Shown here: positions 1-64,000 of the stretch, piece after piece
Position numbering within the stretch: the stretch's first letter is position 1
Layout of the letters: every line of letters begins with the position of its first letter
Assembly: GCF_001570405.1 (NCBI RefSeq)
Contig: NZ_BBYM01000034.1
Span: forward strand, 1-64,000
Reading direction: 5' to 3'
Source: Microtetraspora niveoalba
GTDB lineage: Bacteria; Actinomycetota; Actinomycetes; Streptosporangiales; Streptosporangiaceae
Length of the DNA stretch: 64,000 nt
Position numbers and translations under genes: made by a program
Notes under the pieces: generated by a model
What the model saw: only the letters and a program-made list of their open reading frames with translations
Database searches by the model: none
What the model was told of the DNA's origin: nothing

Positions 1-1623
1 GCCGAAGGCGGCCGCGGCGCCGGTGACGGGGCCGCCGGCGGGACCGGTGACGGCGGTGACGGCGTCGACGGCAGGCAGCCCGGGTCATCCCCCGCTTCAT
101 CCCCGGCCGCGCCGTCGCCGCCGGTGTCCGTTCCGTCGGCGCCCTCCTCACTCACGCCGTTCTCGCCGAAGGCGTCGCCCGCGCGACCTTCGGCCGGCGT
201 GTCCCCCTCGGCCCCGCCGACGGGTACCGCGCCGCCGCGACCGGGCGGCGCGGAGGCGGAGGCGACCCCCGAGCCGCCCGCCGAGCGGCCGGTCCTGACC
301 AGGAAGCGGGCACAGGCGCCCCTCCCCAGGGCGGCCACGCTCGCCGCGACCGTCGAGCCGGTCGGCTCGCTCGTGCGCGCCCGGCGCGGCATCGTCGCCG
401 TACGGCTGCGCAACACGGGGACCGCCGCCTCCCAGGAGATCGAGGCCGCCGTGGACCTGCCCGAGGGGGTCGTCCCGGCGGCGGGCGCCGCGCGCAAGGG
501 ACGCTCGGCGGGCGCGCCGGAGACGGCGGGCGGCTGGGCGTGCCGTACGAGCGGGAGGAGCGTGCGGTGCGCGCACGGCGGGCTCGGCGCCGGGCAGGTC
601 ACCTCGCTCTTCCTGCCGGTGAGCGTGGCCCGGGACGCCCCGGAGGATCGCGGCCCCACAGTTCACGTACAGGCGGGGACGCTCCGGGCGGTGGCGACGT
701 CGGCCAAGGGGGTCCGCGCTTCGGGCGCCACCGCGCGGTTCGCCGCTGACGGGCACGTGACCGGCCGGGCGATCGGCGGCGACCTGCTGGCCTGCCTCCC
801 GAAGAAGCCGGCCTGCGCGGAGAAGGTCCTCGTCGACCGTGACACGGACCCTTCGACGCGCGGTTCCGGCTCCGCCCGCCTCACACTGCCGAGTGGGGCC
901 CGGGTGCTCTGGGCCGGGCTGTACTGGTCGTCCGGCAGGGAGGGGACGTCCCCCGCCGGGGACATCCGGGTCAGGTCGCCGCGCTCGGGGCGCTACGTGA
1001 CGGTGCACGCCACCGAGCTGACCCGGCGCTCGCTTCCTTCGGGGGCTGGTTATCTCGCCTTCGCCGACGTGACGAGCCTCGTCCGCGGCGGTGGCCCGAA
1101 CGGCGTGTGGTGGGTGGCGGACGCGTCCGTCGGGACCGGTGCCGCGGGCTCCGGGGCGACGTCCACGCCCTCTCCGGCCGCCGAGTCCTCCCCGGCCGCG
1201 AAGTCCGCCCGGGCCGCCAGGTCCTCTTCGGCCGCCGGGGCGACCGGCGCCGCCACTCATGCCGAGCCCGCCGCCTCGGCGAGGACGGCCGCCGCCCGTT
1301 CCACCCGTTACACACGTTCCGCTTCACAAGCCGGGTGGACGCTGGTCGTGGTCGCCTCCGACCCGCGCCAGCCGTACGGGCAGGCGGCGGTGCTGGAGAC
1401 GGCGTCGCTGCTCCGGGGCGGGCGCCCGCTGAACGTCGCGCTCGACGGACTGGCGGCCGGCGGACGGCAGGCCCGGCTGGAGGTCATGACCTGGCCCGGG
1501 AAGGCCGGGCCTCGTCGCGACTCCGTGACGCTGCGTGGCTCCAGACCGGTGCTCAACATCCTGACCAGGAACGACGCGCTGCTCTTCGGGGTGGCGGCGA
1601 TCAGCGTTCCGGCCCTGCGATAG
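1..1623 (+). CDS. Secreted/surface protein with DUF11/DUF3344-like beta domain, 5'-truncated by window edge
   Basis: The reading frame is open from base 1 to the TAG at 1621-1623, so the true start lies upstream of the window. The first ~120 residues seen are Gly/Ala/Pro/Ser-rich linker. A beta-sandwich-like segment follows (VRLRNTGTAASQEIEAAVDLP), typical of DUF11-type cell-surface repeats. The second half has the signature ARVLWAGLYWSSG, then YLAFADVTSLV and AGWTLVVVASDP, which I associate with DUF3344/DUF11 surface proteins of Actinobacteria. An Ala/Ser-rich insertion of about 60 residues (bases ~1130-1325) splits that second domain. The C-terminus (LLFGVAAISVPAL) is the usual family ending, with no sortase motif. 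Function unknown; a cell-surface or secreted role is inferred. Cysteines at about bases 540-590 and 785-820 could form disulfides. Confidence 0.72.
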   Translation, partial: AEGGRGAGDGAAGGTGDGGDGVDGRQPGSSPASSPAAPSPPVSVPSAPSSLTPFSPKASPARPSAGVSPSAPPTGTAPPRPGGAEAEATPEPPAERPVLTRKRAQAPLPRAATLAATVEPVGSLVRARRGIVAVRLRNTGTAASQEIEAAVDLPEGVVPAAGAARKGRSAGAPETAGGWACRTSGRSVRCAHGGLGAGQVTSLFLPVSVARDAPEDRGPTVHVQAGTLRAVATSAKGVRASGATARFAADGHVTGRAIGGDLLACLPKKPACAEKVLVDRDTDPSTRGSGSARLTLPSGARVLWAGLYWSSGREGTSPAGDIRVRSPRSGRYVTVHATELTRRSLPSGAGYLAFADVTSLVRGGGPNGVWWVADASVGTGAAGSGATSTPSPAAESSPAAKSARAARSSSAAGATGAATHAEPAASARTAAARSTRYTRSASQAGWTLVVVASDPRQPYGQAAVLETASLLRGGRPLNVALDGLAAGGRQARLEVMTWPGKAGPRRDSVTLRGSRPVLNILTRNDALLFGVAAISVPALR

Positions 1624-1816
1624 TGCCTGATCCATAACGAAATGGGGGGCAGGCAAGACCAGGACAAACTGGTACGGTCTCCGTGAACGTACGGCATCGG
1701 GGCTGGGGCGCACGAGACCCCCATCGTGTCGGCGGGGCCTGAATCGTGCCGATTCACCCTCGTCGCTTCACCGGCTTGATTACCCTGAGATGGCCACGTT
1801 GGAAGGGCGGTGTCGC

Positions 1817-3427
1817 GTGGATCGCTGCGCGTTGTTCGTTGACGCCGGCTACCTGCTGGCGGACGGCGCGCTCGCCGCGCACGGAACCCGTCACCGAGAG
1901 TCCGTCTCCTGGGACTATCCCGGACTCCTCCAACTGCTGACCGGCCTGTCCAAGGACCGCACCGGCCTCCCGCTGCTCCGCTGCTATTGGTACGAGGCGA
2001 CGGTCGAAGGCCGCAGGACGAACGATCACGACGTGCTGGCCGACATCCCCGGGCTCAAGCTTCGCCTCGCCCGGATGCGGCCCGGTCGCCGCGAGGGCGT
2101 CGACGCGCAGGTGCATCGCGACCTGATGACGCTGGCGCGCAACAACGCCGTCTGCGACGCGGTGGTGGTCAGCGGCGACGAGGACCTGGCCCAGGTCGTC
2201 AGTGACGCGCAGGACCTCGGCATCCGGGTGACCGTCGTCCACATCGCCGTCGAGGGCGGGTGGGCGATCTCCCGCGCCCTGCGCCAGGAGTGCGACGACC
2301 TCATCGAGATCGGCGGCGCCCAGCTCATGCCGTACGCCACCCCGAACGCGGGCGCCGACGCGGCCCCCGCGCAGGCCAACGGGCAGCAGCCGGCCCTGAA
2401 CGGTCAGTCCCGGCACAACGGCTCCGGGCAGCTCGCCGGGGCGGCTACCGGCAACGGCGCGCTGAGCGGCTCCGCGAACGGCGCGTTCGCGCTCGGCGGC
2501 GGTCTGAACGGAGCCTCCGGCGGAGGCGTCCCGACGGCCGGCGCTCCGGGCACCGCCGCTTCGGGTGTCGGTGCTTCGGGGGTCGGTGCTCCGGGTGCGG
2601 ATGCTTCCGGCTCCGGTCCTTCGGGGGCCGGCGCCTCGGGTACCGGTTTTTCGCCGGGCGGTGCGTCCGGTGGCGGCAGCGTCACGCCGGCCTCGTCTCC
2701 CGCCCCCTTCTCGTCGCCCTTCTCAGGAGCCGCGCACGCCCGTCCGGCCCAGCCGGCGCTTCCCGCGTACTCGGCCTATCCGGTGGAGCCGCAGCCCGGG
2801 CAGCTTCCCGCGCCGTCGCCCATCCCGGCCCCGGCCACGTCGCCCGCCTCGTCGCCGGGCACCTCTCAGACGCCTCCACAGGTCCAGAGCCCGGCACCGG
2901 GTTCGCCCCCCGCCTCACCGCCGGCGCACGGCTCGTCCCCGGTGCAGATCTCCTCGCTCGCTCCGATCTCGCCGCCGCCGCTTCCCGCGCCCCTCTCGCC
3001 GCCGCCCGGGCAGGTGTCGCCCATACCGGGCGTCTCTCCCGCGCAGAGCCACCAGTCCGAGAGCTCGGGGAACTATTCCGGGGCGTCCGCGGGCGCCTAT
3101 CCGGCACCGGGCCCGATGCCGCTCGGGCCGTACACGGGGCCGCAGCCCACGCAGTCGCCGTCGCACAGCGCGGGCCCCACCACGACGCTCGCGGAGTCGG
3201 TGCAGTCGGCGCACAAGGAGGGGTTCGACTTCGGCGAGTCGGTCGCCCGTGACGCCCCCGTCCTGTGGCTGGAGGCGGTCCTGGCCCGCAAGCCGCGGAT
3301 GCCCTCCGACCTGGAGGCCCGGCTCCTCCAGGGCTCGTCCCTCCCGATCGACTTCCTCCTCCACGAGGAGGTCCGCCAGGCCCTCCGCCGCGGCTTCTGG
3401 GATGCGCTGGAGCGGGCGCGACGCTGA
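1817..3427 (+). CDS. NYN-domain (PIN-like) protein with long Gly/Ala/Pro linker
   Basis: The N-terminus (ALFVDAGYLLADG ... VVVSGDEDLAQVVSDAQ) is a NYN/LabA-type PIN-fold domain; the Asp residues in FVDAGY and SGDEDL are expected metal ligands of a predicted ribonuclease. It covers about residues 1-170. A disordered Gly/Ser/Ala then Pro-rich linker of ~280 residues follows, with near-collagenous triplets around bases 2540-2690. A conserved helical C-terminal domain (HKEGFDFGESVARDAP to the end) closes the protein. The GTG at 1817 is preferred over the ATG at 1790 because GGAAGGG lies 9 bases upstream and homology starts there. The stop at 3425-3427 sits inside the first unit of a 122-bp tandem repeat, so the gene end itself has been duplicated downstream. 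Biological role unknown; RNA processing is the family expectation. Confidence 0.85.
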   Translation: MDRCALFVDAGYLLADGALAAHGTRHRESVSWDYPGLLQLLTGLSKDRTGLPLLRCYWYEATVEGRRTNDHDVLADIPGLKLRLARMRPGRREGVDAQVHRDLMTLARNNAVCDAVVVSGDEDLAQVVSDAQDLGIRVTVVHIAVEGGWAISRALRQECDDLIEIGGAQLMPYATPNAGADAAPAQANGQQPALNGQSRHNGSGQLAGAATGNGALSGSANGAFALGGGLNGASGGGVPTAGAPGTAASGVGASGVGAPGADASGSGPSGAGASGTGFSPGGASGGGSVTPASSPAPFSSPFSGAAHARPAQPALPAYSAYPVEPQPGQLPAPSPIPAPATSPASSPGTSQTPPQVQSPAPGSPPASPPAHGSSPVQISSLAPISPPPLPAPLSPPPGQVSPIPGVSPAQSHQSESSGNYSGASAGAYPAPGPMPLGPYTGPQPTQSPSHSAGPTTTLAESVQSAHKEGFDFGESVARDAPVLWLEAVLARKPRMPSDLEARLLQGSSLPIDFLLHEEVRQALRRGFWDALERARR

Positions 3428-3674
3428 GCCGACCGACGAGCGAGCGGGCGACGGAGGAGTCCCGAGCGAGGACGGAGGCCAGCGGCTTCGGGCGTCTGCT
3501 CCCGCCGAGCGGAGCGAGGCTGTCGGGCACTGTGCGGGCGCGACGCTGAGCCGACCGACGAGCGAGCGGGCGACGGAGGAGTCCCGCGCGAGGACGGAGG
3601 CCGGCGGCTTCGGGCGTCTGCTCCCGCCGAGCGGAGTGAGGTTGTCGGGCACTGTGCGGGCGCGACGCTGAGCA
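3412..3674 (+). repeat. 122-bp tandem repeat spanning the NYN gene stop codon
   Basis: The string GCGGGCGCGACGCTGAGC occurs at 3412, 3534 and 3656, exactly 122 bases apart. Two full units differ at only a few positions, and the third is cut after about 18 bases. Each unit begins with a copy of the last codons and TGA of the upstream gene. The array fills the space between the NYN gene and the convergent osaB-like gene. The core resembles, in sense orientation, the repeat at 43689-44009. No convincing coding function: the unit length is not a multiple of three. Confidence 0.9.
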
Positions 3675-3711
3675 GGTCGGCGGGCGGATGTCGGGCGGGC
3701 GCGGTGTCGGG

Positions 3712-4344
3712 TCAGGAGAGGGCGTCGAAACCGGCCCTGAGGCGGCCGACGCGTTCGGCGAGGTCGGCCACGGGGCCGGTGAGGTGGGTGTCGCCGGACT
3801 TCCCGACCAGTTCGCGTACGCGGGTCAGCTCCTCCTCGACGGCGTCGAGCCGGCGTGACAGTTCGGGCAGCACCTCGGCCTGGTCGGCGCCGTTGGTTTC
3901 GGACAGCTCGGAGTTCAGCCGCTCGCGCAGTAGCGACGCCTGTTCGGCGAGCCGCCGGTTCATGTTGTACAGCTCGACGAAGACGGCGACCTTGGCCCGC
4001 AGCACCCAGGGGTCGAAGGGCTTGGTGAGGTAGTCGACCGCTCCGGCGGCGTAGCCGCGGAAGGCGTAGTCGGGGGCGCTGTCCACGACGGTCAGGAAGA
4101 TGATCGGGATGTTGCGGGTGCGCTCGCGCCGCTTGATGTGGGCGGCGGTCTCGAAGCCGTCCATCCCGGGCATGCGGACGTCGAGGAGGATGAGCGCGAA
4201 CTCGTTGCCGAGCAGGGCCTTCAGCGCCTCCTCACCCGACCTGGCCCGGATGGGGATCAGGTCGAGCGAGCTGAGGATCGCCTCCAGCGCGATCAGGTTC
4301 TCTTCGCGGTCGTCGACAAGGAGGATCTTGGCGCGGTCCGGCAT
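3712..4344 (-). CDS. osaB: OsaB-like response regulator (receiver plus coiled coil)
   Basis: Residues 1-125 form a CheY-like receiver: acidic pair D11-D12, phospho-acceptor D55 in LLDVRMPG, conserved Thr in FLTVVDS and Lys in YLTKPFD. There is no DNA-binding output domain; residues ~125-210 are a predicted coiled coil (RRLAEQASLLRERL, RRLDAVEEELTRVREL). This architecture matches OsaB of Streptomyces coelicolor, an osmoadaptation regulator. It is encoded 3 bases after the stop of the multi-HAMP kinase gene on the same strand, so co-transcription and perhaps translational coupling are likely. It probably receives phosphate from the kinase and acts through protein-protein contacts. The symbol is by architecture and neighbourhood, not alignment. 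Confidence 0.88.
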   Translation of the reverse strand: MPDRAKILLVDDREENLIALEAILSSLDLIPIRARSGEEALKALLGNEFALILLDVRMPGMDGFETAAHIKRRERTRNIPIIFLTVVDSAPDYAFRGYAAGAVDYLTKPFDPWVLRAKVAVFVELYNMNRRLAEQASLLRERLNSELSETNGADQAEVLPELSRRLDAVEEELTRVRELVGKSGDTHLTGPVADLAERVGRLRAGFDALS

Positions 4345-4347
4345 CGA

Positions 4348-8523
<4,176 letters not shown>

Positions 8524-8639
8524 CGAGCCTCCTTCCCCTGCGGGATTTCCCGGCCCGCGGGCACGCTGAAACAGCGTCGTGCCGGGCACGAACCTCATGC
8601 CAGTCTGTCACGTTCCGTGGCATGTAGTCGTCTGCTTGT

Positions 8640-8668
8640 TTGACGAGGGTCAGGTGGAAGTGTGATAA
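8640..8668 (+). promoter_or_regulatory. Putative sigma-70-like promoter of osaC-like gene, giving an almost leaderless mRNA
   Basis: TTGACG at 8640-8645 and TGATAA at 8663-8668 are separated by 17 bases, close to the housekeeping consensus. Transcription would begin around 8675, only a few bases before the GTG at 8679. This argues against the upstream TTG (8640) as a start codon, since it lies in the -35 box. Inference from sequence only. Confidence 0.5.
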
Positions 8669-8678
8669 CACGGAATCG

Positions 8679-10211
8679 GTGACAACTACCCCACGTGCCG
8701 TGCTCGCCGCGTCTTTCGCGCCGGGCGACGAAGCCGTACCAGCCGCGAGGCGGTTCACGCGTGAAGTGATGACCGCGTGGGCCGCCATGTCCGTGAGCCA
8801 CGACGCCGAGCGGCTCGCCGGCGACCTGGTCCATGAGGCGGGCGACGGCCCGTTCGAGGTCATGTGGGTCCACCACGGCGACTCCGTGCAGGTGGAGGTA
8901 CGTGAGAAGGGCGACGCCGAGGGGCTCGCCCCGCCCACGAACGCCATCTCCTGGGGGATCACGTTCAGCGGCTCCACCCGCACCCGCTGGGCCAGGATCG
9001 ACCTCCCCGGCGGCGTCGGCCGTACGAGCGACGAGTGGGTGGGCGAGCCGATGCACGGGCCGGGCTGGCTCGGGTTCCTCGCGGACGCCAGCGACCTGCT
9101 CGCCGGGACGCTCGACCCCGACATGGTGCCGGCGATCATCGCGCAGATCGTGGTGCCGAGGCTGGCGAGCTGGTGCGCCGTCTACACCATGGAGCACGGC
9201 TCGGGCGAGGTGGTCCCGGCCTATCTCTGGCACGCCGACGAGACCCAGATCGACGCGCTGCGCGATGAGCTCGCCGAGATCGTGATGCCGCCGGGCGAGG
9301 GGCCGGCCGTGCTGCACGTGGGCGAGTGGCAGGCGCTGGCGTTCCCGCTGACCGCGCGGGGGCGGCGGCTCGGCGTTATGTGCCTGGGCCGCAGCGACCG
9401 TTTCCCCGACGAGGTGATGCAGCTCGCCGAGGACCTCTGCCGCCGGGCCGCCCTCGCGATGGACAACGCCCGGCTGTACGCGCAGCAGGCGGCGGCGAAC
9501 CTGGCGCTCCAGCGCAGCCTCCTGCCGCCCGAGGAGCCGCACACGCCCGGCCTCGACTCGCACGTCATCTACGAGCCGGCCGGGGAGACCAACGAGGTCG
9601 GCGGGGACTTCTACGACCTGTTCCCGGTGGGCGACGGCGTCTGGCGCTTCGCGATCGGCGACGTCTGCGGCACCGGCCCCGTGGCGGCCGCGGTCACCGG
9701 CCTCGCCCGGCACACCCTCCGGCTGCTCGCCCGGGAGGGGTACGGCGTCGCCGCCGTGGTCGCCCGGCTCAACCAGGCGATCCTGGAGGAGGGCGACCGG
9801 GCCAGGTTCCTGACGCTGCTGCACGGGGAGATCACGCGCACGGAGGGCGGGCTCGACATCAGCCTGGTGTCGGCCGGGCACCCCGAGGCGCTCCGGCTGC
9901 GGCCGAGCGGGGTGGTCGAGGCGGTGGCGTCGCCGCAGTCCCTGCTCGGCGTCTTCCCCGAGGCCGAGTTCCACGAGGAGAGCGTGCGGCTGGAGTCCGG
10001 CGACGTGCTGCTCGGGGTCACCGACGGGGTGACCGAGCGGCGGTGCGGCTCGCGGCTGCTCGACGACGACGGCGGGCTGGCCAAGCTGCTGACCGAGTGC
10101 GTGGACCTGTCGGCGCGGGCGGTGGCCGAGCGGATCCGCCGTGCCTGCCAGGATTTCGCGCCGGAGCCGAGCGCCGACGACCTGGCTATTCTCGTTCTGC
10201 GAGCGCCCTGA
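8679..10211 (+). CDS. osaC: OsaC-like PP2C/SpoIIE phosphatase with degenerate RsbW-like domain and GAF
   Basis: Residues ~1-100 resemble an RsbW/anti-sigma HATPase (ARRFTREVMTAWAAM ... VQVEVREKG), but the N-box Asn and the G-box glycines expected for ATP binding are not visible (DLVHEAGDGPFE where ELVxNAxxH is expected). A GAF-like sensor domain lies about 115-275. The C-terminal SpoIIE phosphatase runs about 300-508, with Asp-containing metal motifs GGDFYDLF, IGDVCGTG and VTDGVTE. The order matches OsaC of S. coelicolor, a modulator of SigB after osmotic stress. It is divergent from osaA, sharing a ~155-bp promoter region. Start GTG 8679 is preferred (see promoter). Its 3' end overlaps the convergent S9 peptidase gene by 26 bases. 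Likely dephosphorylates an anti-anti-sigma factor; kinase activity of the N-terminal domain is doubtful. Confidence 0.82.
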   Translation: MTTTPRAVLAASFAPGDEAVPAARRFTREVMTAWAAMSVSHDAERLAGDLVHEAGDGPFEVMWVHHGDSVQVEVREKGDAEGLAPPTNAISWGITFSGSTRTRWARIDLPGGVGRTSDEWVGEPMHGPGWLGFLADASDLLAGTLDPDMVPAIIAQIVVPRLASWCAVYTMEHGSGEVVPAYLWHADETQIDALRDELAEIVMPPGEGPAVLHVGEWQALAFPLTARGRRLGVMCLGRSDRFPDEVMQLAEDLCRRAALAMDNARLYAQQAAANLALQRSLLPPEEPHTPGLDSHVIYEPAGETNEVGGDFYDLFPVGDGVWRFAIGDVCGTGPVAAAVTGLARHTLRLLAREGYGVAAVVARLNQAILEEGDRARFLTLLHGEITRTEGGLDISLVSAGHPEALRLRPSGVVEAVASPQSLLGVFPEAEFHEESVRLESGDVLLGVTDGVTERRCGSRLLDDDGGLAKLLTECVDLSARAVAERIRRACQDFAPEPSADDLAILVLRAP

Positions 10212-11946
10212 TCGCGAAATCGATCTGGAGTGACATCCTGCGGATGCGTTCCGCCACCACCAGGGTGCCGTGCCCGGCGTCGTACCGGTGGACGTGGACG
10301 TGGTGGCCGCGCCGGGCCAGGGCGTCGAGATAGCCGTCGATCTGGCGCATCGGGCAGCGGGGGTCGTTCTCCCCGGCGATGACCAGCAGCGGCGCCTGCA
10401 CCAGGTCGGCGTACGTGATGGGGGAGGAGGCGGCGTAGCGCTCGGGCAGTTCCTCGGGCGGGCCGCCGAGCAGCGCCCGGTGGTGGGCGCGCAGCCGCTC
10501 CGCCTCGTCCTCGTACGCGGCCGCGTGGTCGGCGATGGGTGTGGTGGCGATGCCCGCGGCCCAGATCTTCGGCTGGGTGCCGACGCCGAGCAGCGTGAGA
10601 TAGCCGCCCCACGAGGCGCCGGCGAGGACGAGCCGCTCGGGGTCGACGAGGCCGCGGGCGACCGCCCATTCGCGTACGGCGGTTACGTCGGCCAGCTCGA
10701 TGTGCCCGACGTCGCCGTGCAGGGCGTCGCGCCAGGCAGAGCCGTACCCGGTGGAGCCGCGGTAGTTGACCCGGATCACGGCGAACCCGCCGTCCACCCA
10801 GGCGGCGACGGCGGGCTCGAAGGCGTCGCCGTCCCGCGAGGCCGGCCCTCCGTGCAGGAGGAACACCGCGGGGTACGGCGGGGCGCCGGTCTCGGGCCGG
10901 GAGATCAACGTGTGGACGCGCCCGCCGGGCCCCTCGACGTCGGCGTCCTCGACGGGCACCGAGGCGGGGGCGGCGCGACCCGGGTTCATCACCACGTGGC
11001 CGTTGCTCGACCTGATCACGGGCGGCTGGGACGCGCTCGACCACGCGTACTCGACGCTGCCGTCGGGGCGCGGGGCCGCCGCTTCGATGACGCCGCGCGG
11101 GGTGTCGATGGGGGTGAGCCCGCCGCCGGTCAGGTCGTATCTCAGCAGCTCGGTGCGGCCGCGGTGGTCGTGGACGATGAGCAGGGCGCGGCCGTCGTCG
11201 TACCAGGCGGCGTCGATGTCCCCGGGGACGCGGAGCCAGATCTCGCGCTGCTCGCCGGTCAGCGGGTCCCAGACCAGCGGCTCGCGCCGGCCGCGCCGTT
11301 CGTGCAGGACGAGCAGCCGGCGGTCGCCGAGCCCCGGGGCGAACGCGATGCCGGTCACGCCCCTGCCGGGGCCGTCGTCCAGCTCGCCGGCCGTGCGGCC
11401 GTTCGCCCTGAGCACGCGAAGGGCGGGGTGGCGGGAGTCGCCGTGCTCGCTGTGCTCGATCGCGACGAGCGAGCCGTCGAGGGACATCGCGGCGACGGAG
11501 GCATACTCGCCGTGCTCGTAGAGGGTGACCGGGTCCTCCTGGTCGTGGACGAGCAGGACCTGGAAGCCGTCGCGGCCGGACCGGCCGATCGCGGCGCTGC
11601 CCGCCACGGAGAGCCCGAGCCCGCCGGGGTGGCCGGGCGGCGCGTTGACGGGGATGTCGGGGCCGCCGGAGAAGCGCTGGCGCATCCACCGGCCGTGCTC
11701 GTCGCCCAGGGTGTCGGCGAACCACCAGATCCACTGGCCGGTGGGGTCGATGGCGGCGTGCGCGGTGCCGCCGGGACGGTCGGTGACCTGGCGGGTGCGG
11801 CCGGTCGAGCGGTCCCAGGCGTGGATCTCCCAGGCGCCGGAGGCGTCGCTGCGGTAGACCGAGCGGTGGGGCGCCCGCCGGGCCCACATCGGCAGGGTCA
11901 TGCGTGGCGCCCGGAATCTGGCCTGCCAGCGCTCCTCGGCTTTCAC
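10186..11946 (-). CDS. S9 family prolyl-oligopeptidase-like serine peptidase
   Basis: 586 residues: an N-terminal beta-propeller (~1-330, with blades such as AHAAIDPTGQWIWWFAD) and a C-terminal alpha/beta-hydrolase peptidase domain. The catalytic triad is readable: S445 in GASWGGYL, D528 in GENDPRCP and H559 in AGHGT. HGGP near FLLHGGPASRD supplies the oxyanion region. There is no signal peptide, so it is probably a cytosolic acylaminoacyl- or oligopeptidase that trims short peptides. It stands alone, tail-to-tail with and overlapping the OsaC-like gene. The first Met (MKAEERWQARFRAP) is the only good start in the frame. Confidence 0.9.
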   Translation of the reverse strand: MKAEERWQARFRAPRMTLPMWARRAPHRSVYRSDASGAWEIHAWDRSTGRTRQVTDRPGGTAHAAIDPTGQWIWWFADTLGDEHGRWMRQRFSGGPDIPVNAPPGHPGGLGLSVAGSAAIGRSGRDGFQVLLVHDQEDPVTLYEHGEYASVAAMSLDGSLVAIEHSEHGDSRHPALRVLRANGRTAGELDDGPGRGVTGIAFAPGLGDRRLLVLHERRGRREPLVWDPLTGEQREIWLRVPGDIDAAWYDDGRALLIVHDHRGRTELLRYDLTGGGLTPIDTPRGVIEAAAPRPDGSVEYAWSSASQPPVIRSSNGHVVMNPGRAAPASVPVEDADVEGPGGRVHTLISRPETGAPPYPAVFLLHGGPASRDGDAFEPAVAAWVDGGFAVIRVNYRGSTGYGSAWRDALHGDVGHIELADVTAVREWAVARGLVDPERLVLAGASWGGYLTLLGVGTQPKIWAAGIATTPIADHAAAYEDEAERLRAHHRALLGGPPEELPERYAASSPITYADLVQAPLLVIAGENDPRCPMRQIDGYLDALARRGHHVHVHRYDAGHGTLVVAERIRRMSLQIDFAIRALAERE

Positions 11947-12075
11947 GCGGCCTCCCCTGGATTCGGTGCCGGTGGGATCGCGTCAAGTATGTCCCGCGAA
12001 TCTGCGGAATCGCCGGAGAACCCGAGGAAGAAAAAGCGGAATTTCCGGCGATATGCCCCTTTGGTATCAGGGGTA

Positions 12076-12900
12076 TCAGCAGGCCCGGGGCACCCAGGTG
12101 GTGATCTGGAAGGAGGCGGTCACCCGTACCGGATCGGGCAGGGCGCGGACGCGGTCGGCGAGCGTGCCGGGGTCGGTGTGCCAGGCGCTCGGCCCCATCC
12201 CCACCACGGCCTCGACCGCCGGGTGGCCGAGATCGAGCGCGACCTCGACCGCGTCGAGGCCGGTCCGGGCGAACCGGCCGCCGAGCGCCTCCTCCAGCCG
12301 CCGTTCCTTGTCCTCGTCCACCGACAGCAGGCCGAGTCGCTCCACCAGGGGGCGCAGATGCCTGGCGGCCGGCGTGACCACCACCAGCGTCCCCCCGGGC
12401 CGCAGCACCCGGGCGAACTCGGCGGGGTTGCGCGGCGCGAACACGTTGAGGAGCACGTCCACGCTCACGTCGCGTACCGGGAGCGGGCGCCAGACGTCCG
12501 CCACGACGGCGCCGACGCGGGGGTGCGCCCGCGCGGCCCGCTTGATCGCGTGCCGGGAGATGTCGAGGGCGATCCCGGCGGCGCCCTCGGGGAGGGCACG
12601 GGCCAGGTAGTAGCCGGTGCCGGCCCCCGCGTCCGCGACGACGGCGGCGTCCGCGCAGAGCCGGGCGAGGCGGTCGGCGAGCGGCGCGTAGTGCCCGGCG
12701 GCGAGGAAGTCGGCGCGGGCGGCCACCATCGCCGGGGTGTCGGCCGTGCCGGGGGCCGCCGACCCGGTCAGCAGGCTGACGTATCCCTGCCGCGCGACGT
12801 CGAAGCTGTGCCCGCGCCCGCATCGCACCGCGCCCCCGGCCCGCGCCAGCCCTTCGCGGCAGACCGGGCAGATCAGGAGGTCGATCACGTCGGCGAGCAT
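12076..12900 (-). CDS. RlmA-type 23S rRNA (guanine-N1)-methyltransferase
   Basis: The N-terminus has a zinc-binding cluster (CPVCREG ... CGRGHSFD) followed by ARQGYVSLL, the hallmark of RlmA/TlrB methyltransferases that modify G745 or G748 in helix 35 of 23S rRNA. A Rossmann SAM-binding domain follows (VADAGAGTGYYLARAL; ALDISRHAIKRAA; LLNVFAPRNPAEFARVLRPGG). Members acting on G748 (TlrB) give tylosin-type macrolide resistance; G745 versus G748 specificity cannot be decided here. Start ATG 12900 (MLADVIDLL) matches the usual N-terminus; ATGs at 12909 and 12912 are alternatives. The next gene is divergent, ~65 bases away. Confidence 0.85.
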   Translation of the reverse strand: MLADVIDLLICPVCREGLARAGGAVRCGRGHSFDVARQGYVSLLTGSAAPGTADTPAMVAARADFLAAGHYAPLADRLARLCADAAVVADAGAGTGYYLARALPEGAAGIALDISRHAIKRAARAHPRVGAVVADVWRPLPVRDVSVDVLLNVFAPRNPAEFARVLRPGGTLVVVTPAARHLRPLVERLGLLSVDEDKERRLEEALGGRFARTGLDAVEVALDLGHPAVEAVVGMGPSAWHTDPGTLADRVRALPDPVRVTASFQITTWVPRAC

Positions 12901-12967
12901 GGGTCCCATCATCCCGCGCCGCCGGTACGCGCGACGATCGGGCTGTTTCGTCCCTATCGTGTGGGCC

Positions 12968-13711
12968 ATGCCGCATGAGATGAGGATCGTGTCCGGTGTC
13001 GAGGTCGTCCCGCTGTGCGACGCCGTCGGGCCGATGGGGACGCACATCCGCAAACCACTGCCCGAGATGTTCCCCGGAGGGTCGTTCGAGGAGGGAGAGG
13101 GGTGGATCCTGCACTTCCACTGCTACCTGCTGCGGGCGGCGGGCCGTACCGTCCTGGTGGACACGGGGATCGGCGGGACCGGATCGCCGGCGGCGAGCTG
13201 GGCGCCGGTGCCGGGGCGGCTGCCCGAGGAGCTGGCCGCCGTCGGCGTCGCACCGGAGGACGTGGACCTGGTCGTCCTCACCCACCTGCACAGCGACCAC
13301 GCGAGCGGGTGCGTCGGCGGTGACGGCCCCGCGTTCCCCAACGCGCGCCATGCCGTACAGCGGGCCGATCTGGACTGGGCGCGCGGGCCGATGCTCGACC
13401 AGGTCGTCGCGCCGCTGCGCGACATGCTCCAGATCCTCGACGGAACGACGGAGCTGCTCCCGGGGATCACCGCCGTCCACACGCCGGGGCACACGCCCGG
13501 CCACCAGACGGTCGAGGTGGGCGACCTGGCGCTGAGCGGGGACGTGGTGCTCCACCCGGTGCAGATGCGCGACCCCTCGATCACGTACGTCTACGACGAG
13601 GATCCGGAGCTGGCGGTGCGGAGCCGGACGGCCCTTCTCCGCAGGGCCTCGGTGCTGGCCACTGGGCACTTCGCCGACCCCTTCACCCCGGTGCCCGGAC
13701 CCCGCCCCTGA
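12968..13711 (+). CDS. Metallo-beta-lactamase-fold hydrolase
   Basis: 247 residues with the zinc motif THLHSDH, a further His in HTPGHTPGH, Asp in LSGDVV and a late His in TGHFAD: a full metallo-beta-lactamase ligand set. The N-terminus (IVSGVEVVPLCDAVGPMG) and HCYLLRAAGRTVLVDTGIG resemble AHL-lactonase/glyoxalase-II-like cytosolic MBL proteins. Substrate unknown. Start ATG 12968 lies ~65 bases from the divergent rRNA methyltransferase gene. Just past the stop, in the -1 frame, is a short Pro-Glu-Gly heptad repeat (see 13739-13801). Confidence 0.85.
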   Translation: MPHEMRIVSGVEVVPLCDAVGPMGTHIRKPLPEMFPGGSFEEGEGWILHFHCYLLRAAGRTVLVDTGIGGTGSPAASWAPVPGRLPEELAAVGVAPEDVDLVVLTHLHSDHASGCVGGDGPAFPNARHAVQRADLDWARGPMLDQVVAPLRDMLQILDGTTELLPGITAVHTPGHTPGHQTVEVGDLALSGDVVLHPVQMRDPSITYVYDEDPELAVRSRTALLRRASVLATGHFADPFTPVPGPRP

Positions 13712-13738
13712 AGGCCCCTGACGCCCGCGGCGGAGCCC

Positions 13739-13801
13739 CCGAAGCCGCCGGCGAAGGCCCTGAGGTCGTCGGCGAAAGCCCCGAAGCTACCGGCGAAAAG
13801 C
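13739..13801 (+). repeat. Three tandem 21-bp units downstream of the MBL gene
   Basis: Units begin at 13739, 13760 and 13781, each containing (C/G)(T/C)CGGCGAA near the middle. In the frame one base back from the MBL gene they encode heptads of the form PEAxGEx. GC bias at third positions is weaker than in genes, so coding is doubtful. Confidence 0.7.
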
Positions 13802-13878
13802 CCCCAAAGCGTGATTTTTCCGGACAAGGCGGGATGTGAATTGCGGGTGGGGGCGATGATCCGATAAGCGTTACGGAT

Positions 13879-14763
13879 ATGCGAATCATGACGGCTCTGT
13901 CCGTGCTGGCCCTCCCCCTCCTCGCGATCCCGGCGCCGGCCCAGGCGGCGGTGAAGCAGGTCGGCGGGGCGACCTTCGTCGGGTACGGGGGATCGGGCGC
14001 CAACGTGTACGCGTACCTGCCGGGCAAGGGGTTCACGACGACCAAGGTCGGCGGCAGCGCGTTCCAGTTCTCCGCCGCGCCCGACGGCAAGAAGATCGCC
14101 TGGGTCGACGACAAGGGCGGACTGCACGTGACCCAGGGGACGAAGGACACCGTCGTGGCCAAGGGCGCCGTGGCCGGCGTGCCGTGCGCCACCCCGGTCT
14201 GGTCGGCCGACTCCACCCGCATCGCGTACGCGATGACCGCCGCCGAGTCGATGGCCCCCATCGCGATCGTCGGCGCCGACGGCAGGAACCGCCGCAAGAT
14301 CGGCAAGACGTACGGCGTGTGCCACCTCGCCTGGTCGGCGGGCGGCCGCTACCTCGCGGGTTACGCCGGGACGACCGACGGCGTCTTCCTCCTCGACACG
14401 ACCAACGGGAAGTCGCGGCGCGCGGCGGGGATCAAGCTCGCGAACCACGTCCAGAGCCTGTCACCCGACGGCCGCCGGGTCGTCGTCAACAAGATCGGCG
14501 CGAACGCCCCCGGCGGCGACGGCACATGGCCGCTCTCCTTCCGTCCCACGCTGGTGGACACCGTGACGGGCGCGACCATCAAACTGCCGGTCAAGGGCAG
14601 CCTCATCGGCGCCCTCTACACGAAGGACGGCCGGCTCGCGGTGCGGGTCAAGGGCGCCAAGAACAACACCATCGCGGTGCTCGACCGGAACCTCAAGGAG
14701 ATCCAGCGGATCGTCGAGCCCGCCGAGGCCCGCAAGCTCGGCCTGCTCGGCCTGATCCCGTAG
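13879..14763 (+). CDS. Secreted beta-propeller (TolB/WD40-like) protein
   Basis: 294 residues with a clear Sec signal peptide (MRIMTALSVLALPLLAIPAPAQAA, cut after AQA). The mature part has repeated propeller-type blades: FSAAPDGKKIAWVDDKGGL, PVWSADSTRIAYAM, LAWSAGGRYLAGYAG and SLSPDGRRVVVNK. Cys residues in GVPCATPVW and GVCHLAW may pair. It lacks catalytic motifs, so it is probably a binding or scaffold protein at the cell surface; ligand unknown. It is convergent with the MMPL transporter gene, and a 9-bp tandem repeat lies between them. Confidence 0.78.
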   Translation: MRIMTALSVLALPLLAIPAPAQAAVKQVGGATFVGYGGSGANVYAYLPGKGFTTTKVGGSAFQFSAAPDGKKIAWVDDKGGLHVTQGTKDTVVAKGAVAGVPCATPVWSADSTRIAYAMTAAESMAPIAIVGADGRNRRKIGKTYGVCHLAWSAGGRYLAGYAGTTDGVFLLDTTNGKSRRAAGIKLANHVQSLSPDGRRVVVNKIGANAPGGDGTWPLSFRPTLVDTVTGATIKLPVKGSLIGALYTKDGRLAVRVKGAKNNTIAVLDRNLKEIQRIVEPAEARKLGLLGLIP

Positions 14764-14884
14764 GGCGCTGTCCGCAGACGTTCACCGGGACCGGGGGAGC
14801 GGAGCGGAAGGCGGCGAGGACCGCACGGGCCTCCGGGCGAAGCGCCGATCCGGCCAAGGTCCGTGGACACCCCACCAGCTTCCG

Positions 14885-14920
14885 GGCTTTCCAGGCTTTC
14901 CAGGCTTTCCAGGCTTTCTG
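14885..14920. repeat. Four 9-bp tandem units (GGCTTTCCA) between convergent genes
   Basis: Units start at 14885, 14894, 14903 and 14912, and the last ends CTG instead of CCA. The tract lies between the propeller gene stop (14763) and the MMPL gene stop (14989). It is less GC-rich than its surroundings. The rest of this 225-base gap shows nothing recognisable. Confidence 0.9.
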
Positions 14921-14988
14921 GGTGTCGAGCGACGGCTCGGGCGCGGTGGCCTGCCGGCCTCCGCACCCTGTGCCGCCGTGCCCCGGCG

Positions 14989-17250
14989 TCAGCCGACCGG
15001 GACGGCGACCCGGTCCCGGTCGGGGGCCGGCCGGTCCTCGTCCTCGTCCTCGCCGTGGGAGAGCCGCGGCAGCCACTGGAGCCATCGGGGCAGGTACCAG
15101 TTCCAGTCGCCGAGCAGCTTCATCGTCGCGGGCAGCAGCACCGCCCGCACGATCGTGGCGTCGATCAGGACCGCCACCGCCAGGCCGACCCCCAGTTGCA
15201 TGAACGTCAGCAGCGACAGCGTGGCGAACGTGGCGAACACCGCGACCATGATGAGCGCCGCGCTGGTCACCACGGCGGCCGTGCTCTTGATGCCGTGCGC
15301 GACCGCGTCCTCGGTGCGCATGCCCTTGTCGTACGCCTCACGGACCCGGCTCAGGATGAAGACGTGGTAGTCCATCGAGAGCCCGAAGAGGATCACGAAC
15401 AGGAACAGCGGCAGCCAGTTGGTGATCGTGCCGGTGGAGTGGAAGCCCAGCAGGCTCTCGCCGTACCCCTTCTGGAAGACCAGCACGAGCACGCCGTACG
15501 CCGCCGCGACGGACAGCAGGTTGAGCACGATGGCCTTGATCGCGACCACCAGGGAGCGGAACGAGGCCAGCAGCAGCACGAACGCGAACAGCAGCACGAA
15601 TCCGAACACGAGAGGCAGGCTCCGGCCGAGCCGCTCGTTGAAGTCCATCGACCCCGCCGTGGCACCCGTGACGTGCGCCCCGGGGATGGTCGCGGGGATG
15701 ACCCGCTCGCGCAGCGTGCGTACGGCGTGCTCGGAGACGGCGTCGGAGCCGGTGCCCTTGATGCCGACGGCGATCCGCGCGACGGTCTTGTCCGGGTTGA
15801 CCGAGACGGCGAACGGCTCGTTCGCCACGCCGGTCGCGAACGCCCGCTTCTTGAACTCGGCGATCGCCGAGGTCATCTCCGGGGTCGTCACGTCGGCCGC
15901 CTTGAGCACGACGACGGCGGGCTCGTTGCCGCCGGGGAAGGCCGCGTCGATCCGCTTGAAGGTCTGCGCGATCGCGTAGTCGCCCTGGAGGTCGTCGATG
16001 GTCTGCGGGCCGGTCTTCAGCCCGGCGGCGGGGATCGCCAGCGCCACGAGCAGGCCGCCCGCCAGCAGGGCGGAGATCGCGGGACGGCGCAGCACCGGGC
16101 CGAGGACCGCGCCCCAGAAGCGGCTCTCGCCGCCGCGTACGCCGAGGACGCGCCGCCAGGTGACCCGGCCGCGGGTGGCTGCGCGGACCGCCCCGTGGAC
16201 CACGCGCGCGTCGATCTTGTCGCCGATGAGCGAGAGCAGCGCGGGCAGCACGGTCAGCGAGCCGACCACGGCTGTCAGCACCACGAGGATCGTGCCCTCG
16301 GCGAAGCCCATGAAGACGCCGTTGCCGGTGAGGAACATCCCCGCCATGGCGACGATCACCGTGACGCCGGAGACGAGGACGGCCCGGCCCGACGTGGCGG
16401 CCGCGATCTCCATGGCCCTGCGCCGGTCGCGGCCCTTCGCCCGCTCCTCCCGCTCGCGCATGATGTAGAAGAGCGAGTAGTCGACGCCGACCGCCAGGCC
16501 GATCAGCAGCATCACGTTGGTCGTGGCGTCGTCCACGTGCAGGAGGTGGCTGGTCAGGGCCAGCAGCCCGGTGGCGGAGAAGATCGCCGTCATCGCGAGG
16601 GCGACCGGGACCACCGCGGCCAGCAGCGCGCCGAACGCGGCGAGCAGGATGCCCAGGGTGATCGGCAACGACAACTGCTCGGCCCGGACGAAGTCCTTGT
16701 CGATCGCCTCGCCGACCAGCTTGTCCGAGCTCGCGCCGCCCGCCTGCTCGATCAGCAGGGCGGGGTGCGCGGAGGCCACCCCGGCCACCGCGTCGAGCAC
16801 CGGCTGGACCCGGTCCTTGGCCGTGCGGCCCTCACCCTTCATGTCGAACTGGACCAGTGCCGTCCTGCCGTCCTCGGTGACCGGCGACGGCTCCTTGTCG
16901 TACGGCGTGCGCACGTGCTCGACCTGGCCGGTGGCCTCGACTGCCTTCTTCACGTCGGCGACGGCGTCGCGGAACCCCTTGTCCCTGACGGTCATCGTGC
17001 CGCTCCGCAGGAGGACGACCTCGCTCGCGACGTCCCTGAAACCGGCGCCGTCGAGGATGCGTCCGGCCTCCCGGGAGTCCCCATTTGCGCTCTCGTAGGA
17101 CTTCATCTTCGCGACGCCCACCGCGTTCCCCACGAGGACCGAGGCGATGACGAACGAGGTCCAGATCAGCAGTGCCCACCATCTGTGGCGGGCGCTCCAC
17201 CCTCCGATGGACGCGGCGATGTTCCCGCGGCGGCGTTTCGGCGTTTTCAC
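14989..17250 (-). CDS. MMPL/RND family transporter
   Basis: 753 residues with the twofold RND plan: TM1 (WWALLIWTSFVIASVLVGNAVG), a large extracytoplasmic loop (~50-190), five TM helices including GVDYSLFYIMRERE, then a repeat with a second loop and GLSMDYHVFILSRVRE. The paired Asp-Tyr motifs in the mid-helices of each half are the proton relay region of MmpL proteins. Actinobacterial homologues export lipids or small molecules, or drive drug efflux; the substrate is not deducible. The GTG at 17250 (VKTPKRRRG) is the most natural start before TM1, but a TTG start at 17301 cannot be excluded. The C-terminus is a short acidic tail (HGEDEDEDRP). No regulator is adjacent. Confidence 0.88.
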   Translation of the reverse strand: MKTPKRRRGNIAASIGGWSARHRWWALLIWTSFVIASVLVGNAVGVAKMKSYESANGDSREAGRILDGAGFRDVASEVVLLRSGTMTVRDKGFRDAVADVKKAVEATGQVEHVRTPYDKEPSPVTEDGRTALVQFDMKGEGRTAKDRVQPVLDAVAGVASAHPALLIEQAGGASSDKLVGEAIDKDFVRAEQLSLPITLGILLAAFGALLAAVVPVALAMTAIFSATGLLALTSHLLHVDDATTNVMLLIGLAVGVDYSLFYIMREREERAKGRDRRRAMEIAAATSGRAVLVSGVTVIVAMAGMFLTGNGVFMGFAEGTILVVLTAVVGSLTVLPALLSLIGDKIDARVVHGAVRAATRGRVTWRRVLGVRGGESRFWGAVLGPVLRRPAISALLAGGLLVALAIPAAGLKTGPQTIDDLQGDYAIAQTFKRIDAAFPGGNEPAVVVLKAADVTTPEMTSAIAEFKKRAFATGVANEPFAVSVNPDKTVARIAVGIKGTGSDAVSEHAVRTLRERVIPATIPGAHVTGATAGSMDFNERLGRSLPLVFGFVLLFAFVLLLASFRSLVVAIKAIVLNLLSVAAAYGVLVLVFQKGYGESLLGFHSTGTITNWLPLFLFVILFGLSMDYHVFILSRVREAYDKGMRTEDAVAHGIKSTAAVVTSAALIMVAVFATFATLSLLTFMQLGVGLAVAVLIDATIVRAVLLPATMKLLGDWNWYLPRWLQWLPRLSHGEDEDEDRPAPDRDRVAVPVG

Positions 17251-17542
17251 ACTTCGACGGTAGGAAACGGTCGGGGCCCCGACCTCGGGCTGGAAGACCA
17301 ATCCGCGCTACTGCCTGCGGCGGAAGTGAGCGCCGTGCGCCTCCGCCTCGCGATCTAATGGACACCCCTGGGAGCCGCCTCGGGGACACCCTGACCCGGT
17401 CCCGAGAAGGGGCGCGCGGCCGTCGGCCCGGGGCCTTGCACCCGGACCTGAGCGCGCCCTGGGCGCCCACGCGGATGCGGCGGTCCGGGAGGGGCCCGGC
17501 ATAAGCTCGTCCCATGTGCGTCTCCTGCCGTGCGGCCCGCCC

Positions 17543-18004
17543 ATGATCCCGCCCGACGTGTTCTACGCCGGGCTGCACAAGGTGGTCGCCGCCGCCGCCG
17601 GCTTCATCACCGATCCCGAGGGCCGGGTGCTGCTGGTCAAGCCGAACTACCGCGACCACTGGGGCTGGCCGGGCGGCCACGTCGACGAGGGCGAGTCGCC
17701 GGAGGCGGCCTGCGGGCGCGAGTTGCGTGAGGAACTGGGCCTGAGCCTGCCGGTCGGCCCGCTGCTCGTCGTCAACTGGGTCGATCCGCTCGACGACCGG
17801 CCGATCCCGCTGGTCCACTTCCTGTTCGACTGCGGCACGCTGGCGGACGGCGACGGCGTCGTCCTCCAGGAGGAGGAGCTCGACGGCTTCGGCTTCTTCA
17901 CCGCGCGTGAGGCCGACGCGCTCATGCCGTCCTATCTGTCCGCCCGGCTGCACGCCGCCCAGGCCGCGCGTACGGCGGGGAGCGTCGTCTACCTGTCTCC
18001 CTGA
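17543..18004 (+). CDS. NUDIX hydrolase
   Basis: 153 residues. A complete Nudix box is present: GHVDEGESPEAACGRELREELGL fits GX5EX7REUXEEXGU, giving the Mg-binding helix for hydrolysing a nucleoside diphosphate linked to X. VGPLLVVNWVDP and FLFDCGTL form the flanking beta-sheet. Substrate unknown. The ATG at 17543 is taken, while the GTG at 17516 would add nine residues; neither has a strong ribosome binding site. The ~290 bases upstream (17251-17542) separate it from the divergent MMPL gene and show no further gene. Confidence 0.88.
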   Translation: MIPPDVFYAGLHKVVAAAAGFITDPEGRVLLVKPNYRDHWGWPGGHVDEGESPEAACGRELREELGLSLPVGPLLVVNWVDPLDDRPIPLVHFLFDCGTLADGDGVVLQEEELDGFGFFTAREADALMPSYLSARLHAAQAARTAGSVVYLSP

Positions 18005-18087
18005 CCACACGCTGCCCAAAGTCCGATTAGTCCGGTCTGTCGGTGGAATGTCGTTGAAGAACGGTTGACGACGACGGGCGGGAACCT

Positions 18088-18315
18088 ATGAGCGAGCCGG
18101 GATACAGGGAGCAACTGGAGCGCGTGGACGCGGATCTGGCGCGGATGCGCCAGGAGGTGGCGGAGATGCGCCGTGAGATCGGCGAGCGCAGCGCCGGCGC
18201 CACGGACGCGGCCGAGATGGCCACCGTCTTCACGAACGTCGAGCAGCAGGAAGCGTTGATCGAGGACCTGGAGATCAGGCGCAGGCAACTGCTCCAGCGC
18301 CTCGAGAAGGAATGA
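18088..18315 (+). CDS. Small coiled-coil protein, unknown function
   Basis: 75 residues, almost entirely helical with heptad spacing (REQLERVDADLARMRQEV; EDLEIRRRQLLQRLEKE) and a polar hinge around GERSAGATDAAEM. No signal or membrane segment. The ATG at 18088 has GGCGGGAA 6-13 bases upstream, and codon usage is that of a real gene. It lies 83 bases after the NUDIX gene on the same strand and is convergent with rhaB. Probably an oligomeric cytosolic protein; role unknown. Confidence 0.68.
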   Translation: MSEPGYREQLERVDADLARMRQEVAEMRREIGERSAGATDAAEMATVFTNVEQQEALIEDLEIRRRQLLQRLEKE

Positions 18316-18424
18316 GCACGTCGATCGCCGGCGACGCGCGGGCGCTGACCGACCATGCGCCGCCGCCGACGGCGTGTCCGCGGAACGCGCGGCGAGCCGA
18401 TCAGCCTGCGGCGGGGCCGGTCAG

Positions 18425-18482
18425 GCCGCGGTGGTGCGGCCACTTCCGGTCAGCCCGCTGCGGTGCGGTCGCTTCCGGTCAG
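18425..18482 (-). repeat. 29-bp tandem duplication across the rhaB stop codon
   Basis: On the minus strand, CTGACCGGAAG begins at 18482 and 18453, and CTGACCGG again at 18424: a strict 29-base period with about five mismatches between the two full units. The first unit is the last coding stretch (LTGSDRTAAG); the rhaB TGA (18452-18450) lies in the first bases of the second. It sits at the convergent junction with the small coiled-coil gene. Confidence 0.88.
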
Positions 18483-19892
18483 CTCGGCGAGACGGGATTC
18501 CGCCGCGTCCCACAACCCGCCGTCGCCTCGCGGCTCGTAGGTCACGAGCCGCTCGCTGTGCCGTACGAGAGCGCGGATGTCGCGGACCTCGCCCCGCGCC
18601 CTGGCCTGGACCAGCGCGTTGCCGAGCGCGGCGGCCTCCACCGGGCCCGCGACGACGGGAAGGCCGGTGGCGTCGGCGGTCATCTGGCACAGGAGCGCGT
18701 TGCGCGCACCGCCGCCGACGACGTGCACGACGTCCGCCTCCTGGCCGCTGAGCCGTACGGCGGCGCGGAGCGTGCGGCGGTAGGCGAGGGCCAGGCCCTC
18801 CAGCACGACGCGTACGGCCTCGCCCCGGCCGTCGGGCGGGCGCTGCCCGGTGCGCGCGCATAAGGCGTCGACGCGGCCCGGCATGTCGCCCGGGGGCAGG
18901 AACGCCGGGTCGTCCGGGTCGATGACGGCCGCGAACGGCCGGGCCCCGGCGGCGGCGTCGAGCAGGCCGGGCAGGTCGCTCTCGCCCCAGGCGCGCAGGC
19001 ACTCCTGGAGGATCCACAGGCCCATCACGTTCCGCAGGTAGCGGACGGTGCCGTCCAGGCCGCCCTCGTTGGTGAAGTTGGCGAGCCGGCTCGCCTCGGT
19101 GAGGACGGGCCGGGGCAGTTCGAGGCCGACCAGCGACCAGGTGCCGGACGAGATGTAGGCGAACCGGTCGCCGTTCGCCGGAACGGCGGCCACGGCGGAG
19201 GCGGTGTCGTGCGAGGCGACCGCGGTGACCGCGGTCGCGACGGGCAGGCCGGTCTCGGCCGCGACGCTCGCGCGGAGCGTACCGGCGGGAGCGCCCGGCG
19301 GCCGCAGCTCGGGCAGGATCCGGGACGGGATGCCCAGCCGGGCGGCGAGGTCGTGCGCCCAGGACCGGGCGCGCACGTCGTACAGGCCGGTGGTGGAGGC
19401 GTTGGTGACCTCGGCGCCGACGGAGCCGGTCAGCCAGTACGTGAGCAGGTCGGGGATCAGCAGCAGCGTCTCGGCCCGATCGAGGGCCGGGTCGGCGAGG
19501 AGCTGGTAGATCGTGTTGAACGGCAGGAACTGGAGGCCGCCGACCTGGTAGAGCGTGGCCGCGCCCAACTCGGCGGAGACGCGCTCCATGATCCCGGCGG
19601 TTCGCTCGTCGCGGTAGTGGACGGGGTTGCCGATCAGTCGCCCGGCGTCGAGCAGGCCGTAATCGACCGCCCAGGAGTCGATGCCGATCGAGTCGACCGC
19701 CCCGGCCTTCGCCAGCCCGTCGAGCACGCCCCGATAGAGCGCGAGGACATCCCAGTGGAGGGCGCCGCCGGCGCGGACCGGCCGGTTGGGGAAACGGTGC
19801 GTCTCGGCGAGGTCGAGCCGGTCGCCGTCGACCCGCACGGTCATCACCCGGCCGCTGGACGCGCCGAGGTCGACTGCCGCGTAAACGCTCAT
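18450..19892 (-). CDS. rhaB: L-rhamnulokinase
   Basis: 480 residues of the FGGY/actin-fold sugar kinase family. The N-terminus VYAAVDLGASSGRVMTV is the rhamnulokinase form of the phosphate-1 loop. GIDSWAVDYGLLD and YRDERTAG give substrate contacts, SHDTASAVAAVP the adenosine-side motif and VVGGGARNALLCQMTADATG the adenosine loop. It phosphorylates L-rhamnulose to rhamnulose-1-phosphate. The gene begins 10 bases after the LacI-type regulator stop and is surely co-transcribed with it; rhaI and rhaD lie on the opposite strand across the regulated region. The C-terminal ~10 residues are repeated in the DNA just past the stop. Confidence 0.95.
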   Translation of the reverse strand: MSVYAAVDLGASSGRVMTVRVDGDRLDLAETHRFPNRPVRAGGALHWDVLALYRGVLDGLAKAGAVDSIGIDSWAVDYGLLDAGRLIGNPVHYRDERTAGIMERVSAELGAATLYQVGGLQFLPFNTIYQLLADPALDRAETLLLIPDLLTYWLTGSVGAEVTNASTTGLYDVRARSWAHDLAARLGIPSRILPELRPPGAPAGTLRASVAAETGLPVATAVTAVASHDTASAVAAVPANGDRFAYISSGTWSLVGLELPRPVLTEASRLANFTNEGGLDGTVRYLRNVMGLWILQECLRAWGESDLPGLLDAAAGARPFAAVIDPDDPAFLPPGDMPGRVDALCARTGQRPPDGRGEAVRVVLEGLALAYRRTLRAAVRLSGQEADVVHVVGGGARNALLCQMTADATGLPVVAGPVEAAALGNALVQARARGEVRDIRALVRHSERLVTYEPRGDGGLWDAAESRLAELTGSDRTAAG

Positions 19893-19902
19893 TGCGTACC
19901 TT

Positions 19903-20919
19903 TCAGCGGGGGGAGCCGGTCGACTCGCGCACGACGAGCTCGGGCTGGAACATGATCTGCCGGTGGGCGTGGGTGTCCGGGTTGTCGCACTCGTCGAGCA
20001 GCAGCTCGGTGGCGATCTGGCCGAGCCGGTGCGCGGGCTGCCGGATCGAGCTGAGCGACACGGCGGAGGCCGCGGTGAAGTCGATGTCGTCGTACCCGAT
20101 CAGGGCGACGTCGCCGGGGACGCGCACCCCGGCGAGGAGCAGACCGCGCAGCAGGCCGAGGGCGAGCAGGTCGTTGGCGCAGAAGACGGCCTCGGGCAGG
20201 CGGCCGGCGGCGAGCATGCGCTCGGCGGCGACCTGCCCGGCGCGGGCGGTCATGGCCGGCATGGCGACCACCTCCAGCACGTCGGCGGGGTCGAGCCCGG
20301 CCGCGAGCACGGCCCGCCGCGCGCCGGTCGCCCGCTCGCGGCACTGCCGGATGGTCAGCGGGCCGGTGAGGTGGCAGATCCGCCGGGAGCCGCGTTCGAG
20401 GAGGTGGGACGTCGCCATCTGGCCGCCGCCCTCGCCGTTGACGGTGACGGAGCACTGGTCGGGGCGGTGCGCCGGATGGTCCACGAGGACGACGCTGATG
20501 CCGCGCTCGCGCAGCCGGTCGAAGCGGGCGGGATCGTCGTCCGACGGCGTTATGAGGACGCCGCGCACCCGCTGCTCGGCCAGGACGTGCAGGTTGCGCT
20601 CCTCCTTCTCGAGCGAGCCGGCCGAGTTGCCGAGGATCACCGCGTACCCGAGCGCGCTGGCGGTCTCCTCGACGCCCGCCGCGACGTCGGTGAAGAACGG
20701 GTTGCCGATGTCCATCACGGACAGGCCGATGGTCCGGCTGTGGCCGGCGCGCAGTGTGGACGCCGAGCCGTGCCGGACGAAGCCCAGCTCGCGTATGGCC
20801 TCCTCGACGCGCTCGCGGGTGGCCGGGGCCACCAGTTCCGGCCGGTTGAGCGCGTTGGAGACCGTGCCCGGAGACACCCCCGCGCGCTGGGCGACCTCCT
20901 TGATGGTCACGGTGCCCAA
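19903..20919 (-). CDS. LacI-family repressor of the rhamnose regulon
   Basis: 338 residues. The N-terminal LacI headpiece is complete: TIKEVAQRAGVSPGTVSNALN, then the hinge helix region. The periplasmic-binding-protein-like effector domain follows (TIGLSVMDIGNPFFTDVAAGVEE; GVLITPSDDDPARF; AVFCANDLLALGLLRGL; ALIGYDDIDFT). Position at the head of rhaB and divergent from rhaI-rhaD, with matching TAAAACG-type palindromes upstream of both transcription units (20944-20957 and 21099-21113), makes it the local repressor. Rhamnose or a derivative is the likely inducer. It would also repress itself through the proximal site. Confidence 0.92.
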   Translation of the reverse strand: MGTVTIKEVAQRAGVSPGTVSNALNRPELVAPATRERVEEAIRELGFVRHGSASTLRAGHSRTIGLSVMDIGNPFFTDVAAGVEETASALGYAVILGNSAGSLEKEERNLHVLAEQRVRGVLITPSDDDPARFDRLRERGISVVLVDHPAHRPDQCSVTVNGEGGGQMATSHLLERGSRRICHLTGPLTIRQCRERATGARRAVLAAGLDPADVLEVVAMPAMTARAGQVAAERMLAAGRLPEAVFCANDLLALGLLRGLLLAGVRVPGDVALIGYDDIDFTAASAVSLSSIRQPAHRLGQIATELLLDECDNPDTHAHRQIMFQPELVVRESTGSPR

Positions 20920-20943
20920 CTGCCCTCCTCGATCGCCATTCCA

Positions 20944-20957
20944 TTAAAACGTGTTAG
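20944..20957. promoter_or_regulatory. LacI-type operator, regulator-proximal
   Basis: The 12-base core TAAAACGTGTTA (20945-20956) is a palindrome with one mismatched pair. It lies 25 bases upstream of the regulator start codon on the minus strand and resembles the site at 21099-21113. It has the central CG step typical of LacI-family operators. Confidence 0.65.
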
Positions 20958-21098
20958 CGGAATTTGGCAAGACCCTAGCGGTATTCGCAGGTCAGTACGG
21001 ACTTCTGTGTCGCACGGAAAGCTCGGTAGCGGTGGAAACGACCGGCTCACCCCTCATTGACAAGGCCCAATGTGGCCCATTACCTTCCGAGGCGTTCG

Positions 21099-21113
21099 CT
21101 AAAACGTTTTTAG
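21099..21113. promoter_or_regulatory. LacI-type operator, rhaM/rhaI-proximal
   Basis: CTAAAACGTTTTTAG contains a perfect 10-base palindrome (AAAACGTTTT, 21101-21110). It directly abuts the AAAGAGG ribosome binding site (21114-21120) of the former rhaM gene. It shares TAAAACG with the other site, 155 bases away, so looping between the two is possible. Confidence 0.7.
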
Positions 21114-21128
21114 AAAGAGGTGGGCGCG

Positions 21129-21345
21129 GTGACCGAGCCGCCGGGAGGGAACACGCCGCCCGTCCTGGCACGGCCTGCTCGTCGGCTATCTGGAGACCGA
21201 CGACTTCGAGGCGGCGAAGGCCGCGATGGCCGGGCGGGAGGTCAGCGCCCGCTGGCAGGCCGAGATGGCGCCCTTCTTCGAGGATCTCGACGGCGCGCCG
21301 GACGAGGGCATGGTCGCCCTCCGCGAAGTTTTCCATCTCGACTGA
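21129..21345 (+). pseudogene. rhaM: L-rhamnose mutarotase remnant (rhaM), internally deleted and out of frame
   Basis: A start region survives: AAAGAGG at 21114-21120, then GTG at 21129 reading VTEPPGGNTPPV. The conserved C-terminal half of L-rhamnose mutarotase is legible in a different frame, from about 21172 to the TGA at 21343-21345: LLVGYLETDDFEAA, ARWQAEMAPFFEDLDG and REVFHLD. A stop at 21130-21132 in that frame precludes translation from upstream. About 50-60 N-terminal residues, including the catalytic region, are missing, so a deletion joined the start to the tail. The gene sits where rhaM normally lies, directly before rhaI. Mutarotation would now be spontaneous or supplied elsewhere. 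An assembly error is the alternative. Confidence 0.82.
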
Positions 21346-21358
21346 ACCCGGGGGTTCG

Positions 21359-22516
21359 ATGAGCGACATCAGGGCGGCGCTGCGGCGGCAGTCCATCGAG
21401 ACGCCGTCATGGGCATACGGCAACAGCGGCACCCGGTTCAAGGTGTTCGCACAGGAGGGCGTGCCGCGCGACCCGTACGAGAAGCTGGCGGACGCGGCCC
21501 AGGTGCACGCGTTCACCGGGATCGCGCCGAGGGTCTCGCTGCACATCCCGTGGGACCGGGTCGACGACTACGGCGACCTCGCCCGGCACGCGGCCGACCT
21601 GGGCGTGCGGATCGGCGCGATCAACTCCAACGTGTTCCAGGACGACGACTACCGGCTCGGCAGCGTCACCAACCCGGACCAGGCGGTGCGCCGAAAGGCC
21701 CTGGACCACCTGCTGGAGTGCGTGGACATCATGGACCTCACCGGGTCGGACACGCTCAAGCTGTGGTTCTCCGACGGGACGAACTATCCCGGCCAGGACG
21801 ACATCCGCGCCCGGCAGGACCGGCTGGCCGAGGCGCTCTCGGCCGTGTACGACAGCCTGGGGGAGGGCCAGCGGTTCCTGCTGGAGTACAAGTTCTTCGA
21901 GCCCGCGTTCTACGTGACGGACGTGCCGGACTGGGGCACGGCGTACGCGCACTGCCTGCGGCTCGGGCCGAAGGCCCAGGTCGTGGTGGACACCGGGCAC
22001 CACGCGCCGGGGACGAACATCGAGTTCATCGTGGCGTTCCTGCTCCGCGAGGGGAAGCTCGGCGGGTTCGACTTCAACTCCCGCTTCTACGCCGACGACG
22101 ACCTCATGGTCGGCGCGGCCGACCCGTTCCAGCTCTTCCGCATCATGTACGAGGTCGTCCGGGGCGGCGGGTACGGCCCGGACTCGGGTGTGGCGTTCAT
22201 GCTCGACCAGTGCCACAACATCGAGCCGAAGATCCCGGGCCAGATCCGTTCGGTGATGAACGTCCAGGAGGCCACCGCCAAGGCGCTGCTGGTGGACGGC
22301 GGCGCGCTCGCCGCCGCCCAGGCGGCCGGTGACGTGCTGGGCGCGAACGCGGTGCTGATGGACGCCTACAACACCGACGTCCGGCCGCTGCTCGCGGAGG
22401 TGCGCGAGGAGCAGGGGCTGGACCCCGACCCGATGGCGGCCTACGCCAGGTCGGGCTACTTCGAGAAGATCCGCGCCGAGCGGGTGGGCGGTCGCCAGGC
22501 CGGCTGGGACGCCTGA
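21359..22516 (+). CDS. rhaI: L-rhamnose isomerase
   Basis: 385 residues of the RhaI (Pseudomonas/actinobacterial) TIM-barrel isomerase type, not the E. coli RhaA type. Metal- and substrate-binding stretches are visible: LEYKFFEPAFYVTD (Glu), VVDTGHHAPGTNIE (Asp, His) and GGFDFNSRFYADDDLMVG (Asp). It converts L-rhamnose to L-rhamnulose. The ATG at 21359 lies 13 bases after the stop of the rhaM remnant and has only a modest GGGGG ribosome binding site, suggesting past translational coupling with rhaM. It is followed by rhaD and controlled by the operator at 21099. Confidence 0.95.
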   Translation: MSDIRAALRRQSIETPSWAYGNSGTRFKVFAQEGVPRDPYEKLADAAQVHAFTGIAPRVSLHIPWDRVDDYGDLARHAADLGVRIGAINSNVFQDDDYRLGSVTNPDQAVRRKALDHLLECVDIMDLTGSDTLKLWFSDGTNYPGQDDIRARQDRLAEALSAVYDSLGEGQRFLLEYKFFEPAFYVTDVPDWGTAYAHCLRLGPKAQVVVDTGHHAPGTNIEFIVAFLLREGKLGGFDFNSRFYADDDLMVGAADPFQLFRIMYEVVRGGGYGPDSGVAFMLDQCHNIEPKIPGQIRSVMNVQEATAKALLVDGGALAAAQAAGDVLGANAVLMDAYNTDVRPLLAEVREEQGLDPDPMAAYARSGYFEKIRAERVGGRQAGWDA

Positions 22517-22557
22517 CACCATCGTGGGTGTCTTGACACACTTTGGGGGGATATTTC

Positions 22558-24606
22558 GTGATTTCGCCGGTTGAAGAGCTGCTGAACCGGTCGCACGCGC
22601 TCGGAGCCGACCCGCGGAACACCAACTTCGCCGGGGGCAACACCTCGGCCAAGGGCGTGGCCGTGGACCCGGCGACCGGCACGGACGTCGAGCTGATCTG
22701 GGTCAAGGGGTCGGGCGGCGACCTCGGCACGCTGACCGAGGCCGGCCTCGCCGTACTGCGCCTGGACCGGCTGCGCGCGCTGACCGGCGTCTACCCGGGC
22801 GTCGAGCGCGAGGACGAGATGGTCGCCGCGTTCGCCTTCTGCGCGCACGGTAAGGGCGGGGCCGCGCCGTCCATCGACACCGCCATGCACGGCCTGGTCG
22901 AGGCCGCGCACGTGGACCACCTGCACCCCGACGCCGGCATCGCCATCGCGACCGCCGCCGACGGCGAGGAGCTGACCCGGCGCATCTTCGGCGACCGCGT
23001 CGTCTGGGTGCCCTGGCGGCGGCCCGGCTTCCAGCTCGGCCTGGACATCGCCGCGATCAAGGCGGAGAACCCGCGGGCCATCGGGTGCATCCTCGGCGGC
23101 CACGGCATCACCGCCTGGGCCGACACCTCCGCCGAGTGCGAGGCCAACTCGCTGGAGATCATCCGCACCGCCGAGGCGTACATCGCCGAGCACGGGAGGC
23201 CCGAGCCGTTCGGGCCGGTGCTGCCCGGCTACGAGCCGCTGCCGGAGGAGGAGCGGCGCGCCCGCGCCGCCGCGCTGTTCCCGATCATCCGGGGGCTGGC
23301 GAGCACCGACCTCCGGCAGGTCGGCCACTTCACCGACACCCCCGAGGTGCTGGACTTCCTGTCCCGGGCCGAGCACCCGCGCCTGGCCGCGCTCGGCACG
23401 TCCTGCCCGGACCACTTCCTGCGCACCAAGGTCGTCCCGATGGTGCTCGACCTGCCCGCCGGGGCGCCGCTCGACGAGGCCGTCGCCCGGCTGCGCGAGC
23501 GGCACGCCGCCTACCGTGAGGAGTACCGCGCCTACTACGAGCGGAACGCGGTGCCCGGCTCGCCCGCCATGCGCGGCGCCGACCCGGCGATCGTGCTGGT
23601 GCCCGGCGTCGGCATGTTCTCCTTCGGCAAGGACAAGCAGACCGCCCGGGTCGCCGGCGAGTTCTACCTCAACGCGATCAACGTGATGCGCGGCGCCGAG
23701 GCGCTCTCCACGTACGCGCCGATCCCCGAGGTGGAGAAGTTCCGCATCGAGTACTGGGAGCTGGAGGAGGCCAAGCTCCGCCGCCTCCCCGCGCCCAAGC
23801 CGCTGGCCGGGCGGGTCGCCCTGGTCACCGGCGGCGGCTCCGGCATCGGCGCCGCCACCGCTCGCAGGCTCGCCGCCGAGGGCGCCTGCGTCGTGGTCGC
23901 CGACCGCGACCTCGCCGCCGCCGAGAAGGTCGCCGCCGAGCTGGGCGCCCGCGCGTACCGGCCGGCGGACGCGGCGGTGGCCGCGGGGGTGGACGTGACC
24001 GACGAGGAGCAGATCGCCGCCGCCTTCCGTGCGGCCGTGCTGGCCTTCGGCGGCGTCGACCTGATCGTCAACAACGCCGGCCTGTCGTTGTCGCGTTCGC
24101 TGCTGGAGACCACCGTCCAGGACTGGGACCTCCAGCACGACGTCATGGCGCGGGGCTCGTTCCTGGTCTCCCGGGAGTCCGCCCGGATCATGATCGACCA
24201 GGGCATGGGCGGCGACATCGTCTACATCTCGTCCAAGAACTCCGTCTTCGCCGGGCCGAACAACGTCGCGTACGGCGCGGCCAAGGCCGACCAGGCGCAC
24301 CAAGTGCGCCTGCTCGCGGCCGAGCTGGGCGAGTACGGCATCCGCGTCAACGGCGTCAACCCCGACGGCGTGGTCCGCGGCTCCGGCATCTTCGCCTCCG
24401 GCTGGGGCGCCAACCGGGCCGCCGTGTACGGCGTGCCGGAGGAGAAGCTGGGCGAGTTCTACGCCCAGCGGACCCTGCTCAAGCGCGAGGTGCTGCCGGA
24501 GCACATCGCCGCGGCGGTCTTCGCGCTCACCGGCGGAGACCTGTCGCTCACCACAGGGCTGCACATCCCGGTGGACGCCGGCGTGGCTGCCGCCTTCCTC
24601 CGCTAG
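22558..24606 (+). CDS. rhaD: Bifunctional rhamnulose-1-phosphate aldolase / L-lactaldehyde dehydrogenase
   Basis: 682 residues. The N-terminal ~400 residues are a class II aldolase (NFAGGNTSAKG phosphate loop; zinc ligands in HVDHLHPDAG). The C-terminal ~260 are a short-chain dehydrogenase with LVTGGGSGIGAATAR, NNAG and the catalytic Tyr-x3-Lys in YGAAKAD. This fusion is typical of actinobacterial and Bacillus rhamnose operons (RhaEW/RhaDW type): it cleaves rhamnulose-1-P to DHAP and L-lactaldehyde and oxidises or reduces the latter. The GTG at 22558 has GGGGGGA 6 bases upstream and is preferred over the TTG at 22543. It ends the rha operon and is followed by a strong hairpin. Confidence 0.95.
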   Translation: MISPVEELLNRSHALGADPRNTNFAGGNTSAKGVAVDPATGTDVELIWVKGSGGDLGTLTEAGLAVLRLDRLRALTGVYPGVEREDEMVAAFAFCAHGKGGAAPSIDTAMHGLVEAAHVDHLHPDAGIAIATAADGEELTRRIFGDRVVWVPWRRPGFQLGLDIAAIKAENPRAIGCILGGHGITAWADTSAECEANSLEIIRTAEAYIAEHGRPEPFGPVLPGYEPLPEEERRARAAALFPIIRGLASTDLRQVGHFTDTPEVLDFLSRAEHPRLAALGTSCPDHFLRTKVVPMVLDLPAGAPLDEAVARLRERHAAYREEYRAYYERNAVPGSPAMRGADPAIVLVPGVGMFSFGKDKQTARVAGEFYLNAINVMRGAEALSTYAPIPEVEKFRIEYWELEEAKLRRLPAPKPLAGRVALVTGGGSGIGAATARRLAAEGACVVVADRDLAAAEKVAAELGARAYRPADAAVAAGVDVTDEEQIAAAFRAAVLAFGGVDLIVNNAGLSLSRSLLETTVQDWDLQHDVMARGSFLVSRESARIMIDQGMGGDIVYISSKNSVFAGPNNVAYGAAKADQAHQVRLLAAELGEYGIRVNGVNPDGVVRGSGIFASGWGANRAAVYGVPEEKLGEFYAQRTLLKREVLPEHIAAAVFALTGGDLSLTTGLHIPVDAGVAAAFLR

Positions 24607-24646
24607 GAGCGGCGCCGGGAACGGCGTGCGTCTCGTAAGGGGCGGC

Positions 24647-24680
24647 GTGCGCGCGGCGGGGACGGCTCCGCCGCGCGCAC
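24647..24680 (+). terminator. Strong hairpin downstream of rhaD
   Basis: GTGCGCGCGGCGG (24647-24659) and its perfect complement (24668-24680) enclose an 8-base loop. The 13-bp stem lacks a following T-run, as is common in high-GC Actinobacteria. It ends 41 bases after the rhaD stop. Confidence 0.75.
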
Positions 24681-24725
24681 GGGGCTCCAGGTTCGACCCC
24701 TGGCGCAGCGGGAAGAGGGAACGCC

Positions 24726-25154
24726 ATGACGGAGGCCCGCGAGCTCCTGAACAGGCACACGGCCGCGTTCAACGACCACGACATCGAGGCGCTCCTGCGG
24801 GTCGTCAGCCCAGGGGCCGTGTGGATCAGCCCGGAGGGCCCCGCCGAAGGGCACGAGGAGATCGCCTCCCACATCGGGCAGTTCTTCACCGCGTTCCCCG
24901 ACGTCCGCGCGGTGGTCTGGGAGACGATCGACCACGGCGACCTGGCGGCCGAGGAACTGATGATGGTGGGCACCCACGGGGGGACGTACCTGATGCCCGG
25001 GGGACGGGCCGTCCCGGGGACCGGCCGGCCCATCCAACTGCGCTGCTGCTCCATGTGCACCGTCGAAGACGGCCTGATCGTCAGCCTGCGCTTCTATTTC
25101 GACCAGTTGGAGCTGCTCGCCCAGCTCGGATTGTTGCCGGACTCACAGGTGTGA
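24726..25154 (+). CDS. SnoaL-like / ester-cyclase family protein
   Basis: 142 residues with the NTF2-like cone fold: LLNRHTAAFNDHDIEALLRVVSPGAVWISPEG, then FFTAFPDVRAVV and GLIVSLRFYFDQLELLAQLGL. These are hallmarks of SnoaL polyketide cyclase-like proteins, but most such single genes outside clusters have unknown substrates. GGGAAGAGGGA precedes the ATG. Its 3' end overlaps the convergent ATP-binding protein gene by 12 bases. Cytosolic; function unassigned. Confidence 0.82.
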   Translation: MTEARELLNRHTAAFNDHDIEALLRVVSPGAVWISPEGPAEGHEEIASHIGQFFTAFPDVRAVVWETIDHGDLAAEELMMVGTHGGTYLMPGGRAVPGTGRPIQLRCCSMCTVEDGLIVSLRFYFDQLELLAQLGLLPDSQV

Positions 25155-25682
25155 GCGCACCGGCAGCTCGAACCACACGACCTTGCCGGTGAGCGTCGGG
25201 ACGCTGCCCCAGCAACAGGAGAGCCGCTCGACCATGTTCAGGCCGCGGCCCCGCTCGTCGTACGGGTCCGCCTCGTGGAGGCGCGGCGGCCTGCGGTCGG
25301 TGTCCTCGACCTCGCCGCGCAGCAGGCCGTCCTCCAGCGAGAGGGAGAGCTGGACGGGGCCCTGGGTGTGCCGCAGCGCGTTGGCGGCCAGCTCGCTGAC
25401 CAGCAGCTCGACGGTGTCGATCGTGTCGTCCGGCAGACCCCACTTGGTGAGCCGGGCGCGGGTCACCCGCCGGGCCATGCACGTCGAGGACAGCCGCTGG
25501 GGCAGCTCCCACGTGGCCGTGCGCTCCTCGGGCTCCGGCTCGCGGGCCGGGCCTCCGGCCGAGGACGCGGTCGGTGCGCCTGCCCACTCGCGGTCCCAGT
25601 CCACAGCCCAGGTCCGCCCGGCGGAGAACGGAAAGGCCGACGGGGAGTTCCGAACACCCGCCGCCGCGATGTCGATGGTCAT
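25143..25682 (-). CDS. Anti-sigma-factor-type ATP-binding protein (HATPase_c_2)
   Basis: 179 residues. After a ~65-residue N-terminal region, an RsbW-like GHKL domain is complete: the N box is LLVSELAANALRHTQG and the G2 box is ERGRGLNMVERL. EVEDTDRR marks G1, though its glycine is replaced. Unlike the OsaC-like protein, the ATP-site Asn is present. Such small actinobacterial HATPases phosphorylate anti-sigma-factor antagonists. The ATG overlaps the stop of the DUF5999 gene by four bases, so the two are coupled. Confidence 0.85.
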   Translation of the reverse strand: MTIDIAAAGVRNSPSAFPFSAGRTWAVDWDREWAGAPTASSAGGPAREPEPEERTATWELPQRLSSTCMARRVTRARLTKWGLPDDTIDTVELLVSELAANALRHTQGPVQLSLSLEDGLLRGEVEDTDRRPPRLHEADPYDERGRGLNMVERLSCCWGSVPTLTGKVVWFELPVRSHL

Positions 25683-25873
25683 GCCGCACACCCCGAAAGC
25701 TTCCGATCGGCCGGGACACTGCGCCCGTCGGGCAGCAGCTCGCCGCTGTCGTCGAAGACCACCACGCCGTTGCAGAGCAGCCCCCATCCCTGTTCCGGGT
25801 GGTACGCCACCAGGACCGCCGCCTCGTGGTCGGAGGCGGACGCGGGAGGACAGGAAGGCTGGTGCTGGCACAT
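25679..25873 (-). CDS. DUF5999 family small protein
   Basis: 64 residues matching the DUF5999 pattern: MCQHQPSCPPAS, HPEQGWGLLCNGVVVFDDSGELLPDG. The start has GAGGAC a few bases upstream. Two N-terminal Cys plus His residues suggest metal binding, but no function is established. It is coupled (ATGA overlap) to the downstream anti-sigma-type ATPase, a pairing common in actinomycetes. Confidence 0.88.
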   Translation of the reverse strand: MCQHQPSCPPASASDHEAAVLVAYHPEQGWGLLCNGVVVFDDSGELLPDGRSVPADRKLSGCAA

Positions 25874-25987
25874 GTCGGTGTCCTCGGTAGATCCTCGCTG
25901 GTCGTCGTGGCCGGTCGCCGTGGTTTTCTTCCACCATCAGGATGCCGAACGGCGCCCCCCGGTCGTGAGGGGATAAACCCCCATATG

Positions 25988-26011
25988 GGTACGTATCCTC
26001 AGCTACGTACC
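25988..26011. promoter_or_regulatory. Palindrome GGTACGTA-N8-TACGTACC
   Basis: The 8-base arms (25988-25995 and 26004-26011) are perfect and unusually AT-rich for this genome. The site lies right after the acyltransferase stop and 115 bases upstream of the DUF5999 gene. An overlapping 5-bp inverted repeat (CTCAG/CTGAG) shares the spacer. It may be an operator for the DUF5999 operon or a terminator of the acyltransferase gene. Confidence 0.5.
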
Positions 26012-26015
26012 TGAG

Positions 26016-27200
26016 CTAAGGGATGGTAATGCGCTCGCGGGCGGGGGTGGGGGCCGCCGGTCGCCGCTTCGCCAGGCGCCGTCCGAGCCGCTGCATCGGC
26101 AGTTCGACGAACCGGTACGTCAGCCAGCTCACGCCGCAGACTCCGGCGAGGACGGCGAGGCCCAGCCCGAGCTGGACGAGCGGGGGGAACCTGAGCGGGT
26201 TGCCCATGACGAGGAAGAAGATCCGCAGCACCGGCATGTGCAGCATGTAGACGGAGTAGCTGATCAACCCCAGCCAGGCAAGCGCGTACGGGATCCGGCG
26301 GCCGCGCAGGGCGTAGAACAGGCCGAACGTGCCCGCGGCCAGCGCGACCGTCATCAGGTTGGCCATGCCGTTGACCGTGACCGGCTTCATGAAGGGCGTC
26401 AGGCAGACCAGGAAGGCGACCCCCAGGATCGGCCACATCCCCGACGCCTCGCCCCGCTCCCATCGGTAGATCACCGTGCCGGTGAACATGACCGCCAGGA
26501 CCATCGCCCCCTGCCAGGGCACCCGGCTGCCGACCACGATCAGCCCGATGGCGAGGACGCCCAGCGCGGCGGCCCCCGCCGTACGGACCCGGCCGGCGCC
26601 GAACAGCACGCCGCCGAGACCCGCCGCGATCACCGCGAGCACGACGACCGGCACGACCGGGCCGCCGAGCAGGCCCCGGGCCGGCATGACGAACGCCACC
26701 AGCACCGACAGCGCCGCGAACGACAGGGCGAAAAGGCCGCTCCGCCGGTGCACGCCCGCCACGAAAAGGGCCGTGACGAGAAGGTAGAAGACCATCTCGT
26801 ACGAAAGCGTCCACATCGGCTCGGTGAACGCCCACGAGCCGGTTACCTCCATGAGCATCGTGATGTGCCCGATGGGGTCGATGTTGGCGCGCAGCGGCTG
26901 GATCGGCGTCATCGCCACGACGATGGCGATGGTGAGGACGTACAGCGGATAGAGGCGGAACAGCCGGCCGACCCAGAACGCCCGCACGTCGCCCCTGCGC
27001 TCCAGCGAGGCGGGGATGATGTAGCCGCTGACCAGGAAGAACACCAGGACGCCGTAGTTTCCCATGTTGAACCAGGTCGGCCTGAGGTCGGGCAGGAAGC
27101 GGTACGTCATGTGTTCGAGGAGCACCGCTGTCGCACCCACGCCACGCAGGGCGTCGAGCCATCTATATCTGGTTATGGGAACCTGATCGTCAATAGGCAC
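26016..27200 (-). CDS. Membrane acyltransferase (OafA/YrhL, acyltransferase 3 family)
   Basis: 394 residues with about ten transmembrane segments. The N-terminus RYRWLDALRGVGATAVLLEHMTYRF holds the family R-x10-H arrangement, followed by YGVLVFFLVSGYIIPASLERRGDVRAFWVGRLFRLYPLY with the typical RxxRLxP motif. Members O-acetylate or O-acylate exported sugars, antibiotics or cell-wall polymers using acyl-CoA. No glycan cluster is adjacent, so the acceptor is unknown. Start GTG 27200; an upstream region of ~140 bases separates it from a methyltransferase gene on the same strand. Confidence 0.88.
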   Translation of the reverse strand: MPIDDQVPITRYRWLDALRGVGATAVLLEHMTYRFLPDLRPTWFNMGNYGVLVFFLVSGYIIPASLERRGDVRAFWVGRLFRLYPLYVLTIAIVVAMTPIQPLRANIDPIGHITMLMEVTGSWAFTEPMWTLSYEMVFYLLVTALFVAGVHRRSGLFALSFAALSVLVAFVMPARGLLGGPVVPVVVLAVIAAGLGGVLFGAGRVRTAGAAALGVLAIGLIVVGSRVPWQGAMVLAVMFTGTVIYRWERGEASGMWPILGVAFLVCLTPFMKPVTVNGMANLMTVALAAGTFGLFYALRGRRIPYALAWLGLISYSVYMLHMPVLRIFFLVMGNPLRFPPLVQLGLGLAVLAGVCGVSWLTYRFVELPMQRLGRRLAKRRPAAPTPARERITIP

Positions 27201-27343
27201 TTATGTCACATTAAACGATGCTCCACGGTGCTCGCAGAAGAGTTCCCGGTTTGGCCGGATATAGCGGGAGGCGTCGTGATCCGTACGTTCTGATCCACGG
27301 TCCGCACCGGAGGCCCGCCACGCGTGCCACCGGTGGACCGCGC

Positions 27344-28171
27344 CTACCTCGTGCGGCGCAGCAGGAGCGAGACGAAGCCCAGGACACGCCGGTAGCCGTT
27401 CAGCCACATCTCGCGATGGGCGAGGGCCGCCTCGCGCGCCGCCTCGCCGTCGGGGCCCGGGTGCTCCTCGGCCCACCGCAGGAGCGTGCCGGTCCAGGAC
27501 CACTCGTAGTCGTCCCACTCCGCGAGCTCACTGGTGTGCGCGTACACGGTGACGTAGCCCGCGTTCTCCGCACGCGCCACGGTCCCCCCGAGATCGGCGT
27601 ACTCGTCCGGGTCGTCGACCAACTGGGCGGCCAGCTCCGGCGTGGGCGGGCTCTCCCAGAAACCCTCTCCCACGAGGGCGAGGCCGCCGGGCCGCAGGAA
27701 CCCGGCGACGGCCTCCATCGTGGGGACGAGCCCGCCGAAGACGTGGGTCGACCCCACGCACATCACCAGGTCGTACGGCTCCCCGCCGGTCGCCTCCGGG
27801 GTCCGCGCGGCTCCCGTTCCCCTGCCGGACGTCTCGGGGACCCGGGTCTCGCCGTCGCCGGCGCCCGGCAGGCCGAACTCGGTCGCGGAGACCCGGTGCA
27901 GGCGGATGCGATCGGCCACACCCCGCTCCTCGGCGGCCCGGGTGGCCGAGGCGAGGGCGTGCGCGGAGACGTCCACCCCGTCCGCCGTCGCGTCCGGATA
28001 GAGGGCGAGCGCCCGCAGCGTCCACTCCGCCGCGCCGCACCCCAGGTCGAGGATCCGCGCGTCCTTGGGCAGCTTCGCCCGTACGAGCAGGCGGTCGATG
28101 TGCTCCTCGCTGATGGGCGACGCGACGGGGTGGTCGGCGTGGGCGATGTGGCTGATCAGATCACGTTCCAT
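27344..28171 (-). CDS. SAM-dependent class I methyltransferase
   Basis: 275 residues. SAM-binding motif I is ARILDLGCGAAEWTLRAL, with DGVDVSAHALASA next, YDLVMCVGSTHVFGG as motif IV and LRPGGLALVGEGFWESPP after it. A flexible insertion of ~35 polar residues (around bases 27780-27860) precedes motif IV. The substrate is unknown; small-molecule methylation is likely. The ATG at 28171 has AAAAGG upstream and replaces a longer in-frame start at 28252. Confidence 0.85.
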   Translation of the reverse strand: MERDLISHIAHADHPVASPISEEHIDRLLVRAKLPKDARILDLGCGAAEWTLRALALYPDATADGVDVSAHALASATRAAEERGVADRIRLHRVSATEFGLPGAGDGETRVPETSGRGTGAARTPEATGGEPYDLVMCVGSTHVFGGLVPTMEAVAGFLRPGGLALVGEGFWESPPTPELAAQLVDDPDEYADLGGTVARAENAGYVTVYAHTSELAEWDDYEWSWTGTLLRWAEEHPGPDGEAAREAALAHREMWLNGYRRVLGFVSLLLRRTR

Positions 28172-28326
28172 GTGTGAACCTTTTCGTGCGCCAGGCCCGA
28201 GTCGCCACTGGATATCCGGTTGTCGTGGTTTGTCGGGGCTGCACGACGGCACGCCGCGAGGTGCCGCCCTGGCGACGTTCGCCCAGCTCGCCGGGGTTCT
28301 TCACCCGGCATCCGAGCTGGCGCGAC

Positions 28327-29058
28327 CTAGCGCCGTACCTCCGCGGGGTCGCCGAGACGCGCCGTGCCGGGCCGGGTCACCCGCATGATCACGCCGAACT
28401 TGTTCTCGTGCGCCCCGATGAGGTGCTTCTGCAGCTCGGGCCAGCGTTCCCGCCCGTACGGGTCCCAGCTCGGCACCGCGCAGCGGATGCACGGCCCCGC
28501 GTGTGCGCCTGTCACTTCGAGGACCGCGTCACCCACCGTGATCACGGTGCCCTCGGTGAAGGTCTCCTCGGCGAACGCGGGCATGTCCGTGGCCAGGTGG
28601 ACGTTGGGGCGGAACCTGTTCAGTTCGACCTTCGCGTCGAGCTCCTCCTCCAGGCCGCGCAGCGACGCCTCGAAGGTGACCAGCACCGTCGGGCCCCGGT
28701 CCTGCTGGCCGTCCTGCGCCCGCAGCGACAGCGGCACGCCGTACGACTCGGTCAGCTCGGCGGGCAGGCCGGGATCGTCCCACGCCCAGGGCACGCCGCC
28801 GGGTGAGTAGAGGATCGGAGGGCCGGGCGGTTCGGGGGAGCCGTCGCAGGTGGCCGGGTAGGCGGCCTCCCAGGCCAGCATCGGCGGCGACTGGCGCACC
28901 GTGAGCCGCTTACCCGCGTGGGCCGGACGTTCGTCGATCAGAGCGTAGGCGCGGTCGCCGGCCAGACCGCGATGGTCCAGCAGAGCGGTGGTGAGGGACT
29001 CTCCGCGCAAGGACTTGACCGGCCAGCGGAAGAGGCCGTCCACGGTTCCGCGATGCAT
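28327..29058 (-). CDS. MOSC domain protein (molybdenum cofactor sulfurase C-terminal-like)
   Basis: 243 residues: an MOSC N-terminal beta-barrel (LFRWPVKSLRGESL, GLAGDRAYALID) and an MOSC domain with NRFRPNVHL and GPCIRC, whose Cys is the conserved sulfur-carrier residue. Such proteins resemble mARC/YcbX molybdenum enzymes or sulfur transferases acting on Mo cofactor. ATG 29058 is favoured over GTG 29064 by the spacing from AGGA. It is a stand-alone gene. Confidence 0.87.
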   Translation of the reverse strand: MHRGTVDGLFRWPVKSLRGESLTTALLDHRGLAGDRAYALIDERPAHAGKRLTVRQSPPMLAWEAAYPATCDGSPEPPGPPILYSPGGVPWAWDDPGLPAELTESYGVPLSLRAQDGQQDRGPTVLVTFEASLRGLEEELDAKVELNRFRPNVHLATDMPAFAEETFTEGTVITVGDAVLEVTGAHAGPCIRCAVPSWDPYGRERWPELQKHLIGAHENKFGVIMRVTRPGTARLGDPAEVRR

Positions 29059-29178
29059 GCCCACGATCCTATGCAGCCACCGCGCCGACGAAGGGCGGCG
29101 GTCCCGTCGTCGATCCCGGCGGCGGCCCGGTCCGTGTGTGGCGCGGCGGCGCCCGCGACGCCGAACGAGGAGCCGGGG

Positions 29179-30150
29179 TCAGCGGCGCCGCGCGAAGCGG
29201 TCGGTCGCCTCGATCAGGCGGTCCAGGATGCCCGGCTCGGTGTAGGCGTGCCCGGCGTCGTCCACCATGTGGAACTCGGCCTCGGGCCAGGCCCGGTGCA
29301 GATCCCAGGCGGTCGCCGCCGGGGTGCACATGTCGTAGCGTCCCTGCACGATGACGCAGGGGATGTGCCTGATCCGGTCGACGTCCCGGAGCAGTCGCCC
29401 CTCCTCGAAGAACCCGCCGTTCACGAAGTAGTGGTTCTCGATCCGGGCGAACGAGACCGCGTAGCCGTCCTCGGCGTGCTTGGCGACGAGCCCGGGGTCG
29501 CGGCGCAGCGTGATGGTCGAGCCCTCCCACACGCTCCACGCCCGCGCGGCGGAGATCCGTACGGCCGGGTCGGGGTCGTTCACCCGCCGGTGGAAGGCGG
29601 CGATGAGGTCGTCGCGCTCGTCCTCCGGGATCGGCGCGACGTAGCTCTCCCACAGGTCGGGATAGACCATGGACGCGCCCTCCTGGTAGAACCAGCGCAG
29701 CTCGGACGGCCGCAGTGTGAAGACGCCGCGCAGCACCAGCTCGGAGACCCGGTCGGGATGGCTCTGCGCGTACGCCAGGGAGAGCGCGCTGCCCCACGAA
29801 CCGCCGAACACCATCCAGCGGTCGATCCCCAGATGCTCGCGGAGCCGTTCCATGTCGGCGACGAGGTTCCAGGTGGTGTTGAACTCCAGCGACACGGCCG
29901 GGTCGGACGCGTGCGGGAGGCTCCGCCCGCAGTTGCGCTGGTCGAAGAGCACGATCCGGTACGCCTCCGGGTCGAACTGCCGGCGGTGGTCGGCGGTGCA
30001 GCCGCTCCCCGGGCCTCCGTGGAGCATGACGACGGGCTTGCCCTCCGGGTTGCCGCACACCTCCCAGTAGATCTGGTTGCCGTGGTCGACGGAGAGCAGG
30101 CCGGAGTCGTGGGGCTCGATCGGCGGATAAAGCGTCCTCATGAGCGGCAT
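29179..30150 (-). CDS. pip: Proline iminopeptidase (prolyl aminopeptidase, S33)
   Basis: 323 residues. HGGPGSG forms the oxyanion loop, the nucleophile Ser lies in GGSWGS, the Asp in QGRYDMCTP and the His in DAGHAY. DQRNCGRS and NTTWNLVADMERLREHLGI are diagnostic of prolyl aminopeptidases, which release N-terminal proline from peptides. It is cytosolic with no signal peptide. Start ATG 30150 or 30141 (MRTLYPPIEP, the usual N-terminus). Confidence 0.93.
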   Translation of the reverse strand: MPLMRTLYPPIEPHDSGLLSVDHGNQIYWEVCGNPEGKPVVMLHGGPGSGCTADHRRQFDPEAYRIVLFDQRNCGRSLPHASDPAVSLEFNTTWNLVADMERLREHLGIDRWMVFGGSWGSALSLAYAQSHPDRVSELVLRGVFTLRPSELRWFYQEGASMVYPDLWESYVAPIPEDERDDLIAAFHRRVNDPDPAVRISAARAWSVWEGSTITLRRDPGLVAKHAEDGYAVSFARIENHYFVNGGFFEEGRLLRDVDRIRHIPCVIVQGRYDMCTPAATAWDLHRAWPEAEFHMVDDAGHAYTEPGILDRLIEATDRFARRR

Positions 30151-30281
30151 TATCGGGGCTCCTCCGCTTCCGTACGGTGCGGCGGCGTCCTGGAGCGATC
30201 AATAAAACCCCAAGTGGCGGATAGCGGCGATGTCACCGGGTAGGGCGAACAAACCGGATAAATCACTCTTCAGGAGATGAC

Positions 30282-30704
30282 ATGAGGTTTCTCGTCCGGC
30301 CACATCAGATCCCCGTACGGCTGGCCACCGGGCTGTTCATGCTGAACTCGGGACTCGGCAAGGCGTCGGCGGACGAGCAGACCGCCGCCGGGCTGCACGG
30401 GATGGCCTCGGGAACCTATCCCTTCCTTAAGGACATGGACCCGATGACCTTCGTCAAGCTGCTGTCCAAAGGCGAGATCGCGCTCGGCGTGGCGTTGCTG
30501 CTCCCGGTCGTCCCCTCCGTTCTCGCCGGGGCCGCGCTCACCGCGTTCGCGGGCGGGCTGATGGGCCTGTACCTGAAGACGCCGGGCCTGCGTCAGGAGG
30601 GCAGCCTGCGGCCGACCCCGGAGGGAACCGCCATCGCCAAGGACACCTGGCTGGTGGGCATCGGAGCCAGCCTTCTCTGCGAGGAGCTCGGCCGCCGCGA
30701 CTGA
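30282..30704 (+). CDS. DoxX-like small membrane protein
   Basis: 140 residues with three or four hydrophobic segments (LATGLFMLNSGLGK; GEIALGVALLLPVVPSVLAGAALTAFAGGLMGLYL; WLVGIGASLL). Length and spacing match DoxX/DUF4267-like proteins of actinomycetes. CAGGAG precedes the ATG. Function not established. The last codons and the TGA (30693-30704) are the first of four 12-base tandem units. Confidence 0.7.
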   Translation: MRFLVRPHQIPVRLATGLFMLNSGLGKASADEQTAAGLHGMASGTYPFLKDMDPMTFVKLLSKGEIALGVALLLPVVPSVLAGAALTAFAGGLMGLYLKTPGLRQEGSLRPTPEGTAIAKDTWLVGIGASLLCEELGRRD

Positions 30705-30740
30705 CGCCGCGACTGACGCCGCGACCGACATCCCGACCGA
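30693..30740 (+). repeat. Four 12-bp tandem units spanning a stop codon
   Basis: CGCCGCGACTGA occurs at 30693-30704 and 30705-30716, then CGCCGCGACCGA (30717-30728) and CATCCCGACCGA (30729-30740). Further degenerate GACCGAC/ACATCCGG copies continue to about 30835. The first unit contains the DoxX-like stop, and the second repeats it in frame. The tract lies between convergent genes. Confidence 0.92.
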
Positions 30741-30871
30741 CACGGCGGACATCCGGACCGACGCCGCCACACATCCGGTGCGACGCCGCGACACATCGGA
30801 CCGACATCCGGCCCGACGCCGGGCCGACGCCGTGCCCGGCGCCCGGGGCCTGACCGGCTGCGGCCCCCCGA

Positions 30872-31417
30872 TCAGTCCAGTCGCGCGGTGACGAACCGCA
30901 GCCGCTCCTCCACCGGCCCGCGCGGCAGCGGGACCAGCTCGTATCCGTAGTCCGTGTACGTCGCGACCATGGACGCGTACGTGCGCTCGGCCTCGTCGAG
31001 CGACTGCCTGCGCTCGTCGTCCCGGCGGTAGATCTCGGGCCAGGGCGGGGCGATGAAGACGCGAGGGTGGTACCGGAAGGCCAGCGCGGCGGCGTGGACA
31101 TGATCCGGCACCGCGCGTCCTTCCAGTCGTAGATATCCCACGATGTCCGGCAGGCCACGATCGAAGAAGACCGGCCCCGCGTGGTCGTCGGCGAGCCGGT
31201 ACGAGCGCAGCTCCCAGCAGAGCATCAACTCGGCGAACAGATCCGGGTCGAGCCAGGGCAGGCCGCGACCCCCGATCTCGGTCTGGTCCCGGATGATCGA
31301 GCGTCCCGCTTCCTGCGACCGCGCGAAACCGGCGTGTTCAAGCCGGTCGATCAGGGTGCTCTTCCCCGAACCCGGCCCTCCGGTGATGACCACGAAATCT
31401 CCTGATCTGCCCGGCAT
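30872..31417 (-). CDS. AAA_28-type P-loop ATPase/kinase-like protein
   Basis: 181 residues. The Walker A motif is complete (VVITGGPGSGKSTLIDRL), and FFDRGLPDIVGYL acts as the Walker B/DRG motif of the AAA_28 nucleotide-kinase-like family. IIRDQTEIGGRGLPWLDPDLFAELML is also typical. The family is often annotated as predicted ATPase; the substrate is unknown. It lies 127 bases downstream of the two-component operon on the same strand, but a separate promoter is possible. Confidence 0.85.
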   Translation of the reverse strand: MPGRSGDFVVITGGPGSGKSTLIDRLEHAGFARSQEAGRSIIRDQTEIGGRGLPWLDPDLFAELMLCWELRSYRLADDHAGPVFFDRGLPDIVGYLRLEGRAVPDHVHAAALAFRYHPRVFIAPPWPEIYRRDDERRQSLDEAERTYASMVATYTDYGYELVPLPRGPVEERLRFVTARLD

Positions 31418-31544
31418 GTACGTCTCCTTGTCCGGCCGGTTTCACGACATGTGCGCGCCACGAGAAGTGCTCAACACGGATGGGGAGTTCCCGGCATCGT
31501 CAGGGGAAGGCGCCGCGGCGACGCTTCGTGAGAAGAGGCCCGGG

Positions 31545-32150
31545 TCAGAGCCAGCCCGCGTCCTGGGCCACCCGGATGGCGTCGATCTTGTTGCGCGCGC
31601 CGGTCTTGGTGATCGCGCTGGTCAGATAGTTCCGCACGGTCCCGGGGGAGAGGTGCAGCCGCTCGGCGATCTCCTCGGCCGACGAACCCCGGGCGGCCTC
31701 CTTGAGCACGGTCGTCTCCCGCGGCGTCAGCGGGCTGGCTCCGTAGTCCATCGCGGACGCTACCAGCTCGGGATCCAGGACGCGCAGGCCGTGGTGCGTA
31801 CGGCGGATGGCGTCCGCGAGCCGGTCGCCGGGCGCGTCCTTGACGAGGAACGCCTCGATGCCCGCCGCCAGGGCACGCCGTACGTGCCCGGGCTGGCCCA
31901 TCGCGGTGAGCACCAGGATCCGGCAGGCGGGCAGCCGGCCGCGCAGCTCGGCCGCCGCCGTGATGCCGTCCACGACCGGGAGGTCGATGTCGACGACCGC
32001 CACGTCCGGCCGGGTGCGGAGCGCCTCGGGGACGATCTCGTCGCCCCTGGTCACCTCGGCGACCACCTCGATGTCGGATTCGAGGCGCAGCAACGCCGTC
32101 AGCGCCGCCCTGATCATGTGCATGTCCTCGGCGAGCAGCACCCTGATCAC
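31545..32150 (-). CDS. NarL/FixJ-type response regulator
   Basis: 201 residues: receiver (~1-118; D9, phospho-acceptor D54 in VVDIDLP, Lys in FLVKDAP) and a C-terminal LuxR HTH (LTPRETTVLKEAARGSSAEEIAERLHLSPGTVRNYL). The GTG start overlaps the stop of the kinase gene in GTGA, so translation is coupled. The DesR/LiaR-like layout suggests control of the adjacent ABC exporter operon. Confidence 0.93.
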   Translation of the reverse strand: MIRVLLAEDMHMIRAALTALLRLESDIEVVAEVTRGDEIVPEALRTRPDVAVVDIDLPVVDGITAAAELRGRLPACRILVLTAMGQPGHVRRALAAGIEAFLVKDAPGDRLADAIRRTHHGLRVLDPELVASAMDYGASPLTPRETTVLKEAARGSSAEEIAERLHLSPGTVRNYLTSAITKTGARNKIDAIRVAQDAGWL

Positions 32151-33283
32151 GCGGTCACCTCCGTGTCCGCGAGCTCGGCGGCATTCGTGGGCGGCGCGGC
32201 GGGGATCTCCATGACCAGCCGGAACCCGCTGTCGCCGACCGGTTCGGCGGTGAGCGAGCCGCCGGCCTGCTCCGCGCGTTCTCGCAGGCCCGCCAGCCCG
32301 TTGCCGCCGTCGCCGCCTTCGACGCGGCCGTCGTTCACGATCTCCAGACGTATGGTGCGGCCGCGCCGCGAGGTGCTGATCGAGCAGGTCGTCGCGCGGC
32401 TGTGCCGTACGACGTTGGTGACCCCCTCGCGTACGCCCCAGGCCAGCGTCTCGACGGCGGCCTTCGGGAGCTCGATCTCGGCGAGGTTGACGTGGCACCG
32501 GACGCCGGAGGCCGCGAGCAGCGCCGTACCCCGATCGACCTCCTGCGTCAGCGACATCTCCCTGAACCCGCGCGCGACCTGGCGTACGTCCTGGGCGGCG
32601 TCCCTGGCGACCTGGACCAGCTCCTCCAGCTCGCCGGCGGCCATGGCCGGGTCGCGCTCGACCAGCCTCCGCGCGAGGTCGCCCTTGAGCGCGATGGCGG
32701 ACAGGCTGTGCCCGAGGCCGTCGTGGAGATCCCGGGAGATGCGCAGCCGCTCCTTCAGCACCGCCGCCTCGGCGAGGTCGGCGCGGGCCCGCTCCAGCTC
32801 CCTGGTGACGACCACGAGGCGGGTCACCGCGTAGATCACGAACCCGGTGACGAAAACGGTGATCGCGTAGTAGAAGCCGGAAGCGAGGCCGCCCCCGGGC
32901 ACGGTGGTGAACACCCAGGCGTGCAGGGCCATGGCGCAGCCCATGATCGGCAGGGCCAGGGTGAACCGCAGGCGGAGCAGCACCGCGCCCATGAGGATCG
33001 GGGCCATCGGGGCGATCCAGTAGGAGCCGAACGCGAGCGCCGGGGCGTACGCGGCCACCGCCTGCACCAGCAGGGCCGCCGGGAATCCCCGGAAGGCGTC
33101 GCCGCGCAGGACCGTGCGTATGTGGAGGTAGTGGGGGACGAAGAACCCCGCCATCGCGACGATCATGATCGCGTCGTAAAGCGCGGAGCCGTACCAGAGG
33201 ACCGAGGCGATCATGGAGACCGTGAATCCCACCGAGATCGTGACGACCACGGCGACGGCCAGCCTTTGCGGCGTTATACGCAT
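32147..33283 (-). CDS. DesK/NarX-type sensor histidine kinase
   Basis: 378 residues. About five N-terminal membrane helices (residues ~10-155) with little extracytoplasmic sequence point to sensing within the membrane. HisKA_3 follows with H187 in ISRDLHDGLGHSLSAIALKG, then an HATPase (GVREGVTNVVRHS N box; GNGLAGLRERAE G box). It is cognate to the response regulator gene it overlaps and lies 41 bases downstream of the permease gene. By analogy with DesK or LiaS partners it may sense membrane perturbation or a drug exported by the ABC system. Confidence 0.93.
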   Translation of the reverse strand: MRITPQRLAVAVVVTISVGFTVSMIASVLWYGSALYDAIMIVAMAGFFVPHYLHIRTVLRGDAFRGFPAALLVQAVAAYAPALAFGSYWIAPMAPILMGAVLLRLRFTLALPIMGCAMALHAWVFTTVPGGGLASGFYYAITVFVTGFVIYAVTRLVVVTRELERARADLAEAAVLKERLRISRDLHDGLGHSLSAIALKGDLARRLVERDPAMAAGELEELVQVARDAAQDVRQVARGFREMSLTQEVDRGTALLAASGVRCHVNLAEIELPKAAVETLAWGVREGVTNVVRHSRATTCSISTSRRGRTIRLEIVNDGRVEGGDGGNGLAGLRERAEQAGGSLTAEPVGDSGFRLVMEIPAAPPTNAAELADTEVTA

Positions 33284-33324
33284 GATGAGGTGATTATTGC
33301 CCGGGCGCGAGGGTGACGGGAGGG

Positions 33325-34095
33325 TTACGAGCGGCGCGGTTCCCAGCGGAACCGGCGGCTGACCACCAGCAGTGCCACGGCCGCCCAGACGCTCAGGTTC
33401 AGCAAGGGAACCACCGCGGCCCGCAGGTCTCCGCCGAACGTGCCGTCGGCGAACGCCGCCTCGCCCACCTTGACGACCGCCGCCGTCGGCAACAGGTCGA
33501 GCACGGTCGACAACCAGCCGGGGAGGAACTGGTTCATCGGCCCGAACGCCCCGGCGCCCAGTCCGGCGATCATGAAGAACGGGATGCTCATCGGGGCGGC
33601 CACCTCGGCCCGGGGGATCACCACGGTCCACGCCGCGCCGAGCAGTGTGATCACGGCCGCGCCGAGCGCCATGAAGACGGTGAGCAGCACGGGGTCGCGG
33701 GGCGCGGTGGCCGAGGTGAGGCTCACCACGGCCACGATCGCGACCAGCGCGATCAGCACGCTCTGGACCGCGATGTTGAGCAGCTCGCCGCCGAGCACCG
33801 CCGTGTCGCTCAGCCCGGCGGCGCGCAGCCGCTTGAGGATGAGCTGGTCGCGCCGGGCGGTCAGCGAGACGGCGGTCTGGTTGAACGCGCCCAGCGTGAG
33901 AGCCACCGCCAGCATGCCGAGCAACTGGGCGACGACCACCCCGGGGTCGCCGGGGCGGAGCCGGTCCATCAGCACCGGCAGGCCGACCCCGAGCCCCAGG
34001 GAGGTCATCACGGTCGCGGTCAGCGCCTGCTTGTCCCGCCAGTAGATCCGCCCGCCGAGGCGGGCGACCGCCAGAGTCTCGCGTACCTGCGTCAT
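33325..34095 (-). CDS. ABC-2 type transporter permease
   Basis: 256 residues, six predicted membrane helices (VAQLLGMLAVALTLGAFNQTAV; VLIALVAIVAVVSL; VFMALGAAVITLLGAAW; IPFFMIAGLGAGAFG; LNLSVWAAVALLVV). The pattern is that of ABC-2 exporters for drugs or lipids. The ATG overlaps the stop of the small bridge ORF (ATGA). It pairs with the ATPase at 34271-35164. Confidence 0.9.
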   Translation of the reverse strand: MTQVRETLAVARLGGRIYWRDKQALTATVMTSLGLGVGLPVLMDRLRPGDPGVVVAQLLGMLAVALTLGAFNQTAVSLTARRDQLILKRLRAAGLSDTAVLGGELLNIAVQSVLIALVAIVAVVSLTSATAPRDPVLLTVFMALGAAVITLLGAAWTVVIPRAEVAAPMSIPFFMIAGLGAGAFGPMNQFLPGWLSTVLDLLPTAAVVKVGEAAFADGTFGGDLRAAVVPLLNLSVWAAVALLVVSRRFRWEPRRS

Positions 34096-34274
34096 CGCGC
34101 ACTCTCCTCGCTCGCCGGGGTCTCGCCGGCCGCCGTCGTCATCGTCATCGCCGTCGTCATCGCCATCGTCATCGCCGTCGCCGTCGCCGTCGTCATCGCC
34201 GTCGTCATGGTCGTCGCCGTCGCCATCGCGCCGTCTCCTCGTCGCGGACGCGTGCCGGGAACCTGTGTCCTCAC
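34092..34274 (-). CDS. Low-complexity Met/Thr/Ala bridge ORF between ABC ATPase and permease
   Basis: 60 codons. The GTG overlaps the ATPase stop (GTGA) and the TGA overlaps the permease ATG (ATGA), so the ORF joins both genes with no gap. The middle ~33 residues consist only of Met, Ala and Thr, encoded by ATG/ACG/GCG triplets of a microsatellite-like tract. The flanks are ordinary polar sequence. No domain is recognised. It may be a spacer that preserves translational coupling, or a former linker of a fused ATPase-permease gene. Whether the peptide accumulates is unknown. Confidence 0.5.
   Translation of the reverse strand: MRTQVPGTRPRRGDGAMATATTMTTAMTTATATAMTMAMTTAMTMTTAAGETPASEESAR
34131..34228. 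repeat. Trinucleotide/hexanucleotide microsatellite-like tract
   Basis: On the plus strand 34131-34228 is built almost entirely of GCC, GTC and ATC triplets in irregular order, rich in GCCGTC and GTCATC hexamers. Only one triplet (ATG near 34207) breaks the pattern. All length changes by whole units keep the frame of the minus-strand bridge ORF. Confidence 0.9.
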
Positions 34275-35164
34275 GCCTTCTCCCTGCTCGCCAGGTCGAG
34301 GAACAGGTCTTCGAGCGTCGCCGTACGGACCTCCAGGCCGCGCAGCCGCAGCCCGCGCTCGCCGGCCCAGCCGAGAAGCGTCTGCGCGGCCACGTCAGGG
34401 TCGGCCACGCGGCAGATCACGGTGGCGCCCTCCACGGCCGTGACCTCCACGGGCAGGTCGCCGACCTCCACCCCGGCGGGCAGCTCGAACGCCACCCGCC
34501 CGGTCTCCGCGGCGAGCGTCTCGGCCATGCCCCCGCTCGCCACGATCGTCCCCTTGTCCATGATCGCCATCCTGGAGGCCAGACGCTGGGCCTCCTCCAG
34601 GTAGTGCGTGGTGAGCAGGACCGTCGTGCCGTGCGCCGCCAGATCCGTGACGACATCCCACGTCGCCCGGCGCGCCTCGGGGTCCATGCCCGTCGTCGGC
34701 TCGTCCAGGAAGAGCAGGTCGGGGCGGCCCAGCGTGGCCAGGGCCAGGTCGAGCCGGCGCTTCTCGCCGCCGGAGAGCTGGCGAACCTTGGTCCCCGCCT
34801 TGCCGGTCAGCCCGACCAGCTCAAGCGCCTCGGCGCGCGGGCGGGCGGCCGGGACGAGCTCCCGCCAGGAGTCGACCGTCCGCGCGACGGTCAGGTCGGG
34901 GAAGAAGCCCGCCTCCTGCAACATGATCCCCGTGCTCTTGCGCACCTTGGCCCGGTCCTTCACCGGGTCGAGGCCGAGCACCCGTACGGTCCCCCCGTCG
35001 GGGCGCTGGAACCCGGCGAGGATCTCGACCGTCGTGGTCTTGCCCGCGCCGTTCCTGCCGAGCAGGGCGAAGATCTCCCCTCGGGCGACGGAGAACGAGA
35101 TCTCCCGCACCGCTTCGAAGTCGCCGTAGCTCTTCCTGAGCCCGTCCACCTGGATCGCTGTCAT
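34271..35164 (-). CDS. ABC transporter ATP-binding protein (drug exporter type)
   Basis: 297 residues. Walker A GRNGAGKTT, Q loop MLQEAGFFPD, signature LSGGEKRRLDLALA, Walker B LLFLDEPTTGMD and H loop TTHYLEEA are all present. The C-terminal ~75 residues form the accessory domain of DrrA/CcmA-like exporters. First gene of the operon ATPase - bridge ORF - permease - kinase - regulator, divergent from the F420 oxidoreductase with a 127-base promoter region between them. Confidence 0.94.
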   Translation of the reverse strand: MTAIQVDGLRKSYGDFEAVREISFSVARGEIFALLGRNGAGKTTTVEILAGFQRPDGGTVRVLGLDPVKDRAKVRKSTGIMLQEAGFFPDLTVARTVDSWRELVPAARPRAEALELVGLTGKAGTKVRQLSGGEKRRLDLALATLGRPDLLFLDEPTTGMDPEARRATWDVVTDLAAHGTTVLLTTHYLEEAQRLASRMAIMDKGTIVASGGMAETLAAETGRVAFELPAGVEVGDLPVEVTAVEGATVICRVADPDVAAQTLLGWAGERGLRLRGLEVRTATLEDLFLDLASREKA

Positions 35165-35291
35165 GTGTCCGATTCTTCGGAGCGGAGCGGCGCGGCGGCA
35201 GTGAAAAATTCACGATCTGCTCCGGAGCCGGTTCCGGCAAAGAGACCTTCCGCCCCGGCGAGGGCGGGCGCGAGATGGGTACTCGTGCCCC

Positions 35292-36257
35292 ATGGCACAA
35301 ATCGGGTACACGATGATGACCGAGCAGACGCCCCCCAGGCAGTTGGTCGACGACGTCGTCACGGCCGAGCGCGTCGGCTTCGATTACGCCGTCATCTCCG
35401 ACCATTACTTCCCCTGGCTGGAGGAGATGGGGCACGCGCCGTACGCGTGGTCGGTGCTGGGCGCGGCGGCCGTCTCGACCCGGCGGCTGCCGCTCATGAC
35501 GTACGTCACCTGCCCGATCATGCGCTATCACCCGGCCGTGGTCGCGCAGAAGGCGGCCACGATCGGCGTCCTCTCCGAGGGGCGGTTCACCCTCGGCCTG
35601 GGCGCGGGCGAGAACCTCAACGAGCACGTGATCGGCCACGGCTGGCCGCCCGTCAACACCAGGCACGACATGTTCCGCGAGGCCATCGAGATCATCCAGG
35701 AGCTGTTCGAGGGCGGCTACACGAGCTATCGCGGCGCGCACTTCGACGTCGACTCGGCCCGCCTGTACGACCTGCCGGAGCAGCCGGTGCCGATCGCGAT
35801 CGCCGCCTCGGGCGAGCAGTCCGGAGAGATCGCCGCCGAGTACGGCGACGCCCTCGTCGCGACCGAGCCGGACGCGGAGCTGGTCGCGAAGTTCGCCGCC
35901 GAGGGCGGCCGGGGCAAACCCGTCTACGGTCAGCTCCCGATCGCCTACGACACCGACAGGGACGCGGCCGTGGAACGGGCCCACCGGCTGTGGCGCTGGT
36001 CGGCGGCGGGCTGGAAGGTGATGGCCGAGCTGCCCGCGCCGGTGAACTTCGACGCCTACGCCGCGACTGTCCGGCCCGAGGACGTCGCGGAGAAGGTGCC
36101 GTGCGGGGCGGACGTGGACGCCGTGGTGGAGGCCGTGCGCCAGTACACGGACGCCGGATTCACCCACGTCGCCCTGGTCCAGATCGGGCACAAGCACCAG
36201 AACGGGTTCTTCGAGTGGGCGGAGCGGGAGCTGCTGCCCGCGCTGCGCCGCCTCTGA
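35292..36257 (+). CDS. F420-dependent LLM-class oxidoreductase (G6PDH-like family)
   Basis: 321 residues of the bacterial luciferase-like TIM barrel. IGYTMMTEQTPP, FDYAVISDHYFPW, SEGRFTLGLGAGENLNEHV and PVPIAIAASGEQSGEIAAEYGD match the F420-dependent glucose-6-phosphate dehydrogenase-like subfamily. The coenzyme is expected to be F420; the substrate is unknown, since true Fgd residues cannot be confirmed by eye. Near-full family length. It is divergent from the ABC exporter operon. Confidence 0.9.
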   Translation: MAQIGYTMMTEQTPPRQLVDDVVTAERVGFDYAVISDHYFPWLEEMGHAPYAWSVLGAAAVSTRRLPLMTYVTCPIMRYHPAVVAQKAATIGVLSEGRFTLGLGAGENLNEHVIGHGWPPVNTRHDMFREAIEIIQELFEGGYTSYRGAHFDVDSARLYDLPEQPVPIAIAASGEQSGEIAAEYGDALVATEPDAELVAKFAAEGGRGKPVYGQLPIAYDTDRDAAVERAHRLWRWSAAGWKVMAELPAPVNFDAYAATVRPEDVAEKVPCGADVDAVVEAVRQYTDAGFTHVALVQIGHKHQNGFFEWAERELLPALRRL

Positions 36258-36380
36258 GAGCGCGCCCTCAGGGACCGATCAGCGTGAGCCCCGCCAGCGC
36301 CCGCCCGCCGCGACCGTCCTCCCGAGCCCGGCGCTCCGAGGGCCACAGTTCGGCGGCACCCGGCACGCCCTCTGCCGCCA

Positions 36381-37214
36381 TCACTGACGGTGCCCGGAAC
36401 GCCGCACCGTGGTGTCTTCCCGCCGTACTCCGGCCGCACCCCGTGTGGTGTCCACGCGCTCAAGCTTGGTCCAGCCGGTCCAGCCGCGCTTTCTCAGCAG
36501 CTCGATCAGCCGACGGGCCGGCGGCACGGTGTCGAACGCCAGTCTGTCCATCAGCGTGACCAGCGGTGGCTCGATGTCGGTGTCGTCGACATAGTCCTCG
36601 CCCTTCTCGTCGGCCAGCCGCGTGATGTAGGCGGCCAGCTCGTCGGCCAGCTCGACCAGCCGCGGGTCGTCGGCGGTCCCGGCGAGAGCCTGGCCCAGGG
36701 TGCGATAAAGGGCGATGAGTCGCGGGTCGGCGATCTGCTCCCTCTTGCGCGCCATCCACTCCGGGACTCGCTGGGGTGAGTGCGCGGCCAGCAGGATCCA
36801 GCCGTCACGTTCGACCTGGACGATCCGCTCGTCGATCCCGAGCGCCCGCAGCCGGTCGAGATATTCGACCACCTCCGGTGGCAACACCAGGCTGTCCCCG
36901 GCGGCGAGCCGGGCTATCTGCTCGCGGTGCCGCTGCCGCTGCCGGATCTCCGCCCGCAGCCGCTTGTCGATGTCGGCGACCGCCGCGGCGAACTCCTCCT
37001 CGTCGGCCCGAAGCAGCTCCCGCACCCGTGCCAGCGGGACCCCGGCTTCGGCGAGGGTCCTGATCCTGATCAGCTCGATCACGGCGCCGGCGTCGTACCT
37101 GCGGTAGCCGGAGTGGTCCCGTTCCGGCTCCGGCAGCAACCCCTTGGCGTGATAGTGCCTCACCGCGCGCACCGTCACTCCGGCGTACGACGCCAGCTCA
37201 CCGATAGTCAGCAT
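36381..37214 (-). CDS. MerR-family transcriptional regulator
   Basis: 277 residues. The winged-helix headpiece is typical (LTIGELASYAGVTVRAVRHYHAKGLLPEPERDHSGYRRYD), followed by the dimerisation coiled coil (~75-110) and a ~150-residue C-terminal domain akin to TipA-like or uncharacterised actinobacterial MerR proteins. It lies 11 bases after the alpha/beta hydrolase gene in the same orientation. The palindrome at 38158-38178 ahead of that gene is a fitting target, giving an autoregulated operon. Confidence 0.9.
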   Translation of the reverse strand: MLTIGELASYAGVTVRAVRHYHAKGLLPEPERDHSGYRRYDAGAVIELIRIRTLAEAGVPLARVRELLRADEEEFAAAVADIDKRLRAEIRQRQRHREQIARLAAGDSLVLPPEVVEYLDRLRALGIDERIVQVERDGWILLAAHSPQRVPEWMARKREQIADPRLIALYRTLGQALAGTADDPRLVELADELAAYITRLADEKGEDYVDDTDIEPPLVTLMDRLAFDTVPPARRLIELLRKRGWTGWTKLERVDTTRGAAGVRREDTTVRRSGHRQ

Positions 37215-37225
37215 CGCACCAGTCT

Positions 37226-38041
37226 CTAGGGTGCCTTCAAGGAGGCTGCCCGGCGGCCGCCCGCGCCCTGGGCGCTCCGGATGATCTGGGCGATTTCCGG
37301 GGCGTGGGTGAAGACCAGCCGGTGGTCGGCGTCGAGCCGGAACGTGGTGATGTGCGGCTGCTCGCGGACCAGCCGCTCGACGCCGGCACGCCAGTTCTGA
37401 TTGAGCCGCGGCGCGTGCCCCTCGCCGCTGTCGCCGGCCATCGAGGTCGACATGATCATGCTGATCGGGCGGTCGATCTTCCTGTACCGGTCAAGGATCC
37501 CGGCCCGCACCACATCGATCTCGACATTCAGGTCGAGAATCTCCCGGGCGGTGAGCAATACCTGCCGCGCGGAGCCCCGCACGGCCTCCTGCCGCGTCGC
37601 CAGGTCCTCCCACATCGCGCGGAACTCCGGCAGGACGGCCTCGGAGATGAACGGGTCGGGCACCGGGTTCGCTCCGTCGATGAGGACGAGCTCCGCGACG
37701 GTGCCAGGATGCTCGGAGGCATAGTGCACAGCCAGGTCCGCGCCCAGCGAGTAGCCCACGAGCACGGGCGCCGCGGGCAGGGCGAGGCGTCCCAGCTCCG
37801 CGAACACGGCGACCAGATCACTGAGGAACGCCTCGAAGGAGTACCGGTCGGCGGCCGAGGCGAGGCCGTGGCCCCGTAGGTCGAAGGTCACCACGTCGTG
37901 GTCGCGCCGCAGCAGTTCGGTCAACTCGTGCAGGTCGGCCTGCGTCGAGTTCAGCCCGGGGCACAGGACCAGCGGTCGCCCCCGGCCGCCGCGAGACACC
38001 GGGATCGTGACGCCGTCGTGGTGGATCGTGAAGTGCCGCAT
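37226..38041 (-). CDS. Alpha/beta hydrolase
   Basis: 271 residues from ATG 38041 (MRHFTIHHDGVTIPV). The nucleophile elbow is VGYSLGADLAVHY (Ser), with LCPGLNSTQADLHELTELL as the oxyanion region; the His is in LDADHRLVF and the Asp in LIDGANPVPDP or nearby. Substrate unknown (esterase or lactonase type). An ATG at 38140, just after the MerR palindrome, would add 33 low-complexity residues and could be used as a leaderless start. It is co-transcribed with the merR gene. Confidence 0.82.
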   Translation of the reverse strand: MRHFTIHHDGVTIPVSRGGRGRPLVLCPGLNSTQADLHELTELLRRDHDVVTFDLRGHGLASAADRYSFEAFLSDLVAVFAELGRLALPAAPVLVGYSLGADLAVHYASEHPGTVAELVLIDGANPVPDPFISEAVLPEFRAMWEDLATRQEAVRGSARQVLLTAREILDLNVEIDVVRAGILDRYRKIDRPISMIMSTSMAGDSGEGHAPRLNQNWRAGVERLVREQPHITTFRLDADHRLVFTHAPEIAQIIRSAQGAGGRRAASLKAP

Positions 38042-38157
38042 CGTCCTGTCGCCTCTCTCGGCCCGCTCCCCGTCGCCGCCGTGGTCGCCGTACGGCTCGC
38101 GCGGTCCGGCGACGTCCATCGCACTGGGTTTCTCGGTCATGCCGCCATGCTGAGAGA

Positions 38158-38178
38158 TTGACCCTGCGTCAGGGTCAA
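38158..38178. promoter_or_regulatory. MerR-type operator/promoter palindrome
   Basis: TTGACCCTG (38158-38166) and CAGGGTCAA (38170-38178) form a perfect 9-base inverted repeat with a 3-base spacer. Read on the minus strand it begins with TTGACC, so the -35 box lies inside the palindrome, as in MerR/TipA-controlled promoters. It sits 17 bases before the ATG at 38140 of the hydrolase-merR operon. Confidence 0.78.
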
Positions 38179-38482
38179 CCGTCGCGGCGAGACGACCGCG
38201 CACCCTGGCGGTCGCTGACCTGGGCCCCGCGTCGGCCACGGCCGGCTGTCGTACGAGTGCGCCGAATGCCTGTTCGGGCAGGCCGCCAAGAAGTACGACC
38301 GCCGCGAGCGCGGCGGCGATCGTCGCCGAGGCCGTACGGCGGAAAGGCGGCGGGGTCCGGCGCGGGGCGGCCCGGGGAGCATCGAAGAATTCGGCGCTCA
38401 GGACCGCAAGCGTTCATGAGTCTTGGGGCTGTGACTCGGCGTCGCCAGCATATGCTCAATCGTTCGCAAAATAGGAGGATCC
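38179..38482. other. Divergent intergenic region, no gene seen
   Basis: 304 bases between the MerR operator and the importer operon. The right part (38440-38482) is AT-richer and ends with AGGAGG just before the substrate-binding protein start; a promoter is expected there. The left part is GC-rich and shows no convincing reading frame or repeat. Confidence 0.5.
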
Positions 38483-39367
38483 ATGGCAAATCGCCTATTT
38501 GTTGCCATTGCTGGCGCGCTGGTGGTGTCCGCGCTCGCGGGCGGCTGCGGGCGTTCGTCGTCAGGAGACACCGCGGGCGAGGGCGCTGCGGCGACGGCGG
38601 GCAAGTCCGCGAAGGATCTGGTGCCCGAGGCCGTGCGCAAGACGGGTGAGCTGCGGGTGGCCACGTCCGAGGGGTACCCCCCGATGGAGATGTACAAGGA
38701 GGGCACCCAGGAGCTCACCGGCGTCGACCCCGACCTCGGCGCGGCGATCGCCGAGAAGCTGGGGCTCAAGTTCACCATCACCAACGCCGCCTTCGACGGC
38801 CTCATCCCCGGCCTCCAGGGCGGCCGCTGGGACATCGTGATGTCGTCGATGAGCGACACCGCGGAACGGCGCGGCGCGGTCGACTTCGTCGACTACTTCA
38901 ACGCCGGTGGCGCGATCATGGTCAAGAAGGGCAACCCCGAGGGCATCAAGACGCTCGACGACCTCTGCGGCAAGACGGTGGTCCTCGCCAAGGGCAGCTC
39001 CAACCTGGCCATCGGCGAGAAGCAGAACGAGAAGTGCTCCACCAAGATGAAGATCATGCAGAGCGAGGACGCCCCCACCGGCCTGCTCTCCCTGGACTCC
39101 GGCCGCGCGGTCGCCACCATCGTCGACTCGCCCGTCGCCCACATGTACGCCAACGACACCGGCAAGTACGACGTGCTCTCCGAGCAGTACGAGGCCGGCC
39201 CCTGGGGCATCGCGATCGACAAGCGCAACACCGGGCTGCGTGACGCCGTGGCCAAGGCGATGGGCGAGCTCCAGGCCGACGGCGGCTACAAGGAGGTGCT
39301 CGACAAGTACGGCGTCGGCGCCAACGCCGTGCCCGAGGTCATGGTGAACACCACGCCATGGAAGTGA
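38483..39367 (+). CDS. Polar amino acid ABC importer, substrate-binding lipoprotein
   Basis: 294 residues with a lipoprotein signal ending at C22 (ALAGGC), then a Ser/Gly linker and an SBP_bac_3 domain: [62 protein letters not shown]. It captures a polar or modified amino acid outside the membrane for the permease and ATPase encoded next. AGGAGG precedes the ATG. Its stop overlaps the permease start by 10 bases. The downstream D-aminoacylase suggests an N-acyl-D-amino acid or D-amino-acid peptide as ligand (inference). Confidence 0.93.
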
Positions 39368-40308
39368 CGTCCTCCGGGGGCGCCCCCGGCTCCCGCGACG
39401 AGGAGGCCGCCGCCCAACCGCCGGTCGAGCTGCCGATCAACGCGGTGCGCCCGCCACGGCCGGGCCGCCTGATCGGCGCGGCGGTGGCGCTCCTCTTCAT
39501 GGCCTGGCTCGCGTACACGATCATCGTCAACGAGAACCTGCACTGGGACGTGATCGTCTCGTTCCTCATGGACGGCCGGATCCTCGGCGGCCTGTGGGTG
39601 ACGATCCAGCTCACCGTGTACTCGATGGTGATCGGCCTGATCCTCGGCGTGCTCGCCGCGGTGATGCAGCTCTCCGACAGCCCCGTGCTGCGCGGCACCT
39701 CGGCGCTCTACACCTGGTTCTTCCGGGGAACGCCCCTGCTGGTGCAGCTCATCTTCTGGTTCAACATCGGGCTGGTCTTCCCGAGCTTCGGGATCGGCGT
39801 GCCCTTCGACGGCCCGAAGCTGGTCGAGTGGCAGGCCAACGAGCTGATCACCCCGTTCACCGCGGCGCTGCTCGGCCTCGCGATCAACGAGGGCGCGTAC
39901 ATGGCCGAGATCGTGCGCGCGGGCATCCGCTCGGTGGACCCCGGCCAGCGCGAGGCCGCCGAGGCGCTCGGCATGTCGCACCGGCAGGTGCTGCGCCGGG
40001 TGGTGCTCCCGCAGGCGATGCGCGTGATCATCCCGCCCACCGGCAACCAGTTCATCTCCATGCTGAAGACCACGTCGATGGTCTCGGTCATCGCCGGGGC
40101 CGAGCTGCTGACCGTCGCCCAGCGCATCTACCTGGGCAACTTCGAGGTCATCGCGATGCTCATCGTGGCGTCGATCTGGTACGTCGTGCTCACCACGATC
40201 GCCAGCGTCGGCCAGCACTTCATCGAGAAGCGGTTCGAGCGCGGGCACGCCGCGCTGGGGGCCCGGGTCCGCCGCAACCTGCGGCCGTTCGCGAAGGAGC
40301 CTGCATGA
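39358..40308 (+). CDS. Polar amino acid ABC importer, permease
   Basis: 316 residues. Membrane helix 1 is [20 protein letters not shown], and a HisM/GlnP-type permease domain follows ([42 protein letters not shown]). The cytoplasmic EAA loop is [30 protein letters not shown]. Only one permease gene is present, so it probably works as a homodimer. Its TGA overlaps the ATPase ATG (ATGA). Confidence 0.94.
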
Positions 40309-41081
40309 CGGCCGGGCACGCCGAGCCGATGGTCAAGATCCGCTCCCTGCGCAAGCGGTTCGGCTCGGTGGAGGTGCTCAAGGGCATCGACCTCGACGTC
40401 CCGCACGGCCAGGTGGTGTGCGTGGTCGGCCCGTCCGGATCGGGCAAGTCGACCCTGCTGCGCTGCGTCAATCGGATGGAGACCATCGACTCCGGCCGGA
40501 TCTGGGTGGACGGCGAGCTGATGGGCTACGCCGAGCGCGGCGACCGCCTGCACCTGCTCCCTCCCGCCGAGCTGTGCCGTCAGCGGCGCCCGATCGGCAT
40601 GGTGTTCCAGCGCTTCCACCTGTTCCCACACCGTACGGCGGTCGAGAACGTCATGGAGGGCCCGGTCACCGTGCTCCGCACCTCCCGTGCGGAGGCCCGG
40701 CGGCAGGCCATGGAGCTGCTGGAGCGGGTCGGCCTGGCCGACCGCGCCGGGCACTACCCCGCGCAGCTCTCCGGCGGCCAGCAGCAGCGTGTCGCCATCG
40801 CCCGCAGCCTGGCGATGCGGCCCAAGCTGATGTTGTTCGACGAGCCGACCAGCGCGCTCGACCCCGAGCTGGTCCAGGAGGTGCTCGCGGTCATGCGCGA
40901 CCTCGCCGCGAGCGGCATGACGATGATGGTCGTCACCCACGAGATGGGCTTCGCCCGCGAGGTCGGCGACCAGCTCGTGTTCGTCGACGGCGGTGTGATC
41001 GTCGAGCGGGGCGACCCCCGCGAGGTGCTCGCCGCACCCAAGAACGACCGTTTCCGCGCCTTCCTCGGGCAGGTCCTGTGA
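40305..41081 (+). CDS. Polar amino acid ABC importer, ATP-binding protein
   Basis: 258 residues. Walker [10 protein letters not shown], signature [17 protein letters not shown], Walker [13 protein letters not shown] and H loop [11 protein letters not shown] identify a GlnQ/HisP-type ATPase. The start ATG 40305 overlaps the permease stop and its own stop overlaps the D-aminoacylase GTG (GTGA). A short insertion ([21 protein letters not shown]) follows the first beta-sheet region. Confidence 0.95.
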
Positions 41082-42673
41082 GCCGCTTCGACCTCCTGAT
41101 CCGCGGCGGCCTCGTGTTCGACGGTACGGGACGCCCCGGCCGTCAGGCGGACGTCGCGGCCGACGGCGGGCGGCTCACCGTGCTCCCGCCCGGCTCGGCG
41201 GCGGACGCCGCCGAGGTGATCGACGCCCGCGGCCGCGCCGTCGCCCCCGGGTTCATCGACGTGCACACCCACTCCGACGGCGTCACCCTGCTCGGCCAGG
41301 ACGACCGCGAGCTGGTGCGCGCCTCGGTGCTCCAGGGCGTGACCACGGAGATCTGCGGCAACTGCGGGTCGAGCCTGTTCCCGGCGCTGCCGGAGCGGGT
41401 GGACGGGATGCGGGCGGACGCCCGCGTGTCCTTCGGCGGCGACGTCGGCGTCTATCCGGACTTCACCGGGTTCGCCGAGGCGCACGCCCGGATGCCGCGG
41501 GCCAACCACATCGCCTCGCTCGTCGGCCACGGCACGCTGCGCGCCGGCGTGCTCGGCCCGGTGGACCGGCCGGCGACCCCCGCCGAGCTGGCCGCGATGT
41601 GCGACCTGCTCGACCGCGCCCTGTCCCAGGGCGCCGCCGGGCTCTCCACCGGCCTCATCTACACGCCCGGCACGTACGCGAGCACCGACGAGGTGGTGGC
41701 GCTCGCCGCCGTCGCCGCCCGGCACGGCAAGCCGTACGTCACCCACCTGCGCGACGAGATGTCCCGGGTGGAGGAGGCGCTGGAGGAGGCGATCGAGATC
41801 GCCCGCCGCAGCGGCGCGGCGTTGCACGTCTCCCACCACAAGACCGCCGGCCGGTACGCCTGGGGTCGCACGGAGCGCACCCTGCCGAGGATCGCCGAGC
41901 TGCGGGCCGGCGGCATGGACGTGACCTGCGACGTCTACCCGTACACGGCGGGCAGCACGGCGCTGGCCGCGATGCTGCCGCCGTGGGCCAACGACGGCGG
42001 CATGGCCGCGCTGACCCGCAGGCTGGCCAGCCCCGACGAGCGGGACCGGATGCGCCGCGCCATCGCCGAGGGCGTGCCCGGCTGGGAGAACACGGTCGGC
42101 AACGGCGGCTGGGACCGGATCTCGGTCGCCTGCGCGCCGCGCAACCCGCGGACCGAGGGCAGGACGATCGCCGACCTGGCCGCGGCCTCGTCGGCCGACC
42201 CCCTCGACATGGTCGCCGAGCTGCTCCTCGCCGAGGGCGGCGAGGTGACGATCATCAGCCACTCGATGGTCGAGGAGGACGTGCGGCGGGTGCTGGCCGC
42301 GCCGTACGCGATGATCGGCTCGGACGGCGTGCCCAAGCCGGGCGGGCGGCCGCACCCGCGCTGGGCGGGGACGTTCCCCCGCGTCCTCGGGCACTACGTC
42401 CGAGAGCTGGGGTTGCTCAGCCTGGAAGACGCGGTGCACAAGATGACCGGGATGGCGGCGGCCAGGTTCGGCCTCGCCGGGCGGGGGGTGATCCGCGACG
42501 GAGCGCACGCCGACCTGGTGGTCTTCGACCCGGACACGGTGGCGGACGGCGCCACCTTCACCGACCCGCTGCTGCCTCCGGCGGGTGTGGACGCGGTCGT
42601 CGTCGGCGGCGCGGTCGTCGCCCGCGAGGGCGTGGAGACCGGCGCCCGGCCGGGCGGGGTCCTGGCCCTCTGA
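41078..42673 (+). CDS. N-acyl-D-amino-acid deacylase (D-aminoacylase)
   Basis: 531 residues of the amidohydrolase superfamily. [14 protein letters not shown] gives the HxHxD metal site, EICGNCGSS the bridging-Cys region of D-aminoacylases, and [14 protein letters not shown] and [14 protein letters not shown] later His ligands. [26 protein letters not shown] carries the catalytic Asp and the family tail. It hydrolyses N-acyl-D-amino acids or related D-configured amides in the cytosol. The GTG at 41078 overlaps the ATPase stop. Coupling to an importer is a strong hint that its substrate is imported. Confidence 0.93.
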
Positions 42674-42801
42674 CGGCTCGGCGACGGCGGCGAGACGGCG
42701 ATGAGACGGCGGCGAAACGGCCGGGACCGATCGCCGGGCGAGCCGCCGTCGCGAGCGGGACGAGCGGCCGGCGAGCGGTATCGGTGAGTGGGTGATCTTC
42801 G

Positions 42802-43659
42802 ATGAGCACGATTGACGGGACCATGATGATCGACGGGCGTGACGGGACCATGACGGTCGACGAGCGGGTGGCCGCCGTGGCGGCCCGGGTCGAGGAGGTC
42901 GCCGCGTCCTGCCCGGGGACGCTCGCCGCCTGCGTGCCCGGCCTGTTCGGCGTGAACGAGGACGTCGAGCTGCCGCTCGCCAGCACCGGCAAGGTGCTGC
43001 TGCTCGCGGCGGTCGCCCAGGGGGTGGCCGGCGGCGAACTGGACCCGGCCGAGCCGGTCGAGCTGGCCGAGGACGACTACGCCGCCGGGTCCGGGCTGCT
43101 CACCGGCCTGTCCGCCCGCACCTGGACGATCGGGGACCTCGCGTTGCTCACCGCGTCGGTCAGCGACAACACCGCGACCAACGCCCTGTTGCGGCGACTC
43201 GGCCTCGACCGTGTCGCCGCCGTCGCCGCCGGGCTCGGGCTGGCCAGGACCCGGATCCTGGACCGGATCAGGGAGCCGCGGCTGCCCGTCCACCCTCCGG
43301 CCTTCGCCCTCGGCACCGCGCGCGAGCTGGGCGCCCTCGCCGCCTCCCTGGACGGCCCGGAGCCGTGGAAGCACCTGATGCTCGGCTGGATGGCGCACAA
43401 CACGGACCGGAGCCTGGTGCCCGCCCCGCTGCCGCACGAGCCCGAGGACCGCGAGATCCCCGAGGCCGTGCCGTACCCGGGGGTGTGGGTGGCGAACAAG
43501 ACGGGCACCGACGCCGGGACCCGGGCCGATGTCGGCCTGCTCGTCGGGGCCCGAAGGCTCGGCTACGCCGTGCTGGCGCACGGGCCGGAGGGCGGCGAGC
43601 ACGACCTGGTCCTGGCCGTCCGCGAGGTCGGCCGCGCCGTCGCCGCGCTCGCCCATTGA
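42802..43659 (+). CDS. Cytoplasmic class-A-beta-lactamase-fold serine hydrolase
   Basis: 285 residues. SxxK is S61-T-G-K64, SxN is S121-D-N123 and KTG is K233-T-G-T: the full penicillin-recognising triad, with an EPRLP segment in the omega-loop position. No signal peptide, Tat motif or membrane helix is present, which is unusual because class A beta-lactamases and DD-peptidases work outside the membrane. The N-terminus contains a 27-base duplication carrying Met codons, so the start could be 42802 or 42850. It lies 128 bases after the D-aminoacylase on the same strand. A role as an amidase or peptidase for imported D-amino-acid compounds is inferred; beta-lactam resistance is less likely. Confidence 0.82.
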   Translation: MSTIDGTMMIDGRDGTMTVDERVAAVAARVEEVAASCPGTLAACVPGLFGVNEDVELPLASTGKVLLLAAVAQGVAGGELDPAEPVELAEDDYAAGSGLLTGLSARTWTIGDLALLTASVSDNTATNALLRRLGLDRVAAVAAGLGLARTRILDRIREPRLPVHPPAFALGTARELGALAASLDGPEPWKHLMLGWMAHNTDRSLVPAPLPHEPEDREIPEAVPYPGVWVANKTGTDAGTRADVGLLVGARRLGYAVLAHGPEGGEHDLVLAVREVGRAVAALAH

Positions 43660-43688
43660 ACTGTGTTTATTTGCGCTCGCTTCGCTCG

Positions 43689-44009
43689 CGCGGGCTCGGG
43701 GCGCCTTGAGGCGATGTCTTCCCTCGTCACTCGGGACTCGTTCCTCGCCCGCTCGTTCCTCAGTCCAGACACCGCCGCGCCCCTCGCGTGATGGGTTCGG
43801 CACCGTGGTGATTGATGGGGCTCGCGGGCTCGGGGCGCCTTGAGGCGATGTCTTCCCTCGTCACTCGGGACTCGTTCCTCGCCCGCTCGTTCCTCAGTCC
43901 AGACACCGCCGCGCCCCTCGCGGAGTCGCTCGTTCCTCAGTCCAGACACCGCCGCGCCCCTCGCGGAGTCGCTCGTTCCTCAGTCCAGACACCGCCGCGC
44001 CCCTCGCGG
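43689..44009 (-). repeat. Dispersed-repeat cluster between convergent genes
   Basis: A ~100-bp unit occurs at about 43689-43788 and again 134 bases later (43823-43922). Its 3' part, GCTCGTTCCTCAGTCCAGAC and the following ~20 bases, occurs twice more at 43927-43966 and 43971-44009. The whole gap between the SxxK hydrolase stop and the LysR stop is occupied. On the minus strand the repeat follows the LysR stop within a few bases. Its core (GAGCGGGCGA...GAGTCCCGAG) matches the core of the repeat at 3412-3674. Confidence 0.9.
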
Positions 44010-44011
44010 GA

Positions 44012-44923
44012 TCAGCGCAGGGCGATCCGCATCCGGGCCGACGCGTCGCGCAGGTAGTCCAGGAAGGACCGGAGCGCGGGGTTGGGGTTGGTCGGCCGGG
44101 AGGCGGCGCCGATCCTCCGGTAGAGCTTGGGGGCGTCCACCTGGCACACCTGGATGCCGCCGGCGCCGTGCGCGCCCAGGCTCGGCACCAGCGCCACCCC
44201 CAGACCGGCGCGCACCAGGCCCAGCGTCACCTCGTAGTGGTCGCTGCGGCACCGGATGGTCGGGCTGAACCCCTCCAGCGCGCTGGCGCGTTCCAGAACC
44301 GAGACCGGTGTGTCCGTGCCGTACGTGGTGATCCACGGCTCGTCGGCGAGGTCGGCGAGCCGCACCCGGGAACGCTGGCCCGCCGGATGGCCGAGCGGCA
44401 GCACGAGCAGTTGCGGCTCGTCGAACAGGTGGGTGACCTCGACGCCCTTGGGCGGCTTCCACGGGTCGAGCGCATGCTCGAAGACGACGAGCACGTCCAG
44501 GGCGCCCCGCTCCACATCGGGCAGCAGGTCGTGCGGCTGGCCGAGCACGAGATCCAGCTCGACGGCGGGATGCCGGGCGGTGAAGGTGGACAACGCGAGC
44601 GGCAGCAGCCGATAGCCCGCCGAGGCGAAGAACCCGATGCGGAGCTGCCCGGCGTCGGCCCGCGCCTGGGCGAGCAGGTCCTTCTCCGCGGCCTCGATCA
44701 GGTCGAGTACCTCGTGCGCCCGGGTGGCGAGCCGCCGCCCGGCCGCGGTCAGCCGCAGGCTGTGCGCCGCGCGTTCCACCAGCCCGACGCCCGCCTCCTC
44801 CTCCAGCCGGGAGAGCTGGTGGGAGACGGCGGAGGGGGAGAGCCGCAGATTACGCGCGGCTCCGGCGATGCTCCCCGTCCTGAAGACCTCGAGAAGCACC
44901 CTCAGGCGGTGGCTGCTCAGCAT
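44012..44923 (-). CDS. LysR-family transcriptional regulator
   Basis: 303 residues: N-terminal HTH (LLEVFRTGSIAGAARNLRLSPSAVSHQLSRLEEEAGVGL) and a LysR substrate-binding domain (LRIGFFASAGYRLLPLALSTFTARHPAVELDLVLGQ). It is read 18 bases after the methyltransferase gene, same strand. It does not sit divergent from an obvious target, so what it controls is unclear; the convergent importer operon is a possibility only by proximity. Confidence 0.9.
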   Translation of the reverse strand: MLSSHRLRVLLEVFRTGSIAGAARNLRLSPSAVSHQLSRLEEEAGVGLVERAAHSLRLTAAGRRLATRAHEVLDLIEAAEKDLLAQARADAGQLRIGFFASAGYRLLPLALSTFTARHPAVELDLVLGQPHDLLPDVERGALDVLVVFEHALDPWKPPKGVEVTHLFDEPQLLVLPLGHPAGQRSRVRLADLADEPWITTYGTDTPVSVLERASALEGFSPTIRCRSDHYEVTLGLVRAGLGVALVPSLGAHGAGGIQVCQVDAPKLYRRIGAASRPTNPNPALRSFLDYLRDASARMRIALR

Positions 44924-44941
44924 CCACCCAGTATCGGCGCA

Positions 44942-45751
44942 CTACGGGAGCAGACCGACCCCGCTGTACCCGTCGACGCCGGGGAGCTTGGGCAGGTCGG
45001 GCTCGCCCGCCTCGGGACGCCAGTCGCCGGTCGAGACCAGGCCGGGCTCCACCAGCTCGAAGCCGTCGAAGAACCGCAGGATCTGCGTCCTCGTCCTGGG
45101 GGTGGCGTTACCGGCCGAGGTCCGCGCGTACAGCTCGCGGCCCTCACGCAGCGCGTCCTCGTCCAGGTCTCCGTACGACAGGTGACTGATCACCATGGCG
45201 CTGCCGGGGGCGAGGCGGGCGCGCAGCGTCCCGACCACCCGCTCGGCGAGGTCGTCCTCGGGGATGAAGTGCAGCACGGCCAGCATGAGCAGTCCGACCG
45301 GCCGGTTGAGGTCGAGATGCCCCGTGACGCGTGGGTCGTCGAGGATGGCCGCGGGGTCCCGCAGGTCGCCGTCCACGACGATGGTCGAGGGGTTGTCCGC
45401 GAGCAGAGCCCGCCCGTGCGCGAGCACGATGGGGTCGTTGTCGACGTACACGACGCGGGATTCCGGGGCCGCGCGCAGCGCCACCTGGTGCACGTTCTCC
45501 TGGGTGGGCAGTCCGGCGCCGATGTCCAGGAACTGGCGGATGCCGGTCCCGGCCAGGAACTCCACGGCCCGGCTCAGGAAACGCCGGTTGGCTTGGACTC
45601 CCTCCCGCACGTTCGGGGTGAGCGCGATGACCTTCTCGGCCGCGGCCCGGTCGGCGGCGAAGTTGTCCTTTCCGCCGAGGAGATAGTCATAGATCCGCGC
45701 CACGCTCGGAATGGTGGGGTCGACTCCCGGCGGTGCCTGTTCCGTGCTCAT
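44942..45751 (-). CDS. SAM-dependent methyltransferase, SAV2177/DUF574 family
   Basis: 269 residues. The N-terminus PSVARIYDYLLGGKDNFAADR is diagnostic for this actinobacterial family; SAM motif I is FLDIGAGLPTQENVHQVA, with VVYVDNDPIVLAHGRALL and MLAVLHFIPEDD next. Many paralogues exist per genome and substrates are unknown. It forms a two-gene unit with the LysR gene. Confidence 0.92.
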   Translation of the reverse strand: MSTEQAPPGVDPTIPSVARIYDYLLGGKDNFAADRAAAEKVIALTPNVREGVQANRRFLSRAVEFLAGTGIRQFLDIGAGLPTQENVHQVALRAAPESRVVYVDNDPIVLAHGRALLADNPSTIVVDGDLRDPAAILDDPRVTGHLDLNRPVGLLMLAVLHFIPEDDLAERVVGTLRARLAPGSAMVISHLSYGDLDEDALREGRELYARTSAGNATPRTRTQILRFFDGFELVEPGLVSTGDWRPEAGEPDLPKLPGVDGYSGVGLLP

Positions 45752-46160
45752 CTGTCCCGTCCGCTGTGGTTCGCCGTAACGACGAACGCTAGCCGATCGG
45801 CACGGCGTATGCCGCGATACAGCCCCTATCGTTACATTTCGGGAGAAGGGCGGTTTCCCGGGCTTCGCCGAGGGGGCTCGGCGCGGCCCCCGCGCTCCGC
45901 CGTTCCCGCCCCCGGGCCGGTCGTTTCCGATGGCGCCGCCGCCCCCGCCCTCGCCGTGGGCCCCGGAAATGTGATCTGCCCGATATTTCCGTCCTGTACG
46001 GCCAAGCGTCGCGGATTCGGAACACCTTTCGGAATGGCCGCGTGCCGCAATTCAAAAGACTTGTAAAGGCATCTCTCTGTACTTCGTGTCTCGCCGGTGG
46101 AAAGGCCCCGCGGCGTGTCTCCTAGATAGCCGTATTCGCCTACTGCCTTGGAGGCCGAAC
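45752..46160. other. Divergent intergenic region, no gene seen
   Basis: 409 bases between the methyltransferase and lipoprotein genes. Promoters for both must lie here. A short CCGAG/CTCGG hairpin occurs near 45870-45885. The stretch 46010-46130 is AT-richer than its surroundings. I find no reading frame with gene-like codon bias. Confidence 0.5.
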
Positions 46161-46682
46161 ATGAAGAAACTGCTGTACGTCGGTGCGCTCGCGCTCGGCG
46201 TTCTGGCGACCGGCTGCGGCGCCGGCACCGACACCAGCGGAGCCAGCCCCGTCGCCGGGGAGGAGACGTCCCCCGGCATGATGTCTCCCTCCGAGATGAT
46301 GACGCCGATGCCGGCCGAGACCGGCCCCGCCAAGCTCGCGGTCATGACCTCGGGCATCGGCAAGATCCTCGTCGGCACGAACCAGCGCACGGTCTACCTC
46401 TTCGAGAAGGACAAGAACGGCAAGTCGTCCTGCACGGACGCCTGCGCGGAGGCGTGGCCTCCGGTCGTCTCCGAGGGCAAGCCCGAGGCGGGCGAGGGCG
46501 TCAAGGCGAACCTGCTCAGCACGCACAAGCGCCCCGACGGCAAGATGCAGGTGACCTACAACAACCACCCGCTGTACTACTTCGTCAAGGACGAGAAGCC
46601 CGGCGACACCAAGGGGCAGAAGCTCAAGGACTTCGGCGCCGAGTGGTTCGCGGTGAGCCCGGAAGGCAAGAAGGTGGGCTAG
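46161..46682 (+). CDS. Lipoprotein with COG4315 / Lipoprotein_15 secreted repeats
   Basis: 173 residues with a lipoprotein signal and Cys at position 19 (GVLATGC). A Met/Ser/Pro-rich linker (PGMMSPSEMMTPMP) precedes two repeats of the secreted-repeat type: KILVGTNQRTVYLFEKDKNGKSSCTDACAEAWPPV and MQVTYNNHPLYYFVKDEKPGDTKGQ. The CxxxC (SCTDACAEAWPP) is diagnostic and might bind metal or haem. GGAGG lies 9 bases before the ATG. Cell-envelope protein of unknown role. Confidence 0.9.
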   Translation: MKKLLYVGALALGVLATGCGAGTDTSGASPVAGEETSPGMMSPSEMMTPMPAETGPAKLAVMTSGIGKILVGTNQRTVYLFEKDKNGKSSCTDACAEAWPPVVSEGKPEAGEGVKANLLSTHKRPDGKMQVTYNNHPLYYFVKDEKPGDTKGQKLKDFGAEWFAVSPEGKKVG

Positions 46683-46891
46683 GTCGTATTCCTCGGGTCT
46701 TCCCGTCTGCCGCGGTCTTCCGGACGGGCCCTCGCGGTGTTGTCGCCCCACCCGCGAAAACTCCTCGCACCCTCGGAGTTTCCGCGGGCCGGGATCGTCG
46801 GCCGGAGGCTCACTCCGACCTTCGTCTCCGCCTCGCGAGGCATCCGTCCGGCCGGTCCACGGCGCGGTGAAGATCCACGGAACACGTCCTA

Positions 46892-46927
46892 GAGCCGGTG
46901 GCCCCGGGCCCCCCGAGGCACCGGCTC
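46892..46927 (+). terminator. Hairpin in the gap before pyrD
   Basis: GAGCCGGTG (46892-46900) pairs perfectly with CACCGGCTC (46919-46927), with a GC-rich 18-base loop and no T-run. It is 210 bases past the lipoprotein stop. The remaining 46683-47060 sequence contains no convincing gene. Confidence 0.4.
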
Positions 46928-47060
46928 CGCTCGACACTCGTCGCCCCGGGCTCACCGCCCGGGCGACGAGCTCTGCGGCGCTCCCGCGACGCCGCGCCGG
47001 GCAGGCGACGGACCGCCCGGTGAGCAGGTGGGCGGCGGTGAACCGCTACTCTGACCGGTG

Positions 47061-48125
47061 ATGTATCGATTCGTGTTCACGCTGGTCCTGAGCCGCCTCG
47101 ACGCGGAGGACGTCCACCATCTGACGATCAGGGCGCTCCGCCTGCTGGCGGTCCTCCCGGTCGCCAAGCGGGTGCTGCACCGGCGGCTGGCCCCCCGTGA
47201 CGAGGCGCTCCGCGTACGCGCCTTCGGAGTGCACTTCCCCGGCCCCTTCGGCCTGGCCGCCGGGTTCGACAAGAACGCCGAGTGCTTCGAGGCGCTCGCC
47301 GCCTTCGGATTCAGCCACGTCGAGGTCGGGACCATCACCGCGCGGCCCCAGCCGGGGAACCCCCGTCCCCGCCTGTTCCGGCTGACCCGCGACCACGCGA
47401 TCATCAACAGGATGGGGTTCAACAACGCGGGAGCCCGCGCCGCCGCCGCCCGGCTGCGCCGTCCCCGCTCGATTCCCGCCGTCGTCGGCGTGAACATCGG
47501 CAAGACCAAGGTGGTGCCCGAGGAACGGGCCGCCGAGGACTACATGGCCAGCGCGAAGGAACTCGCGCCGCTCGCGGACTACCTGGTCGTCAACGTCAGC
47601 TCGCCCAACACCCCGGGTCTGCGCAACCTGCAGGCCGTGGAACTGCTCCGCCCGCTCCTGGAGAGCGTCAAGAGCGTCGCGGGCCGCACCCCTCTGCTGG
47701 TGAAGATCGCGCCCGACCTGGCGGACGAGGACGTGGACGCCGTCGCCGACCTGGCGGTCGAGCTGGGCCTTTCCGGCATCATCGCCACCAACACCACCAT
47801 CGGACGGCCCGGCGTCGTCAGCGGCGAGGCGGGCGGGCTGTCCGGCCGCCCGCTCAAGGCCCGGTCGCTTGAGGTGCTGCGCCGGCTGCACGCCCGCGTG
47901 GGCGACCGGCTGACCCTGGTCTCCGTGGGCGGCGTCGAGGACCTCGACGACGTGTGGGAGCGCATCCTCGCCGGTGCCACCCTCGTCCAGGGATACACCG
48001 GCATGATCTACGCGGGTCCGCTGTGGGCCGCGCGCATCCACCGCGGGCTCTCCCGGCGGCTGCGACGGCACGGCTACCGTTCGATCTCCGAGGTCGTCGG
48101 GGCGGCGAACCGCGTCGGCGGCTGA
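47061..48125 (+). CDS. pyrD: Dihydroorotate dehydrogenase (quinone), class 2
   Basis: 354 residues. [35 protein letters not shown] and [11 protein letters not shown] are class 2 FMN-site motifs; the catalytic base Ser is in [14 protein letters not shown], and VSVGGV plus [15 protein letters not shown] bind phosphate. The N-terminal helices ([20 protein letters not shown]) form the membrane/quinone domain. It oxidises dihydroorotate in pyrimidine synthesis. The adjoining GTG at 47058 could serve as start. Confidence 0.96.
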
Positions 48126-48201
48126 CCGCCGGGCCCGCCGGTCGTCACCCTCTCCTGAGGCGACGAGCGGCGGACCACACGCGCCGGCCCGGCGAGACCC
48201 G

Positions 48202-49833
48202 TCACATGCTGGGGCGGGTGGAGTCCGCCGTCAGGGTCATCTCGTCCAGGTGCAGCATCACGTCCTGGACGTCGATGACACCCGGCCGGTGCCGCCGCGC
48301 CCCGCCGCCGCGCTGCCACGGCCGCGGCCCCTCGACCGGGCGGTACTCCACGCCGAACGCGTCCAGCCGGTCGAGATGGCGGGCGAGCCGGTCGGGGAAC
48401 GACGCCGGCGCGGGGCCTCCCGTCCAGCCGACCTCGGCGGCGGCGCAGCCACGCGGCCAGGCGCGGTAGTCCAGCGTCCGGCCGTCCGGGATGCGCTCGC
48501 TCCAGAGCTGGAACTGCAGACCGGCGACCCGGGCGCGCTCCCCGTCCTCCCACGTCGCGGGGGCGGGCTCGAACGCCGCCACGTCCCCGACGGTGATGGT
48601 CTCGCCGATCGCCAGCGGCTCCTCGGCCGACGCCGCCTCGCCGTAGTCGAAGTACAGCGGGAACACCGGGGTCGCGATCACCTCGTGCCCGGCGGCCGCC
48701 GCCCGCCTGCCCACGGCGGCGCCCCGCCACGGCATGACCAGCGTGTCCTCGCGCAGCATGCCGCTCACGAACGCCTCGTCCCAGACGACCGCGCGGACGC
48801 CGCGCTCGGCGAGCAGGTCGGCCAGCCGACGCAGGAACCAGGCGTGCAGGTCGGCCGGCGACTCCAGGCCCAGCTCCGCCCGGTACGCGCTGATCTCGGC
48901 GGACGCCTCCCAGGCGTCCAGCACGCATTCGTCCCCGCCGATGTGCAGGTACGGCACGTCGCCGAGCGCGCCGATGATCTCGTCGAAGACGGCGGCCAGG
49001 AAGTCCACGGTGCCCGGCAGCGGCGAGAGGATCGCGGGCGAGATGCCCCAGCGGTCCAGCACCCGGTGCCGCTCGCCGGGGATCGCCCCCAGCGACGGGT
49101 ACGCCGCGAGGATCGCCGAGGCGTGGCCGGGCACGTCGACCTCGGGGACGACGGTGACCGCCCTGGCCCGCGCGTACGCGCCGATCTCGGCGAGGTCGCG
49201 CAGCGTGTAGTAGCCGCCGTGCGGCACCCCGTCGTAGGTCGGCTCCTCGTGGTAGTAGCTCGTGACCGTCTGGGTCCGGTGCGAGCCGACCTCGTGCAGC
49301 AGCGGGTACGCCCTGCTCTCCAGCCGCCATCCCTGGTCGTCGGCCAGGTGCAGGTGGAGCCGGTTCAGCTTGTGCAGGGCGAGCAGGTCGATCATCCGCA
49401 GCACCTCCCGCTTGGGCAGGAAGTTCCGGGACACGTCGAGATGCGCGCCGCGCCAGGAGAACGCGGGGGAGTCCTCGATCCGCCCGCAGGGCACCCGCCA
49501 CTCGGTCCCCGGGAGCGCGACCGATCGGAACGCCTCCACCGGGAGCAGTTGCCGGAGGGTCTGCCCCGCGTAGAACGCGCCCGCCGTGTCCCCGGCCGCG
49601 ATCAGCACCTCGTCCGCCGCGATCGTGAGCGTGTACGCCTCGGCCCCCAGGCCCGGGTCCAGGGTCACCCGCACCCGCGCGGACGCGTCCCCGCGCCCGA
49701 GGTCCAGGACGGCGAGCGCGAGCCGTACGGCGTCGACCAGGTCGGCGGGACCCGACACGGCGGTCCCGGGCGTGAAGGCGAACGATCCCGGCGCGGCCTC
49801 GGCCAGCCGTGGGCGAGGAAGGAGGTGATCCAT
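48202..49833 (-). CDS. Beta-N-acetylhexosaminidase (GH20)
   Basis: 543 residues. An N-terminal GH20b-like domain is followed by a TIM barrel from FSWRGAHLDVSRNFLPKREVLRMIDLLALHKLNRLHLHLADDQGWRLE. The catalytic Asp-Glu pair lies in YLHIGGDECVLDAW. EIGAYARARAVTVVPEVDVPGHASA is also typical. It has no signal peptide, so it probably works on imported chitobiose or muropeptide sugars in the cytosol. The ATG at 49833 has no clear ribosome binding site. Confidence 0.93.
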   Translation of the reverse strand: MDHLLPRPRLAEAAPGSFAFTPGTAVSGPADLVDAVRLALAVLDLGRGDASARVRVTLDPGLGAEAYTLTIAADEVLIAAGDTAGAFYAGQTLRQLLPVEAFRSVALPGTEWRVPCGRIEDSPAFSWRGAHLDVSRNFLPKREVLRMIDLLALHKLNRLHLHLADDQGWRLESRAYPLLHEVGSHRTQTVTSYYHEEPTYDGVPHGGYYTLRDLAEIGAYARARAVTVVPEVDVPGHASAILAAYPSLGAIPGERHRVLDRWGISPAILSPLPGTVDFLAAVFDEIIGALGDVPYLHIGGDECVLDAWEASAEISAYRAELGLESPADLHAWFLRRLADLLAERGVRAVVWDEAFVSGMLREDTLVMPWRGAAVGRRAAAAGHEVIATPVFPLYFDYGEAASAEEPLAIGETITVGDVAAFEPAPATWEDGERARVAGLQFQLWSERIPDGRTLDYRAWPRGCAAAEVGWTGGPAPASFPDRLARHLDRLDAFGVEYRPVEGPRPWQRGGGARRHRPGVIDVQDVMLHLDEMTLTADSTRPSM

Positions 49834-49887
49834 GGCTGAATCATGCCAAATCACGCACGCCTCGCCCATGGGCCGGGAGTGACCGGC

Positions 49888-50760
49888 TCAGGACACGTAG
49901 TTCGTGATCCCCTTGGCCAGGGCGGCAGCCGCCTTCTGGCGGAACTGCGGGCTCTTCATCTTGGCCGCGTCGCCCGAGTTGCGCATGTTCCCGACCTCGA
50001 TGAAGACCTTGGGAACGGACGAGAGGTTCAGCCCGCCGAGGTCGCTCCTGAAGTCCAGCGCGTTCTTCCCGATGTACGTCGAGTACGGCTGGCCGGTCCC
50101 CGAGTGGAAGGCGTTCCGGACCGCGATGCCCAGCTTGCGCGAGTCGTTCACCACCGGGTCGACCGGGCCGTTGATCTTCTTCGGCATGATGATGTGGAAG
50201 CCGTGCCCGCTCGCGGGGGCCCCGTCGCCGTGGATCGAGATCGCGGCGTCGGCCTCCGCGTTGTTGCCGATCGCCGCCCGCTGCGTGATGCACGGCCCGA
50301 CGCTCGTGTTGTTCTTTCGGGTGAGCTTGACCGTCGCGCCCTCAGCCCGCAGCAGCTTGGCCAGCCGGGTCGAGACGTCCCAGGTGAAGGCCGCCTCGCT
50401 GTACCCGTCGTTGGTCGCGGTGCCGGTCGTGTCGCACGGCTTGCGCTTGGTGAGGACGTTCACCGGTTTGTTGATGATCTCGGGATGCTTGTAGTTGCCG
50501 CCGTTGTGGCCGGGATCGATCACGATGACCTTGCCCGCGAGCGGCTTATCCGCATGGCTGGACGGCGCCCCGTCCGCCCGCTCGGAGACCTTCCCCGCGC
50601 CGATCGCGGCCGTACGGCTCTGCCCCTCGCCGGGGGCCGCGTCGGCGGCGACCCGCCCGGTGGCCGCTCGGACATCGGTGGCCTGGCCCGCGCCACCGCA
50701 CGCGGCGACTCCCAGCCCGCTGCAGGCCAGAATCGTGGCGATGAGTGGTCGTCTGATCAC
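49888..50760 (-). CDS. N-acetylmuramoyl-L-alanine amidase, lipoprotein (Amidase_3)
   Basis: 290 residues. A signal with lipobox VAAC21 anchors it to the membrane outer face. After an Ala-rich linker, the Amidase_3 domain shows zinc ligands and the catalytic Glu: VIVIDPGHNGGN (His), YSEAAF (Glu), ISIHGDG (His) and FIEVGNMRN (Glu). It cleaves the amide between MurNAc and the stem peptide. It is transcribed alone, downstream of a frameshifted small gene. Confidence 0.92.
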   Translation of the reverse strand: MIRRPLIATILACSGLGVAACGGAGQATDVRAATGRVAADAAPGEGQSRTAAIGAGKVSERADGAPSSHADKPLAGKVIVIDPGHNGGNYKHPEIINKPVNVLTKRKPCDTTGTATNDGYSEAAFTWDVSTRLAKLLRAEGATVKLTRKNNTSVGPCITQRAAIGNNAEADAAISIHGDGAPASGHGFHIIMPKKINGPVDPVVNDSRKLGIAVRNAFHSGTGQPYSTYIGKNALDFRSDLGGLNLSSVPKVFIEVGNMRNSGDAAKMKSPQFRQKAAAALAKGITNYVS

Positions 50761-50850
50761 GCTCGGATCCCTTCGCAGAAGTCAGCTCACCAACTTACGC
50801 GAGCGTCGGCGTGATCAGACCGTTATGTCGGTGATATGCCGTGAAAGGAG

Positions 50851-51089
50851 TCACCAGGCGGGTTCGGCGACCTCCTGCTTCTCCAGGAGGGCGGCCAGCT
50901 CGCGGGCGTCCTCCGCGTCCAGCCCGAGGACCACGCGGGGCCGCCCCCACGGATGATCGATCGAATGGGCGACGTAACTGGCCACGGACTCGCCGCCGGC
51001 CGCCCTCGCGTCTCCAGCCAGTGCGCCCAGGCCCGCTCCAGTTCGGCGGCGGCCCGCTGCGCGCAGGAGACCAGTTCCGGATCACGCAT
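50851..51089 (-). pseudogene. Frameshifted small hypothetical gene
   Basis: The ATG at 51089 opens MRDPELVSCAQRAAAELERAW. Around base 50995 the sensible sequence moves to another frame, giving SYVAHSIDHPWGRPRVVLGL and then DARELAALLEKQEVAEPAW with TGA at 50853-50851. Together they resemble a conserved ~80-residue actinobacterial protein with a helical N-terminus and the pattern SYVxxSxxxPWGxPRVV. The span of 239 bases is one short of a whole number of codons, consistent with a single-base loss. It may be a real frameshift or a sequencing error. Confidence 0.75.
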
Positions 51090-51193
51090 GAATCCCCCCG
51101 TAGTCGCTGTGGCCGCCCACCGAGCGACCCGCCGGGGGACGGCGTCTTGCCCAGAGTCAACACCCTCGGCATCCGGACGCCGCGCAGGTTGAC

Positions 51194-52294
51194 CTAGCTT
51201 TGGTCATCGCTTGGAGCGGCCCCGGTGCTGTGCCGTACGACGATCTGGGGCGTGACCTCGCGCAGCCGGCCGACCTTCCCCGGCTCGGTGATGCGCTCGC
51301 TGAGCAGCGCGGCCGCGGAGCGGCCCATCGCCCGGCGCGGCTGGTCGACGCTGGTCAGCGACACGTGGCTGACCGCGGCCAGATGCGTGTTGTCGTAGCC
51401 GACGACGGACAGGTCCTCGGGCACGCGCAGCCCCAGCTCGCTGGCGGCCGTGAGCACGCCCATGGCGACGATGTCGTTGGCCGCGAAGATCGCGGTCGGC
51501 CTCGGCTGCCGTTCGAGCAGCGCCCTGGCGGCCCGGCGTCCGCCCTCCTCGGTGAAGTCGCCGTGCTCCACCATGATGTACGGCGCGAGCGCGTGGCGGC
51601 GCATCGCCACCAGGTAGCCCTCGCACCGGCACCTGGCCGCCGACGACGGTGTGCCCTCGATGTGCGCGATGCGGCGGTGGCCGAGCTCGACCAGGTGGTC
51701 GACCGCGAGCCGGGCGCCGAGCTGGTCGTCGTCCACCACGATGTCCACGCCGTCGAGCTCGACGTCGCGCTCGCCCACCACCACGGTCGGCGTGTAGGCG
51801 GCGGCCTCGGCGAGGGTGTGGCTGGACGGGGCGACGCCCAGCAGGACCAGGCCGTCCACCCGGAGTTCGAGGAACGCCTCCACGGCCTCGTCCTCGAACG
51901 CGGGGTCCCAGCGCCCGCTGCCGATCAGCAGCCGCAGGCCGTCGCCGTGCAGGCTCTCCTGCAGGCCGTCGAGGAACTCGGCGTAGAACGGGTTGTGCAG
52001 GTCGGCGACCAGCGCGCCCACCAGGTGGGTGCGGCCCTCGACCAGGCTGCGCGCCACCGCGTTCGGGCGGTAGCCCAGCTCCCTGGCGGCCTGCAGCACC
52101 GCCTCCCTGCGGTGTTCGCTCACGTGCGGCGATCCCCGGAGCACGAGCGAGACCAGCGACTTCGAGACGCCGGCACGCTCGGCCACGTTTCGGATCGTCG
52201 GCCGTGGCCGCGGGCTGAAGCCATCGGGCAGACCCGCGTCTGGTACGGACACGATGGCGTGCCGGGCGGTGGTCTGTATGGACGGTCCTGACAT
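51194..52294 (-). CDS. LacI-family transcriptional regulator
   Basis: 366 residues. The headpiece [27 protein letters not shown] begins near residue 32 after an unusual N-terminal extension. The effector domain follows ([63 protein letters not shown]). GGGGAGA precedes the ATG at 52294. It is not next to sugar genes; the GH20 gene nearby on the same strand is a weak candidate target. Confidence 0.9.
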
Positions 52295-52423
52295 GGTTCT
52301 CCCCACGATGCGCGGACGTGCACCTGTCTGACCAAACGATCGAGAAGCCGTAAGGGTACGGGTTTCTCTCCGTAACGCGCATTTCCCGCTTTCCCGGCAA
52401 GGGGGACGGGCGATCCGCCGCGC

Positions 52424-52444
52424 ATGATCAAATCGAGTGATCAT
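52424..52444. promoter_or_regulatory. Probable TetR operator
   Basis: ATGATCA (52424-52430) and TGATCAT (52438-52444) are perfect inverted arms with a 7-base spacer. The site lies 29 bases upstream of the TetR-family gene start, the usual place for autoregulation, and 130 bases from the divergent lacI start. Confidence 0.68.
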
Positions 52445-52473
52445 CCTGGCCGTGCTCCGCTAGTCTGCGGAGT

Positions 52474-53157
52474 GTGGGCGCGATATCCCGGGCGAAAAGC
52501 GATCAGAAGATCCCGGACAGGCCGGCCGCGCGACCGGTACGCCGCCGGCTCAGCGTCGATCGGCGGCGCGAAGAGCTGATCACCGCCGCGCTGGAGCTGT
52601 TCGGCAGGCGCGACGCCGAGGACGTCTCGATCGACGACGTCGCCACGGCGGCCGGGGCCTCGCGGGCGCTCGTCTACCACTACTTCGGTGGCAAGCAGGA
52701 GCTCTACGTCGCGTCGTTGCGCAGCGCGGCCGAGGAACTGGAGGCCCGGCTCCGCCCGGAGGACGCCGGACGTCCCGTGGAACGGCTGGCCCAGGCGCTC
52801 ACGCGATATTTCGACTTCGTCGAGGAGCACGCCGCCGGGTTCGCGGCGCTGCTGAAGGGAGGCCCGGCCAACAGGGCCGGCGAGGTCGGCGAGATCGTGG
52901 AGGGCGTACGGCGGCGCCTGCTCCGGCTGATCACCGACGAGATGCGGATCGCCGATCCCGGACCGGTGCTGCGGGTCGCGCTCAGATCGTGGATCGCCTC
53001 GGTGGAGACCGCGGGACTCGACTGGCTGGAGCACCGCGACATGGAGCGGTCCGAACTGGAACGCCTGCTGGTCGACCAGATGGTCGCGCTGCTTGAGGTC
53101 GCCGGGCGGCACGACCACCGTGTTCGGGGGATCGTCACGGCCGAGCCGGCGTCCTAG
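52474..53157 (+). CDS. TetR-family transcriptional regulator
   Basis: 227 residues. The HTH is RREELITAALELFGRRDAEDVSIDDVATAAGASRALVYHYFGGKQELYVASL, with an all-helical ligand-binding domain (FDFVEEHAAGFAALLKGGPANRAGEVGEIVEGVRRRLLRLI). This C-terminal type occurs in regulators of lipid and efflux genes. GTG start at 52474; the 25-residue basic N-terminal tail is longer than usual. A matching palindrome lies just upstream. Confidence 0.9.
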   Translation: MGAISRAKSDQKIPDRPAARPVRRRLSVDRRREELITAALELFGRRDAEDVSIDDVATAAGASRALVYHYFGGKQELYVASLRSAAEELEARLRPEDAGRPVERLAQALTRYFDFVEEHAAGFAALLKGGPANRAGEVGEIVEGVRRRLLRLITDEMRIADPGPVLRVALRSWIASVETAGLDWLEHRDMERSELERLLVDQMVALLEVAGRHDHRVRGIVTAEPAS

Positions 53158-53303
53158 AGATCCCGCGAAAGGGGCGCTCGGGGACGGTGGCGCCGGGAGG
53201 GCGGCGCCGGTACGGCACCTCCCGCGGCCCGTATCGGCCACGGGCGTGCGGTGCCGCGATGGACGCGCTCACATCGATGACGTTGCTGACGCGAGCGCGC
53301 CGT

Positions 53304-53347
53304 CTCCCCCTCGACTGGTGGACGACTCCCCCTCGATCGGCGGACGA
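53304..53347. repeat. 22-bp tandem duplication between tetR and bldC
   Basis: CTCCCCCTCGA starts at 53304 and 53326, and both 22-base units end GGACGA; they differ at about three positions. It lies in the convergent gap between the TetR gene and bldC, ten bases from the bldC stop. Confidence 0.85.
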
Positions 53348-53357
53348 CGCCCGGACC

Positions 53358-53561
53358 CTACTCGGTGCGCTGCTGCGGAATCCCCGCCAGCAGCGCGCGG
53401 ACCTCGGTCTCCCGGTAACGGCGGTGACCGCCGAGGGTGCGGATGGATGTCAACTTGCCCGCCTTCGCCCACCGAGTGACGGTCTTGGGGTCGACGCGGA
53501 ACATGGTGGCGACCTCCGCCGGGGTGAGCAGTGGCTCGGCCTCGGGTGTACGAGCTGACAT
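53358..53561 (-). CDS. bldC: BldC, MerR-like small developmental regulator
   Basis: 67 residues: LLTPAEVATMFRVDPKTVTRWAKAGKLTSIRTLGGHRRYRETEVRALL is the BldC winged-helix domain with no effector part. BldC binds direct repeats cooperatively and holds back sporulation in Streptomyces. GGAGGAGAGG lies upstream of ATG 53561. Neighbours (hypothetical, vdh, DUF3073, purM, purF) are in the same order as around bldC in Streptomyces. Confidence 0.95.
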   Translation of the reverse strand: MSARTPEAEPLLTPAEVATMFRVDPKTVTRWAKAGKLTSIRTLGGHRRYRETEVRALLAGIPQQRTE

Positions 53562-53882
53562 GTGTGCGGCCTCTCCTCCGTGTGGACCGGCGACAGCGAT
53601 CCTGCGACTTATCCTGGCGCTTGTCACGGATGTCCCCCAATGATCCATAAGTGCGGTTTCATGGATCATTTTCGGTATCACCCGATGTGACCATACAGCC
53701 ACGTAACGCGATTGGCGAGCCCTCTGGGAGCAACGCCACGACCACGTGGTGATGTCACGCTCGGTGATTCTAGCGACACGCTTCGTGGTATCGCAGTGAA
53801 AACGGCAAACTACTCAGTTCGCAGATCTGAGATCGAACATCCCATGACCCAATAGTGCAGGTCGGTGGGTGCGATATGGGCT
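53562..53882. other. Upstream region of bldC, no gene seen
   Basis: 321 bases ahead of bldC. It is less GC-rich than its neighbours, notably around 53590-53700 and 53790-53880, as expected for a developmentally regulated promoter. It begins with the strong bldC ribosome binding site. I cannot assign individual promoter boxes. Confidence 0.5.
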
Positions 53883-54755
53883 TTAGTTGGCAGACTGCAG
53901 TGCCTGGATCGACCTCCACCGAAGCACCACACGCTGGTACATCGCGAAGGCAAGTTCTTCCTGACCGTTGTCCAAACCGGTGAGCGCGGCGGCCAGCTCG
54001 GCCACCGACTGGTCGGCCTCCAGCGTCTCGTCGTCCATGAGATGGACCAGCCCGCCGTAGTCGAGCTCCACCAGCGAGTGGGGGTGGAACTCCTCGAGCC
54101 ACCTGCCGACGTCCTCGAAATCGGCGTACGCGGCGGTGTCCGGCGCGTGCTTCCTGATCACCCCGAGCGCCTTGGCCACCCGCCTGCGCGCCTGCGCCAT
54201 CGAGGTGACGTACAGCATGGTGCGCGCGGGGGCGGCCACGGCCTGCGCGGGTTGGTCGGCGCCCTCCGCGGGCTCCCCGCCCAGCACGAGCCACCGCTCC
54301 GTCGAGTCGAAGGGCGCGAACCACGACGTCGGCACATGCCAGGTGCTCGACCTGATGTGCGTGCGCAACGACGTGCCCGAACGCTTGTGGCGGTCGAAGT
54401 CGTCGGCCGTCCGCTCGGCGACCGCCTGCGGCACGAAACGGTCCGCCAGCTTCACCGGGGTGCCGCCGCGGAACGAGGCGAACGCCAGCCAGGACCTCAG
54501 CCTGCTCTGCCACGGGCAGACGTAGAGCACGTCCTCCACCCGGCGCAGGTAGGCGTTGGAACTCTCCCGCTCCGGCGCGGGAGCCGGGGGGACGCCGAGG
54601 ATCCTGCGTACCGCCTCGCCGTGCTCCACCTCCAGCGCACCGGCCCGCCGCGGACGATCACGGGACTCGGCGTACGCGGCCCAGATCCTCTGATCCCGGG
54701 GGGAGAAGGCGGCCAGCGGCTCATAGACGCGGAGGTAGGCGGCATAGGGCAGCAC
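53883..54755 (-). CDS. Conserved actinobacterial hypothetical protein next to bldC
   Basis: 290 residues from GTG 54755 (VLPYAAYLRVYEPLAAF); an extension to 54803 is possible. Aromatic-rich N-terminal segments (RIWAAYAESRD, YVCPWQSRLRSWLAFASF) and RTHIRSSTWHVPTSWFAPFD are conserved in homologues at the same location. ARTMLYVTSMAQARRRVAKALGVIRK and an acidic C-terminal helical part follow. No catalytic motif or membrane helix seen. Its place between bldC and vdh is conserved, but its function is not known. Confidence 0.82.
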   Translation of the reverse strand: MLPYAAYLRVYEPLAAFSPRDQRIWAAYAESRDRPRRAGALEVEHGEAVRRILGVPPAPAPERESSNAYLRRVEDVLYVCPWQSRLRSWLAFASFRGGTPVKLADRFVPQAVAERTADDFDRHKRSGTSLRTHIRSSTWHVPTSWFAPFDSTERWLVLGGEPAEGADQPAQAVAAPARTMLYVTSMAQARRRVAKALGVIRKHAPDTAAYADFEDVGRWLEEFHPHSLVELDYGGLVHLMDDETLEADQSVAELAAALTGLDNGQEELAFAMYQRVVLRWRSIQALQSAN

Positions 54756-54958
54756 ACCAGAATCGTGCCACGAGGCCGGGGACGCTGGGGAGGGCCGTCT
54801 CACTTTCCATGATCCGACGGTGGTGACCCGGTTAGGCTGTGGACGGCCCGTCCGCGCACCCGACGTCGCCCTACCCGGCGCGACGGCGGACCTCCCGCGG
54901 CGGGCCGGCGGATCCGCCGTGACGGAGCGGCGGACAGAAGCGGTCAGGAGTCACCACC

Positions 54959-56125
54959 GTGATCGACGTCTTCGGGCTCTCCCACAAGGACAGCGGGCCC
55001 ATCAGCGTCACGACCGGAGCGGAGCGGAACGCGTCCGCGACGGATTCCCCCATCGGTTCCCCCACGAGGCGAGGCCCCCGGCACGAGCAGGTCGTGTTCT
55101 GCTCCGACGAGCGCAGCGGCCTCTACGCGATCATCGCCGTCTACAGCACGGCCCTCGGGCCCGCGCTCGGCGGCACCCGGTTCTATCCGTACGAGAGCGA
55201 GCAGGCGGCGCTGGCCGACGTGCTCAACCTCTCGCGCGCCATGGCGTACAAGAACGCCCTCGCGGGGCTCGACCTCGGCGGCGGCAAGGCCGTGATCATC
55301 GGCGACCCGTCGGCGGACAAGTCCGAGGCGCTCCTGCGGGCATACGGACGGTTCGTCGAGTCGCTCGGCGGGCGCTACTACACCGCGTGCGACGTCGGCA
55401 CCTACAGCGAGGACATGGACGTCGTCGCCCGCGAGTCGTCGTACGTGACGGGGCGCACCCCGGCGCACGGCGGCGCCGGAGACTCCTCGATCCTCACCGC
55501 CTTCGGCGTCTTCCAGGGCATGCGGGCCGCGGCGGACCACACGTTCGGCACGCCCACGCTGCGCGGCAGGCGGGTGGGCGTCGAGGGGGTCGGCAAGGTC
55601 GGGCGGCGGCTCGTCGACCACCTGATCGAGGACGGCGCCGAGGTCGTGGTCTGCGACGTCGACGAGCACGCCGTCGATCTCGTACGGCGCCGCCACCCCT
55701 CGGTGGACGTCGTCGCGGACAACGCCGCGCTGATCGCGTCCGACATCGACGTCTACGCCCCGTGCGCCCTGGGCGGCGCGCTGAACGAGGCGACCGTCCC
55801 GCTCCTGAGGGCGCGGATCGTCTGCGGCGGAGCCAACAACCAGCTCGCCGACGCCGGCGTCGGAAAGCTGCTGGTGGAGCGCGGCATCCTGTACGCCCCT
55901 GACTACGTGGTGAACTCCGGCGGAGTCATCCAGGTCGCCGACGAGATCGAGGGGTTCAACATGGAGCGGGCCAGGGCAAGGGCCGCTCAGATCTTCGACA
56001 CGACCGCGAAAATCTTCGCCCTCGCCGCCGCCGACGGGGTCCCTCCGGCGACCGCGGCGGATAGGCTCGCGGAGCGCAGAATGTCGGAAGTCGGGCGGCT
56101 TAGGGGCATCTGGCTCCGCCGCTGA
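54959..56125 (+). CDS. vdh: Valine/leucine dehydrogenase (Glu/Leu/Phe/Val dehydrogenase family)
   Basis: 388 residues. The catalytic Lys pair lies in [19 protein letters not shown]; the dinucleotide-binding motif is [28 protein letters not shown] and [13 protein letters not shown] is the tail motif. The ~40-residue Ser/Thr/Pro-rich N-terminus exceeds that of most leucine dehydrogenases. It oxidatively deaminates branched-chain amino acids to 2-oxo acids, feeding polyketide and fatty-acid starters. AGGAG is 8 bases before the GTG. Neighbourhood matches Streptomyces vdh near bldC. Confidence 0.93.
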
Positions 56126-56190
56126 CCGCCGACGCCCATACGGCGTACCGAGCGGCGCGCAAAACAGGTACGGTTATAGGCGAACGAGAG

Positions 56191-56219
56191 ACTGGCGCCT
56201 AAAGTCAGGTGGCGCCAGT
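56191..56219 (+). promoter_or_regulatory. Leader hairpin upstream of the DUF3073 gene
   Basis: ACTGGCGCC (56191-56199) and GGCGCCAGT (56211-56219) form a perfect 9-bp stem with an 11-base loop. It lies 58 bases ahead of the start codon, so probably within the untranslated leader or at the promoter. Confidence 0.6.
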
Positions 56220-56239
56220 GCGCGGTGCGTTAGCGACGA

Positions 56240-56270
56240 GGGGTCCGGTGCGACCCCGCATGAGGGGGTC
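56240..56270 (+). promoter_or_regulatory. Possible RBS-sequestering switch of DUF3073
   Basis: GGGGTC (56240-56245) and GGGGTC (56265-56270) are identical and both complementary to GACCCC (56252-56257). The second is part of the GAGGGGG ribosome binding site ending 8 bases before the ATG. Pairing 5' frees the site and pairing 3' hides it, as in an attenuator or thermosensor. Confidence 0.5.
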
Positions 56271-56276
56271 GAGCCA

Positions 56277-56507
56277 ATGGGGCGCGGCCGAGCCAAGGCC
56301 AAGCAGGTCAAGGTCGCCCGCCAGCTGAAGTACAACAGCGGCGGCACTGATCTTGAGCGTCTGCGCGCGGAGCTCGGAGTCGTGGACGAGGGCGATTCCG
56401 GCCACAGTGACGAGCATGACCCTTACGACGAGCTGGCTGATCGGTATGCCGATTATGCCGTCGACGATGACGAGGGCGACGGCAAGGACTCGTCCCGGCG
56501 CCGTTAG
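56277..56507 (+). CDS. DUF3073 family protein
   Basis: 76 residues: MGRGRAKAKQVKVARQLKYN is the invariant basic N-terminus, followed by LERLRAELG and a highly acidic C-terminus (DEHDPYDELADRYADYAVDDDEGD). The protein is widespread in Actinobacteria and of unknown function; the basic tail suggests nucleic acid or ribosome contact. It has its own leader and a strong terminator, so it is probably monocistronic and well expressed. Confidence 0.93.
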   Translation: MGRGRAKAKQVKVARQLKYNSGGTDLERLRAELGVVDEGDSGHSDEHDPYDELADRYADYAVDDDEGDGKDSSRRR

Positions 56508-56611
56508 CCGTTCCTGACAGCGGTCGAAGTGACAACACCCGGCGAGGAGCCTTTCCACGCCGGGTGACTTCGCGTTGTCCGGGATCCGATCGTGTTGTGA
56601 GGGTCCGACCG

Positions 56612-56640
56612 GGCGCCCCGGCCCAGCCGGGGCGCCTTTT
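56612..56640 (+). terminator. Intrinsic terminator after DUF3073
   Basis: GGCGCCCCGG (56612-56621) and CCGGGGCGCC (56627-56636) form a perfect 10-bp stem with a 5-base loop, followed by TTTT. It is 105 bases past the DUF3073 stop and could also stop purM transcripts from the other side, though without a T-run in that direction. Confidence 0.9.
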
Positions 56641-56758
56641 GGCGTGTGCCCGAACCCCGCGCCGCCTCCGGATTCCATGATCCTGCGAGTTCTCCCGGCC
56701 GGTTCTCGGGCGAGGCCGGTCGGCGCTCCGCCGGAGCGGGTCGCCGACCGGGCTTCGA

Positions 56759-57784
56759 TCAGCGGTAACGGGCCACACCCGAACCGGGCACGACCTCGCC
56801 GAGCACCCAGGCGGGCACGCCCCGGCCGGTGAGCAGAGCGAGCGCCCGGTCGGCCTGGTCCGCCGGCACGACCGCGCACATCCCCACGCCGAGGTTGAAC
56901 GTCCGGTCCATCTCCTGCTGCGGGACGCCGCCGCGCCCGGCGAGCACCTCGAAGATCGCGGGCGGGGTCCAGGAGCCCCGGTCCAGCAGGGCGTCCACCG
57001 TGCCGGGCAGGGACCGGGCCAGGTTGGCCTCGAGGCCGCCGCCGGTGATGTGCGCGAAGGCGTGCACCTCCACCTCGCGGATCAGCGCGAGGCAGTCCAG
57101 CGAATAGATGCGGGTGGGTTCGAGCAGCTCCTCGCCCAGCGTCCGCGACAACTCGGGAAGCTCGCGCTCAAGGTCCAGCCCGGCGGTCTTGATCACATGT
57201 CTGACCAGGGAGTATCCGTTGGAGTGGACCCCGCTGGAGGCCAGGGCGAGCACCACGTCGCCGGCCCGTACGCGGTCCGGTCCGAGCAGCTCGTCCGCCT
57301 CGACGACCCCCGTGCCGGCGCCAGCCAGGTCGTACTCGTCGGGGCCCATGGCGCCGGGGTGCTCCGCCGTCTCGCCGCCGACGAGCGCGCAGCCCGCGAG
57401 CCGGCACCCCTCCGCGACGCCGCCCACGATGTCGGCGATGCGCTCGGGCACCACCTTGCCGCACGCGATGTAGTCGGTCATGAAGAGCGGCTCCGCGCCG
57501 CACACCACGAGGTCGTCGACGACCATGCCGACGAGGTCGATGCCGATCGTGTCGTGCTTGCCGAGCCGCTGCGCCAGCATGACCTTGGTGCCGACGCCGT
57601 CGGTCGAGGTCGCCAGCAGCGGACGGCGGTAGCGCAGGAAGGCCGAGGCGTCGAACAGCCCGGCGAACCCGCTGGCGTCGTCCACCACCTCCGGGCGCCG
57701 GGACCGCGCCACCCGGGACTTCATCAGCTCGACGGCCCGGTCACCGGCCTCGATGTCCACACCGGCGGCGGCGTAGCTGGTCAT
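56759..57784 (-). CDS. purM: Phosphoribosylformylglycinamidine cyclo-ligase
   Basis: 341 residues. YAAAGVDIEAGDRAVELMK, TSTDGVGTKVMLAQ, GETAEHPGAM and GVHSNGYSLVR are AIR synthetase ATP- and substrate-binding motifs, with HITGGGLEANLARSLP near the end. It closes the imidazole ring to give AIR in purine synthesis. GAAGGGGAGC precedes the ATG. It follows purF by 43 bases in one operon. Confidence 0.96.
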   Translation of the reverse strand: MTSYAAAGVDIEAGDRAVELMKSRVARSRRPEVVDDASGFAGLFDASAFLRYRRPLLATSTDGVGTKVMLAQRLGKHDTIGIDLVGMVVDDLVVCGAEPLFMTDYIACGKVVPERIADIVGGVAEGCRLAGCALVGGETAEHPGAMGPDEYDLAGAGTGVVEADELLGPDRVRAGDVVLALASSGVHSNGYSLVRHVIKTAGLDLERELPELSRTLGEELLEPTRIYSLDCLALIREVEVHAFAHITGGGLEANLARSLPGTVDALLDRGSWTPPAIFEVLAGRGGVPQQEMDRTFNLGVGMCAVVPADQADRALALLTGRGVPAWVLGEVVPGSGVARYR

Positions 57785-57827
57785 GTGCTCCCCTTCGTCG
57801 GTCGTGCCCGGTCGCCCGTGCGACCCG

Positions 57828-59264
57828 TCACAGTTGCCCTTCCAGGACGTACTTGCCGACCCTGTCCTGGTCGATCGCGATGGGGTACTCGCCGGTGAAG
57901 CAGGCGCGGCAGAGCCGGTCGGCGGGGATCGTCGTCGCCTGGGTCAGCCCCTCAAGGGAGATGTAACCGAGGGAGTCGGCGCCCAGCGAGGCGCGGATCT
58001 CGTTCACGGACAGCGACCCGGCGATCAGCTCCGCCCGGGTGGCGAAGTCGATGCCGTAGAAGCACGGCCACGCGACCGGCGGCGAGGAGATCCGTACGTG
58101 GACCTCCGTGGCACCGGCCTCGCGCAGCATCTTGACGATGGCCCGCTGGGTGTTGCCGCGCACGATCGAGTCGTCCACCACGATCAGCCGCTTGCCCTGG
58201 ATGACCTCGCGCAGCGGGTTCAGCTTGAGGCGGATGCCGAGCTGGCGGATGGTCTGCGACGGCTGGATGAACGTCCGGCCGACGTAGGAGTTCTTCACCA
58301 GGCCCTGGCCGTACGGGATGCCGCTCTGCTCGGCGTAGCCGATGGCGGCGGGAGTCCCGGACTCGGGCGTCGGGATGACGAGGTCGGCGTCGACCGGGTG
58401 CTCCCTGGCGAGCTGGCGGCCCACCTCGACCCGGGTCGCCTGCACGCCGCGACCGGCGATCGTCGTGTCGGGCCGGGCGAGGTAGACGTACTCGAACAGG
58501 CAGCCCTTGGGCTGGGCCGCCGCGAACCGGCGGGACCGGACCCCGCGCTCGTCGATCGTCAGCAGCTCGCCGGGCTCGATCTCACGGATGAAGGAGGCGC
58601 CGACGATGTCGAGCGCCGCGGTCTCGGAGGCGACCACCCAGCCGCGTTCGAGCCGGCCGAGCACGAGCGGCCTGATGCCCTGCGGGTCCCGGGCGGCGAA
58701 CAGGGTCGTCTCGTTCATCCAGACCAGGGAGTACGCGCCCTTGACCTGGGGAAGCAGCTCGGACGCCGCCTCCTCGATGGACTGCGAGCGGTCCTGCGCC
58801 AGCAGCGCCGTCAGTACCTCGGTGTCCGTCGTCGCGCGGATGGCGTCCGACGGGAGGCGCAGCGCGAGCTCGCCGGTGTTGATGAGGTTGCCGTTGTGGG
58901 CGAGCGCGAGGCCGCCGTGTTCGGTGGAGCTGAGCGTGGGCTGCGCGTTCTCCCAGACGCTCGAACCGGTGGTCGAGTAGCGGCAGTGCCCGATCGCGAC
59001 GTGTCCGCGGAGCGTCCCGAGGATGGACTCGTCGAAGACCTGGGACACCAGCCCCATGTCCTTGTAGACCAGGATGCGGCTGCCCTCGCTGACCGCGATG
59101 CCCGCGGACTCCTGCCCGCGGTGCTGCAGCGCGTACAGCCCGTAATAGGTGAGTTTGGAGACATCTTCCCCCGGAGCCCACACCCCGAAGACGCCGCAGG
59201 CGTCCTTGGGGGCGCGATCGAGGGAATCGAGGTCATGGCTCAGTCGGCCGTCGCCTTTCAGCAC
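57828..59264 (-). CDS. purF: Amidophosphoribosyltransferase
   Basis: 478 residues from GTG 59264 (VLKGDGRLSHDL), the usual actinobacterial N-terminus. A short propeptide ends before C23 in DACGVFGVWAPG, the N-terminal nucleophile of the glutaminase. HRGQESAGIAV, HNGNLINTGELA and the PRPP loop VVDDSIVRGNTQRAIV are all present; Cys residues in CLFEYVY, WPCFYG and CRACF agree with a Fe-S cluster. It catalyses the first step of purine synthesis. First gene of the purF-purM unit, divergent from the DUF4190 gene. Confidence 0.96.
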   Translation of the reverse strand: MLKGDGRLSHDLDSLDRAPKDACGVFGVWAPGEDVSKLTYYGLYALQHRGQESAGIAVSEGSRILVYKDMGLVSQVFDESILGTLRGHVAIGHCRYSTTGSSVWENAQPTLSSTEHGGLALAHNGNLINTGELALRLPSDAIRATTDTEVLTALLAQDRSQSIEEAASELLPQVKGAYSLVWMNETTLFAARDPQGIRPLVLGRLERGWVVASETAALDIVGASFIREIEPGELLTIDERGVRSRRFAAAQPKGCLFEYVYLARPDTTIAGRGVQATRVEVGRQLAREHPVDADLVIPTPESGTPAAIGYAEQSGIPYGQGLVKNSYVGRTFIQPSQTIRQLGIRLKLNPLREVIQGKRLIVVDDSIVRGNTQRAIVKMLREAGATEVHVRISSPPVAWPCFYGIDFATRAELIAGSLSVNEIRASLGADSLGYISLEGLTQATTIPADRLCRACFTGEYPIAIDQDRVGKYVLEGQL

Positions 59265-59428
59265 ATGCTTGAGTCTATTTCGGCCTTCTCCCTGCTCGCG
59301 CACGCGGGTACGGAAAGTCTCGAGGAAACGATCGACTCGGCTTTGCCGTGTCTTCCGGGGTCCGTCCGCGCCCTCCGGAGAGCCTTGGGTCTCCGGCATG
59401 CCCAACTCTGGTCCGGGAGAGAGCGACC

Positions 59429-61735
59429 GTGACGACACCTGACAAGCACGCGTGGGAGCCCCCGCGTGACCAGCGGCCCGACAACGAGACCCGTCCGGAC
59501 GAGCAGCGACTGGTCCTTCCCGTGAACTCCTGGGACGAGCCCGATCTCGAAGGCTCCTGGTGGGAGCCCTCCGGATATCGGGAACCGGACCAGGCCCGGC
59601 CCGGGGAAACCCGCTCGTCAGCTTTCGGCGAAATCGGCGGCGATCCGGCGGGTACGGACCACCGGCCGGCGGCCGACCCGCACCTGGGAGACGGCGGAGA
59701 CACGAGTGACCCCGGTGTCCGCGACGGACGTGGGCGTGAACGCGGGGGAGCGGAGACGGGCGAGCCGGATTTCAGCGAGTGGACCGACTGCGGGTTCTCC
59801 GACGATCTCGCCGCCACCGATCCGGGCTACCGGTCCTGGGCCGAGCCCGAGACCACCTGGGAGAGTCTCAAGGCGTGGGCGGCCCAGGACCCGCTGGCGA
59901 GCCGGACTCCCTATGCGTCCGGGCCCGCCCAGCGCCCAGAAGGCCCCGGTCGTGACTCGGGCGGAGCGCCGGGACAGGGCGCCCCGGGCATGAACGCCGG
60001 GGGCGGCGCGGACGCGGCCGTCCCGCCCCAGGTTCCGCCCCCCCATGTGACACAGGCTTCGCCGCATCCTCAGTCCCCGGCGTCCCCGGGTACGGCGCAG
60101 GGGACGCCTCAGCCGCCACCGCAGTTCCCGGCGGCCCCGCAGACGTCGCCGCAGATCCCGTTCCAGGGCGGGCCGCCGGGTCGGCAAGGGGGAGCGCACG
60201 CCGACCCGCCACCCGCCTCCTCCTCGGGAGCCTGGAACGACCCGTACGCCGGACCCGCGACCGGGCCCCGATACGGGGACCCGCAGCCGGACCCGCGTAC
60301 CGACTGGCAGTCGGCCTCCGGGACGGGCGCCTGGTCCGACGCCGCGGCGGACGCCCGCCCTGAACCACGCATCGACGGCGCGTCCGACGGCCGGATGGAC
60401 ATCCGGTCCGATCACTGGACGGAATCCCGGGGCGAGCAGTACGCGGAGGGCCGGGCCGACGCGTACATGGAGAGGCGGTTCGACGCTCACGGGTTCCCGA
60501 TCGGCGGGGCCGACGCTGCCGGTGATTCCGGGGCCGTGTACCCGCCTGACGTGGCGACACCTCCGGCCGGATGGACCCCGTCCGTCTCGCCGTACCCGCC
60601 TGGACCGGCGAGCGGGCCCGAAGGGGCCGCCGTGCCGCCGTCCACGTGGGCGGAGGGGGGCGTCTGCGGCCACTGCGGCATGCCGCAAGGGACGTCGGGA
60701 CCGTCCGGCGCCGGGACGGGAGCCTTCGGAACGGCCGGTACGTCCGACGGCGGTACGGGGGCCTTCGGAACGGGTGGTTCCGCTGACTACGAAGGCGGGG
60801 CGGAGGATTTCGGTTCCGCAGGGGTGGCGACCGGGCCGATGACCCGGGTGGGCGGCCACGACGGGCGAGGCACGACGGACCGGCCCGTGTGGAGCGCGGG
60901 GGCCTCCACAGGGGAGTCCACGTCCGGGGAACTCATGGCGGGAGGCGCCGCCGACCGGGGAACCGCGGGCGGTCAGGCCGCTCACGGGGGAGCCGCGGCC
61001 GGGCTGATCCCGTACGCGGGCGTGAGCCGCAGGGGCCCGGAGGGGGAGCATCCCGCCGACGGGCACGTGCACGTGCTCAAGGCGGGCGGCCGGGGCGAGG
61101 CGCCCGCCTGGGGACGCGCCGACGACGACTACGTGCGCGTCATCGGCAAGGACGCCGGAACCGAGGGACCGGAGGAGCCGCAGGGCCGCCCCGGCGAGTA
61201 CGGCGAACGCCTCCCCGAAACCCCGCGGCCTCCGGAGGAGCACTTCGGCGACCGCACACCGCCCGGGGAGCCTCGGCCACCGGCGCGCGGCGGGGCCGGC
61301 GGCCGGCCTCCTTCGGACGACCAGCCCGTCTATCCGGGAGAGCCGGGCAGGCGCGACGACGGACAGATCTACTACCAGCAGCCGCCGCGAAGGCGGGGCG
61401 AGGGTCTGGGCACGGCCGCGATGGTGCTCGGCATCGTCAGCATCGTCCTGTTGTTCTTCTGCGGGCTCGGCGCGCTCACCGCGATCGTGGGCGCCGTCCT
61501 CGGCGTGGTCGCGCTCGCGATGGGCGCGAGCAAGGGGCGCGCGGTCACCGGCATCGTGCTGAGTGTCCTGACGCTCGTCCTCGCCGCGGTCATCGGGGTC
61601 GCGTTCTACAACTGGTTCCAGGCCAAGAACATGGGCGAGTGCTTCGACGTCAGGACGCATCCCACGCAGGCGTCCACCCAGCGCTGCATCGAGGACAAGC
61701 TGAGCGGCTCGGGCGTCACCGGCCGGTCCGGCTGA
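59429..61735 (+). CDS. DUF4190-type membrane protein with a ~640-residue disordered N-terminus
   Basis: 768 residues. Residues ~1-650 are low complexity, rich in Gly, Pro, Ala, Asp and Glu, with pieces such as two GTGAFGT copies, and an isolated CGHCG. The C-terminus carries two hydrophobic helices (GTAAMVLGIVSIVLLFFCGLG; VTGIVLSVLTLVLAAVIGV) as in DUF4190, then a short tail with two Cys (ECFDVR, QRCIED). Normal DUF4190 proteins are only 100-300 residues. GGGAGAGAG precedes GTG 59429. The long tail probably faces the cytosol; function unknown. Confidence 0.82.
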   Translation: MTTPDKHAWEPPRDQRPDNETRPDEQRLVLPVNSWDEPDLEGSWWEPSGYREPDQARPGETRSSAFGEIGGDPAGTDHRPAADPHLGDGGDTSDPGVRDGRGRERGGAETGEPDFSEWTDCGFSDDLAATDPGYRSWAEPETTWESLKAWAAQDPLASRTPYASGPAQRPEGPGRDSGGAPGQGAPGMNAGGGADAAVPPQVPPPHVTQASPHPQSPASPGTAQGTPQPPPQFPAAPQTSPQIPFQGGPPGRQGGAHADPPPASSSGAWNDPYAGPATGPRYGDPQPDPRTDWQSASGTGAWSDAAADARPEPRIDGASDGRMDIRSDHWTESRGEQYAEGRADAYMERRFDAHGFPIGGADAAGDSGAVYPPDVATPPAGWTPSVSPYPPGPASGPEGAAVPPSTWAEGGVCGHCGMPQGTSGPSGAGTGAFGTAGTSDGGTGAFGTGGSADYEGGAEDFGSAGVATGPMTRVGGHDGRGTTDRPVWSAGASTGESTSGELMAGGAADRGTAGGQAAHGGAAAGLIPYAGVSRRGPEGEHPADGHVHVLKAGGRGEAPAWGRADDDYVRVIGKDAGTEGPEEPQGRPGEYGERLPETPRPPEEHFGDRTPPGEPRPPARGGAGGRPPSDDQPVYPGEPGRRDDGQIYYQQPPRRRGEGLGTAAMVLGIVSIVLLFFCGLGALTAIVGAVLGVVALAMGASKGRAVTGIVLSVLTLVLAAVIGVAFYNWFQAKNMGECFDVRTHPTQASTQRCIEDKLSGSGVTGRSG

Positions 61736-61790
61736 CCCGGAACCCCGCGGCCCCGGCGCCGACGAGGGCGATGGTCGTCCGGGTGCCGGG

Positions 61791-62231
61791 TCAGCGGACC
61801 GGGAGGTAGGGCGACAGGTCGGCGCGTGACCCGCTGGCGGCGACCCGGCCCGCCGCCAGTGCGGCCTCCCAGGAGAGCCGCCCGGCCGCCAGTTCCAGCC
61901 AGGTGCGCGGGTCCGTCTCGATGACGTTCGGAGGGGTGCCGCGCGTGTGGCGCGGCCCCTCCACGCACTGCACCGCCGCGTATGGGGGCACCCGCACTTC
62001 CACCGTCCGGCCGGGCGCGCGTGCGGCCAGCTCGTCGAGCAGGTGCCGTACGGCGAAGCGAGCCGCGTCCCGGAGGGGGTCACGGCCGTCGTCGTACGCG
62101 CGGAGCACCGCCGCGACGCAGGCGGCCGGCACCGCCGCGTCGGGCCCGGTGAACGACGTTTCCCCGAGGGCGGAGAGCTGGGCGTCGAGGGCGGTACGGA
62201 CCTTCGCCGGGTCGAGTCTGCGTGGCGGCAT
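61791..62231 (-). CDS. Sterol-carrier (SCP2-like) family protein
   Basis: 146 residues. VEVRVPPYAAVQCVEGPRHTRGTPPNVIETDPRTWLELAAGRLSWEAALAAGRVAASGSRADLSPYLP is the conserved block of the actinobacterial sterol-carrier family protein, preceded by a helical N-terminus. A hydrophobic-ligand or maleylpyruvate-isomerase-like role is possible. Convergent with the DUF4190 gene, 55 bases apart. It lies beside purF here, a linkage common in actinomycetes. Confidence 0.87.
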   Translation of the reverse strand: MPPRRLDPAKVRTALDAQLSALGETSFTGPDAAVPAACVAAVLRAYDDGRDPLRDAARFAVRHLLDELAARAPGRTVEVRVPPYAAVQCVEGPRHTRGTPPNVIETDPRTWLELAAGRLSWEAALAAGRVAASGSRADLSPYLPVR

Positions 62232-62496
62232 CCGCCCATTCTCCCCCGCGCCCGCCGCCGTTCCTCTCCCGCTCGTCTCCCGCGAGCGCCGCCTCGTACC
62301 CGCGTGGACCCGGGATCACGGTCGGCCGCGCGTCACGGGCAGTCCTCCGCCCTGTGCCGGGTCGGCTTCCGCGGGAGTGGGCAGGGTTCATCGGCTGGGC
62401 GGCCGGGATTCACCTGCGGTTCGAGCGCCGGCCGTACCGTCCGACGGAGAGCCGTCCCGAGTGCTCGCTCACCGCTAGAACCCCCATGGAGGAGCT

Positions 62497-64000
62497 GTGG
62501 CGAATCCGTCGCCGCGCCGGGTCCTTCCGTTGCTCGAAACCCCGCACAAGGGTGGCCGCAGCGCGATGACCTGTCGTTTCCGTTGTGGAAATGCCTGCGA
62601 CCACGACATGCCGAACACGACCGGCAACGACTATTTCGGTGATCTCGCCGCCGCGGCCGTGTCGCGGCGCGGTGCTTTGCGTGCGGGGGCGATCGGCGCC
62701 CTGGTCGTCACGGCGGGTGCGGCCGGCGTGGCGGGAGCCGTACCGGCGGCCGCCGAGCCCGGCGCCTCCGCGCTGTCCGGCGGGAAGCACGGGAAGCCGG
62801 GCGGGGCGGGACTCGCGTTCGCCCCGGTCGCGCCGAACACGCAGGACGCCCTCGTCGTGGCCGACGGTTACGAGTCCGCCGTGGTGGTGCGGTGGGGGGA
62901 TCCGGTCACCCCGGACGCTCCCGCGTTCGACTTCGAGAACCAGACGGCCGAGGCGCAGGCCCGGCAGTTCGGCTACAACTGCGACTATGTGACGTTCTTC
63001 CCGTTGGGGCCGAACCGAGGTCTGCTGTGGGTGAACCACGAGTACACCAACGAGGCGTTGATGTTCCGCGGGTACACCGACGGCGGCGCCGCTTCCGCCG
63101 AGCAGATCAAGATCGCTCTGGCGGCGCACGGCGGCTCGGTCGTCGAGATCCGCAAGAACGGCGCCTCGGGACGGTGGGAGCTGGTCACCCAGGGCCGGCG
63201 CCGCTACAACCGGCGCGTCACCGCCCAGACGAAGTTCGCGATCAGCGGCCCGGCGGCAGGCGGCGCCCTGCTGAAGACCGCCGCCGACCCGTCCGGTCGC
63301 ACCGTGTACGGCATGCTGAACAACTGCTCGGGCGGGACGACGCCGTGGGGCACCGTCCTCACCTGCGAGGAGAACTGGAACCAGTACTTCGTCGGCGGGA
63401 ACGGCGTGCCGGAGGCGCAGAAGCCGTACCTCGCGCGCTACGGCGTGAGCACGACGGCGGCGATCCCCTCCGGCAGCCGCAGGTTCGACCGGGTCGAGGA
63501 GCGCTTCGACCTGGCGAAGCACCCGCAGGAGATCAACCGGTTCGGCTGGGTGGTGGAGATCGACCCGTTCGACCCGTCCTCGACCCCGGTGAAGCGGACG
63601 GCGCTGGGGCGCTTCGCGCACGAGGCCGCGACCACGACGCTGGCGAAGGACGGTCGGCTGGTGGTCTACATGGGCGACGACGGCCGGTTCGAGTACCTCT
63701 ACAAGTTCGTCTCCTCCAAGCGGTACATCCACGGATTCGACCGGCACAACCGGACGCTGCTCGACGAGGGGACGCTCTACGTCGCGAAGTTCACCGGTGA
63801 CAGCCCGGCGGCCGAGATCGACGGCTCGGGGAAGCTGCCGTCCGACGGCGCGTTCGACGGCTCCGGCACCTGGATCCCGCTCGTGACCGGCACGCGCTCG
63901 CACGTTCCGGGCATGACGGCCGAGGAGGTGCTCGTCTACACGCGGGCCGCGGCGGACAAGGCCGGGGCGACCAAGATGGACCGTCCGGAGGACGTGGAGC
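62497..64000 (+). CDS. PhoX-family phosphatase (DUF839), 3'-truncated by window end
   Basis: 501 codons are visible and the frame is still open at the edge. The N-terminus VANPSPRRVLPLLE and TCRFRCGNACDHDMPNT are diagnostic of this subgroup, followed by a Tat signal (SRRGALRAGAIGALVVTAG). LLWVNHEYTNEALMF, CEENWNQYF, RFGWVVEIDPFDP and GRFAHEAATT hold Ca- and Fe-ligand and active-site residues of PhoX. It should be exported folded by Tat to hydrolyse phosphate esters. GGAGG lies 4 bases upstream of the GTG. The 265 bases before it show no gene; PhoB-type boxes were not recognised. Confidence 0.92.
   Translation, partial: MANPSPRRVLPLLETPHKGGRSAMTCRFRCGNACDHDMPNTTGNDYFGDLAAAAVSRRGALRAGAIGALVVTAGAAGVAGAVPAAAEPGASALSGGKHGKPGGAGLAFAPVAPNTQDALVVADGYESAVVVRWGDPVTPDAPAFDFENQTAEAQARQFGYNCDYVTFFPLGPNRGLLWVNHEYTNEALMFRGYTDGGAASAEQIKIALAAHGGSVVEIRKNGASGRWELVTQGRRRYNRRVTAQTKFAISGPAAGGALLKTAADPSGRTVYGMLNNCSGGTTPWGTVLTCEENWNQYFVGGNGVPEAQKPYLARYGVSTTAAIPSGSRRFDRVEERFDLAKHPQEINRFGWVVEIDPFDPSSTPVKRTALGRFAHEAATTTLAKDGRLVVYMGDDGRFEYLYKFVSSKRYIHGFDRHNRTLLDEGTLYVAKFTGDSPAAEIDGSGKLPSDGAFDGSGTWIPLVTGTRSHVPGMTAEEVLVYTRAAADKAGATKMDRPEDVE

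Follow-up and report, generated by a model that had tools for sequence, protein, structure and literature searches.

Why two genes of an ABC transporter operon should be joined by a third, low-complexity reading frame that overlaps both of them is the question raised by this locus. Positions are counted in the window, the whole 64,000-nt stretch of Microtetraspora niveoalba DNA that was analyzed. The first-pass annotation had described a Met/Thr/Ala ORF with 4-base overlaps at both ends, and such an ORF is indeed present: its beginning shares GTGA (34274..34271) with the ATPase stop, and its end shares ATGA (34095..34092) with the permease start. A Pfam search of this bridging ORF returned no match. 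The permease N-terminus is conserved in four Microtetraspora relatives, and profile searches identified a HisKA_3 histidine kinase and then a LuxR-type response regulator after the two transporter genes (Table 1). An Rfam search of the junction matched no known RNA element, and a consensus scan of the junction found neither a promoter nor a terminator, the sigma-70 consensus being a weak test for actinomycetes. The junction RNA was less structured than all 200 of 200 shuffles (z +3.6); an RNA hairpin was rejected because the shuffles were more structured. Elsewhere, the window carries a 43-bp unit in three perfect tandem copies (2.9) at 43884-44009, apparently intergenic; a 276-bp tandem repeat (5.4 copies, 83% matches) at 6411-7913, probably inside coding sequence; and a 122-bp unit repeated 2.1 times with 97% identity at 3412-3673.

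Table 1. Features of the ATPase-permease junction
Feature	Position	Strand	Description	Evidence
ABC transporter ATPase	35164..34271	minus	297 aa; C-terminal LASREKA, then stop	Pfam ABC_tran 1.5e-30
First repeat unit	34251..34295	minus	ATPase tail CCTGGCGAGCAGGGAGAAGGCGTGA and decayed permease-head copy	unit comparison
Bridging ORF	34274..34092	minus	60 aa; 60 codons; GTG start	
Duplicated Shine-Dalgarno and start codon	34224..34240	minus	GAGGAGACGGCGCGATG	17 nt identical to NBRC 16547 permease start
(RYG)n tract	34131..34229	minus	33 codons; best 12-mer unit ATGACGACGGCG	
End of second copied unit	34096..34130	minus	permease ETLA joined to ATPase SKEKA	
Permease Shine-Dalgarno	34104..34109	minus	GAGGAG, 8 nt before permease ATG	sequence
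ABC-2 type permease	34095..33325	minus	256 aa; N-terminal MTQVRETLAVARLGG	Pfam ABC2_membrane 2.9e-13

The triplet tract in the ORF is beyond chance, but the open frame itself is not. Codons 16-48 (34229..34131) are ATG, ACG or GCG in 32 of 33 cases, the exception being one ACC, and 26 triplets (34208..34131) form an uninterrupted RYG run. A scan of the whole 8.47-Mb genome found at least 17 consecutive RYG triplets at this single site and no site for the reversed control pattern; tracts of similar composition numbered 18, all weaker matches, and those inspected were shorter or more interrupted. The genome G002, which is probably M. glauca, contains two other long RYG tracts, GTG- and GCG-rich, at other loci. 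Since an RYG repeat can contain no stop in its RYG or GRY frame, the open frame alone is unremarkable. When the tract was kept and the flanks were shuffled with the phase left free, 26% of junctions had the same direct ORF and 52% had an unbroken chain of 4-nt overlaps; when the tract was shuffled too, these values were 12% and 15%. The RYG frame of the tract ends at the ATGA of the permease start, the YGR frame stops at a TGA overlapping an ATG that restarts in RYG, and the GRY frame is open and in frame with the permease, with no start codon. Therefore, a ribosome entering the tract in any of the three frames would reach the permease, a routing that we regard as a property of the sequence.

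The same junction differs among relatives. The comparison loci retrieved belong to Microtetraspora, with one genome per species. The junction carries no insert in M. fusca or M. malaysiensis; there, the two genes share one base in a TGATG overlap, and the ATPase ends in GCGTGATGACG. Microtetraspora sp. NBRC 16547 carries one extra tandem copy of a 44-bp stretch comprising the ATPase tail, the Shine-Dalgarno sequence, the ATG and the first permease codons, and its junction GCGTGATGACGACGGTTCGCGAGACCCTGGCGATCGAGGAGACGGCGCGATGACGACGGTGCGTGAGACT thus presents the last three elements twice. M. glauca has two extra copies, that is, three units in a row. The window shows an M. glauca-like architecture in which the first copy has decayed and the triplet tract lies within the second. 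Between the ATPase stop and the permease start, 0 nt are added in M. fusca and M. malaysiensis, 43 nt in NBRC 16547, 87 nt in M. glauca and 175 nt in the window, and all three expanded junctions retain an unbroken chain of 4-nt overlaps. The first-pass annotation had held that relatives with no ORF here, or with frame-breaking lengths, would refute its reading; the former are found in M. fusca and M. malaysiensis, but no expanded junction breaks the frame. Its proposal that the tract can change length only by whole codons without breaking coupling agrees with the net expansion of 87 nt.

Roughly 20 junctions from other members of the family were sampled, and none had the array; most of these junctions overlap or nearly touch. 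In one related genus, two tandem permease genes follow the ATPase, the first of which looks shortened in locus L041, so some automatically parsed junctions of that genus are uninformative. When the M. glauca array was searched against four genomes of the genus, its matches were confined to the present junction, in M. glauca and NBRC 16547, with other hits at E > 0.05, and a dispersed repeat was rejected on that basis. The expanded junctions may have one shared origin followed by loss in M. fusca and M. malaysiensis, or they may have arisen repeatedly; the species tree was built from gyrB alone, and the ATPase tree conflicts with that of the permease. The G002 genome also contains two full rpoB genes.

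Within the window junction, the copied units are still recognizable, and their alignment to the units of the relatives beats nearly all shuffles. The first unit, approximately 1 nt longer than the 44-bp unit of the relatives, is strongly decayed. For the 45 nt before the ATG of GAGGAGACGGCGCGATG, none of 1000 shuffles aligned as well to NBRC 16547, and for the end of the second unit (GCC GGC GAG ACC CCG GCG AGC GAG GAG AGT GCG CG), no shuffle out of 1000 equaled its alignment to NBRC 16547 or to M. glauca. The distance from the window GTG to the permease ATG is accounted for by the 47 + 44 nt found in M. glauca, 1 additional nt and the net expansion of 29 triplets.

The boundaries of the units point to their source. 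The heptamer CCTGGCG occurs, in one and the same codon phase, in the ATPase (D-L-A) and the permease (T-L-A). In the expanded relatives, and also in the window's last unit, CCTGGCG-like sites lie exactly 44 nt apart. The resulting hybrid mini-peptides (VMTTVRETLAIEETAR, VRTTVRETLASKERTR and MTTVGGTLTGKERTR, each ending at a stop) start like the permease and end like the ATPase, with joins at MTTVRETLA-IEETAR and VRTTVRETLA-SKERTR; the window counterpart is AGETPA-SEESAR. When the insert-free junctions were duplicated in silico from one CCTGGCG site to the other, the product was MTARETLASKENA, again ending at a stop and coupled to the permease. Moreover, 362 of the 1085 possible duplications spanning an insert-free junction (one third) gave an unbroken relay, so selection need not be invoked for the initial appearance of the double overlap.

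Overall, we favor, with moderate confidence, the view that the bridging ORF is a tandem duplication of the ATPase-permease junction with a subsequent triplet-repeat expansion, and that it probably relays ribosomes. The duplication origin is well supported. Comparison with the relatives shows that a 44-bp segment reaching from the ATPase CCTGGCG to the permease CCTGGCG was copied in tandem. Each copy fuses the opening codons of the permease in frame with the closing codons of the ATPase, retains a Shine-Dalgarno sequence and an ATG, and terminates at a stop codon that overlaps the start codon after it. The ATGACGACGG in one of the copied starts then appears to have lengthened, in the lineage of the window, by 87 net nt, while a 1-nt change and the loss of an ATGA probably merged two mini-ORFs into one 60-codon ORF; the sequence of this stage is seen, and its history is our reconstruction. 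The best tract 12-mer, ATGACGACGGCG, resembles the permease start of the relatives, ATGACGACGGT. However, other RYG 12-mers score nearly equally (0.87 against 0.86); therefore, we infer the seeding of the expansion at ATGACGACGG mainly from position. Finally, ribosomes finishing the ATPase would re-initiate at the GTG, make an unimportant peptide and re-initiate at the permease ATG, and the insertion would thus cost little expression. The unusually low structure of the junction RNA counts in favor of this model.

A ribosome relay through the ORF is plausible from the arrangement of starts and stops. In published reporter work on native gene pairs, gaps of ~20-38 nt left almost no termination-reinitiation (PMC10666635), so an untranslated 175-nt spacer would uncouple the permease, whereas a continuous ORF would not. 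The proposal of the first-pass annotation that the ATPase and permease could be coupled through the ORF thus gains plausibility from the overlaps, the continuous frame, the GAGGAG and the relay in both other expanded junctions. The GAGGAG kept before the permease would provide a second route, making independent initiation of the permease possible.

That second route is the one used in a rival reading, which shares the duplication origin and which we consider possible but doubtful: duplications and tract are slippage debris, the permease starts from its own Shine-Dalgarno sequence 8 nt upstream of its ATG, and the lack of stops in two frames of RYG repeats is the sole reason why the ORF is open. 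The quarter of flank-shuffled junctions that show the same ORF with the tract kept, and the third of simulated duplications that give a relay without selection, agree with it. Against a neutral spacer stands the relay kept in three of three expanded junctions, although this is weak evidence for selection because the three junctions may share ancestry. In addition, the 17 nt of the internal Shine-Dalgarno sequence and start show no difference from NBRC 16547, whereas fourfold sites of the ATPase and permease are only 73% identical between the window and that strain; this hints at constraint, as a pattern noticed post hoc.

Alternatively, the junction might be a selected regulatory device in which tract length tunes permease output and triplet slippage varies strains while coupling stays intact. 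A net expansion in multiples of 3, the lack of a second RYG tract of such length in the genome and the rise of the unbroken-relay chance from 15% to 52% with the tract would fit, but the tract is interrupted and degenerate, which implies less slippage, and it is absent from all four relatives; we regard this reading as improbable. We judge it highly unlikely that the ORF is the remnant linker of a fused ATPase-permease protein, as the first-pass annotation had also suggested. The GRY frame, encoding Asp and Gly, is open and in frame with the permease, but a fused linker was rejected because the ORF itself lies in another frame and because, between the stop at 34419 and the permease, the permease frame contains no ATG, GTG or TTG. 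The ATPase ends at its own TGA, the sampled family junctions consist of separate genes, and the duplicated start regions carried by the relatives contradict a former fusion.

The duplication model gives small ORFs that bridge overlapping genes a simple origin and accounts for the double 4-nt overlap without initial selection. Such ORFs are usually met without a history, while here 0, 1 and 2 extra copies in relatives are followed by the expansion in the window. More generally, we tentatively speculate that relay cistrons can be born by tandem duplication between in-phase microhomologies, with start triplets seeding a repeat that catches ribosomes in three frames; if true, MIRU-like elements and intergenic small ORFs could arise locally in this way. 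In the literature on tandem duplication with coupling, we found no description of this route. With 43, 87 or 175 nt added and the relay kept, the locus further provides a natural test of insertion tolerance at a coupled junction.

The first-pass annotation knew of no described case, yet mycobacterial MIRUs come close. As described in PMC12548453, which cites Supply et al. 1997, a MIRU contains a small ORF that is coupled to the following gene at -4 nt and thought to preserve downstream expression after insertion, and the senX3-regX3 intergenic region of mycobacteria holds tandem MIRU copies of 53-77 bp (PMC4213456). In both systems, a short repeated unit sits within an operon junction and contains an ORF that shares 4 nt with the start of the following gene, and the bridging ORF, if translated, would by analogy work like a MIRU. 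In contrast, the 44-bp unit here was copied from the very junction in which it lies, contains a triplet-repeat expansion and, at variance with the dispersal of MIRUs, is not dispersed in the four genus genomes. The locus also resembles the ATGA/TGATG overlapping pairs that undergo termination-reinitiation (PMC6728339, PMC10666635), with the same 4-nt and 1-nt overlaps in a transporter-subunit operon. Here, however, an extra low-complexity cistron lies between the two genes. A fused ATPase-permease transporter would have left its remnant in frame, whereas the frame of the ORF matches that of neither gene. Bacterial triplet microsatellites occur in coding sequence. The tract is likewise triplet-based and frame-keeping, but it lies in an intergenic mini-ORF and was apparently seeded by a duplicated start-codon region.
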